Source of the DNA: Paludibacteraceae bacterium
GTDB lineage: Bacteria; Bacteroidota; Bacteroidia; Bacteroidales; Paludibacteraceae
Direction: 5' to 3'
Length of the DNA stretch: 46,811 nt
NCBI GenBank assembly: GCA_017461505.1
Contig: JAFTXV010000009.1
Coordinates: 1-46,811, forward strand
The notes under the pieces are model-generated. The model did not search any database and was not told the DNA's origin. It was given only the letters and a program-made list of their open reading frames with translations. Shown one piece after another: positions 1 to 46,811 of this stretch; position 1 is the stretch's first letter; each line of letters begins with the position of its first letter. The translations under genes and the position numbers were made by a program.

Positions 1-468
1 CAGCAGTAGTAAATGCTCCAGTAGAGACTGCAACCGTATGCTTCGGTGAGACATACAACTGGCGTGGTGCAGATCGTAGCGCAAGTGCAAGTGATACCTT
101 GAAGAACTCTTTGGGTTGTGATAGTATCATCTATACCTTGAACTTGACCGTCTTGCCAGCAGTAGTAAATGCTCCAGTAGAGACTGCAACCGTATGCTTC
201 GGTGAGACTTATAACTGGCATGGTGCAGATCGTAGCGCAAGTGCAAGTGATACCTTGAAGAACTCTTTGGGTTGCGATAGTATCATCTATACTTTGAACT
301 TGACAGTCTTGCCAGCAGTAGTAAATGCTCCAGTAGAGACTGCAACCGTATGCTTCGGTGAGACATACAACTGGCGTGGTGCAGATCGTAGCGCAAGTGC
401 AAGTGATACCTTGAAGAACTCTTTGGGTTGCGATAGTATCATCTATACTTTGAACTTGACTGTCTTGC
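1..468 (+). repeat. 156-bp tandem repeat, three copies within the cargo gene
   Basis: Copies begin at 1, 157 and 313 and differ at only a few positions (for example ggcgtgg versus ggcatgg). Period 156 is 52 codons, so the frame is kept. Near-identity at DNA level suggests recent expansion or gene conversion, and copy number may vary between strains. More copies may lie upstream of the window. Confidence 0.95.
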
Positions 469-1223
469 CAGAGGCTAAGGTTGAGACTGAAGAGTGGACA
501 CTCTGTCCTGGTGACTTGAGCACTCCACGTGATTGGCATGGTCAATCAATCAGCGCTGCTGGCAACTATGAGGCAATTGAGAAATTTGCAGGTACAGACT
601 GCGATAGCGTTATCTATCAGTTGACCGTGATTATCCCAGATGCTGACAACAATGCTACAATGGATAATCTGCCAGCTGTAAGCAAGTACAATAATCGTAT
701 CATCATGCTCAATATTAATGAAATAAAAGGCATGTTTGATGGTTGGGTACCAGCAGAAGCTGATGTACAATGGTTCCGCGTGGTAGGTACACAAGATGCT
801 GCTTATGCAGCTTGGAACAAGCTTGGTGATGATGAACCATTGTCTAATGGTCATTACTACAACTTGCCAGATGGTGGTACATTGCCTGCTGGTCAATACT
901 ACGCATTGCTATGGCGCTCAAGCGATGTTTGCGAAGGCGGTGAAATCATGCGTACTGTATTGATAACTTGTGATGTAGATGCTTCTGGTCCTCGATTGGT
1001 ACCTAACGTAGTTCGTGCAAACGAGACATTAACTTTGGAGAACCTGAATCCAAGCGATGTGAATGAGATTCGTGTTTATAGTTCAACTGGTCAGTTGGTG
1101 GCAACTTATACCGCTGAGCAAGTAAGCAAGTTTATCTTCCATGCAGCTACTGTTTCAGGCTACTACATGGTAGATGTGGAGAATAAGAATAATAAGGTTA
1201 CCCTACGTTATGTAGTAAAATAA
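1..1223 (+). CDS. C-terminal part of a secreted repeat protein with a T9SS sorting-like domain (5' end outside window)
   Basis: Open from the first base (codons begin at base 3), so the start lies upstream. The visible part begins with three nearly identical 52-residue repeats, each with a CFGETYNW motif and a GCDSIIYTLNLTV ending, followed by a diverged fourth copy (about bases 469-640). Such Cys-containing repeats are common in large extracellular Bacteroidetes proteins. The final 75 residues (from about NVVRANETLTLENL, with IRVYSSTGQLV and a basic end KVTLRYVVK) resemble a type A T9SS C-terminal sorting domain, which directs export through the outer membrane and often attachment to A-LPS. 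The cargo is probably a surface adhesin or filament, but no catalytic domain is visible. The next gene follows after 12 bases. Confidence 0.85.
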   Translation, partial: AVVNAPVETATVCFGETYNWRGADRSASASDTLKNSLGCDSIIYTLNLTVLPAVVNAPVETATVCFGETYNWHGADRSASASDTLKNSLGCDSIIYTLNLTVLPAVVNAPVETATVCFGETYNWRGADRSASASDTLKNSLGCDSIIYTLNLTVLPEAKVETEEWTLCPGDLSTPRDWHGQSISAAGNYEAIEKFAGTDCDSVIYQLTVIIPDADNNATMDNLPAVSKYNNRIIMLNINEIKGMFDGWVPAEADVQWFRVVGTQDAAYAAWNKLGDDEPLSNGHYYNLPDGGTLPAGQYYALLWRSSDVCEGGEIMRTVLITCDVDASGPRLVPNVVRANETLTLENLNPSDVNEIRVYSSTGQLVATYTAEQVSKFIFHAATVSGYYMVDVENKNNKVTLRYVVK

Positions 1224-1235
1224 TAGGAGGATAAG

Positions 1236-2510
1236 ATGATGAAAACTAGAAATATGAAAATGAATAGTGCAAATATGATAAAGGCAAGCTTGCTGGTGAT
1301 TTTCACCAGCCTGCTGCCTTTGGCAAATGCTTCGGCGCAATCGTCGAATCCAACTCCAGTCTATACTGTTTCAGGGGCTCCTATTGAGGAGGGTGACTCT
1401 ATAATGGTCAACAAAGACAGTACACGTTATGAGACTGGCGAACGTATTGCAAAGTGGGTGTATAATAATGTCTATATCGTACGCCAAGTGAATAGTAAAT
1501 ACCACCCAAATTCAGTATTGGTGCGTGGTATCTACTCTTGGATTCCTGTTGGTGCGGCAGTACCTATGAATGAGAGCAAGAAATATGCTCCAGTAGTAGA
1601 GCCTGAGCCAGTAGTAGAACCAGAACCAATAGTGGAGCCTGAGCCTACTCCAGAACCAGTGGTAGTGGAAGAACCTGTAGATACTACTGCTAAGGTAGTA
1701 GAGCACAAACCTCAACCATATCAAGTGAATCGCTTCTCTGTTGGTGTTCGTGGTGCGTTTGCTTCCTCAATGGCTAAACCAGCTACAACTCCTCTCGGTT
1801 TTGATGTATTGCTCGACTTGCAATATGCTCACTATTGGGCTGCTGATCAAGATAAGATCCGTTTGGGTATCATGACAGGTCTTTCTGCTGGATATATGAG
1901 CACAACCCGTAGCCAAGCCTGGGATGAAACCTATGTGGCAAAAACAGACGATGGAGATATTGAATATCATGTAACAGCTGATAATATCCAAGAGACCAAC
2001 CATCAATTGCAATTGGAAGTACCATTGATGTTCTCTATGATAACAGCTAAGGGCTTATTCTTCAATGTAGGTCCACGCTTCTTGTTGCCTGCCTATACTC
2101 CATACAAGCAAGTAATTACCAATGGTAATGTGGTAGCTACTGATTTGCAAACAGGTGTGGTAATTCCTAATAACCCAGTTTATGGTCAATTGAGCGAGGA
2201 ACAAGTAAACCAAAAGGGTAAAGGTGAGCAACAATTTGACTTGACTATGACTCTTGGCTTTGAGTTGGGTTATGAGTTCAAATTGAAGTCTGGTAATTCA
2301 ATTGGTTTGGGTGCATTCCTCAACTATGGCGTGTATAGCATGTACAGCAATAAGGCACTAGGTTCTGCTATTGACGTAACTGCTCCAAGCAAACAAGCAG
2401 ATCAAAATGCAGTAGTAAATGTAGAGTCCCTTACTAATGCTTATACCGAAAAGATGGGGCACTTGGATGCAGGTGTGAAAGTAAGTTTCAATCTTGACTT
2501 CGTGAAGTAA
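1236..2510 (+). CDS. outer-membrane beta-barrel protein with a Pro/Glu-rich linker
   Basis: 424 residues. A hydrophobic signal peptide (about 15-35, ending near ANASAQ) is preceded by a long basic N-terminus with several Met, so translation might start at Met1, Met2 or Met7. AGGAGG lies 5 bases before the first ATG. A small N-terminal domain (about 40-110) is followed by a VEPEP-type Pro/Glu/Val linker (about 120-150) that could span the cell wall or periplasm. Residues about 165-424 alternate hydrophobic and polar residues and end in VKVSFNLDFVK, as expected for an 8-12 stranded barrel ending in an aromatic-rich strand. It lies 12 bases behind the T9SS cargo gene and is probably cotranscribed with it, perhaps as a partner or anchor. 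Exact family not recognised. Confidence 0.7.
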   Translation: MMKTRNMKMNSANMIKASLLVIFTSLLPLANASAQSSNPTPVYTVSGAPIEEGDSIMVNKDSTRYETGERIAKWVYNNVYIVRQVNSKYHPNSVLVRGIYSWIPVGAAVPMNESKKYAPVVEPEPVVEPEPIVEPEPTPEPVVVEEPVDTTAKVVEHKPQPYQVNRFSVGVRGAFASSMAKPATTPLGFDVLLDLQYAHYWAADQDKIRLGIMTGLSAGYMSTTRSQAWDETYVAKTDDGDIEYHVTADNIQETNHQLQLEVPLMFSMITAKGLFFNVGPRFLLPAYTPYKQVITNGNVVATDLQTGVVIPNNPVYGQLSEEQVNQKGKGEQQFDLTMTLGFELGYEFKLKSGNSIGLGAFLNYGVYSMYSNKALGSAIDVTAPSKQADQNAVVNVESLTNAYTEKMGHLDAGVKVSFNLDFVK

Positions 2511-2528
2511 GATACATCTGATTAGAAT

Positions 2529-2573
2529 CACAAAAATGGCTGCAATCTCAATCGAATTGCAGCCATTTTTGTG
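2529..2573 (+). terminator. strong intrinsic terminator after the barrel gene
   Basis: A perfect 18-bp stem (2529-2546 with 2556-2573) and a 9-base loop. The arms start CACAAAAATGG and end CCATTTTTGTG, so both strands carry a run of T in the arm and it may work in both directions. Confidence 0.9.
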
Positions 2574-2689
2574 ATAACTCCTTCAATCTATAGATACACA
2601 ATATGAAGAGGAGTTTGTGGCAATACAGAGGGATAACGGAATGATACCCCTGCTTCTAAGTACGTATGCTTGTATATATAGAAAAAGAA

Positions 2690-2719
2690 ATCGGTCATTA
2701 CTGATGTGTAATGACCGAT
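2690..2719 (-). terminator. terminator of the polysaccharide operon
   Basis: ATCGGTCATTAC (2690-2701) pairs perfectly with GTAATGACCGAT (2708-2719) around a 6-base loop. Read on the minus strand the stem is followed by a T-rich run (TTTCTTTTTC), placing it 13 bases past the stop of the dehydratase gene. It ends a transcript of about 19 kb. Confidence 0.85.
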
Positions 2720-2732
2720 AAGAAGATTGGAA

Positions 2733-4688
2733 TTACTTATCCAATTGTTCGTATGGAGAGTTTTTGCTTTTAAACTCAGGAACGATATCCTTCATGATTT
2801 GCACGGTGGGGAATACCTTGCCCGTTTGTGCAGTGGCAATAAGTTGCTCTATTTGGTCTTTCACTACTGTGTAGTCATATTCACGTACTTTAGCTACAAG
2901 AATCTTCTCATTGCTTGTAGGAATAGTCAATTCCTTTTGGTTGAGCAACTCTTCGTATAGCTTCTCACCAGGACGCAAACCTGTATATATAATCTCTATA
3001 TCTTTTCCTGGTACAAAACCTGCTAAGCGAATCATATTGTGTGCCAAGTCTGCAATCTTGACAGGTTGCCCCATATCAAAAACGAAGATCTCTCCGCCGT
3101 TTCCTAAGGTTGCAGCCTCTAAAACAAGACTACTAGCCTCTGGGATGGTCATAAAATAGCGGATGATGTCAGGGTGAGTGACAGTGATAGGACCACCTTG
3201 AGAAATGAGTTTCTTGAAATATGGTACTACCGAACCATTGCTACCCAGCACATTGCCAAAACGAGTAGTAATAAACTTGGTGCAATCGTTTTGTGTCTCC
3301 TTAAGATGTAGGAACAATGATTGGACGTATATCTCTGCAATACGCTTAGAAGCCCCCATCACGTTAGTAGGATTGACTGCTTTGTCTGTAGAAACCATCA
3401 CGAAACGTTTGATATCATATCTCACAGCCAAATCAGCCATGTTTTTAGTGCCTAATACATTGGCGAGAATGGCTTGCACCGGGAATTCTTCCATGAGCGG
3501 TACATGCTTATATGCTGCAGCATGGAATACGATGTCGGGATGATATTCCTTGAAGATAGGTTCGATCATGTTGCTATCACGTATGTCAGCAATTATGTGC
3601 ACGAATTTGAGACTAGGGAATTGCAAACGTAAATCCATTGTCAAATCATGTAGGGGAGATTCTGCAATATCAACTAGTATAACACCTCTTGGGTTGCGCA
3701 TGGCAACTTGTCGTACTAATTCACTACCAATACTACCCGCTGCTCCTGTAATCAATACATTTTGATTAGTCAATGTTGCGTGAATACGAGTATCGTCTAA
3801 GTTGATTACAGGACGCTCCAATAAATCTTCTACCTTGATGGACTCAATACGACCAATATTCTTGAAGGTGAGATCGGTGGCGTCTTCCTTTGAAAAATCA
3901 GTGAAGTATGGGGTCAGAAGGATATTAATATTGTGCTCCAAGAAAATAGAGAGGTCTTTGAGTGGATTAATCTGCTTCATTACCAATGGCGATACAATCA
4001 CATCCTTAACTCCTTTCTCTTCTAGAACCTCAATTAATTGGTCATTTAATGGATATACCGTCAAACCGAGGAGACTATGCTCTATCTTTCTGTCTGCTTG
4101 TGCAATAAATCCGATAGGACGGTATTGACTATCTACATTAGATTTTAGCATTTTAGCAATAGATAGACCTGCCGATTGTGTACCATAGATGAATACTTTT
4201 TTGATTGAATGGTTGTGTTGAGAGATGTATTCAAATATAGTTTTAATAGTTACCCGCCATCCAAAAAGCAAACATGTAGCGACAAACGCATAGATGACCA
4301 AAGAGGTTGTGAGGAATGGCGTTTGGAATGGTAGTACATATTTAAATATGATATTGATTGCAATCAATAATAAACTTGCACACAATACGGAAAGCGTCAC
4401 TTTGATTGTATCGGTGAATGTGGAGTAACGCAGAATACCAGAATATGTTCGGAAAGCCCAAAAGAATATAGATTGAGCAAAGATCAATAGAACAGCTTGT
4501 GTCCATATAGGCAAAAGGATTCGGGATATATCATAGTGCAGTAAACTACTACCGATGACGATACTAATCGAAAATGCGATCAATACAAGTAATAAATCCA
4601 ACAGCAATACACCCCAACGAGGAAGATAACCCATTTTGATACAACGGGAAAATATATCTGACTTTCTTACATCCTTCATTCGTTTCAT
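2733..4688 (-). CDS. membrane UDP-sugar 4,6-dehydratase of the PglF/WbpM/CapD family
   Basis: 651 residues, the usual length of the large membrane form. Four to five hydrophobic segments lie within about 24-140, then a CoA-binding-like Rossmann domain (about 160-260), then the catalytic extended SDR domain. That domain has the NAD motif GAAGSIG (315-321), STDKA (433-437) and Met444-x3-Lys448 in place of the usual YxxxK, which is diagnostic of this family. These enzymes convert UDP-GlcNAc to the 4-keto-6-deoxy sugar, the first step towards bacillosamine, QuiNAc or FucNAc. The aminotransferase, PglC-like transferase and PglD-like acyltransferase encoded just upstream fit a bacillosamine-type (UDP-2,4-diamino) route. 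Last gene of the operon; a terminator follows. Confidence 0.93.
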   Translation of the reverse strand: MKRMKDVRKSDIFSRCIKMGYLPRWGVLLLDLLLVLIAFSISIVIGSSLLHYDISRILLPIWTQAVLLIFAQSIFFWAFRTYSGILRYSTFTDTIKVTLSVLCASLLLIAINIIFKYVLPFQTPFLTTSLVIYAFVATCLLFGWRVTIKTIFEYISQHNHSIKKVFIYGTQSAGLSIAKMLKSNVDSQYRPIGFIAQADRKIEHSLLGLTVYPLNDQLIEVLEEKGVKDVIVSPLVMKQINPLKDLSIFLEHNINILLTPYFTDFSKEDATDLTFKNIGRIESIKVEDLLERPVINLDDTRIHATLTNQNVLITGAAGSIGSELVRQVAMRNPRGVILVDIAESPLHDLTMDLRLQFPSLKFVHIIADIRDSNMIEPIFKEYHPDIVFHAAAYKHVPLMEEFPVQAILANVLGTKNMADLAVRYDIKRFVMVSTDKAVNPTNVMGASKRIAEIYVQSLFLHLKETQNDCTKFITTRFGNVLGSNGSVVPYFKKLISQGGPITVTHPDIIRYFMTIPEASSLVLEAATLGNGGEIFVFDMGQPVKIADLAHNMIRLAGFVPGKDIEIIYTGLRPGEKLYEELLNQKELTIPTSNEKILVAKVREYDYTVVKDQIEQLIATAQTGKVFPTVQIMKDIVPEFKSKNSPYEQLDK

Positions 4689-4718
4689 AATCTCAATGTG
4701 TTATTATTTGACATTCTT

Positions 4719-4751
4719 TTACCGAAGGGATACCGAACCCTTATCGAACAA
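4719..4751 (-). repeat. degenerate 11-bp tandem repeat at a gene end
   Basis: Three 11-bp units with a shared (T/A)TACCGAA-like core: TTACCGAAGGG, ATACCGAACCC, TTATCGAACAA. On the coding strand the core reads GGGTTCGGTAT. The array starts in the last codons of the aminotransferase gene and fills part of the 52-base gap. See also 6965-6997 and 18848-18973. Confidence 0.6.
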
Positions 4752-6015
4752 TTGCAGACTTGATGGTCTCTACAATATATCGTACATCTTCGTCTGTTAC
4801 GTACGGACCAGCAGGTAAGCACATACCTACTTTGAAAACTTCTTCGCTTACGCCATTAATATATGCAGGAGCATTCTTATACACAGGTTGCTTGTGCATC
4901 GGTTTCCATACAGGGCGTGCTTCAATCTTAGCATTCAATAAATATACACGCAATGCCTCTACATTATCGTTTGGTTGACAGTCGGTCACTGCTGTATCCA
5001 CGGCGTGGATAACACCTGCGGCGCCACCTACCGCGGTCTTAATAACCTCTTTGTAGGCGTTCTCTTGACCTTTGATACGTAAAGTGGAGTCTAACTCAAT
5101 GGTGCAGAGCCAATAATTGGAATCGTAGTCAGCAGATGGTGCTTTGTGTACTGTAATGCCATCTACATCAGCCAATAACTCTTCGTACAATGCCTGTACG
5201 TGCTTGTGATGATTGATGTGTTCGTTAGCAATGGTCATCTGACCACGACCTATACCAGCACATATATTCGACATGCGGTAGTTGTATCCTACTTCCTCAT
5301 GTTGGTAATATGGATATGCCTCGCGAGCTTGAGTAGCATACCACATCACTTCATTCTTTGATGCTGCATCAGCGCAAATTAATGCTCCACCGCCAGAGGT
5401 GGTAATCATCTTATTGCCATTGAACGATAGTACACCGAACTTGCCAAAGGTGCCTAACATTTGTCCTTTGAATTTCGAACCAAATCCTTCTGCTGCATCT
5501 TCAATCACAGGAATGTCGTATTTCTCCGCGATCGCCATGATACGCTCACAATCATATGGCATACCATAAAGTGCTACAGGTATGATGGCTTTAGGCTTCT
5601 TTCCCGTTTTTTCGATGCGATCTAAAATGGCTTTCTCCAACAATTCTGGATCCATATTCCATGTCTCTCGCTCAGAATCAATAAACACTGGTGTCGCACC
5701 CAAGTAGGTGATAGGGTGGGAGGAGGCGCAGAAAGTGAAGGATTGCACACATACTTCATCTCCTGGCTTTACGCCACAAGCAATCAATGCCAAGTGTACC
5801 GCAGCAGTACCTGCGGAGAGTGCAACCACTTCTTTCTCTAGGCCTTGCTGGTCTTTGCCAACAAATAACTTGAGGTCATCCTCAAAAGCATTTACGTTCG
5901 GCCCCAAAGGCACCACCCAATTGGTGTCGAATGCTTCTTTGATATATTTCTGTTCCAATCCCTCGTCTGACATATGTGCCAAACAGAGGTAGATCATTTT
6001 TCGTTCGTTACTCAT
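4741..6015 (-). CDS. DegT/DnrJ/EryC1/StrS sugar aminotransferase (PglE-like)
   Basis: 424 residues, a full-length PLP-dependent aminotransferase. Visible motifs are SAGTAAVHLAL for PLP phosphate contacts (about 67), Asp173 in VIEDAAEGFGS, and the PLP-binding Lys202 in SFNGNKMITTSGGG. The family adds an amino group to a 4-keto sugar nucleotide. The neighbouring PglF-type dehydratase would supply UDP-4-keto-6-deoxy-GlcNAc and the product would be the UDP-2-acetamido-4-amino-trideoxyhexose. Met7 (MIYLCLAHMS) is an equally good start by family comparison. P. gingivalis PorR, needed for A-LPS, belongs to the same superfamily, which is relevant because T9SS cargo is encoded nearby. Confidence 0.9.
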   Translation of the reverse strand: MSNERKMIYLCLAHMSDEGLEQKYIKEAFDTNWVVPLGPNVNAFEDDLKLFVGKDQQGLEKEVVALSAGTAAVHLALIACGVKPGDEVCVQSFTFCASSHPITYLGATPVFIDSERETWNMDPELLEKAILDRIEKTGKKPKAIIPVALYGMPYDCERIMAIAEKYDIPVIEDAAEGFGSKFKGQMLGTFGKFGVLSFNGNKMITTSGGGALICADAASKNEVMWYATQAREAYPYYQHEEVGYNYRMSNICAGIGRGQMTIANEHINHHKHVQALYEELLADVDGITVHKAPSADYDSNYWLCTIELDSTLRIKGQENAYKEVIKTAVGGAAGVIHAVDTAVTDCQPNDNVEALRVYLLNAKIEARPVWKPMHKQPVYKNAPAYINGVSEEVFKVGMCLPAGPYVTDEDVRYIVETIKSAIVR

Positions 6016-6064
6016 TGTTAAATCCTAAGATGTTAATATAACTACCTATCTGATTATAATTCGA

Positions 6065-6676
6065 TTAGTTTGTTCCATCAAAAGTAGGCGCAGTAGCCTC
6101 ACCCTCAGTAGAAATATCTTTACGATTAAGCACATTGTATATAGTCATAAAGAAAATCTTTAAATCCAATGCAAATGACAAATGATCCACATACCAAACG
6201 TCGTACTCAAACTTCTTGGTGTGCGTAATAGCATTTCTTCCATTCACTTGAGCCCAACCTGTAATACCAGGGCGGACTTCGTGACGGCGCATTTGTGTGG
6301 GTGTATAGAGGGGTAAATATTTAACCAATAATGGGCGAGGACCTATTAAAGCCATATCGCCTTTTAGCACATTGAATAGCTGTGGCAACTCATCCAAAGA
6401 AGTGGAACGTACAACACGTCCTACTTTGGTAAGGCGCTGCGCATCTGGCAATAGCTTACCATCGGCATCTCGTCCGTCAGTCATGGTTTTGAACTTGATG
6501 ACGCGGAATATTTTTGCATCTTTTCCGGGACGTTCTTGGGTAAAGAATGCTCCAGCACCTTTGTTGGCAAAGTGCAGCCAAATAGTTACGAGTACCAGAA
6601 TTGGACTTGTGCATACTAATGCAATCAATGCAATAGTAAAATCAATAAGCCGTTTAAAAAAGTTTTTGTACATCAA
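6065..6676 (-). CDS. initiating sugar-phosphate transferase (PglC/WcaJ-type)
   Basis: 203 residues, the short monotopic form with one N-terminal hydrophobic re-entrant segment (about 10-35). Conserved family motifs are visible: FFTQERPGKDAKIFRVIKFK, STSLDELPQLFNVLKG and ALIGPRPLL, with RPGITGWAQVNGRN near the end. The enzyme moves a sugar phosphate from a UDP-sugar to undecaprenyl phosphate and starts repeat-unit assembly. The lack of the extra N-terminal four-TM region of WcaJ, and its place next to PglE- and PglF-like genes, suggest the diamino sugar as substrate. Its ATG follows the ACP stop codon directly, so the two are very likely translationally coupled. Confidence 0.92.
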   Translation of the reverse strand: MMYKNFFKRLIDFTIALIALVCTSPILVLVTIWLHFANKGAGAFFTQERPGKDAKIFRVIKFKTMTDGRDADGKLLPDAQRLTKVGRVVRSTSLDELPQLFNVLKGDMALIGPRPLLVKYLPLYTPTQMRRHEVRPGITGWAQVNGRNAITHTKKFEYDVWYVDHLSFALDLKIFFMTIYNVLNRKDISTEGEATAPTFDGTN

Positions 6677-6916
6677 TTATAGTTCAATGCCGTTTTTAAT
6701 TAAAATCTCTTTTCCTGCATTATAACTAGTGCAAGCCATAATCTCTTCTGGATCAAGGAATAGATCGAAAGTTTCTTCTAATAGCGTAATGATGTTGAGT
6801 TGATGAACAGAGTCCCATTCGCTGACAGTCTCTTTACTAAAGTTGTCACCTAATAGATCTGTTGTTACACTGAATACCTCAGTGAAAATAGCGTCATATT
6901 TTTCTAAGTTTGTCAT
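6677..6916 (-). CDS. dedicated acyl carrier protein
   Basis: 79 residues, acidic. Ser36 in SEWDSVHQLNIITLLEE is the expected 4'-phosphopantetheine site (DSxxxL motif). The rest fits the four-helix ACP fold. It lies between an AMP-ligase and an initiating sugar transferase and is therefore unlikely to be the housekeeping fatty-acid AcpP. Inference: it carries an acyl group activated by the ligase, possibly reduced by the SDR, for transfer to a sugar amine. Confidence 0.9.
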   Translation of the reverse strand: MTNLEKYDAIFTEVFSVTTDLLGDNFSKETVSEWDSVHQLNIITLLEETFDLFLDPEEIMACTSYNAGKEILIKNGIEL

Positions 6917-6964
6917 ATATGTTTAGTTATTTAAGTCTTCTAGATGTGCTACGGATAGGCCTTT

Positions 6965-6997
6965 GAGAACCCGTCGAGAACCCGTCGAGAACCCGTG
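6965..6997 (-). repeat. three exact-phase 11-bp repeats behind the AMP-ligase stop
   Basis: Units GAGAACCCGTC at 6965, 6976 and 6987 (last base of the third unit changed to G). On the coding strand they read GACGGGTTCTC and begin 4 bases after the ligase stop codon. The remainder of the 85-base spacer holds nothing else that I recognise. Confidence 0.85.
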
Positions 6998-7001
6998 ATT
7001 A

Positions 7002-8399
7002 CTAAGTGATTGGTAGTTTGCTGTATAGTTTCTTACCAGCTTCATTTTTAGGTATTTCGGGGATGACTCGAATGGCAAAGGACGTTGCTACGATATGTGT
7101 TTTTTGTACGAGTGTATCTTTTACTTCATTCTGTTTGTCGGCATTGGTGATATACACAATCATTTTTTCATCCGTACCCACGCAAGCGCACTCTATTCCG
7201 CAGTCGGCTTGTACAATTTGTTCGCATTCATCCAATCCGACGCGCATACCAAAGAGTTTGAGGAATCGTCCCATGCGACCAACAATATAGTAACAACCAT
7301 CTTCGTCAAAATAAGCGAGGTCACCTGTACGAATATATCCGTTGCGTTCGTCTCCTAGTGCCAAGTCTGCTTGCTCGCGAGCGTATCCCATAGTAACATT
7401 TTTGCCACGGTAACACATTTCTCCTTCGGTTTTTGGGGAGGTAATTTGGGTGCCATTAGTGTCGATGAGGGATAATTCACCATTAGGAACGGCGATGCCA
7501 ATACTTCCCACCTTGTCAAGTGCCCACTTAGCTGGTAAGTAAGCCATACGAGCAGTACACTCAGATTGACCATATGTGGCTATCCATCGTTTTCCTTTTT
7601 CACGACAATACTCTGCGAACTTTTGGTTGAGATTGGTTGGCATTTTTCCTCCTCCTTGTGTAAGTAATTCCAAATGCGGGAGATCCATTCGGAAGAAGCG
7701 CATGAGGTTGAGGATTTGGAAACTATAGGGTACACCTGTGAAGGAGGTTGCTTGTTGTTCTTTTAAGAATATCCAGAAGTTAGGATCTGTCATGCTCAAC
7801 CCTGTGATGAGAATGGTTGCTCCTACTCGTAAGTGGCTGAAAACCATGGATAATCCCATGGTGTAATAGAGCGGAAGCACCATCAAAGGACGGTCTGTTT
7901 CTTTGAGCTCAAAGAAAGTGGATATGTTTAGTCCAGCTGCCTCAATGTTGTCGTATTTGTGCCGGACAAGCTTAGGACTACCCGTGCTACCTGAAGTGGG
8001 AAGCAAGTGTGATAATTCGCTGTGGAGAGCAGGGGTGGAGTCGGTCACTTTGGTTAAAGTATATTCGTATTGACTGTCAACGACTTCTCCTTGTACTGCA
8101 AAATGATTAGGAGCGCAGATGTAGGTAGGGTGATAGGTGTTGAGTAATTGTTGATATAGAGTGTCCTCGGTCTTAACATTGAGAATAAGTGGCACTAATT
8201 GACGACTATCAATCATGCTCATCACCCATGCAATGCCGCCCACATTGTTTTCTACCAAGAGGAAACATAATGAGCGTGTAGGGATGAGTGATGTGATTTG
8301 CTGCGAGAGTTGGCTAATGTCTGCGTATCGTAACTCTGCTCCATTGGAATCAATGGCAGCAATGCGTTGAGGGTCAATATGTTGTAATCCTAAAATCAT
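7002..8399 (-). CDS. AMP-binding acyl-adenylate ligase (acyl-ACP synthetase-like)
   Basis: 465 residues, ANL superfamily. The phosphate-binding loop is TSGSTGSPK (135-143), the A5-type motif is ATYGQSECTARMAYLP and the hinge region GRMGRFLKLFGMRVGL, with a C-terminal Lys in NEAGKKLYS placed for the adenylation step. It is shorter than long-chain acyl-CoA synthetases (500-570) and like ligases that load stand-alone carrier proteins. With the ACP downstream and the SDR upstream (TAATG overlap) it would activate a short acyl or hydroxyacyl acid and load it on the ACP. Substrate unknown. Confidence 0.88.
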   Translation of the reverse strand: MILGLQHIDPQRIAAIDSNGAELRYADISQLSQQITSLIPTRSLCFLLVENNVGGIAWVMSMIDSRQLVPLILNVKTEDTLYQQLLNTYHPTYICAPNHFAVQGEVVDSQYEYTLTKVTDSTPALHSELSHLLPTSGSTGSPKLVRHKYDNIEAAGLNISTFFELKETDRPLMVLPLYYTMGLSMVFSHLRVGATILITGLSMTDPNFWIFLKEQQATSFTGVPYSFQILNLMRFFRMDLPHLELLTQGGGKMPTNLNQKFAEYCREKGKRWIATYGQSECTARMAYLPAKWALDKVGSIGIAVPNGELSLIDTNGTQITSPKTEGEMCYRGKNVTMGYAREQADLALGDERNGYIRTGDLAYFDEDGCYYIVGRMGRFLKLFGMRVGLDECEQIVQADCGIECACVGTDEKMIVYITNADKQNEVKDTLVQKTHIVATSFAIRVIPEIPKNEAGKKLYSKLPIT

Positions 8400-9127
8400 T
8401 ATATAGATGCGCAGCCATCTACACCAAGAATTTGTCCGGATATATAGTTTGCTCTATCAGAGGCAAGGAACGCGCATGCGTGTGCGATGTCTTCTGGTGT
8501 TCCAAGACGTCCCAAAGCGATGCGTCCAATACGAGCATCAATCTTATCGCCATCACTCTCGTAGAGTTCTTTGAAACGTTCAGTTTTAACAATACCAGGA
8601 GCCACTGCATTGACACGAATGCCTTGTGAAGCTAATTCTTTGGCAGCGGATTTGGTCATGGAGATGATGGCACCTTTTGTTGCGGAATATGCCACTTGAC
8701 CTGGTGAGCCAAGTACAGCTGTAACTGATGCGATATTCACAATGTTTCCTCCACCGTTGCGAGCCATCAGACGGCTGCATAGTTGTATGAGTTCCAGTAC
8801 AGCAATGACATTGACGAGGAACATACGTTCGGTCTCTTCACGCAAAATCATACCAATCTTACGGTTGTAAACAATGCCCGCGTTATTGACAAGACAATCT
8901 ATGCGCCCCTCTGTTTTGAATATTTGCATGAAGGCCGCTTTGACACTAGCGGCATCTGTAATATCCATTACAACAGGATGAATGCGTTCGTTGTCTGTTG
9001 TGAATTCTTGTCTATCACAAGCATAGACTATAGCTCCATCTGCAGCAAATTGTTTTGCAATTTGATGACCGATACCTTGTGCAGCACCGGTGATGATACA
9101 TACTTTATTTTCTAATAATGAACTCAT
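8399..9127 (-). CDS. SDR oxidoreductase, 3-oxoacyl-ACP reductase (FabG)-like
   Basis: 242 residues, classical SDR. NAD(P) motif TGAAQGIG (13-20), NNAG (81-84), and catalytic Ser134, Tyr147 and Lys151 in YSATKGAI. Residues around 38-40 (CDRQ) leave NADH/NADPH preference open. The closest family type is FabG, and its place beside an ACP and ligase suggests reduction of a 3-oxoacyl-ACP to the 3-hydroxy form rather than a role in general fatty acid synthesis. Its stop overlaps the next start by one base (TAATG). Confidence 0.88.
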   Translation of the reverse strand: MSSLLENKVCIITGAAQGIGHQIAKQFAADGAIVYACDRQEFTTDNERIHPVVMDITDAASVKAAFMQIFKTEGRIDCLVNNAGIVYNRKIGMILREETERMFLVNVIAVLELIQLCSRLMARNGGGNIVNIASVTAVLGSPGQVAYSATKGAIISMTKSAAKELASQGIRVNAVAPGIVKTERFKELYESDGDKIDARIGRIALGRLGTPEDIAHACAFLASDRANYISGQILGVDGCASI

Positions 9128-9129
9128 GA

Positions 9130-9759
9130 TTAGGATAGTCTTCTAGCTGGATTACCAAAAACGGTCCAATGATCTTCTACGTTGCGGGTTACGAAACTAC
9201 ATGCGCCAATATGGCAGTGGTTACCGATATGTACCTCGTGATTGATAACAGCTGCGGAATGAATCATATTTTCGTTGCCAATAGTGATACCCCCAATGAG
9301 CATGGTGTGTGAGTCGATACGATTCCAATCGCCGATGACAACATCGTGTCCGATAATCATGTTGGATTGAATGAAGTTGTAATCTCCTATCTTAGCATCT
9401 GCAGCGATAGTAGTAAAGGCGCCTACCATACAACCTTTTCCCAATTGCACGTTGGATCCAATGCGGGCAGTTTGGTGAATCATTGTGAGGAATTCACCTC
9501 CGCGCTGAATAATAGACTCCATACATGCCTTGCGTGAGTTGCCACCTATTGAGCAAATGAAAATATCATCCGTTTGAGGTGTATAATCAGAGATTGTGGC
9601 AATAATAGGAGGGTATCCAATGAAATTGTCAAGCGAGTGGAGATTATCATCTATGTACCCCTTGATGTCATAATCTGATTGATAACCAATGCTTTCGCGT
9701 GCCATGTCATACATGACGCGCCCCATACCACCTGCTCCTATGATGATTAAATGTTTCAT
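9130..9759 (-). CDS. NeuD/PglD-family N-acyltransferase
   Basis: 209 residues. The N-terminal Rossmann-like part starts LIIIGAGGMGRVMYDMA and binds the UDP-sugar in PglD. The C-terminal part (about 95-205) is a left-handed beta-helix of hexapeptide repeats with the conserved His in MIIGHDVVIGDW. PglD acetylates the 4-amino group of UDP-4-amino-trideoxyhexose with acetyl-CoA. Here ACP, ligase and SDR genes lie directly downstream, so the donor may instead be an acyl-ACP. First gene behind an internal promoter. Confidence 0.88.
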   Translation of the reverse strand: MKHLIIIGAGGMGRVMYDMARESIGYQSDYDIKGYIDDNLHSLDNFIGYPPIIATISDYTPQTDDIFICSIGGNSRKACMESIIQRGGEFLTMIHQTARIGSNVQLGKGCMVGAFTTIAADAKIGDYNFIQSNMIIGHDVVIGDWNRIDSHTMLIGGITIGNENMIHSAAVINHEVHIGNHCHIGACSFVTRNVEDHWTVFGNPARRLS

Positions 9760-9779
9760 GTTAGCGACTAATTAGCCTG

Positions 9780-9811
9780 CAAAGTTACAATTTTTTTTTT
9801 GATTATGCAAA
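9780..9811 (-). promoter_or_regulatory. Bacteroides-type promoter inside the polysaccharide operon
   Basis: On the minus strand TTTG (9811-9808), 20 bases including an A10 run, then TAACTTTG (9787-9780). It is 20 bases upstream of the NeuD/PglD start. It could drive the amino-sugar block (9759 to 2733) independently of the main promoter. Confidence 0.8.
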
Positions 9812-10957
9812 TTATGACTTAGCTTTAATGGTTTGCTCAAGAATTTGAGTGATCTGTTTTGCTACATTATTTGATGAAAAGCGATTTTGACAGTCTTCTG
9901 CGATAGATTCATGGTTGTATGAAGAGAGGTTGCTAGTCATTTGTATAATAGCTTGTTCTAGGGCTTGCTGATCGTTGATTGGAATGAGTATGCCATTGCT
10001 ATTGGTGACAATATCTTGAGGTCCACCACAGTCGGTGGCGATGATGGGAATTCCACATGCAAGAGCTTCGATATACGCCACCCCGAAGGTTTCTGATTGC
10101 GATGGGAGAACGAAAATATCACTGTCTTGAAGCAGTGCGACAATTTCCTGTTTGGACTTATGTCCCATGAGTTGTACTTTATCTTCGACCTGCAGTTGAG
10201 TTGTAAGTTTCTGCAATTTGTTCTTCTCAGATCCATCGCCGATGATACTGAGTCTTAATGGCAATGAAGATATGTTTGCTATCGCCTGGATTAGCATGTC
10301 GAAATGCTTTTCCGGAATCAATCTACCCGTTGTGATCAGGTGGATTGTGTGGCGTTGTGTTTTGTTGTATGTAGTATAATGAAATTCTTTACCAACCATG
10401 TTTGGAACAACGACGGAATCCACTCCGACTTGTTGTTTTATGTTGTTTTTAAGTGTGGAAGACACTGTCAGTAGTTGGTCTATAGATGCGTATGCTAGTT
10501 TTGCAGTTGAGATGGTGTTGCTTGGAATAGGAGAGTAAGCCATTTGACTCCAATGCTCCATAGCCACGATGGGAATATTGTATTTTTCTCGCAATGGTAT
10601 GGCTTTTAGTGTGTTTTGTAGATAGTGTGAGTATATCACATCGGGTGTACCATTTCTTAGTATCGCACGTTTGTATATAATCTCTAGTTGCCAAGCGTAA
10701 AACCAATTTTTAATCCTCTGAGGTAGGAAAAATAGCAATGCATATGGTACAAGGAATATGTTGAATGTAGTGATGTTCTCATGCATACCACATTGTACAC
10801 CCAACTTTCGCCAATAGAAACGAAAGCGTGTATCTACACTCAAAATAGTAACTTGATGTCCTAACAGACTAAGTGCTTCGGCTTGGTCTTTTTCAAAGCA
10901 ACCCCATGTGGGGTCTTGCTTAGATGGATATCCTCGTGCAATGATAAAGATTCTCAT
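9812..10957 (-). CDS. GT4-family glycosyltransferase
   Basis: 381 residues, GT-B fold. The acceptor-side N-terminal half contains GYPSKQDPTWGCFEKDQAEAL. The donor half begins near HLITTGRLIPEKHFDMLIQA and has the EX7E motif in SETFGVAYIEALACGIP followed by ATDCGGPQDIV. It transfers a sugar from a nucleotide donor with retention and acts on the lipid-linked repeat unit at the inner face of the membrane. Overlaps the WbsX gene by 4 bases. Donor sugar cannot be told from sequence. Confidence 0.9.
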   Translation of the reverse strand: MRIFIIARGYPSKQDPTWGCFEKDQAEALSLLGHQVTILSVDTRFRFYWRKLGVQCGMHENITTFNIFLVPYALLFFLPQRIKNWFYAWQLEIIYKRAILRNGTPDVIYSHYLQNTLKAIPLREKYNIPIVAMEHWSQMAYSPIPSNTISTAKLAYASIDQLLTVSSTLKNNIKQQVGVDSVVVPNMVGKEFHYTTYNKTQRHTIHLITTGRLIPEKHFDMLIQAIANISSLPLRLSIIGDGSEKNKLQKLTTQLQVEDKVQLMGHKSKQEIVALLQDSDIFVLPSQSETFGVAYIEALACGIPIIATDCGGPQDIVTNSNGILIPINDQQALEQAIIQMTSNLSSYNHESIAEDCQNRFSSNNVAKQITQILEQTIKAKS

Positions 10958-12123
10958 GGTTGTATGAGTTTTTTGCGCAATGCATCAAGGAAACCATGAC
11001 CAAATTTTAGGTCAGGTTCCATATAATTACCTTCTGCCCATTCGTTCCAGGACATAAGAAAGATGATTTGATGCTCTGGTTGCTTGTCCTTAACTAAATC
11101 AAGTGCCATTTCTACTTGCTCTGCAAAAATTTCAGGAGTACTATTTGTGTATATACGTGCCTTTTTACCACTTCGTGGTGATCTATCCCAATTAGGCATA
11201 ATAGTAGGATAGATATTCTCTAGAGTGTCCTCTTTTGTATAAAGCTTTCGATTGATTTTCCTTTGATTGCATTTAGATATTGGAAAATATTTGAATAATC
11301 GAATAGCAAGAGTACGGAAAAGGATATCCCATAATGTACGACAACAAAGATCTGCTCGATTATAACCTCTACTGTTTACGGCATCAAATCCCTGATCTAA
11401 TACACGTTTGTAGAGCATAGATGCTTGATTTGGTATTCGCTTCAGAAGCAAATCTTTAATATGTATGTCGGTGTTAACGATATTCTGTTGTATTCCAACA
11501 AAGTGGATGCCTTTAAGGCCATTCTCATGGGCAAGTTGTTGCCATAGTTGGATAAATGTGTATGCAGATGGAATGTCATTTGGATTCCAGATTAGAAATA
11601 GTGGTTTTTCATCTACACATATATAACGTTCATCTTTAAATGCAGGTAATACATCATAAAAGTGTTTGCGATATTCGTCTTCGTTGTACACCATCTCCAT
11701 TAGGGTCATTTCTTTTTGTTGCCGTGTTCCTGCCTCCCAACTTTTATTGGTCCAATTATGGTTTGCCCAACCTAAACAAAATGGAAAATCAGGTTTGCCA
11801 CTTTGAAGTACTTCTTGGAAAGGACGCTCTAATAGTTTTTTATCATGGCTAAACCAATAATGCCAATAGCAGAATCCCTCAATGCCTGCTTCTCGTGCCA
11901 TTTGTGCTTGTTGTTCTCGGACTTCAGGTAGTCGCAAGTCATAGAAACCTAAATCGGCAGGTATGCGTGGTTGATAGTGCCCCTTAAACAACGGTTTTGC
12001 TTTAGCTACATTTGTCCACTCCGTGAATCCTTTTCCCCACCATTTGTCATTTTCTGGAATGGGATGAAATTGTGGTAAATAGAATGCTATGACACGTGCT
12101 TTCTTGTTATCTTGACCTCTCAT
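10954..12123 (-). CDS. WbsX-like glycosyltransferase / GH99-like protein
   Basis: 389 residues. The start, AFYLPQFHPIPENDKWWGKG and then FTEWTNVAKAKPLFKGHYQP, is the hallmark of the WbsX family (PF14307), and FCYWHYWF, LGWANHNWTN and MSWNEWAEGNYMEPD continue it. The fold is related to GH99 (endo-mannosidase) TIM barrels, and members occur in O-antigen loci where they are presumed glycosyltransferases or processing enzymes, with little direct biochemistry. Translationally coupled to the GT4 gene by an ATGA overlap. Confidence 0.88.
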   Translation of the reverse strand: MRGQDNKKARVIAFYLPQFHPIPENDKWWGKGFTEWTNVAKAKPLFKGHYQPRIPADLGFYDLRLPEVREQQAQMAREAGIEGFCYWHYWFSHDKKLLERPFQEVLQSGKPDFPFCLGWANHNWTNKSWEAGTRQQKEMTLMEMVYNEDEYRKHFYDVLPAFKDERYICVDEKPLFLIWNPNDIPSAYTFIQLWQQLAHENGLKGIHFVGIQQNIVNTDIHIKDLLLKRIPNQASMLYKRVLDQGFDAVNSRGYNRADLCCRTLWDILFRTLAIRLFKYFPISKCNQRKINRKLYTKEDTLENIYPTIMPNWDRSPRSGKKARIYTNSTPEIFAEQVEMALDLVKDKQPEHQIIFLMSWNEWAEGNYMEPDLKFGHGFLDALRKKLIQP

Positions 12124-12127
12124 ATGC

Positions 12128-12754
12128 TTATTTGAATGATTTTATGATTTTAGCAGGTGAACCAGCTGCTAGAGAAAACGATGGTATGTCAGTTGTAACC
12201 ACCGAGTTACATGCAATAATAGCTCCCTTTCCAACATGCACATTTGGCATAATCATAGTTCCTTCACCAATCCATACATTATCCTCAATAACTACTTCTC
12301 CTTTGGATTGTAATGGGCGCATATATGGAGGGGTACTTAATGATTCTGATGTGGTTTCACCATGTGAGTTGTCGGTGATAAGTACGCGTGGTCCAGTCAA
12401 TACATTATCACCAATTTTGATTAGATTGATGGCTGAAATATGAGATTGAGCTCCTATGCTGCAATTATTACCAATTATGATTTGTGGAGTAAATTGTTGT
12501 TGCGTATGCAGATAATGATCGTACGCAGTTAATCGACCATAATCTCCGATGTGCGATTTCTCACCAATACTAATGTATTGTTCACCAAGATATGTTGTAT
12601 GTTTACCTAGTGTGCTATTTTTTCCTAGATGGTTGAAAAACCTCGATTTATAACCTGTAAATAATCGAACTCTGATACTATTCCACATATTGCATGCATT
12701 TTGTGGAAAAAGGTAGGATAAGAATTTGCCAAGTATAAATATTCCTTGTTTCAT
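12128..12754 (-). CDS. hexapeptide-repeat O-acyltransferase (maltose/serine acetyltransferase-like)
   Basis: 208 residues. After an N-terminal membrane-proximal segment, left-handed beta-helix repeats run from about 55 to 200, including ISIGEKSHIGDYGRL, VVIEDNVWIGEGTMIMPNVH and VGKGAIIACNSVVTTDIP, and the loop His in DNSHGET is the probable catalytic base. Expected to O-acetylate a sugar of the repeat unit with acetyl-CoA. Starts within the GT2 gene (4-base overlap). Confidence 0.87.
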   Translation of the reverse strand: MKQGIFILGKFLSYLFPQNACNMWNSIRVRLFTGYKSRFFNHLGKNSTLGKHTTYLGEQYISIGEKSHIGDYGRLTAYDHYLHTQQQFTPQIIIGNNCSIGAQSHISAINLIKIGDNVLTGPRVLITDNSHGETTSESLSTPPYMRPLQSKGEVVIEDNVWIGEGTMIMPNVHVGKGAIIACNSVVTTDIPSFSLAAGSPAKIIKSFK

Positions 12755-13686
12755 TTTATGTGATTTTGGCGTTTACGAAGATCAATATGATTATATACAA
12801 TGCTAACTGAGGCAATGATTGCTGCTAAAGGCATATATATACATCCTATTGTAACTATTTTCTTGATATCCGATTTTGTATGGCAGGAAAATACAGATAC
12901 GTTGTTTTTATATTTAATTTTTCGAACAATCCAAAAAAATAATTCTATTGAAAATCTCAAATAGAGCAACTGTCGTTTTAATCCATATGTGTTTTTTATT
13001 TTATATGCAAGGTATTTAAATGTACCTAATTGTATTTTCTCCACACTAGCCCCTGTGGTCTTACCTGTTGGTGCTTTCATATACATTGCCCCACAATAAC
13101 CTGCTATTCGTTGTGCTTTAGGACGAGCAGAAAACACTTCAATATGAAAATCCCAGTCTTCACGTTCTTTGATGTGTGTAGGGATATTAATGTTATTTTT
13201 TTTGAGGAAATGATGTTTGTAAATAAAACAATGTGGTGGAAGTGTCCCGAAAGGTCCCCAAATTGTCAACAAGCGGAATAAATTACAACGTAATCCTTTG
13301 GTTGGCGTTGTTTCACCATTCTTGTTGATCCAGCACCAATCAGTGTATGAAACATCCAAAGAGTGTTGTTCCATCAGTCTGATCTGTATTTGTAATTTAT
13401 CTTTGTCTATAATATCATCTGCATCTAAAAAATGGATATACTCTCCTTGTGCTAATGATAATCCTAATTTACGAGCAGATGCCGAACCTCCATTCTCTTT
13501 TTGTATGAGTTTTATGCGTAGATCTATTTTTGCAATTTCGCTAACAATAGTTGCACTATTGTCGGTAGAGCCATCGTCAACAATAATCATCTCCCAGTCT
13601 GTGAAGGTTTGTTCTTGGACAGATTTTATTGTTGTTGCAATATAGGGCGCTGAATTATAGCAAGGGGTTATGATGGTTACTTTCAT
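12751..13686 (-). CDS. GT2-family glycosyltransferase
   Basis: 311 residues. GT-A fold with VTIITPCYNSAPYIATTI at the start, VDDGSTDNS (about 37-45), and the DXD-type motif in HFLDADDIID. The C-terminal 90 residues include a hydrophobic, basic region (about 235-300) that may dock it to the membrane. Unusually AT-rich in its last third compared with the rfb genes. Adds one sugar to the lipid-linked repeat unit; acceptor and donor unknown. Confidence 0.9.
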   Translation of the reverse strand: MKVTIITPCYNSAPYIATTIKSVQEQTFTDWEMIIVDDGSTDNSATIVSEIAKIDLRIKLIQKENGGSASARKLGLSLAQGEYIHFLDADDIIDKDKLQIQIRLMEQHSLDVSYTDWCWINKNGETTPTKGLRCNLFRLLTIWGPFGTLPPHCFIYKHHFLKKNNINIPTHIKEREDWDFHIEVFSARPKAQRIAGYCGAMYMKAPTGKTTGASVEKIQLGTFKYLAYKIKNTYGLKRQLLYLRFSIELFFWIVRKIKYKNNVSVFSCHTKSDIKKIVTIGCIYMPLAAIIASVSIVYNHIDLRKRQNHIK

Positions 13687-13712
13687 GCTGATATATCTTT
13701 GAAGTGGTGAGA

Positions 13713-14897
13713 TTATTCCTTATTTTCTATCAATGCAGGCGAATAATATACGGATTGTAACAACAAAAATATTGGTACAATAGGAAATGTTTCGAAGAGG
13801 GACATAAGGAAGAATATACACAAGGCAACAACCCCTGCGGTTGTAGGTGAAGCAGTAACCTTGAGTGCACGTTTAATTACAAATGTCACGATGCCTATGA
13901 AGGCAATACATAATGCAATACCGCCTTGCAGTAGGAACATAAGCCATAGATTATGCGGACCAGAAGCCCCGAGGTGAACATCATTCCACTCTACGTCTTG
14001 CACGCCATGTCCAATCCAAGGACTTTGGTTTATTTGATACACAGCATTATCCCATATTACTGTTCGTAAACTGAAACTCGTGTCTTTGGATAAGGTGCTC
14101 TCAATAAAGTTAGCTGCCAATTTGATTTCTTCAATCGAATTGCCGTACCACACTATGAAAGTAAAGAAAAGAACATATATGATAACAAAGCAGATAAGAT
14201 AAATCTTAGGATGCTTAATCACGTTATGTATCAATAGATACACTGCAAACAACGACAATCCTACTGCTGAAGTCATAGAACCTACAAAAAACACTGACCA
14301 TAACGATATAATGACTAATAGAAAGAGATTCAATACACCTTTCTTTGTTGATAATGTATATATTGTCTGTATGGTAATTCCTAACAAACATACGAATCCC
14401 ATTTGATTATAGTGCCCCAATAGATATCTTGTAGAATCGCCTCTTCCAACCCAAGTATGATCTATCCACAAACCGTCTGGGAATAATATCAATAATATCG
14501 CATTTAAGTATATTAGAAATGAAAATGCAAAAGCTAAATACCTAAAATGATCTTGTGGAGCGTTTTGCCAGTAGCAGATTCCTAATAATAAGAAGATTAT
14601 GATGTTCAACCACCCAAATACGGGTGTTAATCCCTTACCTGATGTAAAGGCATAAGAGAGAAATATATAGAGTATAAACCATAGATTAGTCAATGTGTTA
14701 AACTTATTCAGTCTAATGCCCTGTTTGTAAAAAATAATACACAGTATGACAAAAAATATCATCTCAATAGCTTGTACAACACGAGTTACAAGATAAAATA
14801 CACCACCTTGAGGCAAACTAATAAAGGTAAGCCCTATCATGATGAGATAGAGAAACAAGTGCCAAGACGGTAAAACTATTTTATCAAAATTACGCAT
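13713..14897 (-). CDS. O-antigen polymerase/ligase-like membrane protein (Wzy-like)
   Basis: 394 residues with about ten to twelve hydrophobic segments and one large polar loop near 240-310 (with IWDNAVYQINQSPWIGHGV and PHNLWLMFLLQGG), the O-antigen ligase-type loop of the Wzy_C family (PF04932). Its place next to the flippase and glycosyltransferases favours polymerase (Wzy) over WaaL ligase, but sequence alone does not decide. The gene is AT-rich, as Wzy genes usually are. Confidence 0.85.
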   Translation of the reverse strand: MRNFDKIVLPSWHLFLYLIMIGLTFISLPQGGVFYLVTRVVQAIEMIFFVILCIIFYKQGIRLNKFNTLTNLWFILYIFLSYAFTSGKGLTPVFGWLNIIIFLLLGICYWQNAPQDHFRYLAFAFSFLIYLNAILLILFPDGLWIDHTWVGRGDSTRYLLGHYNQMGFVCLLGITIQTIYTLSTKKGVLNLFLLVIISLWSVFFVGSMTSAVGLSLFAVYLLIHNVIKHPKIYLICFVIIYVLFFTFIVWYGNSIEEIKLAANFIESTLSKDTSFSLRTVIWDNAVYQINQSPWIGHGVQDVEWNDVHLGASGPHNLWLMFLLQGGIALCIAFIGIVTFVIKRALKVTASPTTAGVVALCIFFLMSLFETFPIVPIFLLLQSVYYSPALIENKE

Positions 14898-14901
14898 TAG
14901 G

Positions 14902-16416
14902 TTAGTTATGTATTTTTTTGATTAGTTGTGTGATATGTTGTTTTTCCTCTTTCTCTAAAGAGGTGATCCAAATAGATAGTAGTCCCGTAGCAGCAGATAA
15001 GAGTATAGTAAGGATAATACGCCACGATAGATTAATGTAACAAATTGATATATAGCATACAATACTCATTGTGGTTGCTGGAACAATGATTTTTAGGAAC
15101 ACATTCCTGCAGAATGGTAGTATCGCAATATTTGCGATACGTTTCATCAAGGGTAACCGCAAAAATGAGGTAAACAATTCTACTCCGATATAACACCACA
15201 TGACTGATACAAGTGGCAAACCTGCCTTGATACAACCCCATGCAAATACTATGACCAAGAGTTTAAATGTGTAGAATGTCAAATTATACATTCGTATTTT
15301 GCCTACTGCTTGATTGGCGGTTGTTAGCCCAACAGATATTTGGTCGCACAGTGATGCTGCTAAGATACATCGGCAGAACATCACTGCGTGTTCGGGTACT
15401 TCACCCAGCCAAAAATGTAGAACTGTATCCATTTCGGCAATCAATGGTATCGCCACTAATGACAATAGCAAAAAGGCATACTTGCTTTCATATTCACAGA
15501 GTCGCACCATTCGTGAGCGGTCTCCACTACCTTCTGCTTTCATAATCTGAGGATTCATCGCATTGAGAATAGAGGTGGAGATAAATTGTACAGCTCCTAA
15601 TACTTGTTGTGCAATACCGTATGCAGAATTAACAATAGTACCATAAAAAATATTCAATACCACAGCAATTCCCTGATTACGACCAATGATACATCCCATG
15701 GAATAGGTCGTCCAACCCGCAAAATGACTCAATTCTTTTATAAATTGTTTATCCCAATCTCGTAAACGAGGCAAATGAAATTCAGGAAACTTCGCGGAAG
15801 CATAGATACTAAATGCCAAAAGATTTACCAAAGTAATTCCTGCCATCAAGACTGAATAACTTACAAGATGGTCATATGCGATATGGGATAACCCTATGGC
15901 AATCAGTAATTTTAATATTCCATCTACTACATCCACAATGGATATATATACGATATTTTCTCGCGCGATGAATAATGCCCGTATAGGAGCGGTGATAAAA
16001 GTTAACATCAACATTACTACCGCGGCATTATATACATACCAAGCGGCTTGTTGTCGTTCAACTGCGATATTGAGAAAATCATGTGTGATCCACGAACCTA
16101 AGCAGAATAACACCACACCTAATATGCTTGCAATCAATATATGCAGCAGCATACTATTTCCAAAAATTTGTCGAATCTTTTGTGGATCATTCTTGCCATG
16201 ATATATAGATAAAAAACGCTGAGTAGTTACCACTAAGGCGTTGGTAATGAATGACATCATCGCTATCACACCTGCTACGATTGAGTATATACCATAGTCA
16301 CTCTGTCCCAATGCACTTAAAATAAGTCGGGTAGAGTACAATGACAGGCACACGTTGATAATCGTGCGCGTGTATTGAGCCATCGTATTGATTATGATGC
16401 GATTAGAATTTGTCAT
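14902..16416 (-). CDS. oligosaccharide flippase (Wzx-like)
   Basis: 504 residues, about 12-14 transmembrane segments, polysaccharide transporter branch of the MOP superfamily. Begins MTNSNRIIINTMAQYTRTI and then SLYSTRLILSALGQSDYGIYS, a typical start of Bacteroidetes flippases. It moves undecaprenyl-linked repeat units to the periplasmic face. Overlaps the rfbD stop by 4 bases and is followed after 4 bases by the polymerase, so export and polymerisation genes are coupled. Confidence 0.9.
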   Translation of the reverse strand: MTNSNRIIINTMAQYTRTIINVCLSLYSTRLILSALGQSDYGIYSIVAGVIAMMSFITNALVVTTQRFLSIYHGKNDPQKIRQIFGNSMLLHILIASILGVVLFCLGSWITHDFLNIAVERQQAAWYVYNAAVVMLMLTFITAPIRALFIARENIVYISIVDVVDGILKLLIAIGLSHIAYDHLVSYSVLMAGITLVNLLAFSIYASAKFPEFHLPRLRDWDKQFIKELSHFAGWTTYSMGCIIGRNQGIAVVLNIFYGTIVNSAYGIAQQVLGAVQFISTSILNAMNPQIMKAEGSGDRSRMVRLCEYESKYAFLLLSLVAIPLIAEMDTVLHFWLGEVPEHAVMFCRCILAASLCDQISVGLTTANQAVGKIRMYNLTFYTFKLLVIVFAWGCIKAGLPLVSVMWCYIGVELFTSFLRLPLMKRIANIAILPFCRNVFLKIIVPATTMSIVCYISICYINLSWRIILTILLSAATGLLSIWITSLEKEEKQHITQLIKKIHN

Positions 16417-17303
16417 ATTTTAGCCATATTCCCCAAACATACCTTCAGCGACTCTGTCCAATAAGGCACCTTCACGCCAAACGTCTGCTTAATCTTTGTC
16501 TTGTCCAATACAGAGTAGGCAGGTCGTTTTACAGGCGATGGGAACTCATCACTATGACATGGCTGAATGTCGCACTCCGTATGTCCTGCGTACTCTGCTA
16601 TCATCTTTGTGAAATCAAACCAACTGCAAACTCCCTCATTACTAAAGTGATACACACCATCGTTACCCTCATACTTGCGCTCGCTTACAATCTCATAAAT
16701 CGCTGCTGCCAAGTCGTACGCATAGGTTGGTGTACCCACTTGGTCAAAGACTACTTTTAATTGTGGTTTAGTGGCTGTCAAATTCAACATGGTTTTCACA
16801 AAGTTCTTGCCGAACTCGCTATACAGCCATGCGGTACGAATAATTATATGATGGCAGCCTGATGCCAGAATATTTTGTTCGCCCTGCAATTTGGTCTTGC
16901 CATACACTCCTGTGGGCGTTCCTTTTTGATCTTCCTTGCAAGGTGTATTATAAGGATCGCCGCCAAACACATAATCAGTTGAAATATGCACCAGCACTCC
17001 GTCCACTTCTTTCATCGCAACTGCCAAATTCTCAACGGCTTTCGCATTCAGCAGTTCGCAAAATGCTTCATCCGTCTCAGCCTTATCTACATTCGTATAG
17101 GCCGCACAGTTGATGATGCACTTTACATCATTCTCTTGCACCATCTTGCGTACCGACTCCATTGACGTAATATCCAACAGAGTAGTTTCAATTCCCTCCA
17201 CCTCAACTACATCTGTGAAAATATACTCATCTTGGCTATCCTTAGCCACTATACGCATCTCGTTGCCGAGTTGCCCGTTTGCGCCTGTTACTAATATCTT
17301 CAT
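16413..17303 (-). CDS. rfbD: dTDP-4-dehydrorhamnose reductase
   Basis: 296 residues from MKILVTGANGQLGNEM, which I prefer over an upstream in-frame start at 17360 because the Rossmann strand begins here and the longer version overlaps rfbC by 53 bases with repeat-derived sequence. VTGANGQLG is the NADPH motif; STDYVFGG and YGKTKLQGEQ give the SDR catalytic Thr/Tyr/Lys set. It reduces dTDP-4-keto-L-rhamnose to dTDP-L-rhamnose, the last step of the pathway. Four bases behind rfbC. Confidence 0.95.
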   Translation of the reverse strand: MKILVTGANGQLGNEMRIVAKDSQDEYIFTDVVEVEGIETTLLDITSMESVRKMVQENDVKCIINCAAYTNVDKAETDEAFCELLNAKAVENLAVAMKEVDGVLVHISTDYVFGGDPYNTPCKEDQKGTPTGVYGKTKLQGEQNILASGCHHIIIRTAWLYSEFGKNFVKTMLNLTATKPQLKVVFDQVGTPTYAYDLAAAIYEIVSERKYEGNDGVYHFSNEGVCSWFDFTKMIAEYAGHTECDIQPCHSDEFPSPVKRPAYSVLDKTKIKQTFGVKVPYWTESLKVCLGNMAKI

Positions 17304-17307
17304 AATT

Positions 17308-17892
17308 TTAGTCCTGATTCTTGGCTCCTTGTTCCTGATTCCACACAAAAGGTGTATCAAACTCCGCTAATTTCGGATGTTTGGTATCTTTCTCGCTCAG
17401 CAACGCCTCCTCCATCTTTAGCCCCCAATCTATACCAAGCGACTCATCCAATATCGAAATCCCACCATCTGCCTCTGGGTGATAGAAATTATCACACTTG
17501 TATTGGAATACGGCACTCTCGCTCAATACTGCAAAGCCATGCGCAAATCCTTGAGGGATAAAGAATTGACGATGATTCTCTTCTGTCAGCAATACCGCTA
17601 CATGTTGTCCGTAGGTCGGACTGCCTTTGCGAATATCAACCGCCACATCTATCACTTCTCCCTTCACGCAACGTACCAATTTACTTTGCGCATAGGGTGG
17701 GCGCTGAAAGTGCAAGCCTCTCATCACACCAAACTTTGACATGCTCTCGTTGTCTTGCACAAAGTGTATATCACCTACCTTCTCCTTGAAATCTCTCTCC
17801 GAAAAACTCTCAAAGAAATAGCCACGAGCATCGCCAAACACCTTTGGCTCAATGATGTACACTCCTTCTATTGCGGTTTTGATAACTTCCAT
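17308..17892 (-). CDS. rfbC: dTDP-4-dehydrorhamnose 3,5-epimerase
   Basis: 194 residues, cupin fold. Conserved RGYFFESFSERDF, FVQDNESMSKFGVMRGLHFQ with the catalytic His, LVRCVKGEVIDVAVD and FIPQGFAHGFAVLSE are all present. Epimerises C3 and C5 of the 4-keto sugar. The core ends near EFDTPFVWN and the last residues (QEQGAKNQD) are encoded by a short repeat also found in the MBOAT gene, so the natural C-terminus seems to have been replaced or extended by it. Confidence 0.95.
   Translation of the reverse strand: MEVIKTAIEGVYIIEPKVFGDARGYFFESFSERDFKEKVGDIHFVQDNESMSKFGVMRGLHFQRPPYAQSKLVRCVKGEVIDVAVDIRKGSPTYGQHVAVLLTEENHRQFFIPQGFAHGFAVLSESAVFQYKCDNFYHPEADGGISILDESLGIDWGLKMEEALLSEKDTKHPKLAEFDTPFVWNQEQGAKNQD
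17311..17341 (-). repeat. short dispersed repeat forming the rfbC C-terminus
   Basis: On the coding strand this carries CAGGAACAAGGAGCCAAG followed by AATCAGGAC, encoding QEQGAKNQD just before the stop. A similar run (GGAACAAGGAGCAAGG, then the same again) is in the MBOAT gene at 31482-31516. Confidence 0.6.
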
Positions 17893-17896
17893 ACAA

Positions 17897-18802
17897 TCAA
17901 TCTAAATTCGAAAATCCATTCTGCTTTACATCCTCAATTACTTTCAGTAAGTACTGTCCATATTGGTTCTTCAACATAGGCTGTGCCAACTCACGCATAC
18001 GCTCTTCTGTAATCCATCCTTGGCGGTAAGCAATTCCCTCCAAACATCCTACTTTCAATCCCTGGCGTTTCTCCAAGACCTCAATATAAGTACTTGCCTC
18101 TGATAGCGAATCATGTGTACCTGTGTCCAACCAAGCAAAACCTCGTCCCAGAGTCTGCACCTTCAATTCGCCATCCTTCAAAAACTCCTGATTCACAGTC
18201 GTAATTTCATACTCTCCGCGAGCAGATGGCTTAATGTTGGCAGCCACATCCACCACTTTGTTAGGGTAGAAATACAATCCCACAACCGCATAATTGCTCT
18301 TTGGATTTTGTGGCTTCTCCTCAATACTCAAGCAGTTACCTTCCTTGTCAAACTCTGCTACGCCATAACGCTCTGGATCGCTCACCCAGTAGCCAAATAC
18401 AGTCGCCTTCTTTTCCTCATCAGCCGTGCGAACTGCATCACGAAGCATTTGTGTGAAGCCCGATCCGTGGAAGATATTATCGCCCAAAACCAAACATGCA
18501 CTATCATCACCAATAAACTCTTTGCCAATAGTGAATGCTTGTGCCAAACCGTCTGGTGATGGTTGTTCGGCATAAGTGAAGTTCACGCCATAATCACTAC
18601 CATCACCCAATAGACGCTTAAATCCGGGCAAATCGTATGGCGTTGAGATAATCAATATATCGCGAATACCTGCCAACATCAGCACGCTGATGGGATAATA
18701 CACCATTGGCTTGTCATAAATCGGCATCAACTGCTTGCTAATGCCTTTGGTGATTGGGTACAAACGTGTTCCCGAACCTCCTGCTAATACAATTCCTTTC
18801 AT
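17897..18802 (-). CDS. rfbA: glucose-1-phosphate thymidylyltransferase
   Basis: 301 residues from [18 protein letters not shown]. An in-frame start at 18856 would add 18 Lys/Asn-rich residues and is unlikely. The nucleotide-binding [29 protein letters not shown] and [19 protein letters not shown] motifs identify RmlA. It makes dTDP-glucose from TTP and glucose-1-phosphate. rfbB (dTDP-glucose 4,6-dehydratase), usually in the same cluster, is not in this window. Confidence 0.96.
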
Positions 18803-18847
18803 ATTGTGATAATTATTTTTGTCTTTGTTGCCTTTTGTTTTCTTCCT

Positions 18848-18973
18848 ACTTGCCACCTACTTGCCACCTACTTCCATCGGAACCTCATCGGAACCTCATT
18901 GGAACCTCATCGGAACCTCATTGGAACCTTACCGATACTTCACCGTAACTTTACCGTCAGTTCATCGAAGCAT
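18848..18973 (-). repeat. eleven or so 11-bp tandem repeats between ugd and rfbA
   Basis: Strict 11-bp phase from 18848: ACTTGCCACCT twice, then a transition unit, then CATCGGAACCT or CATTGGAACCT five times (18875-18929), then decayed units TACCGATACTT, CACCGTAACTT, TACCGTCAGTT and CATCGAAGCAT to 18973. On the coding strand the core reads AGGTTCCGATG. It begins 12 bases after the ugd stop and fills most of the 183-base spacer. Confidence 0.92.
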
Positions 18974-18985
18974 CTAGCTACTTTC

Positions 18986-20224
18986 CTAATCCCTTCTAAA
19001 GATGTCTCTAGTATAAACTTTCTCTTTCACATCTTCCAAACATGCATCATAGCGATTGGCAATTATCGCTTGTGACTGTTGTTTGAATTTCTCTAGATCA
19101 TTGACTACCAACGAACCAAAGAACGTTGTGCCATCGGGTAGGGTGGGCTCATAAATAATCACCTGTGCCCCTTTTGCTTTCACACGCTTCATGATTCCTT
19201 GAATGCTTGACTGCCTAAAGTTATCCGAGTTTGACTTCATAGTCAATCTATATACACCGATCACGCACGCATGTTCTTCTCTTGCATTGTATTGACCATT
19301 GTTATAGTAGTCATAATATCCAGCTTTCGCCAATACACGATCCGCAATGAAGTCCTTTCTTGTACGGTTACTCTCCACAATTGCTTCAATCAAATTCTCG
19401 GGCACGTCTTGATAGTTCGCTAATAACTGCTTAGTATCCTTGGGCAAACAATAGCCGCCATAACCAAACGATGGGTTATTGTAGTGTGTACCAATACGTG
19501 GATCTAGACATACGCCGTTGATAATAGATTGTGTGTCAAGTCCTTTCATCTCGGCATAGGTGTCCAACTCATTGAAATAACTCACTCGCAACGCCAAATA
19601 GGTGTTAGCAAACAACTTCACAGCCTCAGCTTCTGTAAAGCCCATAAACAATGTCTCTACATCAGGTTTGAGTGCTCCTTCTTGTAATAGTCCCGCAAAC
19701 TTCTTTGCTGCATTAACCAAGCGCTCGTCCTTCAAATCTGTACCCACGATGATTCGCGATGGGTACAAGTTATCATACAGCGCCTTGCTCTCGCGCAAAA
19801 ACTCAGGGGAGAACAAGATATTCTCAGTGTCAAACTTCTTACGCACACTCTCCGTGTACCCTACAGGAATAGTGGACTTTATCACCATAATAGCTTTCGG
19901 ATTGACACGCAAAACCAACTCAATGACTGACTCTACAGCAGAGGTGTCAAAGTAGTTCTTTTGGCTGTCGTAGTTTGTAGGTGCAGCAATCACCACAAAC
20001 TCAGCCTCTCTATACGCCATCTCAGCATCCAACGTGGCTGTCAAATCCAACTCCTTTTCCGCAAAGTACTTCTCAATATACTCATCCTGAATAGGCGACT
20101 GACGACGATTAATCATCTCAACCTTTTCGGGGACAATATCCACGGCCAACACCTTATGATGCTGTGCCAACAAAGTTGCCATCGACAATCCTACATATCC
20201 TGTTCCTGCTACTGCTATAACCAT
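18986..20224 (-). CDS. ugd: UDP-glucose 6-dehydrogenase
   Basis: 412 residues, single-chain UDP-glucose dehydrogenase type. NAD motif [12 protein letters not shown] at the start, [20 protein letters not shown], and the catalytic Cys region [18 protein letters not shown] characteristic of Ugd. It oxidises UDP-glucose to UDP-glucuronate, a building block of acidic capsules. About 25 residues longer than the enterobacterial form, mostly at the C-terminus. Lies between a second dehydrogenase gene and the 11-bp repeat array. Confidence 0.93.
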
Positions 20225-20254
20225 GATTCCTAATTCAAAATTCTTAATTCACAA
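20225..20254. repeat. AT-rich spacer with ATTC/AATTC repeats
   Basis: On the minus strand the 30-base spacer carries GAATTAAGAATTTTGAATTA, an imperfect 9-10-bp repetition of GAATTA/GAATTT. Intergenic filler of a kind often seen in this phylum. No signal recognised in it. Confidence 0.45.
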
Positions 20255-21550
20255 TTACAACCTTCCGTCTACCAAATCGCGATCTACAAAATCTTTCACA
20301 TCAAAGATAACCGCGTTCATATCTTTGTATTTCTTGAAGTCGAAAGTCTTAAATTGATTATGGCTAACGCACGCAATAATTGCGGCATATTCTTTATCTG
20401 GATCAATTGCAGCAATCAACTCTTTGCCATACTCGTGCTTAACGACTTCTGCACTTGCCCATGGATCGTAAATATCCACTTTGCAACCAAATTCTTCCAA
20501 CTCATCCACAATACCAATTACCTTTGTATTGCGGCAGTCGGGGCAGTTCTCTTTGAAGGTTACACCCAAAATCAAAACATTAGCATCTTTAATCTTATGA
20601 TCCTTCTGAATCATCAGTTTTAGCACCTTATCTGCGATAAACTTCGCTATCGAGTTGTTTACTGCACGACCTGAAAGGATTACTTGTGGATCGTATCCCA
20701 ACGATTTTGCTTTGTGTGCCAAGTAGTATGGATCTACAGATATACAGTGTCCACCTACCAGACCGGGACGGTATTTCAAGAAGTTCCATTTGCTACCTGC
20801 TGCCTCAATTACATCGTTTGTGTCAATACCCACGCGGTCGCAAATCAATGCCAATTCGTTCATAAACGAGATATTCACATCTCGCTGGCTATTCTCCACC
20901 GCCTTTGCTGCTTCTGCCACCTTCATGTTGGGGGCTTTGTGGGTGCCATTCTCCAAAATAGAGTTATACAACGCATCTACCAAGTCTGCTATCTCTGGTG
21001 TTGAACCCGAAGTAATCTTCTTAATCTTAGTCAAGGTATTTACCTTGTCACCTGGATTGATGCGCTCAGGGGAGTATCCGCAATAGAAATCCTCATTGAA
21101 CTTCAATCCACTATACTTCTCCAATACAGGCACGCAGTCTTCTTCCGTGCAACCAGGATAAACGGTTGATTCATAGATGACCAAGTCACCTTTCTGCAAA
21201 GTCTTGCCAATAGTCTCACTTGCCTTCAATAATGGTGTGAGATCGGGGTTATTGAAACGGTCAATTGGAGTCGGCACTGTCACGATGTAGGTGTTCACTT
21301 GCTTCAGATCCTCTAGATTGCTAGTGAAGGTGAGCCCAACCTTCTTAGTGCTCTCATATGCATCGCGTGCCTGTTTCATACCTACAAGGTCAGCTTCCAA
21401 GGTGTGATCCTCGCCACGATTCAGCTCATCTACGCGAGCTTGGTAGATGTCAAAACCAATTACGCGGTACTTCTTGCCATATTCAATCGCCAATGGCAAG
21501 CCTACATAACCCAGTCCAATGACTGCAATTACTCTGTCGTTCAAATTCAT
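20255..21550 (-). CDS. UDP-N-acetyl-hexosamine 6-dehydrogenase (WbpA/WbpO/TviB type)
   Basis: 431 residues from MNLNDRVIAVIGLGYVGLPLA. A longer in-frame start at 21625 would place coding sequence over the promoter and is rejected. Motifs: GFDIYQARVDELNRGEDHTLE, YESTVYPGCTEEDCVPVLE, YSPERINPGDK, and the catalytic Cys in GLVGGHCISVDPYYLAHKA. This branch oxidises UDP-GlcNAc, UDP-GalNAc or UDP-ManNAc at C6 to the uronate; which one cannot be decided here. First gene of the leftward polysaccharide operon. Confidence 0.92.
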   Translation of the reverse strand: MNLNDRVIAVIGLGYVGLPLAIEYGKKYRVIGFDIYQARVDELNRGEDHTLEADLVGMKQARDAYESTKKVGLTFTSNLEDLKQVNTYIVTVPTPIDRFNNPDLTPLLKASETIGKTLQKGDLVIYESTVYPGCTEEDCVPVLEKYSGLKFNEDFYCGYSPERINPGDKVNTLTKIKKITSGSTPEIADLVDALYNSILENGTHKAPNMKVAEAAKAVENSQRDVNISFMNELALICDRVGIDTNDVIEAAGSKWNFLKYRPGLVGGHCISVDPYYLAHKAKSLGYDPQVILSGRAVNNSIAKFIADKVLKLMIQKDHKIKDANVLILGVTFKENCPDCRNTKVIGIVDELEEFGCKVDIYDPWASAEVVKHEYGKELIAAIDPDKEYAAIIACVSHNQFKTFDFKKYKDMNAVIFDVKDFVDRDLVDGRL

Positions 21551-21614
21551 GATTTGTATAGTATTGTTATTATTATTCACGTTTTTATTTGGCGCACTCA
21601 GCCATATTAGCCCA

Positions 21615-21646
21615 CAAAGGTACAACTTATTTTTTATTTATACAAA
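21615..21646 (-). promoter_or_regulatory. main promoter of the polysaccharide operon
   Basis: Minus strand TTTG (21646-21643), 20 bases, TACCTTTG (21622-21615), a full match to the Bacteroides consensus. The start codon of the first dehydrogenase is 64 bases downstream, leaving a leader of about 55-60 bases without a clear riboswitch or attenuator. Confidence 0.88.
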
Positions 21647-21713
21647 TAAAAAGGTGTTTTTCTTTAAAAAGTAGCTTTTGGGACTGTTTTTTGTTATTAT
21701 TATATAATAAAGC

Positions 21714-21744
21714 TTGCGCGTTTGATTTTTTTGTTGTACTTTTG
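21714..21744 (+). promoter_or_regulatory. divergent promoter for the DUF2723 gene
   Basis: TTG (21714-21716), 20 bases, TACTTTTG (21737-21744), 51 bases upstream of the ATG at 21796. It is divergent from the polysaccharide promoter, with about 70 AT-rich bases in between. Confidence 0.75.
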
Positions 21745-21795
21745 TGCTCTAATTTGGCTAGAAATGGCTTTGCTAAAAAATAACAGAACATATTT

Positions 21796-24700
21796 ATGAA
21801 AAATTTCAAACTTTGGAATAGGATTTGCGGATGGCTAGTATTTGCTATTGCCGCTGCAACCTACCTTTTGACGATGGAGCCTACAGCATCTTTTTGGGAC
21901 TGTGGCGAGTTTATTGTAAGTGCGCATAAGTTAGACGTAGGTCACCCACCTGGGGCACCATTCTTTATGCTTCTCGGACATTTCTTCTCGCTCTTTGCTA
22001 GCGACACTGCTCATGTAGCGATGTGCGTGAATGCCCTTTCTGCATTGGCTTCTGCCTTCACTATCCTCTTCCTCTTCTGGACAATCACAGCCCTCGGACG
22101 CAAGTTGGTAAAGCCAGCTTCATCACCTATTGCCTCTTCGCCTTATAGCCTCACTCAAGGTATCGCTCTCCTCGGTGCGGGTGCAGTAGGAGCGTTGGCA
22201 TACACCTTCTCCGATACGTTCTGGTTCTCAGCCGTGGAAGGTGAGGTATATGCTCTCTCATCCCTTTTTACGGCGGTGGTCTTCTGGCTTATCCTCAAAT
22301 GGGACGAACATGCTGACGAGGAAGGATCGGATAAGTGGCTGATTCTCATTGCTTACCTGATGGGCTTAAGTATTGGTACCCACTTGCTCAACCTCCTTAC
22401 TATTCCAGCTATTGTGTTGGTGTACTACTTCCGTCGCCACCAATTCTCTTGGAAGGGTGTAGCGGGTGCCTTTGGTATTTCTGTTGCTATCTTGGCAGTC
22501 ATCTTGTACGGCATTATTCCTGGTGTACCTACTATCGCTGGTTGGTTTGAACTCCTGTTTACCAATACTTTAGGTTGTCCATTCAATACAGGTTTGGCTA
22601 TCTATCTTGTTCTCATGGCTGCGGCACTTGCTTGGGCTATTTGGGAAACGTACCAAGTCATTGACCAAGAGACTACCATCAATACCCGCACCATCATTTC
22701 CTTTGTTTTGGCAATGGCGCTATCAGGCGTACCATTTATCAAGGAAAGTGCTGTGATTGGTATCTTGCTGATTATCACGATGTTGATTGTTCTTTTTGTC
22801 AAGAAAGATGTTATTCCTGCGCGTTGGCTCAATACTATTGCGATAATGGTGACAGTAGTGGTGATTGGCTATGCTAGCTACGCAGCTATTGTCATTCGTT
22901 CAATGGCGGACACTCCTATGGATCAAAACTCTCCAGACAATGTGTTCTCACTCAAATATTACCTCAACCGTGAGCAGTATGGTGACACCCCTCTTTTCTA
23001 TGGTCAGACGTACAATGCCCCTGTAAAACTCGAAGTGAAGGGCAATATGTGTATTCCTGTAGAGAAGAAAGGACATGCGCAATACGCACCTGCGCCTAAG
23101 GTAGATGGAGAGAAAGACCGCTATGTCGTAACGGGTTATAAGACTAGTTACGAGTTTATGGATGAGTTCAAAATGCTCTTCCCTCGTATGCACTCTTCGC
23201 AAGGCCACCATGTGGATGCGTATAAGTCTTGGGCGGATGTAAAAGGCAAGCGTATTCGCTACGATTACTGCGGGCAAAAGAAAACAGAGTATTGTCCTAC
23301 CTTTGGCGAAAATCTACGTTTCTTCTTCCGTTACCAAGTCAACTTCATGTATTGGCGTTACTTTATGTGGAACTTTGCTGGACGTCAAAACGATATCCAA
23401 TCGCATGGCGATCTCACCAAAGGCAACTGGATTTCAGGTATTCCATTCATTGATAACGCAATGCTGGGCGACCAATCTAAACTTCCATCAGAACTCCGTG
23501 AAAATAAGGGACATAATGTATATTATTTCCTCCCACTTATCCTCGGTCTGATTGGTTTGTTCTGGCAATTGAGTAAACGTCAGAACGAGGGTAAGAACAA
23601 AGAAGGCTACCGCTCTTTTGCAATCGTCTTCCTCCTGTTCTTCCTCACTGGTTTGGCGATTGTTGTGTACCTCAATCAAACACCTTATCAACCACGCGAG
23701 CGCGACTACGCATACGCGGGCTCGTTCTATGCCTTCTGTATTTGGATTGGCATAGGCGTGATGGCTATTATAGATATGTTTAATCAGGCAGTGAAGAACG
23801 AGAAAGCGCGTACTGCCGTAGCTGCGGCTGCTGTACTTGTAACCATGTTAGTGCCTGCGCAAATGGCTTCACAAAACTGGGATGACCACGATAGATCTAA
23901 TCGCTATGCAGCCCGTGACTTCGGTGCTAACTACTTGAAATCCTGCGATGAAGAGGCAATCATCTTCTGCAATGGCGACAACGATACCTTCCCTCTCTGG
24001 TACAATATCGAGGTAGAGGAAGAGCGTAATGATGTACGTGCTTGCAACCTATCATACCTCCAAACCGATTGGTATATTAGCCAAATGAAGCGACCATATT
24101 ACAATTCGCCTGCATTGCCAATCTCATGGGATGAGAAGGACTATATGCCGGGCAAAAACGAAGTGGTATGGGTGGAAAATCGTCTCAATGCACCGCTCGA
24201 AGTCAAGAAGGCATTCCAGTTCTTGCATTCTACCGATCCACGAACCAAACGCGATGGCGAGGGATATATTCCTAGCGACCAACTCTATGTGCTTTCTCCT
24301 GATGGTCAGCAGATTCCATTAAAGAAGGCCAAACGCTTCACACGCTCGGAGATGATGGTGATGGAGATGCTCTCTACCAACGAATGGAAACGCCCGTTCT
24401 ACTTTGCCGTCACTATTGGCAATGACTATCACCTCGGGCTTGACCCTTATTTGGAGCTTACAGGTTTGGCATATCGTATCACTCCTGAGCGTAGTAAGGA
24501 TGGTCGTCCACGCGTGAACACCGAAGTGATGTACGACAATATGCTGCATAAGTTCAAATATGGTAATATGAACGTGCCCGGTATCTATATCGATGAGAAT
24601 ACCATGCGTATGTGCCGTACCCACCGTATGATGTTCTTCGAGCTCATCGAGGCGCTCTACAACGAGGGCAAACGTGATAAGTGTTTGGAAGTCTTGGACT

Positions 24701-25008
24701 TTGCTGAAGAGGTGTTGCCAGGTTATAATATCCCATACGACTATACGTCTGCTTCTATGGCGCAATATTACTACCAATTGGGCGAAATCGAAAAGGGTAA
24801 TGCCATTATGACTAAAGTGGCTGATACATGTGCAGAGTATTTGATGTGGGGGGCTAGCCTCGACAAAGATAATCGTGATGCGGCACAATCCACTTTGGGA
24901 CACCAATCTGCTATTTTGGGTTACGTACTTCAAACATTAGAGCGTTACCAACAAAAGGATTTGTTCAACCAATACTACGATATCTATGCACAATATGCAA
25001 GTCGATAA
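21796..25008 (+). CDS. DUF2723 integral-membrane glycosyltransferase (PMT-like)
   Basis: 1070 residues. The N-terminal 600 residues hold about twelve hydrophobic segments. The first periplasmic loop has MEPTASFWDCGEFI with Asp35 and Glu38, the acidic motif expected of GT-C enzymes that use lipid-phosphate sugars, followed by GHPPGAPFFMLLGH. Residues about 640-1070 are soluble with NGDNDTFPLWY and a helical, TPR-like end. PF11028 (DUF2723) members are viewed as protein O-mannosyltransferase relatives. A polyprenyl-phosphate mannose synthase is encoded 2.5 kb away, a possible donor source. Residues about 108-120 (SSPIASSPYSLTQ) look like a repeat-derived insertion. Confidence 0.85.
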   Translation: MKNFKLWNRICGWLVFAIAAATYLLTMEPTASFWDCGEFIVSAHKLDVGHPPGAPFFMLLGHFFSLFASDTAHVAMCVNALSALASAFTILFLFWTITALGRKLVKPASSPIASSPYSLTQGIALLGAGAVGALAYTFSDTFWFSAVEGEVYALSSLFTAVVFWLILKWDEHADEEGSDKWLILIAYLMGLSIGTHLLNLLTIPAIVLVYYFRRHQFSWKGVAGAFGISVAILAVILYGIIPGVPTIAGWFELLFTNTLGCPFNTGLAIYLVLMAAALAWAIWETYQVIDQETTINTRTIISFVLAMALSGVPFIKESAVIGILLIITMLIVLFVKKDVIPARWLNTIAIMVTVVVIGYASYAAIVIRSMADTPMDQNSPDNVFSLKYYLNREQYGDTPLFYGQTYNAPVKLEVKGNMCIPVEKKGHAQYAPAPKVDGEKDRYVVTGYKTSYEFMDEFKMLFPRMHSSQGHHVDAYKSWADVKGKRIRYDYCGQKKTEYCPTFGENLRFFFRYQVNFMYWRYFMWNFAGRQNDIQSHGDLTKGNWISGIPFIDNAMLGDQSKLPSELRENKGHNVYYFLPLILGLIGLFWQLSKRQNEGKNKEGYRSFAIVFLLFFLTGLAIVVYLNQTPYQPRERDYAYAGSFYAFCIWIGIGVMAIIDMFNQAVKNEKARTAVAAAAVLVTMLVPAQMASQNWDDHDRSNRYAARDFGANYLKSCDEEAIIFCNGDNDTFPLWYNIEVEEERNDVRACNLSYLQTDWYISQMKRPYYNSPALPISWDEKDYMPGKNEVVWVENRLNAPLEVKKAFQFLHSTDPRTKRDGEGYIPSDQLYVLSPDGQQIPLKKAKRFTRSEMMVMEMLSTNEWKRPFYFAVTIGNDYHLGLDPYLELTGLAYRITPERSKDGRPRVNTEVMYDNMLHKFKYGNMNVPGIYIDENTMRMCRTHRMMFFELIEALYNEGKRDKCLEVLDFAEEVLPGYNIPYDYTSASMAQYYYQLGEIEKGNAIMTKVADTCAEYLMWGASLDKDNRDAAQSTLGHQSAILGYVLQTLERYQQKDLFNQYYDIYAQYASR
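22122..22155 (+). repeat. possible repeat-derived insertion, SPIASSPYSL type
   Basis: The DNA reads TCACCTATTGCCTCTTCGCC and then TTATAGCCTCACT, in frame, in a cytoplasmic or periplasmic loop of the DUF2723 protein. A related run with CGCCTAT and ATAGCCT blocks lies in the MBOAT gene (30351-30397). Similarity is short, so confidence is moderate. Confidence 0.4.
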
Positions 25009-26305
25009 AATTCCTGTTTTGCTGCTCACGGGCTACCTTGGAAGCGGCAAAACAACTCTTCTTAATCGTATCCTCTCCAATCGGAAGGGGATACGATTTG
25101 CTGTGATAGTCAATGATATAGGCGAAGTGAATATCGATGCAGAACTTATCCAAAAGGGTGGAGTAGTAGCGCAACAAGATGATAACCTGATTGCCCTACA
25201 AAATGGCTGTATCTGCTGTTCACTGAAGATGGATTTGATTCAACAACTCCGTGACCTCTGCACTGCCACCTTTGAAACTGCTGAAAATTCGAAGCAACAC
25301 TTCGATTATATCGTCATCGAAGCATCGGGTATCTGCGAACCAGCACCTATCGCGCAGACGATTTGCTCATATAGGCAGATGGTGCCTGCTACTTCTTCCA
25401 CCCTTCAGGGGGGATTGAGGGGGGCTTCTATCCCTAAACTGGATGCTGTCGTGACGGTAGTAGATGCACTTCGTCTGCGCGATGAGTTCTTAGAAACATT
25501 ATCAGGTGTTGGGAGTCACGACTCGGGAATAGAATCGGAGAATCTCGCTTCACTCGTGATCAACCAAATTGAATTCTGCAATCTCATTCTGCTGAATAAG
25601 TCAAGCGAAGTGAGTGAGGAAGAGTTAGCGCATATTCGTACTATCATTCGTGCTATTCAACCTAAAGCCAAGATCATCGATTGCGATTATTGCGATGTGC
25701 CTTTCTCTGAAATCCTTGATACCGATCTCTTCGTGTTTGACGAAGTAGCCACTTCTGCCACTTGGATTCAGAAGGTAGAAGGCGACATAGAAGAAGAGCA
25801 CGACCACCATCACCACCACGAACACCATCATCATGAACATGGCGAGCAATGCCACTGCCACGAGCATCACCATGGCCACGAGCATGAGTGTGATGATCCT
25901 CATTGTTGTTGCCATCATCATCACCACAATCATGGTGATGAGTATGGTATTTCTACCTTCGTGTACTATCGTCGTGAGCCTTTTAGTCTAAATCGTTTTG
26001 ATGAGTTTGTAGCACGCCATTGGGACAAGGGTATCATCCGTTGCAAGGGTATGTGCTATTTTGAGGAGGAGTATGATATGTGCTATCTCTTTGAGCAGGC
26101 AGGTAAACAGTTTGACCTCAAGCAGGCAGGCGCTTTCTATGCCACAATGCCTCAGGAAGAACTCATGCAGATGATGGCGCAAGATCCTATGCTGCAACGC
26201 GACTGGGATGAACGTTATGGCGACCGCATGCAGAAGCTTGTCTTTATCGGTCAAAACCTTGACCGTCACGCCATCGAGCGCGCTCTAGATGACTGTCTGG
26301 TTTAA
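24986..26305 (+). CDS. COG0523 (CobW/ZNG1) GTPase metallochaperone with His-rich segment
   Basis: 439 residues (430 if starting at Met4, 24995). Walker A GYLGSGKTT (16-24), the family metal motif CxCC in NGCICCSLK (Cys75, Cys77, Cys78), DAVVTVVDALR, and NKSS in place of NKxD. Residues about 266-322 are a His/Cys/Asp/Glu-rich stretch with many HH runs and DPHCCCHH, a likely Zn or Ni store. CobW_C domain follows (about 325-435). These GTPases deliver metal, most often zinc, to client enzymes. Starts 14-23 bases inside the DUF2723 gene. Residues about 138-150 (STLQGGLRGASIP) look like a repeat-derived insertion. Confidence 0.9.
   Translation: MHNMQVDKIPVLLLTGYLGSGKTTLLNRILSNRKGIRFAVIVNDIGEVNIDAELIQKGGVVAQQDDNLIALQNGCICCSLKMDLIQQLRDLCTATFETAENSKQHFDYIVIEASGICEPAPIAQTICSYRQMVPATSSTLQGGLRGASIPKLDAVVTVVDALRLRDEFLETLSGVGSHDSGIESENLASLVINQIEFCNLILLNKSSEVSEEELAHIRTIIRAIQPKAKIIDCDYCDVPFSEILDTDLFVFDEVATSATWIQKVEGDIEEEHDHHHHHEHHHHEHGEQCHCHEHHHGHEHECDDPHCCCHHHHHNHGDEYGISTFVYYRREPFSLNRFDEFVARHWDKGIIRCKGMCYFEEEYDMCYLFEQAGKQFDLKQAGAFYATMPQEELMQMMAQDPMLQRDWDERYGDRMQKLVFIGQNLDRHAIERALDDCLV
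25400..25430 (+). repeat. G-rich palindromic repeat inside the COG0523 gene
   Basis: CCCTTCAGGGGGGATTGAGG followed by GGGGCTTC, in frame, encoding LQGGLRGAS. CCCT and AGGG can pair. Related in composition to the element in coaE (29601-29633), which carries AGAAGGGG/CCCCTTC arms and a GGGGTTGGGGG run. Confidence 0.55.
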
Positions 26306-26317
26306 AACCTTTAGAAC
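26301..26317 (+). repeat. 17-base repeat shared with the MBOAT-coaE spacer
   Basis: TTTAAAACCTTTAGAAC here is identical, on the opposite strand, to 29943-29959. Both are followed a short distance on by CTTCAAC (26336-26342 and 29935-29941). Here an extra AGCGAAGCGCTTAGAACC is present between the two parts. Confidence 0.7.
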
Positions 26318-26350
26318 AGCGAAGCGCTTAGAACCCTTCAACTAAAAAAT

Positions 26351-26376
26351 AATAGCTCGCTAATCAGCGGGCTATT
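26351..26376. terminator. terminator between convergent genes
   Basis: AATAGCTCGCT (26351-26361) pairs with AGCGGGCTATT (26366-26376) with one G-T wobble around AATC. It is preceded by A6 and followed by AATTTTT, so it can serve both the COG0523 gene and the M23 gene, whose stop codon lies inside it. Confidence 0.8.
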
Positions 26377-27569
26377 AATTTTTCTCTATATCCTGCTACT
26401 ACCGTAGCGAAGGTATCTTTATACTGTGTTGGGATCGGCTCTGCTGGAGGCGATTGCATCTTAAGCGGGTCGATCGGACTACCGTTCTTCCATACGCGGA
26501 AATCCAAGTGTGGACCTGTACTCGACCCCGAACTGCCCACATAACCAATCACCTCGCCTTGTCTTACATGCTTACCTACTGCCAAACCCTTGGCATATTT
26601 CGATAGGTGCAAATAGGCGGTCGTATAGGTGGAGTTATGTTTAATCTTTACGGTATGTCCTCCGCCACCCTTATACTGCTTCATCGTCACCACACCATCG
26701 CCAATACTCACTACTGGAGTACCCATCGGAGCGGCATAATCCACACCAGTATGAGGGCGAACGACCTTATAGATAGGGTGTTTGCGGGCATAGGTAAACT
26801 TCGAGGATATGCGTTTGTAGTTAAGAGGTGCCTTCAAGAATGCTTTGCGCAGACTGTTTCCCTCTGCATCGAAGTAGTTGGCTATCTTGCCATCCTCAAA
26901 CCAATATGCTTCTTGCCATCGGCGGGCATGATAGAAGTCAGCGGCATAAATACGTCCAATGCCGATACGCACACTATCCACATATTGCTCATCGTAATAC
27001 ACACGGATGGAGTCGCCTTTCTGTAGCCCGAAGAAGTCAATCGTCCATGCATATATATCACTAAGCTCTAGAGCCAATTCAGCTGGTAAATCATTGCCTA
27101 CCATTGCGTTCCATAGACTAGACTCTATTACTACCTCTGCTGCACGTGGACAATGAGTGATAGGCTTCTCAAAACGCTCTACATGCATACTATCTGTCAA
27201 ATGCAACACCACAGTTTCTCGGATGTTTGGCTTATAGACGTAGTAGCACAATTGCTCTATGCCTGCTGTATCTGTCTGAAATAGAGCATAATACGTCTTG
27301 CCTGGACGGATAGTGCGCACATCAAACTCGGAGCGTGGCATAAGAGTGATACCTGTTATCTGTTGGCGTGTGGCTCCTAGGCGATTGAGCATGCCGCCCA
27401 AGGTCTCTCCCTCTTTCACTACGCATGTGTCTATGCGGAAGGAATCTACGGGCAATCCCCATTCATAACGAACAACAGGCGCCTCGGCTTGTTGCTCATT
27501 ATAGTTTTTGGTGCATGACGCCAAGAGCGTCATCAGTACACCTATTATTAAAAGATAATGTTTATGCAT
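26364..27569 (-). CDS. M23 (LytM-type) peptidoglycan peptidase lipoprotein
   Basis: 401 residues. Signal peptide with lipobox LLASC (Cys about 19), then an N-terminal region with an opacity/LysM-like module (about 50-170), then the M23 domain (about 260-380). Zn ligands are visible in HTGVDYAAPMGTPV (His, Asp) and in TAYLHLSKY plus GPHLDFRVW (His-x-His-like pair). VRQGEVIGYVGSSGSSTGPH is typical of DD-endopeptidases. Probably anchored in the outer membrane facing the periplasm and cutting cross-links. Its start overlaps the upstream synthase gene by 8 bases. Confidence 0.92.
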   Translation of the reverse strand: MHKHYLLIIGVLMTLLASCTKNYNEQQAEAPVVRYEWGLPVDSFRIDTCVVKEGETLGGMLNRLGATRQQITGITLMPRSEFDVRTIRPGKTYYALFQTDTAGIEQLCYYVYKPNIRETVVLHLTDSMHVERFEKPITHCPRAAEVVIESSLWNAMVGNDLPAELALELSDIYAWTIDFFGLQKGDSIRVYYDEQYVDSVRIGIGRIYAADFYHARRWQEAYWFEDGKIANYFDAEGNSLRKAFLKAPLNYKRISSKFTYARKHPIYKVVRPHTGVDYAAPMGTPVVSIGDGVVTMKQYKGGGGHTVKIKHNSTYTTAYLHLSKYAKGLAVGKHVRQGEVIGYVGSSGSSTGPHLDFRVWKNGSPIDPLKMQSPPAEPIPTQYKDTFATVVAGYREKLIAR

Positions 27570-28302
27570 TTTTCTTTGGGTACTTGCGTGTCCACGAATT
27601 GAGTTTCAAACGGATGACGCCCAACAATGCCTCGGAGAAGATACCTCCTGACATCTTGCTGGTACCCAACACGCGGTTCACGAAGATGATAGGTACCTCT
27701 TGAATTGTAAATCCGCACTTGTATGCCGTGAACTTCATTTCGATTTGGAAAGCATATCCTTTGAAGCGAATCTTGTCCAACTCAATGGTTTCTAGTACCT
27801 CACGACGGTAGCAAACAAATCCAGCAGTGGTATCATGTACCTTCATTCCCAATACGCCACGCACATACTTGCTGGCGAAATAAGACATCAACACGCGTCC
27901 CATGGGCCAGTTGACTACGTTCACACCGCTTACATAACGGCTGCCAATCGCCACATCTGCACCCTGATTGGCACAAGCATCGTAGAGTTTAAGCAAGTCT
28001 TGGGGATTATGTGAGAAGTCTGCGTCCATCTCAAATATATAGTCGTATTTATGTTCGATAGCCCACTTGAAACCTGCTATATAGGCGGTGCCCAAGCCCA
28101 GTTTGCCCGCACGTTCAACGAGATGCAGTTTGCCTGCAAACTTACCCGCCATCAAATCTTTCACGATTGTGGCAGTGCCGTCGGGTGAACCATCATCAAT
28201 GACCAATACGTGGTATTCAATGGGCAATTCCATCACAGCTGTGATGATGGCTTCGATGTTCTCCTTCTCGTTGTAAGTAGGGATAATAACTAGATTACTC
28301 AT
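27562..28302 (-). CDS. polyprenyl-phosphate mannose synthase (Dol-P-Man synthase type GT2)
   Basis: 246 residues, the length of the soluble catalytic form (like bacterial Ppm1 and eukaryotic DPM1 cores). Motifs: VIIPTYNEKENIEAII, VIDDGSPDGTA, GLGTAYIAGFKWA, DADFSHNPQDL (DXD), IGSRYVSG, and KGYAFQIEMKF with SKMSGGIF near the end. It makes polyprenyl-phosphate hexose, probably mannose, from GDP-mannose. The obvious local user of such a donor is the PMT-like DUF2723 protein at 21796-25008. Confidence 0.92.
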   Translation of the reverse strand: MSNLVIIPTYNEKENIEAIITAVMELPIEYHVLVIDDGSPDGTATIVKDLMAGKFAGKLHLVERAGKLGLGTAYIAGFKWAIEHKYDYIFEMDADFSHNPQDLLKLYDACANQGADVAIGSRYVSGVNVVNWPMGRVLMSYFASKYVRGVLGMKVHDTTAGFVCYRREVLETIELDKIRFKGYAFQIEMKFTAYKCGFTIQEVPIIFVNRVLGTSKMSGGIFSEALLGVIRLKLNSWTRKYPKKNA

Positions 28303-28312
28303 AGTATCTTAT

Positions 28313-29146
28313 TTATTTAATTTTACAAAGATTTTCGTTTAATACATACACCGGACTAGGTGTCAGTCGCTCCAATGGCGTCAAGAAGATGTCTGCTCCT
28401 GGCATGATGCCTTCCTCGAGAAGTATCTCTGTGATGGTGTTCATCGCCACTTTTGGGTCGTTGTTCTCGTGACTCAAGTGGCACAAGAAGACATTGCGCA
28501 TCTGCTCGTGGTAGTTATCTGCCAGTAGTCTTCCGCACGTACCATTGCTTTGGTGTCCTTTGGGTGATAGGATACGCTGCTTGAGATAGGTAGGATAGGG
28601 ACCATTAAGTAGCATTTGCTCATCATGGTTAGCTTCGATGACGATATGGTTGGCGGTTTTGATGTAGGCTTCCATCTCGGCGTTAGGTTCGCCACAGTCG
28701 GTAGCAATCATGAATCGTTGTCCTTGGTAATCAATCACATATCCTACGCATTGAGTGGAATCGTGTGATACGGCAAACGTGTTGATCTTCATGCCCATCA
28801 ACTCCCATTCTTCTCCTAAGTTGTAGTATCGTTGGGATGTGCGTAGTTTCTCTTGTACGCCATAATTGCGATTGATGCCTTCATGAATGAGTCGTGATGC
28901 GAAGATTGGCAGATGCACTCTTTCGCCTAGTGTGCCTACGGCACGTATATGGTCGGCATGGTCATGCGTGATGAGTACGCCCATGATATTGGCATAGTCT
29001 AGTCCCATGCTTCTCAGGTGCTTTTGTATGGTTCGTGCGGAAATACCTGCATCAATCAAGATACCTTGCTTGTGGGTACCTAAATAGAAGCAATTGCCAC
29101 TGCTTCCACTGGCAAGACATCTGAATATGAGTTGGTTTTCTATCAT
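28313..29146 (-). CDS. MBL-fold metallohydrolase, YycJ/WalJ-like
   Basis: 277 residues. LASGSSGNCFYLGT at the start is characteristic of the YycJ group, and the metal motif is His61-Asp-His63-Ala-Asp65-His66 (THDHADHI). Further ligands are in AVSHDSTQCVGY and FLCHLSHENNDP. Members are single-strand-specific exonucleases or nucleases linked to DNA repair and cell-wall sensing in Firmicutes. First gene of a three-gene leftward operon behind a consensus promoter. Confidence 0.88.
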   Translation of the reverse strand: MIENQLIFRCLASGSSGNCFYLGTHKQGILIDAGISARTIQKHLRSMGLDYANIMGVLITHDHADHIRAVGTLGERVHLPIFASRLIHEGINRNYGVQEKLRTSQRYYNLGEEWELMGMKINTFAVSHDSTQCVGYVIDYQGQRFMIATDCGEPNAEMEAYIKTANHIVIEANHDEQMLLNGPYPTYLKQRILSPKGHQSNGTCGRLLADNYHEQMRNVFLCHLSHENNDPKVAMNTITEILLEEGIMPGADIFLTPLERLTPSPVYVLNENLCKIK

Positions 29147-29184
29147 AAATGCACCTTTTTATCCAAGTTATATCAATCAGCCTG

Positions 29185-29215
29185 CAAAGGTACAAAAAAA
29201 AATGCACATATACAA
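29185..29215 (-). promoter_or_regulatory. promoter for the YycJ-mannose synthase-M23 operon
   Basis: Minus strand TTG (29215-29213), 20 bases, TACCTTTG (29192-29185), 38 bases upstream of the start codon at 29146. The remaining gap to coaE (29216-29331) shows only a 6-bp hairpin CCACTC/GAGTGG (29295-29309) without a T run. Confidence 0.82.
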
Positions 29216-29331
29216 GCGTTTTGAGCGAAAATTTATTTTCAAGCTATAAACGCTGCATATGGGCTGCGTAGGATGCCTCGATGCTACAACCTTGCCACTC
29301 TATGAGTGGACGAACTCCGCATGTTATAGGA

Positions 29332-29934
29332 TTACATTGCCTTCGCCTCGTGGAGAATCTGCTCACAGAGAGTAGAAATTGGTGTTTGTCCGTCGTTATT
29401 CACTACGATATCCGCCCGTAGCAAATCTTGTTCAGTGCTTTGTGCGCGCATGCGTGCACGTACCTTGTCTATCGTAGAATGATCACGTGCGATGACACGC
29501 TTCAGGCGTATATCCTCAGGGGCTGTCACTGCCACCACCTTGTCACAAAGGCTGTCAAAACCTGCCTGATACAAGATCGCACATTCGACGAAGCATAAGC
29601 CTACCCCCAACCCCTTCCTAAAAGAAGGGGAGTCTTGCATAGTAGCCCACCGCAGAATATCCGCTCTAATTGCTGGATGAACAATGGCGTTGAGTTGGGC
29701 AAGTAATGACTTGTCCGTGAATACGCGTTGTGCTACAAAAGCTGTTTGGTAAATGCCGTCTTTGTACACATCGCTTCCAAAGAGCTGAATCATTTGTTTG
29801 CGTACAGCAGCATCCTCAACAATTAGGCGTTTGGCTTCGCTATCGGTGTCATATACCGCATAACCCATCTCACGCAATTGCTTAGCAATCACGCTCTTGC
29901 CACTGCCTATGCCACCTGTAATGCCTATTATCAT
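29332..29934 (-). CDS. coaE: dephospho-CoA kinase
   Basis: 200 residues. P-loop GITGGIGSGKS (4-14), DTDSEAKRL, and the lid region VIARDHSTIDKVRARMRAQ identify CoaE, which makes CoA from dephospho-CoA and ATP. Residues about 101-113 (DSPSFRKGLGVGL) interrupt the usual link between the helix ILRWA and the strand FVECAILYQAG and are encoded by a palindromic repeat, so the protein is slightly longer than expected there. The gene follows the MBOAT gene by 36 bases and is probably the last gene of the dxs operon. Confidence 0.95.
   Translation of the reverse strand: MIIGITGGIGSGKSVIAKQLREMGYAVYDTDSEAKRLIVEDAAVRKQMIQLFGSDVYKDGIYQTAFVAQRVFTDKSLLAQLNAIVHPAIRADILRWATMQDSPSFRKGLGVGLCFVECAILYQAGFDSLCDKVVAVTAPEDIRLKRVIARDHSTIDKVRARMRAQSTEQDLLRADIVVNNDGQTPISTLCEQILHEAKAM
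29601..29633 (-). repeat. palindromic element inserted in frame in coaE
   Basis: Plus-strand CTACCCCCAACCCCTTC, then CTAAAA, then GAAGGGGAGT. CCCCTTC (29611-29617) pairs perfectly with GAAGGGG (29624-29630). Length is 33 bases, 11 codons, so the frame is kept. Confidence 0.75.
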
Positions 29935-29942
29935 GTTGAAGA

Positions 29943-29959
29943 GTTCTAAAGGTTTTAAA
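29943..29959 (-). repeat. 17-base repeat in the MBOAT-coaE spacer
   Basis: Reverse strand copy of 26301-26317; it occupies about half of the 36-base spacer between the two genes. The coaE ATG follows after CTCTTCAAC, with no clear ribosome binding site. Confidence 0.65.
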
Positions 29960-29970
29960 AGTTTTAAGGG

Positions 29971-31761
29971 TTAAAATTGGAAATAAATAAACGCTTGCAA
30001 ATCTGCTGTAACGAACTGATATACACCGATAACTACTAATACAGTTATCATGATAATTGCCCATATAGGCAATGAACAAAAACGAATTCTATACCAGCGT
30101 TTGAATCGGCTTGGTAGCCAGTGGATGACCATGCCTAACACAAACAGTATCACGACACTACGATACTCCCATAAGAAGTCAGGGATGATACTGCTATTCC
30201 ATGCTCCACCCATCTGGTTGACCATATTCGTAGCCGTCTCCCATGCTTCTTGGTTGGCTGTCTCGGGGTCGAGGTTACTGCCCGAACGGAAGAACAGTCG
30301 GGTGAAGGTGATGAAAACGAAGGTCTGTGCCACTGCCCAAATGGTTGACAGGCTATTGGCTATTGGCGATAGGCGTGATGCGAGCGGTGAGAGTAGGTTG
30401 CCGCGTTTCATCTGTATTCGTTCGTACCACCAATAGGCATAGCGCACCGCACTGCCGCACCACAACACTATACCCCAGACGAAGAACAGATTCCAGATTG
30501 GTGCATGCAGCAAGGCATAGGCAAGCCAAAGACCTGCCATCAGCAAGGTCATAAGTAGCATCTTGAGGTTCCAATTCATCTTCGCCCAAATCTTATAGAC
30601 TATCATTCCCGCCCCATTGAGCGCACCCCAAATGACGAAGTTCCAGCTTGCACCGTGCCACAGACCGCCTAATAGCATGGTGATAAACGAGTTGAAGTTG
30701 CCCGCTGCGGTTTTGTCTTTCACCTCTTTGCCGAGTATCTTGCGATTGCCACCCAGAGGTATATACAGGTAACTCTTCAGCCAACGGCTGAGCGACATAT
30801 GCCAGCGGCGCCAGAACTCTTGCGGATTGCGCGACTTGTAAGGCGAATCGAAGTTCTGCGGCAGATAGAAGCCCAGCAACATGGCAATACCGATGGCAAT
30901 ATCGGTGTAACCAGAGAAGTCGGCATATACTTGCAGCGAGTAGGCAAATAGCGCAAATAAGTTCTCAAACCCGCTGAATAGCAAAGGATTATCGAAAACG
31001 CGGTCGATGAGGTTCACCGCCAGATAATCGCTGAGCACGATCTTCTTGATGAGTCCGTTGAGTATCCAAAACACTGCCAATCCAAACAGTCGTCTGCTCA
31101 GGCGGAAGGGCTTGTATAGCTGCGGAATAAACTCGTTGGCACGCACAATAGGACCTGCCACCAAGCCCGGGAAGAAACTGACGTAAAAGGCAAAGTCGAG
31201 GATATTTTTGACGGGCTTTACCTGCCCGCGATAAACATCGATGGTGTAGGACATCACTTGGAAAAGGTAGAAGGATATTCCCACTGGAAGGATAATCTTG
31301 TCCACCATGAATCGTCCGCTTTCGCTGAATCCGTTGCCGATATAAGCGAAGATATCAAACACTGCAAACTCTGTCCCTAGCAGGTTGTTCACCACATTCG
31401 TGAAGAAGTACGCGTATTTGAAGTAGCATAGCAACCCCAAGTCAATCACCACGCTCAGCGCAAGCCACACTTTGGCTCTATAGTCTTTGCTCCTTGTTCC
31501 TTGCTCCTTGTTCCGATATATCCGCTCCGCTATCAGCCAGTCGCTGAGAGTAACGAACAACAGTATCAGCAGAAACATGCCGCTAGTCTTGTAGTAGAAG
31601 AACCAACTCACCGCCATGAGGAAGATATTGCGGAGGTGTAGGCGATTGGATGTCATCGCAAACACCGCATATACCAACGCGAAAAACGCCCAGAAATAGA
31701 ACTGGGTAAACAGCAATGGGCTATTGCTGTCAAAAGCAAATATGTGGCGTAAGAATTCCAT
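29971..31761 (-). CDS. MBOAT-family O-acyltransferase (AlgI/DltB/PatA-like)
   Basis: 596 residues, about 11-12 transmembrane segments. Family signatures: VGISFYLFQVMSYTIDVYRG, FFPGLVAGPIVRANEFIPQL, DFSGYTDIAIGIAMLLGF, FWRRWHMSLSRWLKSYLYIPLGG, and the catalytic His in GGLWHGASWNFVIWG. It imports acyl groups across the inner membrane for O-acetylation of a polysaccharide or peptidoglycan. The SGNH hydrolase gene upstream would be its periplasmic transferase partner. Two loops hold repeat-derived insertions (NKEQGTRSKDY about 83-92; LSPLASRLSPIANSLS about 455-470). Confidence 0.92.
   Translation of the reverse strand: MEFLRHIFAFDSNSPLLFTQFYFWAFFALVYAVFAMTSNRLHLRNIFLMAVSWFFYYKTSGMFLLILLFVTLSDWLIAERIYRNKEQGTRSKDYRAKVWLALSVVIDLGLLCYFKYAYFFTNVVNNLLGTEFAVFDIFAYIGNGFSESGRFMVDKIILPVGISFYLFQVMSYTIDVYRGQVKPVKNILDFAFYVSFFPGLVAGPIVRANEFIPQLYKPFRLSRRLFGLAVFWILNGLIKKIVLSDYLAVNLIDRVFDNPLLFSGFENLFALFAYSLQVYADFSGYTDIAIGIAMLLGFYLPQNFDSPYKSRNPQEFWRRWHMSLSRWLKSYLYIPLGGNRKILGKEVKDKTAAGNFNSFITMLLGGLWHGASWNFVIWGALNGAGMIVYKIWAKMNWNLKMLLMTLLMAGLWLAYALLHAPIWNLFFVWGIVLWCGSAVRYAYWWYERIQMKRGNLLSPLASRLSPIANSLSTIWAVAQTFVFITFTRLFFRSGSNLDPETANQEAWETATNMVNQMGGAWNSSIIPDFLWEYRSVVILFVLGMVIHWLPSRFKRWYRIRFCSLPIWAIIMITVLVVIGVYQFVTADLQAFIYFQF
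30351..30397 (-). repeat. repeat-derived insertion in the MBOAT gene (SPLASRLSPIANS)
   Basis: Plus strand GGCTATTGGCTATTGGCGAT then AGGCGTGATGCGAGCGGTGA, an imperfect array of GGCTATTGGC/GGCGATAGGC blocks. In frame, between two hydrophobic segments. Confidence 0.5.
31482..31516 (-). repeat. repeat-derived insertion in the MBOAT gene (NKEQGTRSKD)
   Basis: Coding strand GGAACAAGGAGCAAGG followed by AACAAGGAGCAAAGAC: two 14-bp units of GGAACAAGGAGCAA. Matches the repeat at the rfbC end (17311-17341). It lies in a loop after SDWLIAERIY and before the next transmembrane helix. Confidence 0.6.
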
Positions 31762-31765
31762 TCTT

Positions 31766-31818
31766 TTTAGATCGCTTTGCTGTAGATCGCTTCGCTGTAG
31801 ATCGCTTCGCTGTAGATT
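31766..31818 (+). repeat. left block of AGATCG palindromic element flanking the four-helix gene
   Basis: Starts TTTAGATCGC (31766-31775), then three 15-bp units TGTAGATCGCTTCGC (first with TTTGC), and ends CTGTAGATT at 31818. Its outer end is 4 bases from the MBOAT start codon, and its inner end overlaps the stop codon of the four-helix gene by 2 bases. Confidence 0.9.
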
Positions 31819-32170
31819 ATTCTTTAAACTTGTTGATTATTCCATGTAGTAATTTTGTTTCTTCAATGATTAGTTGCTCTAACTGCGTAAACTTCTCAAA
31901 AGAGATATAACCTACATCACAGGCAATATCCAATTGTGCGAGAACCTCCATTAATGAACTATATGCTATCTGCATAAAATGACACTTGTCTTTGTTGGTA
32001 GAACGTCCTAATCCCTCAGCCACATTTGAGGGTACTGATATTACAGCCCTTCTCAATTGATCATTCAAACCGAAACGCTCTTTAGGAGGAAAAGAATCAA
32101 GCAAAAGATATACCTCTTTGACTAATTCTTTAGCAACAATATATACTTTGAGTTTTCTAAAATTATGCAT
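31817..32170 (-). CDS. four-helix-bundle protein of the 23S rRNA intervening-sequence (S23) family
   Basis: 117 residues. MHNFRKLKVYIVAKELVKEVYLL, FGLNDQLRRAVISVPSNVAEGLGR and DIACDVGYISFEKFTQLEQLIIEE match the S23/TIGR02436 family, first known from intervening sequences of 23S rRNA genes and related to the accessory Avd protein of diversity-generating retroelements. These proteins form pentamers and probably bind nucleic acid; function unknown. Here the gene is not in an rRNA operon. It is enclosed by two inverted blocks of a palindromic repeat and separates an SGNH gene from its MBOAT partner, so it looks like a passenger of a small inserted cassette. Confidence 0.9.
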   Translation of the reverse strand: MHNFRKLKVYIVAKELVKEVYLLLDSFPPKERFGLNDQLRRAVISVPSNVAEGLGRSTNKDKCHFMQIAYSSLMEVLAQLDIACDVGYISFEKFTQLEQLIIEETKLLHGIINKFKE

Positions 32171-32206
32171 GATTTTCTGTTTTATCTTTCGTTCCTAGTT
32201 TTTATA

Positions 32207-32282
32207 AATCTACAGCCACATTGTGGCGATCTACCATCTACAGGCGCTCCGCGCCGATCTACAGCCCGAAGGGCGATCTAAA
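32207..32282 (-). repeat. right block of AGATCG palindromic element flanking the four-helix gene
   Basis: On the minus strand it reads TTTAGATCGC (32282-32273), then three hairpins: GCCC-TTCG-GGGC; GGCGC-GGA-GCGCC; GCCAC-AAT-GTGGC, joined by TGTAGAT blocks, and ends GCTGTAGATT. The outer 10 bases are identical to the outer 10 of the left block in inverted orientation. Its outer end is 4 bases beyond the SGNH stop codon. Confidence 0.9.
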
Positions 32283-32286
32283 TCTG

Positions 32287-33702
32287 TTAATAACCCATCA
32301 GCCATTCATAAAGAATCTTGCCTACTTTGTTTGCACCAGCACGTGTAAAATGCACATAGTCGCTGCCTGCCAAGCCTATCTCAACCCATCTCACCATACT
32401 ATCTTTGCCCCCCATAGCATCATACATACTCCAATAGGCAATCTGTTCCTCTTCTGCCATTTTCTTGAGCAACTTATCCATATATGGCACCAACGGATAG
32501 GTGGTCATCTGGCCGTCGATATTCGTGGACATATCGCTCGGACCAATAAACAATATCGATGCCTGTGGCGCGCAAGCGCGGATGTAACGTATCTGTTGGC
32601 GCAGCGTGCTACGCACATACCCACTGATGGTGGACGCATTCTCTGTCTGAGGAATCATATTGCCGCCAAACTGCAAGATAATCAGTCTAGTGTTTGTCTC
32701 GCGGTAGAAATCGCTGAGCTGCGTGCTATCGATCTTGGTGAAGATATTACCCGAACAACCACGCATCGGGATATTATCCACTATCACACCTGTTGGCGTC
32801 TCTAAACTCACGCCATACACCTTGCCCTTGCCCTGCAAGTGTATCTCACATTTGGTGGTGCTATCGGGTAGGGTATAGAGCAATAGATGTCGGGTGTAGG
32901 ATGTCGGGCTTAGCATTGTATCTTGCGCCAATATATACCCATCCACGCTGTCCGTCAACACCCGAACACGATTAAAATAATTATGCCCTTGGCGCTTCTT
33001 GTCTATCGGCTCAATGCACATCACCACATCTTCGCTTCCTGCCACCAGTGTGCTGTCCATCACTGCCACTTGTCCCATCACACCGTACTCGTCATTATCC
33101 AAACGCATGCTCCGCGGGCCATACACCAAGTAGCGCTTCGGACCACCTTGCACGGTCTGTACCACACCATCCATCGACAACCACTGACGCATGCTCCGCG
33201 TCGGGATAGTCTGATGAAGCGGTAGCAATCCCACGCCGCCACCGCCGTATGCTTTTTGCCAGCGCTCACGCAAGACATTCGTGATACGGTCTTCCTCTAT
33301 CTGCGAATCGCCATAATGCACCACTCGCACAGGCTTCGTGCGGACACTGTCCAAGGCCGCATAGAAGGCGGCTAAGTAGGCGCGAGAATCGGTGTTCGAT
33401 ACGTTCACCTCGGGGATGACGGGCTGTGCTTTCGGCGGAATATTGTCTTGAACGGCGATGGTATCTTCTGCCACTACGCTGTCGCTCGGAAGCACGCTTT
33501 GTGTTTCCAACTCTGCCAACAGCGAGTCGTTCATCATGCTTAACTCATCATCCTTCGTGTCCATGTCCAGCGCCTGAGTCAAGGTCGGAAAACGCAAATG
33601 CCACGTGCCGATATGCCAACCGCCATCGGGTACCACCAAGCAAAATGCGCCCAACAGCGCAATCACCGTCCAAATGATATATGCAATCTGCCTCGCTTTC
33701 AC
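32287..33702 (-). CDS. SGNH/GDSL-like acyltransferase or esterase, partner of the MBOAT protein
   Basis: 471 residues with one N-terminal membrane anchor (about 7-25), then a low-complexity linker (about 40-100). SGNH blocks: HYGDSQIEED (catalytic Ser), YGGGGVGLLPL (Gly), LQFGGNMIPQ (Asn), and YVHFTRAGANKVG (His). Known pairs of MBOAT and SGNH proteins (AlgI-AlgJ/X, PatA-PatB) O-acetylate polysaccharide or peptidoglycan in the periplasm; this pair probably does the same, target unknown. The pair is split by the four-helix cassette. Confidence 0.87.
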   Translation of the reverse strand: MKARQIAYIIWTVIALLGAFCLVVPDGGWHIGTWHLRFPTLTQALDMDTKDDELSMMNDSLLAELETQSVLPSDSVVAEDTIAVQDNIPPKAQPVIPEVNVSNTDSRAYLAAFYAALDSVRTKPVRVVHYGDSQIEEDRITNVLRERWQKAYGGGGVGLLPLHQTIPTRSMRQWLSMDGVVQTVQGGPKRYLVYGPRSMRLDNDEYGVMGQVAVMDSTLVAGSEDVVMCIEPIDKKRQGHNYFNRVRVLTDSVDGYILAQDTMLSPTSYTRHLLLYTLPDSTTKCEIHLQGKGKVYGVSLETPTGVIVDNIPMRGCSGNIFTKIDSTQLSDFYRETNTRLIILQFGGNMIPQTENASTISGYVRSTLRQQIRYIRACAPQASILFIGPSDMSTNIDGQMTTYPLVPYMDKLLKKMAEEEQIAYWSMYDAMGGKDSMVRWVEIGLAGSDYVHFTRAGANKVGKILYEWLMGY

Positions 33703-33720
33703 TAAACCCTAAACCCTAAC
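33703..33720. repeat. telomere-like CCCTAAA repeat in the SGNH-trkH spacer
   Basis: ACTAAACCCTAAACCCTAAC carries two and a half 7-bp units (TAAACCC). It fills most of the 24-base gap between the two genes. A short simple repeat, with no known role here. Confidence 0.6.
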
Positions 33721-33726
33721 CAAACA

Positions 33727-35196
33727 TCACTTCCTCCACAATACTCTCGTAAACAGCAGCAATACGGTGAATATCTCCAGACGACCAATCAGCATCACGA
33801 AGCTCATTACCCATTTTGCCACAGTAGGGAACGTGGCATACGTGCCTGCTGGACCAAACTGACCAATACTAATTCCCACATTACCAATAGCCGAAACAGC
33901 AGAACCAATAGCCTCATCGAAATCTACACCAGTAGCACAGAAAATCACCACCGTGACAGCTATGATGAAGACATAGAAAATTAAAAACGCCATGATATTA
34001 TTAATAGTCTGCTGAGGAACAGTTTTTTCGTTGAGTTTCACGGGGATAATCGCATTTGGGTGAATGCGGCGTTGAAACTCTGCCACGCCGTTCTTCAGGA
34101 TGATCGACAGTCGCACCCACTTGATTCCACCTGCTGTACTACCTGCACAAGCGCCCGTCAGCATCAAGAAGAAAATCACCACCCATGCCACTACTGGCCA
34201 ATACATATAGTCGGAAATGGTATAGCCCGTTGAGGTCATCGAACTAATCACCGTGAACAAACTATCGCGGAAAGCGCGCTCCATCTCCACACCCGACCAA
34301 CCTGGGCGAGCAATATACAGCCCTAAAGTCAGCAATACTGCAAATATTGCTACTGCTACACTATACCAACGCAACTCCTCATCTTTGAAGAAATAGCGAG
34401 CTTTGCCACGCAACAAATAGATAAGCAGCACGAAGTTGATACCCGAGACGAACATAAACAAGGTCACCGTATAGTGAATGGCTGCCGAATCATAGAACTC
34501 CAGACTGTTGTTATGCGTCGAGAATCCGCCTGTCGCAATCGTCGAGAAAGAGTGGCACACAGCGTCAAACACGTCCATACCGCACAACCACAATGCCACC
34601 ACTTCACTGACCGTCAGCAGCACATAGATGCTCCACATCATCTTTGCCGTATCCGAGATGCGAGGCGACACTTTCTCGTAAGTCAAGCCCGACACCTCGG
34701 CAGCGTAGAGCTGCATGCCATTCAGTCCGAAGATGGGTAATATAGCAATAGACAGCACAATGATTCCCATACCACCAATCCACTGCGTGAGCGACCGCCA
34801 GAAGAGCAGTCCGTGGGTAATGACCTCCAAATCAGGGATGATAGTAGCACCTGTAGTGGTAAAGCCCGACATACTCTCAAACCACGCATCGGTCAGCGTG
34901 GGCACTTGTCCACTGAGGTAATAGGGCAGCAATCCAAAGGCAGAGAACACCACCCATACCATTGCTACAATCACGTAGCCCTCTCGCTCGCCCATGCGCG
35001 ACTCAGCACGGCGACCCACTAGCAAGCCAATGACACCTGCCAGCAGCGTGATGATAGTGGATAGCAGAAACACTCCATTGTCTGGTTCGTTGTACCATAG
35101 ACTAACCCCCAGTGCCATAGTCATAAACACCGCCTCAATGAGCAGCAGTGCGCCCATCGTGCGGAATACCATCCGTGTGTTGAACGTCCGTGTCAT
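33727..35196 (-). CDS. trkH: TrkH potassium uptake membrane subunit
   Basis: 489 residues, four MPM-like pore units. Selectivity-filter segments are visible as SGFTTTGATI, HSFSTIATGGFSTHN, SSMTSTGYTISD and SAIGNVGISIGQFGP, each with the expected Gly. GACAGSTAGGIKWVR is the conserved TrkH loop. It forms the potassium-translocating dimer gated by the cytosolic TrkA ring. Overlaps trkA by 4 bases (ATGA), showing coupled translation. Confidence 0.95.
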   Translation of the reverse strand: MTRTFNTRMVFRTMGALLLIEAVFMTMALGVSLWYNEPDNGVFLLSTIITLLAGVIGLLVGRRAESRMGEREGYVIVAMVWVVFSAFGLLPYYLSGQVPTLTDAWFESMSGFTTTGATIIPDLEVITHGLLFWRSLTQWIGGMGIIVLSIAILPIFGLNGMQLYAAEVSGLTYEKVSPRISDTAKMMWSIYVLLTVSEVVALWLCGMDVFDAVCHSFSTIATGGFSTHNNSLEFYDSAAIHYTVTLFMFVSGINFVLLIYLLRGKARYFFKDEELRWYSVAVAIFAVLLTLGLYIARPGWSGVEMERAFRDSLFTVISSMTSTGYTISDYMYWPVVAWVVIFFLMLTGACAGSTAGGIKWVRLSIILKNGVAEFQRRIHPNAIIPVKLNEKTVPQQTINNIMAFLIFYVFIIAVTVVIFCATGVDFDEAIGSAVSAIGNVGISIGQFGPAGTYATFPTVAKWVMSFVMLIGRLEIFTVLLLFTRVLWRK

Positions 35197-36527
35197 TTGA
35201 AGAATTTCTCTAATTGTCTGATTACTTGGCTCTTGCAGAATACCACCACTTGGTCGCCTTGCAATATCTGCGTCTCACCATTCACCAATATGCCCTCACC
35301 TGCACGCACTATCGCACCGATATTTGCATCCTTGGGCAAACGCATATCACGAATCTTGCACTTCGTGATACGACTACCTTCCTCTGCCATAAACTCCACT
35401 ATCTCCGCATCAGCGCTCGTCAAGTTGCGCACATTCAGCACGCTCGCATCCAGCAACATCTGGTAGATATACGACGCGGCTATCGTCTTCTTGTTCAACA
35501 CCGTACCGATATCCAAACCCTCGGCCATTGGGATATAGTCGATATTCTCCACCTCGGCTATCGTCTTCTTTACGCCAAAACGCTTGGCAGCCATACAGGC
35601 AAAGATGTTTGCCTCACTGCTATCCGTCACGGCCACAAACGCATCCGCATCCTCGATGCCTTCATCCTTCAATACCGCCATATCGCTACCGTCTGCGTTG
35701 ATAATCAGAGCGTTGTTGATTTTCTCGCTGAGATGGTAGCAGTGCTCGCGGTCGGCTTCCAATATCTTGATACTCAAGTCGTCCGACAAGTTCTGCACCG
35801 TCTTCTGAGCAATCTTCGAACCGCCAAAGAATACGATATTCCTAATCTCCTGCTTCTGCTTACCCAATTGTTCACGCAGCACTTTCATGTTCTCGCGCGT
35901 ACATACGGCATACACCATATCATCGGCTTGTATTTCATCAGGGCCACTAGGAATGATGGTCTCTTGTCCGCGTTTGATAGCCACTACTCGGTATAATCCG
36001 TGATTGAAGAATCCTGACATAAATTGCTTGCCAATCACTTCCGCTCCTTCGCGTACTTTCACCACGCACAGCTCCAAGGCACCATCGCACAATGTCAGAT
36101 GGTAACGCATCCAGTTCGTCTTCAGCGAAGCGGTAATCTCCTGAGCCGCCAACAATTCGGGGTAAATCAAATGGTTCAATCCCATCTGCTCAAACAGACG
36201 CTTGTTCTCAGGTATCAAGTATTCATAATTGTCAATACGAGCCAACGTCTTCTTCGCACCCAACTGATTCGCCAGCAGACATGCCGTGATATTATCCGAC
36301 TCGGATGGTGTAACTGCGATGAAGAGGTCCACATCCTTCACCCCAATACTTTTCAAGTCGTATATAGATGTAGGGCTACCCACTTTCGTCAGCAGGTCGT
36401 AGTTCGCATCCAGATCGCCCAAACGGTCTTGGCGGTCGTCTATCAAACTTATATCCATATCCTCGCGCGATAGCAGCTTTGCCAAATGGCGACCTACTGC
36501 TCCAGCGCCTGCAATAATGATTCGCAT
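35193..36527 (-). CDS. trkA: TrkA potassium uptake regulatory subunit
   Basis: 444 residues, two tandem RCK units. The first NAD-binding strand is MRIIIAGAGAVGRHLAKLL and the second is NIVFFGGSKIAQKTV (about 232), each followed by a TrkA_C module. It binds NAD(H)/ATP/ADP and gates TrkH. The start lies 34 bases inside the end of dxs. Confidence 0.95.
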   Translation of the reverse strand: MRIIIAGAGAVGRHLAKLLSREDMDISLIDDRQDRLGDLDANYDLLTKVGSPTSIYDLKSIGVKDVDLFIAVTPSESDNITACLLANQLGAKKTLARIDNYEYLIPENKRLFEQMGLNHLIYPELLAAQEITASLKTNWMRYHLTLCDGALELCVVKVREGAEVIGKQFMSGFFNHGLYRVVAIKRGQETIIPSGPDEIQADDMVYAVCTRENMKVLREQLGKQKQEIRNIVFFGGSKIAQKTVQNLSDDLSIKILEADREHCYHLSEKINNALIINADGSDMAVLKDEGIEDADAFVAVTDSSEANIFACMAAKRFGVKKTIAEVENIDYIPMAEGLDIGTVLNKKTIAASYIYQMLLDASVLNVRNLTSADAEIVEFMAEEGSRITKCKIRDMRLPKDANIGAIVRAGEGILVNGETQILQGDQVVVFCKSQVIRQLEKFFK

Positions 36528-38602
36528 ATGCCTTCTTTATCTAGTTTTAACAAATGATACAATTCCTTCGTACTACCATGCTCCACAAACTGGTCATTCA
36601 CACCCAAGCGTATCACACGTGGTGTGTAACCATTATCTGCCATAAACTCAAGCACCGCACTACCTAAGCCACCACTGATTACACCATCCTCCACTGTGAT
36701 GATTGTAGTAAAGCGTTTGCCTATCTCGTGCAGCAAGTGCTCATCCATCGGCTTGAGCCATCGCATATCATAATGCGCCACTTGCCTTCTACCATCTACA
36801 GGCGAAGCCGATCCACCATCTACAGCCGCGTTAGCGGCGATCTTATCCCCTAATAACTCTATCGCCTCACTTACCGTATTTCCTATCGCACCAATACTCA
36901 ACACCGCCACCCGCCTACCATCTACAGGCGAAGCCGATCTACCATCTACAGGCGCAGCCGATCTACCATCTTCCGCCTCTCTCAAGCATACACCTTTGCC
37001 GATAGTCACCTTCGCCTCATCGCCTAATCGCCTCATCGCCTCATCGCCTTCATTCGTTCTGCCACGAGGATATCGAATAGCTATCGGACCATCATAATCC
37101 TTCGCCAGCAACATCATACCCTCCAAATCGTCTTTCGTCATAGGAGCACCTATCACCATGTTAGGAATCGGACGCAAGAAAGCCAAATCCAACAAACCAT
37201 GGTGCGTCGCACCATCATTACCTACGATACCCGCACGGTCTATACAGAACACTACGGGCAACTTAGGAAGAGCCACATCGTGGATGATATTGTCGTATGC
37301 TCGTTGCAAGAAACTCGAATAGATATTACAATATGGCTTCATGCCTGCTTTCGCCATACCTGCGGAGAAGGTCACGGCATGACCCTCTGCTATACCCACA
37401 TCAAACACACGCTCGGGCATCTCACGCTGCAAGATGTTCATGCTACAGCCGCTAGGCATTGCTGGCGTCACGCCAACGATGCGTTCGTCCTCTTTTGCCA
37501 GTTGCAGTAGTTGGTTGCCAAAGACTTCTTGCCATAATGGTTCCTGTGCCTTTGTTCTACCATCTACAGGCGTAGCCGATCTTCCATCTACAGCCGCTTC
37601 TGCGGCGATCTGCAGCGCAGCTGCCCGCCTCTCGCCTGTGGCAACATTAAATTCCCCCGGAGCATGCCAAGTCGTCTGGTCATTCTCTGCCGGCTCATAA
37701 CCCTTACCTTTCTTCGTGATGATATGCAGCACTTTGGGACCCTCGTAATCTTTTATCTCTTGGAAGATACGAATCAAACTCAGCACATCGTGACCATCCG
37801 CTGGGCCGAAATACCGAAGATTCAAGCCTTGGAAAATATTATTTCCTTGCTTCGTCAAAATCGCCTTTAGGTTATTCGTCAAACGCTGCACACGACCCTT
37901 GTTGTCATCCGTGATTAGGCGCAACTTACGCGCTGCACGATATATCCACCAGCGCCAGTTGTTGTAGCGTTTGCTAGTGGTCAAATCCACCAAGTATTGC
38001 GTAAAACCACCTTTGATAGGGTCGATGGCCATATTGTTGTCATTCAGCACAATCAGCAGATTATTCTTGGTCATCGAGGTGTTGTTCAATCCCTCAAAGG
38101 CCAATCCACCCGTCATCGCACCATCACCTATCACCGCCACCACTCGCTTTCTACCATCTCCAGGCGCAGCCGATCTACCATCTCCAGCCGCTTTGGCGGC
38201 GATCTCACTCCCTATCTCTATTCCCAACGCCGCTGAGATACTATTGCTCGCATGACCCGCAACAAATGCATCATACTCACTCTCGGCTGGATTAGTAAAG
38301 GGGGATAAGCCCTTAAACTGACGATTCGTATGAAAACGCTCACGACGACCTGTCAATATCTTATGCGCATATGCTTGATGACCCACATCCCATACCAATT
38401 GGTCATGGGGCGTATCAAACACATAATGCAACGCTACGGTCAACTCCACGGTGCCCAGAGACGAACCTAAGTGACCAGGGTTGTGACTCAACTCTTCTAC
38501 GATAAATGCACGCAATTCTTCGCATACATCAGGCAACACTTGCCTAGGCAAGGCCTTCAGATCGCTAGGATATTGTATGGTATGTAAGTATTTATATTTC
38601 AT
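36494..38602 (-). CDS. dxs: 1-deoxy-D-xylulose-5-phosphate synthase carrying four in-frame repeat insertions
   Basis: 702 residues from MKYKYLHTIQ; an upstream in-frame start at 38746 runs through the promoter and is rejected. DXS makes DXP from pyruvate and glyceraldehyde-3-phosphate for isoprenoids. HNPGHLGSSLG, the ThDP motif GDGAMTGG (159-166), LNDNNMAI, and AEGHAVTFSAGMAKAG are intact, so it should be active. It is about 70-80 residues longer than typical DXS (about 620-635). The excess lies at residues about 134-152, 325-352, 516-563 and 588-606, all containing DGRSA(A/S/T)P(V/G)DGR, each in a position where other DXS proteins have a loop or the interdomain linker. Confidence 0.95.
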   Translation of the reverse strand: MKYKYLHTIQYPSDLKALPRQVLPDVCEELRAFIVEELSHNPGHLGSSLGTVELTVALHYVFDTPHDQLVWDVGHQAYAHKILTGRRERFHTNRQFKGLSPFTNPAESEYDAFVAGHASNSISAALGIEIGSEIAAKAAGDGRSAAPGDGRKRVVAVIGDGAMTGGLAFEGLNNTSMTKNNLLIVLNDNNMAIDPIKGGFTQYLVDLTTSKRYNNWRWWIYRAARKLRLITDDNKGRVQRLTNNLKAILTKQGNNIFQGLNLRYFGPADGHDVLSLIRIFQEIKDYEGPKVLHIITKKGKGYEPAENDQTTWHAPGEFNVATGERRAAALQIAAEAAVDGRSATPVDGRTKAQEPLWQEVFGNQLLQLAKEDERIVGVTPAMPSGCSMNILQREMPERVFDVGIAEGHAVTFSAGMAKAGMKPYCNIYSSFLQRAYDNIIHDVALPKLPVVFCIDRAGIVGNDGATHHGLLDLAFLRPIPNMVIGAPMTKDDLEGMMLLAKDYDGPIAIRYPRGRTNEGDEAMRRLGDEAKVTIGKGVCLREAEDGRSAAPVDGRSASPVDGRRVAVLSIGAIGNTVSEAIELLGDKIAANAAVDGGSASPVDGRRQVAHYDMRWLKPMDEHLLHEIGKRFTTIITVEDGVISGGLGSAVLEFMADNGYTPRVIRLGVNDQFVEHGSTKELYHLLKLDKEGICESLLQALEQ
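36789..36843 (-). repeat. AGATCG palindromic element in dxs, site 4
   Basis: Coding strand: AGATCGCCGC-TAAC-GCGGCTGTAGAT then GGTGGATCGGCTTCGCCTG and TAGATGGTAG. Encodes about IAANAAVDGGSASPVDGRR. Stem GCCGC/GCGGC is perfect. Confidence 0.9.
36915..36972 (-). repeat. AGATCG palindromic element in dxs, site 3
   Basis: Two and a half 24-bp units encoding EDGRSAAPVDGRSASPVDGR. Loops between GGC and GCC are TGC and TTC. It lies just after GKGVCLREA. Confidence 0.9.
37012..37049 (-). repeat. 8-bp tandem repeat in dxs
   Basis: Coding strand GGCGATGA, GGCGATGA, GGCGATTA, GGCGATGA, then a partial copy. It encodes EGDEAMRRLGDEA. Because 8 is not a multiple of 3 the peptide is not periodic, and any change of one unit would shift the frame. 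Confidence 0.8.
37557..37611 (-). repeat. AGATCG palindromic element in dxs, site 2
   Basis: Coding strand AGATCGCCGCAGAAGCGGCTG, then TAGATGGAAGATCGGCTACG and CCTGTAGATGGTAG; encodes AAEAAVDGRSATPVDGR. Directly upstream the run GGCGAGAGGCGGGCAGCTGC (ERRAA) may be a further repeat remnant. It lies in the linker between the ThDP and pyrimidine domains. Confidence 0.9.
38151..38205 (-). repeat. AGATCG palindromic element in dxs, site 1
   Basis: Coding strand AGATCGCCGC-CAAA-GCGGCTGGAGAT, then GGTAGATCGGCTGCGCCTGG and AGATGGTAG; encodes IAAKAAGDGRSAAPGDGR immediately before the strand VVAVIGDG. Both TGTAGAT blocks are changed to TGGAGAT, a change shared by both units of this copy. Confidence 0.9.
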
Positions 38603-38629
38603 TTCCAATCGTATATACACATTTCGCTG

Positions 38630-38661
38630 CAAAGATACTGCTTTTTTCTCATATCTCCAAA
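38630..38661 (-). promoter_or_regulatory. promoter of the dxs operon
   Basis: Minus strand TTTG (38661-38658), 20 bases, TATCTTTG (38637-38630), 27 bases upstream of the dxs ATG. It supports the start at 38602 and could serve all genes down to coaE (29332). Confidence 0.85.
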
Positions 38662-38687
38662 TTTCTTCGCATTTTATGCCAATATAC

Positions 38688-38718
38688 TTGCATATATCAA
38701 AAAAAAACACTACCTTTG
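38688..38718 (+). promoter_or_regulatory. promoter of the DUF6922/AbiEii pair
   Basis: TTG (38688-38690), 20 bases, TACCTTTG (38711-38718), 31 bases before the ATG at 38750. Confidence 0.82.
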
Positions 38719-38730
38719 CACCGCAAAGGT
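38712..38730 (+). promoter_or_regulatory. inverted repeat overlapping the -7 box (candidate operator)
   Basis: ACCTTTGC (38712-38719) and GCAAAGGT (38723-38730) are perfect inverted repeats around ACC, covering the -7 box and the expected transcription start. A protein bound here would block RNA polymerase, as expected for an autoregulated toxin-antitoxin pair. Which protein binds is not known. Confidence 0.6.
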
Positions 38731-38749
38731 CAAAATAAACGAACAAGGT

Positions 38750-39082
38750 ATGCTACAACCACAAGCCAAACAACAACTGATTGGACTCTTGAAGCAGGAG
38801 CAATGCTTTTGGTCTTATAGTCCAGATTCTATTGATAACATCTCAGATGATATATTGATAGAAAAGGTTTTGTTGTACCTTGACATGCCAGAGATTGACC
38901 TGTTGTTTCATATATATCCCTATCAGAAAATAAAACAAGTTTGGTTGGACAAATTGATTCCTCAATTGGATTATTACTATTCGTTGAATCGTTTCTTTGC
39001 ATGGTACTATTTCAAATCTAAACGCCCCGACCAATATGTAAAATCTATGGCAACACGCCGTTTCAATCGAAAATTCAAATGA
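38750..39082 (+). CDS. DUF6922-type putative antitoxin
   Basis: 110 residues, no signal peptide. FWSYSPDSIDNISDDILIEK, DMPEIDLLFHIYPYQKIKQVW and LNRFFAWYYFKSKRPDQY match the short Bacteroidetes family now called DUF6922, usually found directly upstream of AbiEii-type nucleotidyltransferase genes. By position it takes the place of the AbiEi antitoxin, though it is smaller and has no obvious winged-helix region that I can point to. Overlaps the next gene by 4 bases (ATGA). Confidence 0.8.
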   Translation: MLQPQAKQQLIGLLKQEQCFWSYSPDSIDNISDDILIEKVLLYLDMPEIDLLFHIYPYQKIKQVWLDKLIPQLDYYYSLNRFFAWYYFKSKRPDQYVKSMATRRFNRKFK

Positions 39083-39720
39083 TAGGTTTAGCTCCGCATA
39101 CTGGTAAGATTATTGATGCAGTAGCACAATTAGATTGTATCCGTCCGTATTGGTTAGTAGGAGGGACAGCGTTGTCATTGCAATTGCATACCCGCCAAAG
39201 CGAAGATTTAGACTTCCAAAAATGGCGCACATCTAAGGATGAAAAGATGGAGGTTGCTTGGGATGTGATAGAAAAAGAGTTGTCCACTATCGGAGAGATT
39301 GAGCGCAGAGATATTTACGACTTTGACCATGTGGAGTTTCGTGTTGCTGGAGTAAAATTCTCTTTTTACGCATGCGATAAATACTCCCCAGTACAAAACG
39401 AAGTCATCTATCAAGGCAATATCAAACTGGCTGATGTGATGGCTATTGGAGCGATGAAAATGGAAGTGATGCTCAGAAGAAGCAATTTCCGTGATTATTA
39501 TGACATCTATTCTATTTTGCAAACGGGTATCGACATTCATGAATTGATGAATCATGCCTTGCAATACTCGCGCCATCGTCTCAAGAGCAAGAACCTTTTG
39601 TCTATGCTCACAAGAGGCGAGTTATTTGCGCAAGATGCTAATTTCCATTTGCTAGAACCTATATATAATGTATCTGCTCAAGAAATTGAGAGTTATATCA
39701 AAAATTGTCTAACCAAATAA
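39079..39720 (+). CDS. AbiEii/AbiGii-type nucleotidyltransferase toxin
   Basis: 213 residues. YWLVGGTALSLQLHTRQSEDLDFQKW carries the nucleotidyltransferase GG[ST] and DxD motifs (Asp49 and Asp51 region) with Arg/Ser of the AbiEii family. DVMAIGAMKMEVMLRRSNFRDYYDIYSIL fits the second conserved block (K...R...RDYYD). AbiEii proteins act as GTP-dependent or CTP-using tRNA-modifying toxins in phage defence and plasmid maintenance. Coupled to the DUF6922 gene; a terminator follows. Confidence 0.88.
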   Translation: MIGLAPHTGKIIDAVAQLDCIRPYWLVGGTALSLQLHTRQSEDLDFQKWRTSKDEKMEVAWDVIEKELSTIGEIERRDIYDFDHVEFRVAGVKFSFYACDKYSPVQNEVIYQGNIKLADVMAIGAMKMEVMLRRSNFRDYYDIYSILQTGIDIHELMNHALQYSRHRLKSKNLLSMLTRGELFAQDANFHLLEPIYNVSAQEIESYIKNCLTK

Positions 39721-39747
39721 AACAACTTATCACTCATCCTTTACACG

Positions 39748-39784
39748 AAAAAATCGCATAGCCCTTGCGCATATGCGATTTTTT
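39748..39784 (+). terminator. terminator of the toxin gene
   Basis: AAAAAATCGCATA (39748-39760) pairs perfectly with TATGCGATTTTTT (39772-39784) around 11 bases, followed by one more T. The A/T ends make it usable from either side. Confidence 0.88.
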
Positions 39785-39793
39785 TACTACCTT

Positions 39794-39830
39794 CAGTACA
39801 CAAGCAACCACCAAAACAGCGTTGGCACAT
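39794..39830 (+). repeat. 37-base fragment of the XRE regulator gene
   Basis: 36 of 37 bases equal 45818-45854 inside the XRE gene (one G to A change). Flanks are unrelated. It has no intact reading frame here. It may be the trace of an earlier XRE/VapE element or a recombination scar. Confidence 0.85.
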
Positions 39831-39895
39831 ATTGACCGATTTTTTTGTGAGATTTGCAAATAAAAGTTGAGATTTGGCGAAAAATGTAGAAAATA

Positions 39896-39927
39896 TTGGT
39901 GTATGTCGGAAAAATGTAGTACCTTTG
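39896..39927 (+). promoter_or_regulatory. promoter of the TPR regulator gene
   Basis: TTG (39896-39898), 21 bases, TACCTTTG (39920-39927). The most likely start codon (39936) is only 8 bases past the -7 box, so the transcript would have a leader of a few bases at most. Confidence 0.75.
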
Positions 39928-39935
39928 TTGGCGGA

Positions 39936-41414
39936 ATGAGAATTTCGATAGCACATATATTCAGTCAGGCATGCAGAATGGTCTGTGTGGTGGGATTGGT
40001 GTGTAGTGCGATGTGTGGACTAAGTTCGTGTGGTTGGCGTGAGGCAAAAGAGGTTATTATCACAGCAGATAGCTTGGATCAGACGGAGCATGTAATCTAT
40101 GATGACACCGCTGCGCTCGGAAGAGCCATCCGCAGTTTAGATAATCCATTTGGTCGATTATTCCAACGTAATACCCTTGGCAAAGCATATTATTATATGG
40201 GGCGCAACTATAGCCTGTCCGATCAGATTGCAGAAGCTGCAGAATGTTATATCGAAGCAGACCGTTTGCAGATAGACGACCCTATTTATCGTGGACGCGT
40301 CAATTCGTGCATGGGATATATCTGCGCACAAAATAACAACGATAGTTTAGCATTGATATTCTATGAGCGTGCAAGTGAGGATTTTAAAGAGAGCGAAAAT
40401 GAGTGGCGGTATGCACAAAGTTTATTGGATAGAATAGAGTTCAATGTCAAGCTCCTAAATTATGTAGTAGCAGATAGTCTGTTGCAGATAGCGCAATCCT
40501 ATCAATTGGATAGCGCCTATCAAGCACGTTATTATGAAACAAAGGGACTTTATTTTTACGAACAACAGCAGCATGATTCTGCATTGGTATATTTTCAGAA
40601 AGGATTAGATTATTGGCAGAGTGAGCAAGATAAATGCTTTAGTTGGTTGAAGATGATGCAGATATATTTCCATACAAACCAGATGGATAATGCGTTGTTT
40701 TATTCCAATCTGTTGATTTCCACATCTAATAATCCCAACTATTTATCCAACGCTTACTATTGTTTGCTATTGGATGCGCAAAAACAAAATGATGCTGAAA
40801 GAATGAGCGAATATACCCATGCACGTTCTGATGCACAGAAGTTATTGCGTAATCATACCAATCAATATGCAACAGCAACACCTCAATTAGAAAACTATTT
40901 ACAAAATCCACATCCCTGGCATTGGGTATGGATTACGTTGAGTCTTATAGTAGTTATTTGCATCATTTTAGCTCTAGGTGCAGTCGTGTATCGCCAACGC
41001 AACCGCATAGCATGTGAGCAGATACAGCAATTATCTACACACGTAGAAAATCAAGAAGCTCGCTTAACGCAAGAATTAGTGTATCGTCAATTTCATGAAA
41101 AATTATCAGAAATTGTGAATAAATACCATACTCCACATAAGCGTTGGAGGCAATATTCCATGCTGAAAAGAGATATTAATCCATGGTTACACACTTGGTT
41201 TCAAAAGTTAGACACCTTACCGTTGTCAGAACAAGAAAAAATATTCTGCACAATCAGTTTGATTTATTCTCATTTAACGGATGTGGAAATAGCAGAGTAC
41301 ATGTGCTATGCTAAAGAAAGTATTCGCATCATCAAACATCGATTGTTAAAAAAAATAGGTATTTCTAATGCCGAATTCTCTAATTTCTTACACAATTTAT
41401 CTATTGACGGGTAA
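39936..41414 (+). CDS. TPR-containing membrane regulator with C-terminal HTH
   Basis: 492 residues from MRISIAHIFSQ (an upstream in-frame start at 39867 precedes the promoter). Lipoprotein-like signal ending GLSSC; helical TPR-like repeats (about 50-320; for example LGKAYYYMGRNYSLSDQIAE and KGLYFYEQQQHDSALVYFQKG); one transmembrane helix (WVWITLSLIVVICIILAL); a coiled coil; and a C-terminal region LSEQEKIFCTISLIYSHLTD with EIAEYMCYAKESIRIIKHRL, a LuxR-like helix-turn-helix. This architecture is a Bacteroidales one-component sensor: periplasmic repeats sense a ligand, and the cytosolic HTH binds DNA. Target genes are probably the secreted cluster downstream. Confidence 0.82.
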   Translation: MRISIAHIFSQACRMVCVVGLVCSAMCGLSSCGWREAKEVIITADSLDQTEHVIYDDTAALGRAIRSLDNPFGRLFQRNTLGKAYYYMGRNYSLSDQIAEAAECYIEADRLQIDDPIYRGRVNSCMGYICAQNNNDSLALIFYERASEDFKESENEWRYAQSLLDRIEFNVKLLNYVVADSLLQIAQSYQLDSAYQARYYETKGLYFYEQQQHDSALVYFQKGLDYWQSEQDKCFSWLKMMQIYFHTNQMDNALFYSNLLISTSNNPNYLSNAYYCLLLDAQKQNDAERMSEYTHARSDAQKLLRNHTNQYATATPQLENYLQNPHPWHWVWITLSLIVVICIILALGAVVYRQRNRIACEQIQQLSTHVENQEARLTQELVYRQFHEKLSEIVNKYHTPHKRWRQYSMLKRDINPWLHTWFQKLDTLPLSEQEKIFCTISLIYSHLTDVEIAEYMCYAKESIRIIKHRLLKKIGISNAEFSNFLHNLSIDG

Positions 41415-41565
41415 TCTCAATTTATTGAGCACGTTAACAGTTATGTCTATAATGTGTTGATATTCAACAAATTACCCACCCCTATAGCGTTAACAAATGA
41501 CGTAAACTATTGTGCAACTCGTAGTATTGTTATAATTTTGCAAAAATTTTTAAAACAACAGTACT
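41415..41565. other. spacer between regulator and secreted cluster
   Basis: 151 bases. A 6-bp hairpin CTCAAT/ATTGAG (41416-41429) and a palindrome TGTTGATATTCAACA (41454-41468) are visible; the latter could be a regulator site upstream of the promoter at 41510. Confidence 0.4.
41510..41540 (+). promoter_or_regulatory. promoter of the small secreted protein gene
   Basis: TTG (41510-41512), 20 bases, TAATTTTG (41533-41540), 25 bases upstream of the ATG at 41566. Confidence 0.8.
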
Positions 41566-41937
41566 ATGAAGAAATTTTTTATTCTTGCATTGTTCGTACT
41601 AGGTATGTGCAATGCACCCGTATTCGGAATGGAACATGAAATTGTTTTAACCGAACTTTATTCCATTATGCCCTTGGACGATCCGGATGATGATGGCGCT
41701 GGTGGAAGACCTAATCCTAATCAATTCCGCGCATTTATCAGCGGCAATCTATTATCTATTGGTGCATACACGGATATGCCTGCGTATGTAGAAGTTATTG
41801 ACGATGAAACTGGTGAAGTGGTAGCTGATGATGAGTTTGACGCTGAAACAGAAACAACTATCAATAAAGCAGGTTCGTATATCGTTCAAATCTACTCGGG
41901 CAACACCATCATGACTGGTGAGTTTGAAGTAGAATAG
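41566..41937 (+). CDS. small secreted protein, DUF3244-like
   Basis: 123 residues. Signal peptide MKKFFILALFVLGMCNAPVFG, then an acidic stretch with LDDPDDDGAGG, then a compact beta-rich domain (about 50-123) with LLSIGAYTDMPAYVEVIDDE and AGSYIVQIYSGNTIMTGEFEVE, which resembles the Ig-like DUF3244 module of Bacteroides exported proteins. No catalytic residues recognised. It opens the cluster downstream of the TPR regulator and may be a ligand, inhibitor or partner of the protease encoded next. Confidence 0.65.
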   Translation: MKKFFILALFVLGMCNAPVFGMEHEIVLTELYSIMPLDDPDDDGAGGRPNPNQFRAFISGNLLSIGAYTDMPAYVEVIDDETGEVVADDEFDAETETTINKAGSYIVQIYSGNTIMTGEFEVE

Positions 41938-42035
41938 ATAACAACATCTAGTAATATAAATAGATATATCAAATGTAACAATTAATCTTGTACAAATAAC
42001 CAACACACAAGGAGAAATCATGTTAATTTCAATGC

Positions 42036-42194
42036 ATGCTGAGTAGAACATTTGTGTATCGTGTAATATCGACCGACTTGGAGAATAACACAACATCTCT
42101 TTTAGAGAAGAGAAAATTCTTTTACTACAAAGGAGTGTTGTATTATGAAGCATCAGACGGGAAACGATATGATATTTTAGGGCGAAAACTATAG
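42036..42194 (+). pseudogene. short reading frame resembling a C-terminal tail, probably a gene remnant
   Basis: 52 codons ending in KFFYYKGVLYYEASDGKRY then DILGRKL, which resembles the short C-terminal tails (KxYxxxGxxYYxxDGKRYDxxGR) of many secreted Bacteroidales proteins. A good ribosome site (AAGGAG, 8 bases ahead) precedes an ATG at 42020, in another frame and stopped after 8 codons, so a frameshift near 42040 may have broken the gene. The rest of the 292-base gap (41938-42229) shows nothing else I can name. Confidence 0.4.
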
Positions 42195-42274
42195 GTATTA
42201 ATGTTACTAACTTTATTATTTCAATCACTATGAAAGTAAGTATTCAATATAGTAAAAAATGTAAATTTATAGTT

Positions 42275-42706
42275 ATGAAGACGTTTAAGTTACTTTTTCT
42301 CGCCGCAGTTGCGGGAATTTGGAGCGCATGCGAAGCGATTAGTCCAGAAGAAAAGGCACTAATTGGTAAATGGTCGGAGCAGTATCATGTTGATATGTAT
42401 GTAGAATCCATTACCTTTGATGAAGAGGGTTTGGCGCATTATCAAAAAAAACCAGATACAACATGGTTTACAGTTATTGATGAAGCAGGAAGCTTTGCAA
42501 CCTTGAAGTATTCTGTCAAGAATAATAAATTACACTTCTCTGGAGAAAATAGTGTATGGAGTGAAGAGACATCTCATTACGAGGATGTACCTTTCTCATT
42601 TGCTACCGATTATTCCATATCAGGAAATGTGCTCACTATTGATTCATTTTCATACAAAGGCGGGCACAATTCATTTTTTGACTCTCTAGTATTATATAAA
42701 CAATGA
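42275..42706 (+). CDS. small lipoprotein, lipocalin-like
   Basis: 143 residues from MKTFKLLFLAAVAGIWSAC, a signal peptide with an atypical but plausible lipobox (WSAC). An upstream in-frame ATG at 42230 adds 15 residues that match the start of the QY protein at 45214 (MKxSxQY) and is probably a relic. The body has alternating strands (LIGKWSEQYHVDMYVESITFD and SFATLKYSVKNNKLHFSG, ending in a KGGHNSFFDSLVLY strand), similar to lipocalin-like domains of Bacteroidetes. Four-base overlap with the protease gene indicates coupled translation. Confidence 0.7.
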   Translation: MKTFKLLFLAAVAGIWSACEAISPEEKALIGKWSEQYHVDMYVESITFDEEGLAHYQKKPDTTWFTVIDEAGSFATLKYSVKNNKLHFSGENSVWSEETSHYEDVPFSFATDYSISGNVLTIDSFSYKGGHNSFFDSLVLYKQ

Positions 42707-45153
42707 AACGGATCACAACCATAATACTATGCCTACTAAATTTGCTTAGTATGGCATATTGCCAGGATTATTATTGGTATAAAGGAAATAAGTTACCGCT
42801 TAAACGAGGAAATCAAGAATATATTCTATATCAAGAAAAGGGAGTAAGAAGCTACTCTTCTCAAATTATGGAATTAGAAGAAACCCTCTACTCCCAGAAT
42901 GAAAAACTGAAAGCAGGAATACTGACTCAACTCGCAGATATAGACGAAACTAACATATTATACCGCATCCCATCATACCTAACGCAAGATAGTACTAAGA
43001 ATTTGTATATTACTCATCGTTTTTACGTGAAACTTAAAAGTAATAGTGATTTTGCACTATTACAGAATTTTGTTAGGCAATATGATGCCGAAATAGAGCA
43101 AGAGGGTGATTTCCCTTTATGGTACATATTAAGATGTGGTCTGAATTCGCAATACAACGCACTTGAATTAGCGAATATATTTTATGAGTCCAATTTGTTT
43201 GCAGTATGTGAACCTGAATTTATAGGTATCGTTAATTATGATTGCGTCAATGATTCTAAATTCGGCGATCAATGGAACTTAAAAAATACTGGGCAGGGAT
43301 ATTTTTGGGAAAGTGGTATTGATATTAATTATTGTGAAGCAAATGCGATTACAACAGGTGATTCATCAGTTATCATAGGGGTTTATGATTTAGGTGTTGA
43401 TAGAACCCATCCTGATATTAATCTCTATCCTTTCAGTTACGATGTGAATACCCAATCATCCCCAAGCACAATTTATACCACTGATGAGGGTAATAATTAT
43501 CATGGTACAGCATGCGCAGGTATTATAGGAGCGAAAACAAATAATAATTTGGGAGTGGCTGGTATCGCTCCTGATTGCCCTATAATGTCTCTCAGTTTTT
43601 ACAACGCCTCGGTATATCGGATTGGAAAAGGGTTTAAAGTAGCTGCGGATAGCGGTTGCTCAGTCATTAGTAATTCATGGTCTTTATCAGGATCATCAAA
43701 CTATGTAGATGAAGGCATTTCCTATGCATTGTCTGAGGGTAGAAATGGGAAAGGATGTGTTATTGTTTTTTCCGCAGGAAACGATAATAGGGATAGTGTA
43801 AACTACCCCGCTAATTCCAATGACTCAATCATTGTAGTGGGGGCAATATCTCCATGTGGTGAACGATGTAATCCATATTCATGTGACGCAGAGAATTGGG
43901 GATCTAACTATGGAGATAAATTAGACATAATGGCACCTGGTGTGAAAATTCGCACTACAGACAATGTAGGAACAGGAGGTAAAGATTCTACAGATTATAT
44001 GGATGATTTCAACGGAACTTCTTCTGCCTGTCCCCATGTGGCAGCTGTCGCTGGTCTCATCCTCTCTATAAATCCATTTTTAACGCAGAAAGAGGTGGTA
44101 GATATTATAGAGTCTAGCGCAAGAAAAATAGCATCAGGATATAATCCAACTCCAAGTCGCCCTAATGGCAATTGGAGTCGTTACTTTGGATATGGTCTTG
44201 TGGATGCTCATGCAGCAGTTGTAGAAGCACAAAATAGGCTTCCGAAGATTCAAGGGTCAGATTATATATGTATAGATGACACTATCAATTTCAGCCTATT
44301 AGATATTCCTGAAGATGCTGTTTCTTATTCTTGGGAAGCTACTCCTGGATTAGTTTCCTTGAGAACGCTCGATATTGTACAAGGACAGGGGTCATCTTCG
44401 ATTCGAGTAGTACTCAAAAAGAGAGAAATGATTCCAGCCTATCCTAGGATTGGCAATATTCCTTCAATTAATCCAGGAATTGATCCAGTAATTGATAATA
44501 ATATGTATGTCAGTGTTACAATAACGATGTCAGATAGCACAACATATACCATTAAGAAAAAACTGCATGGTGCAAGTGGAGCAACTCCTATAATTGAAGA
44601 AAGTTCAACTGAGAGGCCTTGGTGTAGTGGGGAAACGCGTTATTTTTCTATGACAAATAATCTTAATGCTCCTGTAGATTCTTTACATTGGGAGATCGTG
44701 GATGTTATATACAAACCAACTGGAAATGATACAACAATCACAAGAGGAATAGGGGATATGATATACTATACTCCGTATGTACAACCAACTTATCTTGGAC
44801 AAATAACAATCACTGCCACCAACACTTTCGAAACTTGTGGAGAAGAACAATCAACTACATTAACAATCGGGACTTATAATTCTTCTTTGTCTCTTGTTGC
44901 TACTAATGACGGAAATGTACTCAATGTTTCCATCATCGAAAATAACGGGGAACAACGTTCTTTAATTCAGTTACATGAAAAAAGCAGTTATATACTTGAA
45001 ATATGGCATAGTATTGAAGGATGTGTATATACGCAAGCAATGCTAAGTAATAATGAACAAATCAATATTAGTGGTTTTTCGCAAGGAACATATATTTTAT
45101 TACTCAAGGAAAATGGCAATATTATTGCTCAAACGAAGGTCATAATTAACTAA
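42703..45153 (+). CDS. secreted S8 (subtilisin-like) serine protease with T9SS tail
   Basis: 816 residues. Signal peptide (1-20), a pro-region (about 21-180), then the S8 domain with Asp229 (YDLGVDRTHPD), His267 (NNYHGTACAG), oxyanion Asn360 (FSAGND) and Ser440 (NGTSSACPHVAAVAGL). Residues about 510-740 form two or more PKD/Ig-like domains. The end NISGFSQGTYILLLKENGN and then IIAQTKVIIN fits a type A T9SS sorting domain. Expected to be surface-bound or secreted and to degrade proteins or process cell-surface partners. Confidence 0.9.
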   Translation: MKRITTIILCLLNLLSMAYCQDYYWYKGNKLPLKRGNQEYILYQEKGVRSYSSQIMELEETLYSQNEKLKAGILTQLADIDETNILYRIPSYLTQDSTKNLYITHRFYVKLKSNSDFALLQNFVRQYDAEIEQEGDFPLWYILRCGLNSQYNALELANIFYESNLFAVCEPEFIGIVNYDCVNDSKFGDQWNLKNTGQGYFWESGIDINYCEANAITTGDSSVIIGVYDLGVDRTHPDINLYPFSYDVNTQSSPSTIYTTDEGNNYHGTACAGIIGAKTNNNLGVAGIAPDCPIMSLSFYNASVYRIGKGFKVAADSGCSVISNSWSLSGSSNYVDEGISYALSEGRNGKGCVIVFSAGNDNRDSVNYPANSNDSIIVVGAISPCGERCNPYSCDAENWGSNYGDKLDIMAPGVKIRTTDNVGTGGKDSTDYMDDFNGTSSACPHVAAVAGLILSINPFLTQKEVVDIIESSARKIASGYNPTPSRPNGNWSRYFGYGLVDAHAAVVEAQNRLPKIQGSDYICIDDTINFSLLDIPEDAVSYSWEATPGLVSLRTLDIVQGQGSSSIRVVLKKREMIPAYPRIGNIPSINPGIDPVIDNNMYVSVTITMSDSTTYTIKKKLHGASGATPIIEESSTERPWCSGETRYFSMTNNLNAPVDSLHWEIVDVIYKPTGNDTTITRGIGDMIYYTPYVQPTYLGQITITATNTFETCGEEQSTTLTIGTYNSSLSLVATNDGNVLNVSIIENNGEQRSLIQLHEKSSYILEIWHSIEGCVYTQAMLSNNEQINISGFSQGTYILLLKENGNIIAQTKVIIN

Positions 45154-45213
45154 TACTTTTAGGTAATAAAACAACATCGAAAAAGAAATAATTTGACTAT
45201 AAATTCAATTATT

Positions 45214-45579
45214 ATGAAAGCAAGTGTTCAATACAACGATTTAATCGGCACATGTGCGGCTGATGTGAGTGATTTTTATTCCAATCATTTGCAAAATTAC
45301 TTAACTACTCATTTTACAAATTACGATGATGATATGTATCTTTGCGTAGGTTGTAAAATATGGATATCAGATAGGAATGAAGCGAACATCCATTTCATCT
45401 GTCGAAATAAAGAGACACACGAGTATGTCCAAATGGGCACTGCCGAATGGTGGAATTTGGAGAAGGTGTTCGATCTTTTTAAACGAACAGAAATTATATT
45501 TGGAGGCAAATTTGAACATCTCGAAAACATTGAAGTAGACGAGAACAATACCCTTGAATTGATTGAACGTGAATTTTAG
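45214..45579 (+). CDS. uncharacterised cytosolic protein (MKASVQYND type)
   Basis: 121 residues from MKASVQYNDLIGTCAADVSD, chosen over a TTG at 45193. No signal peptide. It reads as a small alpha/beta protein: DMYLCVGCKIWISDRNEANI, MGTAEWWNLEKVFDLFKRTE, and an acidic end ENIEVDENNTLELIEREF. Function not recognised; similar short proteins starting VQYND/GTxAAD seem common in Bacteroidales. The start of the lipoprotein frame at 42230 is a diverged copy of its first codons, so this gene may once have stood there too. A terminator follows. Confidence 0.7.
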   Translation: MKASVQYNDLIGTCAADVSDFYSNHLQNYLTTHFTNYDDDMYLCVGCKIWISDRNEANIHFICRNKETHEYVQMGTAEWWNLEKVFDLFKRTEIIFGGKFEHLENIEVDENNTLELIEREF

Positions 45580-45620
45580 AGAGCAATAATAGTATATTGT
45601 AACTTACTACGTGCAAGAAT

Positions 45621-45654
45621 CTCGCTCAGTTCTTCGGAACTGGGCGAGTTTTTT
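45621..45654 (+). terminator. intrinsic terminator with UUCG loop
   Basis: CTCGCTCAGTTC (45621-45632), TTCG, GAACTGGGCGAG (45637-45648) with one T-G wobble, then T6 (45649-45654). Confidence 0.93.
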
Positions 45655-45680
45655 ATGCCTTTTGGCAAATAAAGTATGCA

Positions 45681-45703
45681 GAATTGGACAAATTGTCCAA
45701 TTC
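45681..45703 (+). promoter_or_regulatory. palindromic operator 1 of the XRE gene
   Basis: A 23-base palindrome with 11-base perfect arms around a central A: GAATTGGACAA-A-TTGTCCAATTC. Core GGACAAATTGTCC recurs at operator 2. Centre at 45692, 31 bases (about three helical turns) from the next. Confidence 0.85.
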
Positions 45704-45715
45704 TGCTGTTTTTTC

Positions 45716-45730
45716 TGGACAAATTGTCCA
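45716..45730 (+). promoter_or_regulatory. palindromic operator 2 of the XRE gene
   Basis: TGGACAAATTGTCCA, centre 45723, in the -33 region of the XRE promoter. Same face of the helix as operator 1. Binding here would block transcription, consistent with autorepression by the XRE protein. Confidence 0.85.
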
Positions 45731-45752
45731 TATTTATGTCACATAAAAGCAC

Positions 45753-45760
45753 TACCTTTG
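45753..45760 (+). promoter_or_regulatory. -7 box of a probably leaderless XRE transcript
   Basis: TACCTTTG ends 4 bases before the ATG at 45765. In Bacteroidetes transcription starts about 4-7 bases past this box, so the mRNA would start at or next to the A of the ATG. The -33 element is not clear (operator 2 lies there). Confidence 0.7.
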
Positions 45761-45764
45761 CAGC

Positions 45765-46088
45765 ATGAAAAATCACATCAAATCCGAATTGATTAAGAAG
45801 CGAATAAACCATTTGCTCAGTACACGAGCAACCACCAAAACAGCGTTGGCACATGCCATCGGAATGGATGTGTCACAACTGAGCAAGCTGCTCAATAAGC
45901 AAGGGACAATTCCTGTGGATTACATTGAGCCGTGGGCTGAATGTCTTGGGATTGATGTCAATGAGCTAATCAACTCTCGGCGGACAATAAGCAAAGATTG
46001 GGTGCGACCACGTGCACACATACATCTGGATATAGATGTGGATATAGAATATGTAGAATACATCGTTAAGATATTAAAAGAACTATGA
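45765..46088 (+). CDS. XRE-family HTH transcriptional regulator
   Basis: 107 residues. HTH at about 24-50 (TKTALAHAIGMDVSQLSKLL), followed by KQGTIPVDYIEPWAECLGID. The C-terminal 35 residues (from about WVRPRAHIHLDIDVDIEYVE) are a helical extension, maybe for dimerisation. Twin palindromes directly upstream suggest autoregulation. Overlaps the VapE gene by ATGA. Such XRE-VapE pairs are typical of integrative elements or prophage-like islands. Confidence 0.9.
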   Translation: MKNHIKSELIKKRINHLLSTRATTKTALAHAIGMDVSQLSKLLNKQGTIPVDYIEPWAECLGIDVNELINSRRTISKDWVRPRAHIHLDIDVDIEYVEYIVKILKEL

Positions 46089-46811
46089 GCAAACAGGATA
46101 AAAAAGAACTACGGCAACAGATTGCGTGCGAGTGGTTGACGGAAAATTACCTTAATTACGGCTCACTTCGTCACGATATAGTGACGGATAGGTTGCAAAT
46201 CCGTGTTGCGGATTTGGAGAGTTTAAGTGCACCCCATAACGCCACGAGCATTATCGGGGGCCCCGCAGAGGACGCTTCGCTACAGGCGAAAGGCGAGAGG
46301 CAGGAGACATGGCGGAACCTGACGGACAAGGACATCAATACGATGGTGTGTCAGTGTGTGATGGAGAGTGGTGTGAATATCTCGGTGACAGAGATGTGGA
46401 CTGCGCTCAAATCGGATATGGTACCTGCGGTGCACCCGCTAAGAGAATGGCTCGATGGATTACGTCCATGGAACTCTTGTGAGCCCGATTGGATTGACTT
46501 TGTCGCCTCGCAAGTCCATGTGATGGACGCGAGTGCGACAGATCGGTGCGAAGCACCTGTAGATCGCCACTCTGTGGCTGTAGATGGTAGATCGGCTATG
46601 CCTGTAGATGGTAGATCGGCTACGCCTGTAGATGGTAGATCGGCTGTGCCTGTAGATGGTAGATCGGCTATGCCTGTAGATGGTAGATCGGCTATGCCTG
46701 TAGATGGTAGATCGGCTACGCCTGTAGATGGTAGATCGGCTGTGCCTGTAGATGGTAGATCGGCTATGCCTGTAGATGGTAGATCGGCTACGCCTGTAGA
46801 TGGTAGATCGG
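46085..46811 (+). CDS. VapE/VirE-family primase-helicase, N-terminal part (3' end outside window)
   Basis: 242 codons visible and open at the window end. The N-terminal domain (about 1-155) has CEWLTENYLNYGSLRHDIVT with DRLQIR, TWRNLTDKDINTMVCQCVME and VPAVHPLREWLDGLRPWNSC, matching the region before the P-loop in VapE proteins of mobile elements. In relatives the helicase part (FKKWFVAMVAS, Walker A) follows shortly after HPLREWLDGLRPW. Here the 24-bp palindromic array starts at codon 153, in the loop after FVASQVHVMDAS, and runs to the window edge, in frame. Residues about 60-73 (GGPAEDASLQAKGER) may be another repeat insertion. Confidence 0.8.
   Translation, partial: MSKQDKKELRQQIACEWLTENYLNYGSLRHDIVTDRLQIRVADLESLSAPHNATSIIGGPAEDASLQAKGERQETWRNLTDKDINTMVCQCVMESGVNISVTEMWTALKSDMVPAVHPLREWLDGLRPWNSCEPDWIDFVASQVHVMDASATDRCEAPVDRHSVAVDGRSAMPVDGRSATPVDGRSAVPVDGRSAMPVDGRSAMPVDGRSATPVDGRSAVPVDGRSAMPVDGRSATPVDGRS
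46540..46811 (+). repeat. array of AGATCG palindromic units inside the VapE gene
   Basis: After two unique hairpins, GGTGC-GAA-GCACC and GCCAC-TCT-GTGGC, nine complete 24-bp units plus a partial one follow (46580 to the edge), each encoding VDGRSAxP with x = M, T or V (loop TAT, TAC or TGT between GGC and GCC). Loop order TAT, TAC, TGT, TAT is repeated, indicating a 96-bp duplication. No spacers, so it is not CRISPR. Only one forward frame is free of stops. Confidence 0.95.

Follow-up and report, generated by a model that had tools for sequence, protein, structure and literature searches.

How an essential enzyme comes to carry several hairpin-forming repeats within its reading frame is the question raised by dxs, which occupies 36494..38602 on the minus strand of the window (the whole stretch of 46,811 nucleotides analysed here, contig JAFTXV010000009.1 of a Paludibacteraceae bacterium that probably came from an animal gut). 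The sequence, its translation and matches of the product to DXS chains in the PDB (E values down to 5e-144) identify the 702-residue product as 1-deoxy-D-xylulose-5-phosphate synthase (DXS). With dS near saturation, dN/dS is 0.04-0.09 against seven of 11 relatives, the other four pairs giving no value, and the gene is under strong purifying selection. No second dxs was found in the genome (assembly 82% complete), where the other matches are repeat fragments; this result and the dN/dS of the seven pairs led to rejection of the idea that dxs is a pseudogene backed by an intact second copy.

Inserts in dxs

The first-pass annotation had described four in-frame VDGR-type inserts in dxs, all in loops, with the catalytic motifs remaining. 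The inserts are borne out by the sequence and translation, and the conserved DXS segments are retained. Their boundaries were set by eye, and all lie on the minus strand. Site 1 (38150..38205) comprises the hairpins GCCGC-CAAA-GCGGC and GGC-TGC-GCC with linkers, encodes (A)GDGRSAAPGDGR and precedes the VVAVIGDG strand; in a phmmer alignment, 13 residues here lie opposite gaps in Escherichia coli DXS (2o1s). Site 2 (37556..37622), with the hairpins GC-TGC-GC, GCCGC-AGAA-GCGGC and GGC-TAC-GCC, falls in the interdomain linker, where 30 residues align with eight in 2o1s. Site 3 (36914..36975; GGC-TGC-GCC and GGC-TTC-GCC with TGTAGATGGTAGATC linkers, encoding EDGRSAAPVDGRSASPVDGR) and site 4 (36788..36843; GCCGC-TAAC-GCGGC and GGC-TTC-GCC, encoding AAVDGGSASPVDGR) lie in the C-terminal domain, in a stretch of 65 residues compared with 24 in 2o1s. 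The elements are approximately 56-67 bp long. Read together with the general fold of DXS, these alignment gaps suggest that the inserts of this essential enzyme occupy loops. Within dxs the copies share one orientation and frame and, as had been proposed, the 24-nt unit is open on the sense strand in the VDGR frame alone.

A fifth and different in-frame repeat text, overlooked in the first-pass annotation, is present at about 37011-37053 (37011..37053, minus strand; GATGAGGCG type). It is of the GATGAGGCGATGAGGCG type and encodes GDEAMRRLGDEA. The GATGAGGCGATGAGGCG-type 17-mer occurs in 13 of the 32 genomes examined, all 13 within a clade of 14 species, and has four matches in the present genome.

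Alignment of DXS with that of close relatives (27 of the 165 genomes of the genus with a match were used; a wider alignment took in seven of 30 loci from the family, a filter having removed 23) shows that the inserts vary between species; against the solved chains they are extra. VDGR-type text is found at site 1 in seven of 14 close species, with one to three hairpins each, and at site 4 in three of the 14, this genome and, with related text, G113 and G167; at sites 2 and 3 it is confined, among the 14, to this genome. The composition of the array at the same dxs site differs between close species, and the loops of other close species are filled by other repeat texts. Outside dxs, VDGR text is present in aroQ in one of 20 genomes, and PDB homologues of DXS, PdxA and AroQ are without the inserted segment. 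A MITE would have terminal inverted repeats and a target-site duplication. A clean duplication was not established for the hairpin family, although comparison by eye with genome G160 suggests a possible 3-bp one (AAG) at site 4, and a terminal inverted repeat spanning the whole element was not seen.

Architecture of the hairpin unit

The unit had been read as one palindrome; it is instead an array of separate tiny hairpins whose stems measure 2-6 bp. After each hairpin come TGTAG and a short linker, with a 3-nt spacer between GTAG and the next stem and array periods of 15 and 24 nt. A single T and then GTAG adjoin the stem in 183 of 247 modules of this genome and 148 of 204 in relatives, counts to be read with the fact that the module search itself demanded TGTAG, TGGAG, TGAAG or TTGTAG after the stem. 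A CRISPR array, with direct repeats set apart by unique spacers, was rejected as an interpretation: what lies between the linkers is for the most part small hairpins whose types recur.

The stems differ in sequence and yet remain complementary. Among distinct modules, with non-pairing ones retained, 15 of 22 11-mers, 15 of 25 12-mers, 17 of 29 13-mers, 10 of 15 14-mers and 28 of 42 15-mers are fully paired, values that none of 2000 re-dealings reached in a control that ignores relatedness. Covariation is weaker in the shortest classes, with 15 and 16 of 2000 re-dealings reaching the values for 7-mers and one and 35 those for 9-mers. GT wobble pairs are absent from the 9-mer class and number at most three at any pair position elsewhere.

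Loop sequence is tied to stem length. All 150 fully paired modules with stems of 2-3 bp have TNY loops, mostly TNC (2 bp, 104/104, TNC in 85; 3 bp, 46/46, TNC in 37). The proportion falls to 29 of 42 for 4-bp stems (11-mers; TNC in 25) and to eight of 24 for 5-bp stems (13-mers; TNC in three), 12 of these 24 having purine-N-A loops on the GTAG strand itself. The rule thus tightens as stems shorten, and longer hairpins lie outside it (TNC in seven of 44 15-mers). Descent from a few founders may account for part of the rule. The complement of a TNC loop is GNA, and the commonest short modules have GCGAAGC, GCGCAGC or GCGTAGC on their opposite strand. Whole elements fold as DNA no better than shuffled sequences (five tests, z from -1.20 to +0.07); ViennaRNA assigns almost no stability to the smallest hairpins, its parameters presumably lacking a GNA bonus.

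Genomic distribution

Exact matches to the linkers TAGATGGTAGATC and CTGTAGATCG number 40 and 58 in the genome, compared with none for reversed-pattern controls, which is far above chance. The hairpin family has dozens of copies here; copy number is high in six of 61 sampled genomes of the genus. These numbers are minima because exact-pattern searches miss degenerate copies. Repeat finding groups the four dxs sites (D3/D4), and dxs holds all but one of the ten copies of D4, the remaining one being at 32227. It also locates two intergenic copies in the window, one made of 15-nt units GATCGCTTCGCTGTA (31765..31813, plus strand) and one with three differing stems, GCCC/GGGC, GGCGC/GCGCC and GCCAC/GTGGC (32209..32280, minus strand). 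At the end of the contig, an array of mostly 24-nt units lies in frame within an open frame (46540..46811, plus strand). Contig C9 begins with the same array inside a VapE-domain frame, and because of this the two frames may belong to one gene.

Copies are both intergenic and intragenic. At least 18 genes with Pfam domains carry them, including dxs, aroA, aroQ, lpxB and pdxA; 21 candidate ORFs were considered (20 translated, plus dxs) and three were left out, two in which the repeat is upstream of the likely start (L007 and L013) and one with no Pfam domain (L018). The common orientation and frame noted for dxs do not extend to the genome, the copies being antisense in 12 of the 18 genes, sense in five and in both orientations in one. 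Multi-unit clusters in the loci of this genome have a single orientation in 27 of 42 cases and both in 15. A supposed transposon-like gene flanked by double-sided arrays (C4, 538-545 kb) was discarded, the genes there being housekeeping genes. Viral carriage was likewise rejected: one scan of viral contigs gave two single matches outside any hairpin context, which were judged to be chance.

Origin and spread

The peptides are in frame in a conserved gene, as would be expected of ancestral or selected features of DXS. This explanation is barely credible and was rejected, since the PDB chains are without VDGR text, unrelated texts take its place in relatives and the same DNA is antisense, and hence encodes other peptides, in 12 other genes. 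A structured RNA element (a terminator, mRNA stabilizer or riboregulator) would be in keeping with the double-sided arrays between some genes, near those for YchF, gyrB and a Na/Ca exchanger, and with the clusters that combine both orientations. However, the occurrence of both orientations inside genes speaks against a role in mRNA, GT wobble pairs are few and the window has no Rfam match at gathering scores; we consider such an element very improbable.

Two further explanations concern how the repeats move. One is a true REP family, in which the GTAG foot and hairpin are recognized and copied by the divergent proteins of the genus that resemble RAYT (TnpA_REP) transposases. The unpaired GTAG at the hairpin foot fits this proposal, and RAYT-like matches are found in 136 of 178 genomes of the genus, this one included. 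The proteins bear the motifs PDHxH and NPxR, and the four tested give sub-cutoff matches to NCBIfam REP_Tyr_transpos. Many of the genes adjoin or contain other recurrent palindromes (e.g. CCCGAATnnnATTCGGG), and 28 of 30 such ORFs contain an in-frame hairpin of at least 7 bp; hairpins beside and inside tnpA_REP genes are reported for subclasses 2.6 and 2.4, respectively (PMC6006769). Yet none of 51 distinct RAYT-like ORFs (54 loci; 47 of the ORFs with both flanks complete), a subset of the RAYT genes of the genus, has even one GTAG-family linker within 500 bp, and the copy-rich genomes G113 and G099 have marginal RAYT matches alone (best 1.9e-5 and 8e-5). Pfam Y1_Tnp has no match in the present genome, which does not amount to absence because searching with a protein query brought up a divergent RAYT-like ORF there. 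A RAYT-like protein is encoded at C9:262249-263439. No mobilizing enzyme tied to the hairpin family was found in the RAYT-like neighbourhoods examined, and we regard copying by these proteins as possible although somewhat unlikely. Similarly doubtful is spread without dedicated mobility, whereby replication slippage, ectopic gene conversion and template switching would spread and replace repeats in loops that tolerate the text. The 15- and 24-nt periodicity of the tandem arrays, the filling of the same loops in relatives by non-palindromic texts (GATGAGGCG and GGTTAAAGG) and the varying array composition at one dxs site agree with it, but slippage alone neither accounts for copies of either orientation at dozens of unlinked loci nor holds differing stems complementary.

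We lean towards the inserts being a lineage-specific, non-autonomous family of mini-hairpin arrays, probably spread as single-stranded DNA and filtered by selection. The family is dispersed through the genome, between and inside genes and in both orientations; its stems differ yet pair, its hairpin loops obey a rule that is stricter for shorter stems, and orthologous enzyme loops hold it in some genomes and lack it in others. Its hairpins, each with a GTAG foot and constant linker and arranged as arrays, would act as DNA rather than as RNA or protein, forming while the DNA is single-stranded. Short arrays would be copied to new places by a single-strand-DNA process, the candidates being template switching in replication or a Y1/HUH enzyme whose gene lies elsewhere, and would lengthen or shorten as the identical linkers slip and recombine. 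Selection would spare copies in tolerant loops that leave the reading frame intact, and others would be lost. A bolder form of this proposal, which we put forward only tentatively, is that copying acts on any short G-C stem that has a GNA-type loop and adjoins a GTAG foot, regardless of the sequence of the stem, through a process on single-stranded DNA that involves no linked transposase, and that this has decorated many essential enzymes in one lineage. If so, the physics of GNA-loop DNA mini-hairpins would have shaped a genomic repeat family. The tightening loop rule is a testable hint of selection on DNA hairpin stability rather than on sequence, RNA or peptide. Across many species a given enzyme loop may be empty, hold the family or hold a different repeat, a natural experiment on the insertion tolerance of essential enzymes and on what the spread of such elements needs.

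Comparison with known repeat systems

The d(GCGNAGC) mini-hairpins are known from oligonucleotide chemistry and aptamers; GNA or GNNA loops closed by at least two G-C pairs are described as exceptionally stable, GCGAAGC melting at 78 °C (PMC4686876), and these are the heptamers read on the complement of the commonest short modules. No earlier example of a GNA mini-hairpin as a genomic repeat unit was found in the open-access literature searched.

GTAG-tagged REPs are described as small hairpins with an unpaired GTAG at one end that are mostly intergenic but also lie inside known genes (e.g. in Opitutus terrae), sometimes twice per ORF, with complementary stem changes between subfamilies (Di Nocera 2013, PMC3733652). 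The present family shares the unpaired foot, the complementary changes and the intragenic copies (18 genes here). It differs in its stems (mostly 2-4 bp compared with 5-13 bp), in the predominance of same-orientation arrays (27 of 42 clusters), where opposite-orientation dimers (HH/TT) are usual and HT rare in the account of PMC3733652, in the 3-nt spacer and the TNY loops on short stems, and in having no RAYT adjacency, although the same paper mentions some RAYT genes without flanking REPs. That account places GTAG repeats in Proteobacteria, Cyanobacteria, Chloroflexi and the PVC group and CGTC repeats in Bacteroidetes among others, and classes the intragenic RPE-4 and RPE-6 of Rickettsia conorii as CGTC REPs. 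Atypical hairpins are reported next to tnpA_REP genes of subclass 2.6 in Bacteroidetes, and REPs within genes of subclass 2.4 (Quentin 2018, PMC6006769). Recurrent palindromes similarly adjoin or lie within RAYT-like genes of this genus, in line with that study's account of genes from Bacteroidetes and others, but they belong to families other than the VDGR/GTAG arrays. Beyond these REP/RAYT papers, the same phenomenon was not found for Bacteroidales in the open-access literature searched.

The parallel with Rickettsia palindromic elements drawn in the first-pass annotation holds for the mode of insertion and fails for the anatomy. RPEs insert in frame in conserved housekeeping genes, one tested product (Gmk) being still active (PMC2229807), and are given as 105-146 bp long stem-loops with terminal inverted repeats. 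The DXS, PdxA and AroQ comparisons reveal in-frame insertion into conserved genes here too, as short modular arrays of separate 2-6 bp hairpins in place of a single 105-146 bp stem-loop; in anatomy, a variable-stem hairpin array with a GTAG foot resembles REP elements more than RPE-1. In Bacteroidales, too, essential enzymes are seen to be decorated in frame in the REP/RPE manner. In-frame hairpin insertion is known from Rickettsia and some other bacteria, and it is the unusually small and variable hairpins that set this case apart.

Insertions in dxs

The dxs gene lies at window positions 36494-38602 on the minus strand and encodes a 702-residue protein (P0001). Four sites with VDGR-type peptides had been proposed in the first-pass annotation and are confirmed by sequence and translation (38150-38205, 37556-37622, 36914-36975 and 36788-36843; sites 1-4, all minus strand); a direct-repeat search clusters the four together with a copy at 32227. 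Direct reading of the 24-nt unit GTAGATGGTAGATCGGCTNCGCCT also bears out the annotated frame restriction, the VDGR frame being stop-free and the other two sense frames containing stops. The antisense frames are open, apart from one if the loop base creates TAG. Comparison with solved DXS chains in the PDB shows additional residues at the insert places. No second dxs was found in this 82% complete assembly, in which the DXS query otherwise matched only small fragments of repeats, and the dN/dS of dxs is 0.04-0.09 against seven of 11 relatives (614 gap-free codons), the remaining four pairs being past saturation and without a value.

DXS was aligned for 27 of the 165 genus genomes having a match, and six loop regions of the gene were compared as DNA in 14 close species. 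VDGR-type text is present at site 1 in seven of the 14 (one to three hairpins), at site 4 in three and at sites 2 and 3 in this genome alone; an additional loop, unaffected in this genome, carries it in two (G113 and G164). The same loops hold different repeat texts in other species, namely GATGAGGCGATGAGGCG, GAGAGGTTAAAGGTGAAAGG or a palindrome of the form CACCCC-stem-CGGGGACCCCG. At sites 1-4, VDGR-type text is missing from G074, the sister of this genome in the dxs tree (support 1.00); thus, sites 2 and 3 are most simply read from these sequences as gains on the branch of this genome, or allele exchange instead of new gain may account for them. A stretch in region 2b of the G074 gene, GGCTGCGCCTGTGGTAG, resembles a family remnant.

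Hairpin modules and their loops

Constant linkers, TGTAGATC or TGTAGATGGTAGATC, separate small segments that are mostly hairpins with diverse stems: GC/GC, GT/AC, AC/GT, GGC/GCC, GGGC/GCCC, GCCC/GGGC and GTCC/GGAC, and the longer GGCGC/GCGCC, GGCAC/GTGCC, GCCAC/GTGGC and GCCGC/GCGGC. A GC-TC-GC...GC-TC-GC stem conserves its TC/TC mismatch. Among 42 multi-unit clusters in the loci taken from this genome, 27 have a single orientation and 15 have both. The two arms covary. When the 3' arms of 435 module places from this genome and five relatives were re-dealt within length classes, with non-pairing modules retained in the counts and relatedness of copies uncorrected, the observed pairing was reached by none of 2000 re-dealings in the 11-, 12-, 13-, 14- and 15-nt classes, and rarely in the 7-nt (15 and 16 of 2000) and 9-nt (1 and 35 of 2000) classes.

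Fully paired modules follow a loop rule that becomes stricter as the stem shortens: TNY loops close 104/104 stems of 2 bp, 46/46 of 3 bp, 29/42 of 4 bp and 8/24 of 5 bp, with TNC accounting for 85, 37, 25 and 3 of these, respectively. Modules with 2- or 3-bp stems have T, G or A as the middle base of the loop. Read on the complementary strand, a TNC loop is GNA. RNA is not known to share the exceptional stability of GNA-loop DNA mini-hairpins. PMC4686876 describes such DNA hairpins with two or more G-C pairs as exceptionally stable and gives 78 °C as the melting temperature of GCGAAGC.

A stricter loop on a shorter stem is the expected outcome of selection for DNA hairpin stability, and the VDGR hairpins would then act at the DNA level, their arrays perhaps being copied through single-stranded DNA. 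Evidence against this reading is that, on the GTAG strand, a purine-N-A loop closes 12 of the 24 stems of 5 bp, TNC occurs in 7 of 44 15-mers, and the folding program assigns the smallest hairpins almost no stability; whole elements folded as DNA did no better than shuffles. Common descent of the copies could also contribute to the loop rule.

Spread through the genome and genus

The insertion is not peculiar to dxs. The 1.74-Mb assembly contains 40 and 58 exact linker matches and the reversed controls none. A survey of reading frames in 26 stretches and eight further loci gave 21 candidate ORFs including dxs, 18 of which carry the repeat within the frame of a Pfam-domain protein. Sense copies occur in dxs, aroQ and the genes for a UbiA protein, a VapE protein and a golvesin-domain protein, and antisense copies in lpxB, aroA, pdxA and genes for a GATase_5 (purL-type) protein, glycogen synthase, ribonuclease H, a radical-SAM protein, a U32 peptidase, an NlpC/P60 protein, an ABC ATPase, a PKD protein and a GH2 enzyme; one antisense case (L024) has a linker match on the opposite strand as well, and a second VapE protein (L023) has copies in both orientations. 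PdxA and AroQ each show the segment as additional residues in alignments with PDB chains; the alignment of AroA is poor over the insert region, leaving its extra status less clear.

The aroQ VDGR text is found in this genome alone among 20. The same loop carries other repeat texts in G074, G140 and G132, and in G160 the hairpin GCTCGCGATACGAGC followed by TACAG, possibly related to the family in antisense orientation. Several insertions are older and common to related species: blastn matches of at least 250 bp join clusters of this genome to clusters retrieved from G074, G099 and G113, including aroA, glycogen synthase and the GH2 enzyme.

Matches to a 10-nt core number 58, 25, 20, 13, 6 and 6 in six of 61 genus genomes, one to three in 19 and zero in 36; single matches may be chance. 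Six more species have VDGR text in dxs (G160, G154, G166, G167, G138 and G164). Among 393 genomes sampled across the order, three of them genus members, the 17-nt linker occurs only in this genome (32 matches). The nearest titled DXS record is from a Paludibacteraceae MAG of water-buffalo colon and the majority of the rest are animal-gut Bacteroidales MAGs; we infer a gut-dwelling host bacterium.

VDGR arrays precede the VapE domain in VapE-domain proteins of this genome (window 46540-46811, L019 and L023). Such an array holds the end of contig C7 and the start of C9 and may be the cause of the assembly break. Double-sided hairpin arrays lie among the gyrB, Na/Ca exchanger, YchF and iPGM genes (contig C4, 538300-545300; L015), with counterparts at matching positions in G113 (L115) and G074 (L135).

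Other repeats

Another modular family of palindromes, CACCCC-[variable stem]-CGGGGACCCCG, has 4-22 matches in each of the 14 dxs-clade species and is present in one of 18 other genomes examined. It lies inside dxs of G113 and G219 (L068), an example copy being G113:C79:43049-43084, and in G074 (L130) inside an apparent hairpin loop of the VDGR family. The coaE gene (dephospho-CoA kinase; window 29335-29934, minus strand) contains near 29600-29632 an in-frame palindrome, CCCCTTC-TTTTAG-GAAGGGG, then TTGGGGGTAGG, amounting to about nine residues extra relative to PDB chain 1jjv. Non-palindromic in-frame text of the GGAACAAGGAGC type (peptides like KEQGAKNKDQ) occurs at window 17307-17335 and 31472-31514 and in L027, that is, at the end of an ORF we take to be rfbC-like, in a presumed acyltransferase-like ORF and in an ABC ATPase; the window has seven loose matches against 2.03 expected, a number reached by none of 100 shuffles. 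An 11-nt tandem array, CATCGGAACCT (18864-18951), stands directly upstream of ORF 17897-18856 (minus strand), which presumably resembles a nucleotidyltransferase.

Candidate mobilizing enzyme

A Pfam profile search for Y1_Tnp matched six of 32 genomes (five above the cut-off), with no match in this genome. A Y1_Tnp protein used as query retrieved a divergent family resembling RAYT (TnpA_REP, the transposase of repeated palindromes), of about 330-480 residues with PDHxH and NPxR motifs; NCBIfam REP_Tyr_transpos matched the four proteins tested below cutoff. With the ORF at C9:262249-263439 of this genome as query, 136 of 178 genus genomes gave matches. This genome has four, the best of which was examined. 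Many of these genes adjoin or contain recurrent palindromes, such as, in G117, TTTGTCCATTA-CCCGAATnnnATTCGGG repeating about every 41 bp and, in G196, TTGCGCATCnATGCGCAA; 28 of the 30 ORFs listed contain a hairpin of at least 7 bp. This is consistent with the TnpA_REP subclasses having atypical hairpins or REPs within the gene that are described in part of PMC6006769.

At L168, L176, L161, L177 and L183-L211 palindrome arrays adjoin the RAYT-like gene and up to four hairpins of at least 7 bp lie within it, some recurring between the HUH and tyrosine motifs.

No GTAG-family linker lies within 500 bp of any of 51 distinct RAYT-like ORFs (54 loci; both flanks complete for 47 ORFs), and the RAYT-like matches in G113 and G099, both rich in copies of the family, are marginal at best. 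A REPtron link (palindromes paired with their transposase) is therefore not established for the VDGR family by the neighbourhood of the ORFs examined.

Comparison with known elements

The VDGR family works like the intragenic REP and Rickettsia palindromic elements, whose entry into genes is described in passages on Rickettsia (PMC2229807) and Opitutus (PMC3733652). It has the GTAG foot in common with GTAG-REP but does not match it in the length of its stems, in how its arrays are oriented or in adjacency to RAYT genes; because of these differences, its sequences are best called arrays of GTAG-footed mini-hairpins, a new form outside GTAG-REP.
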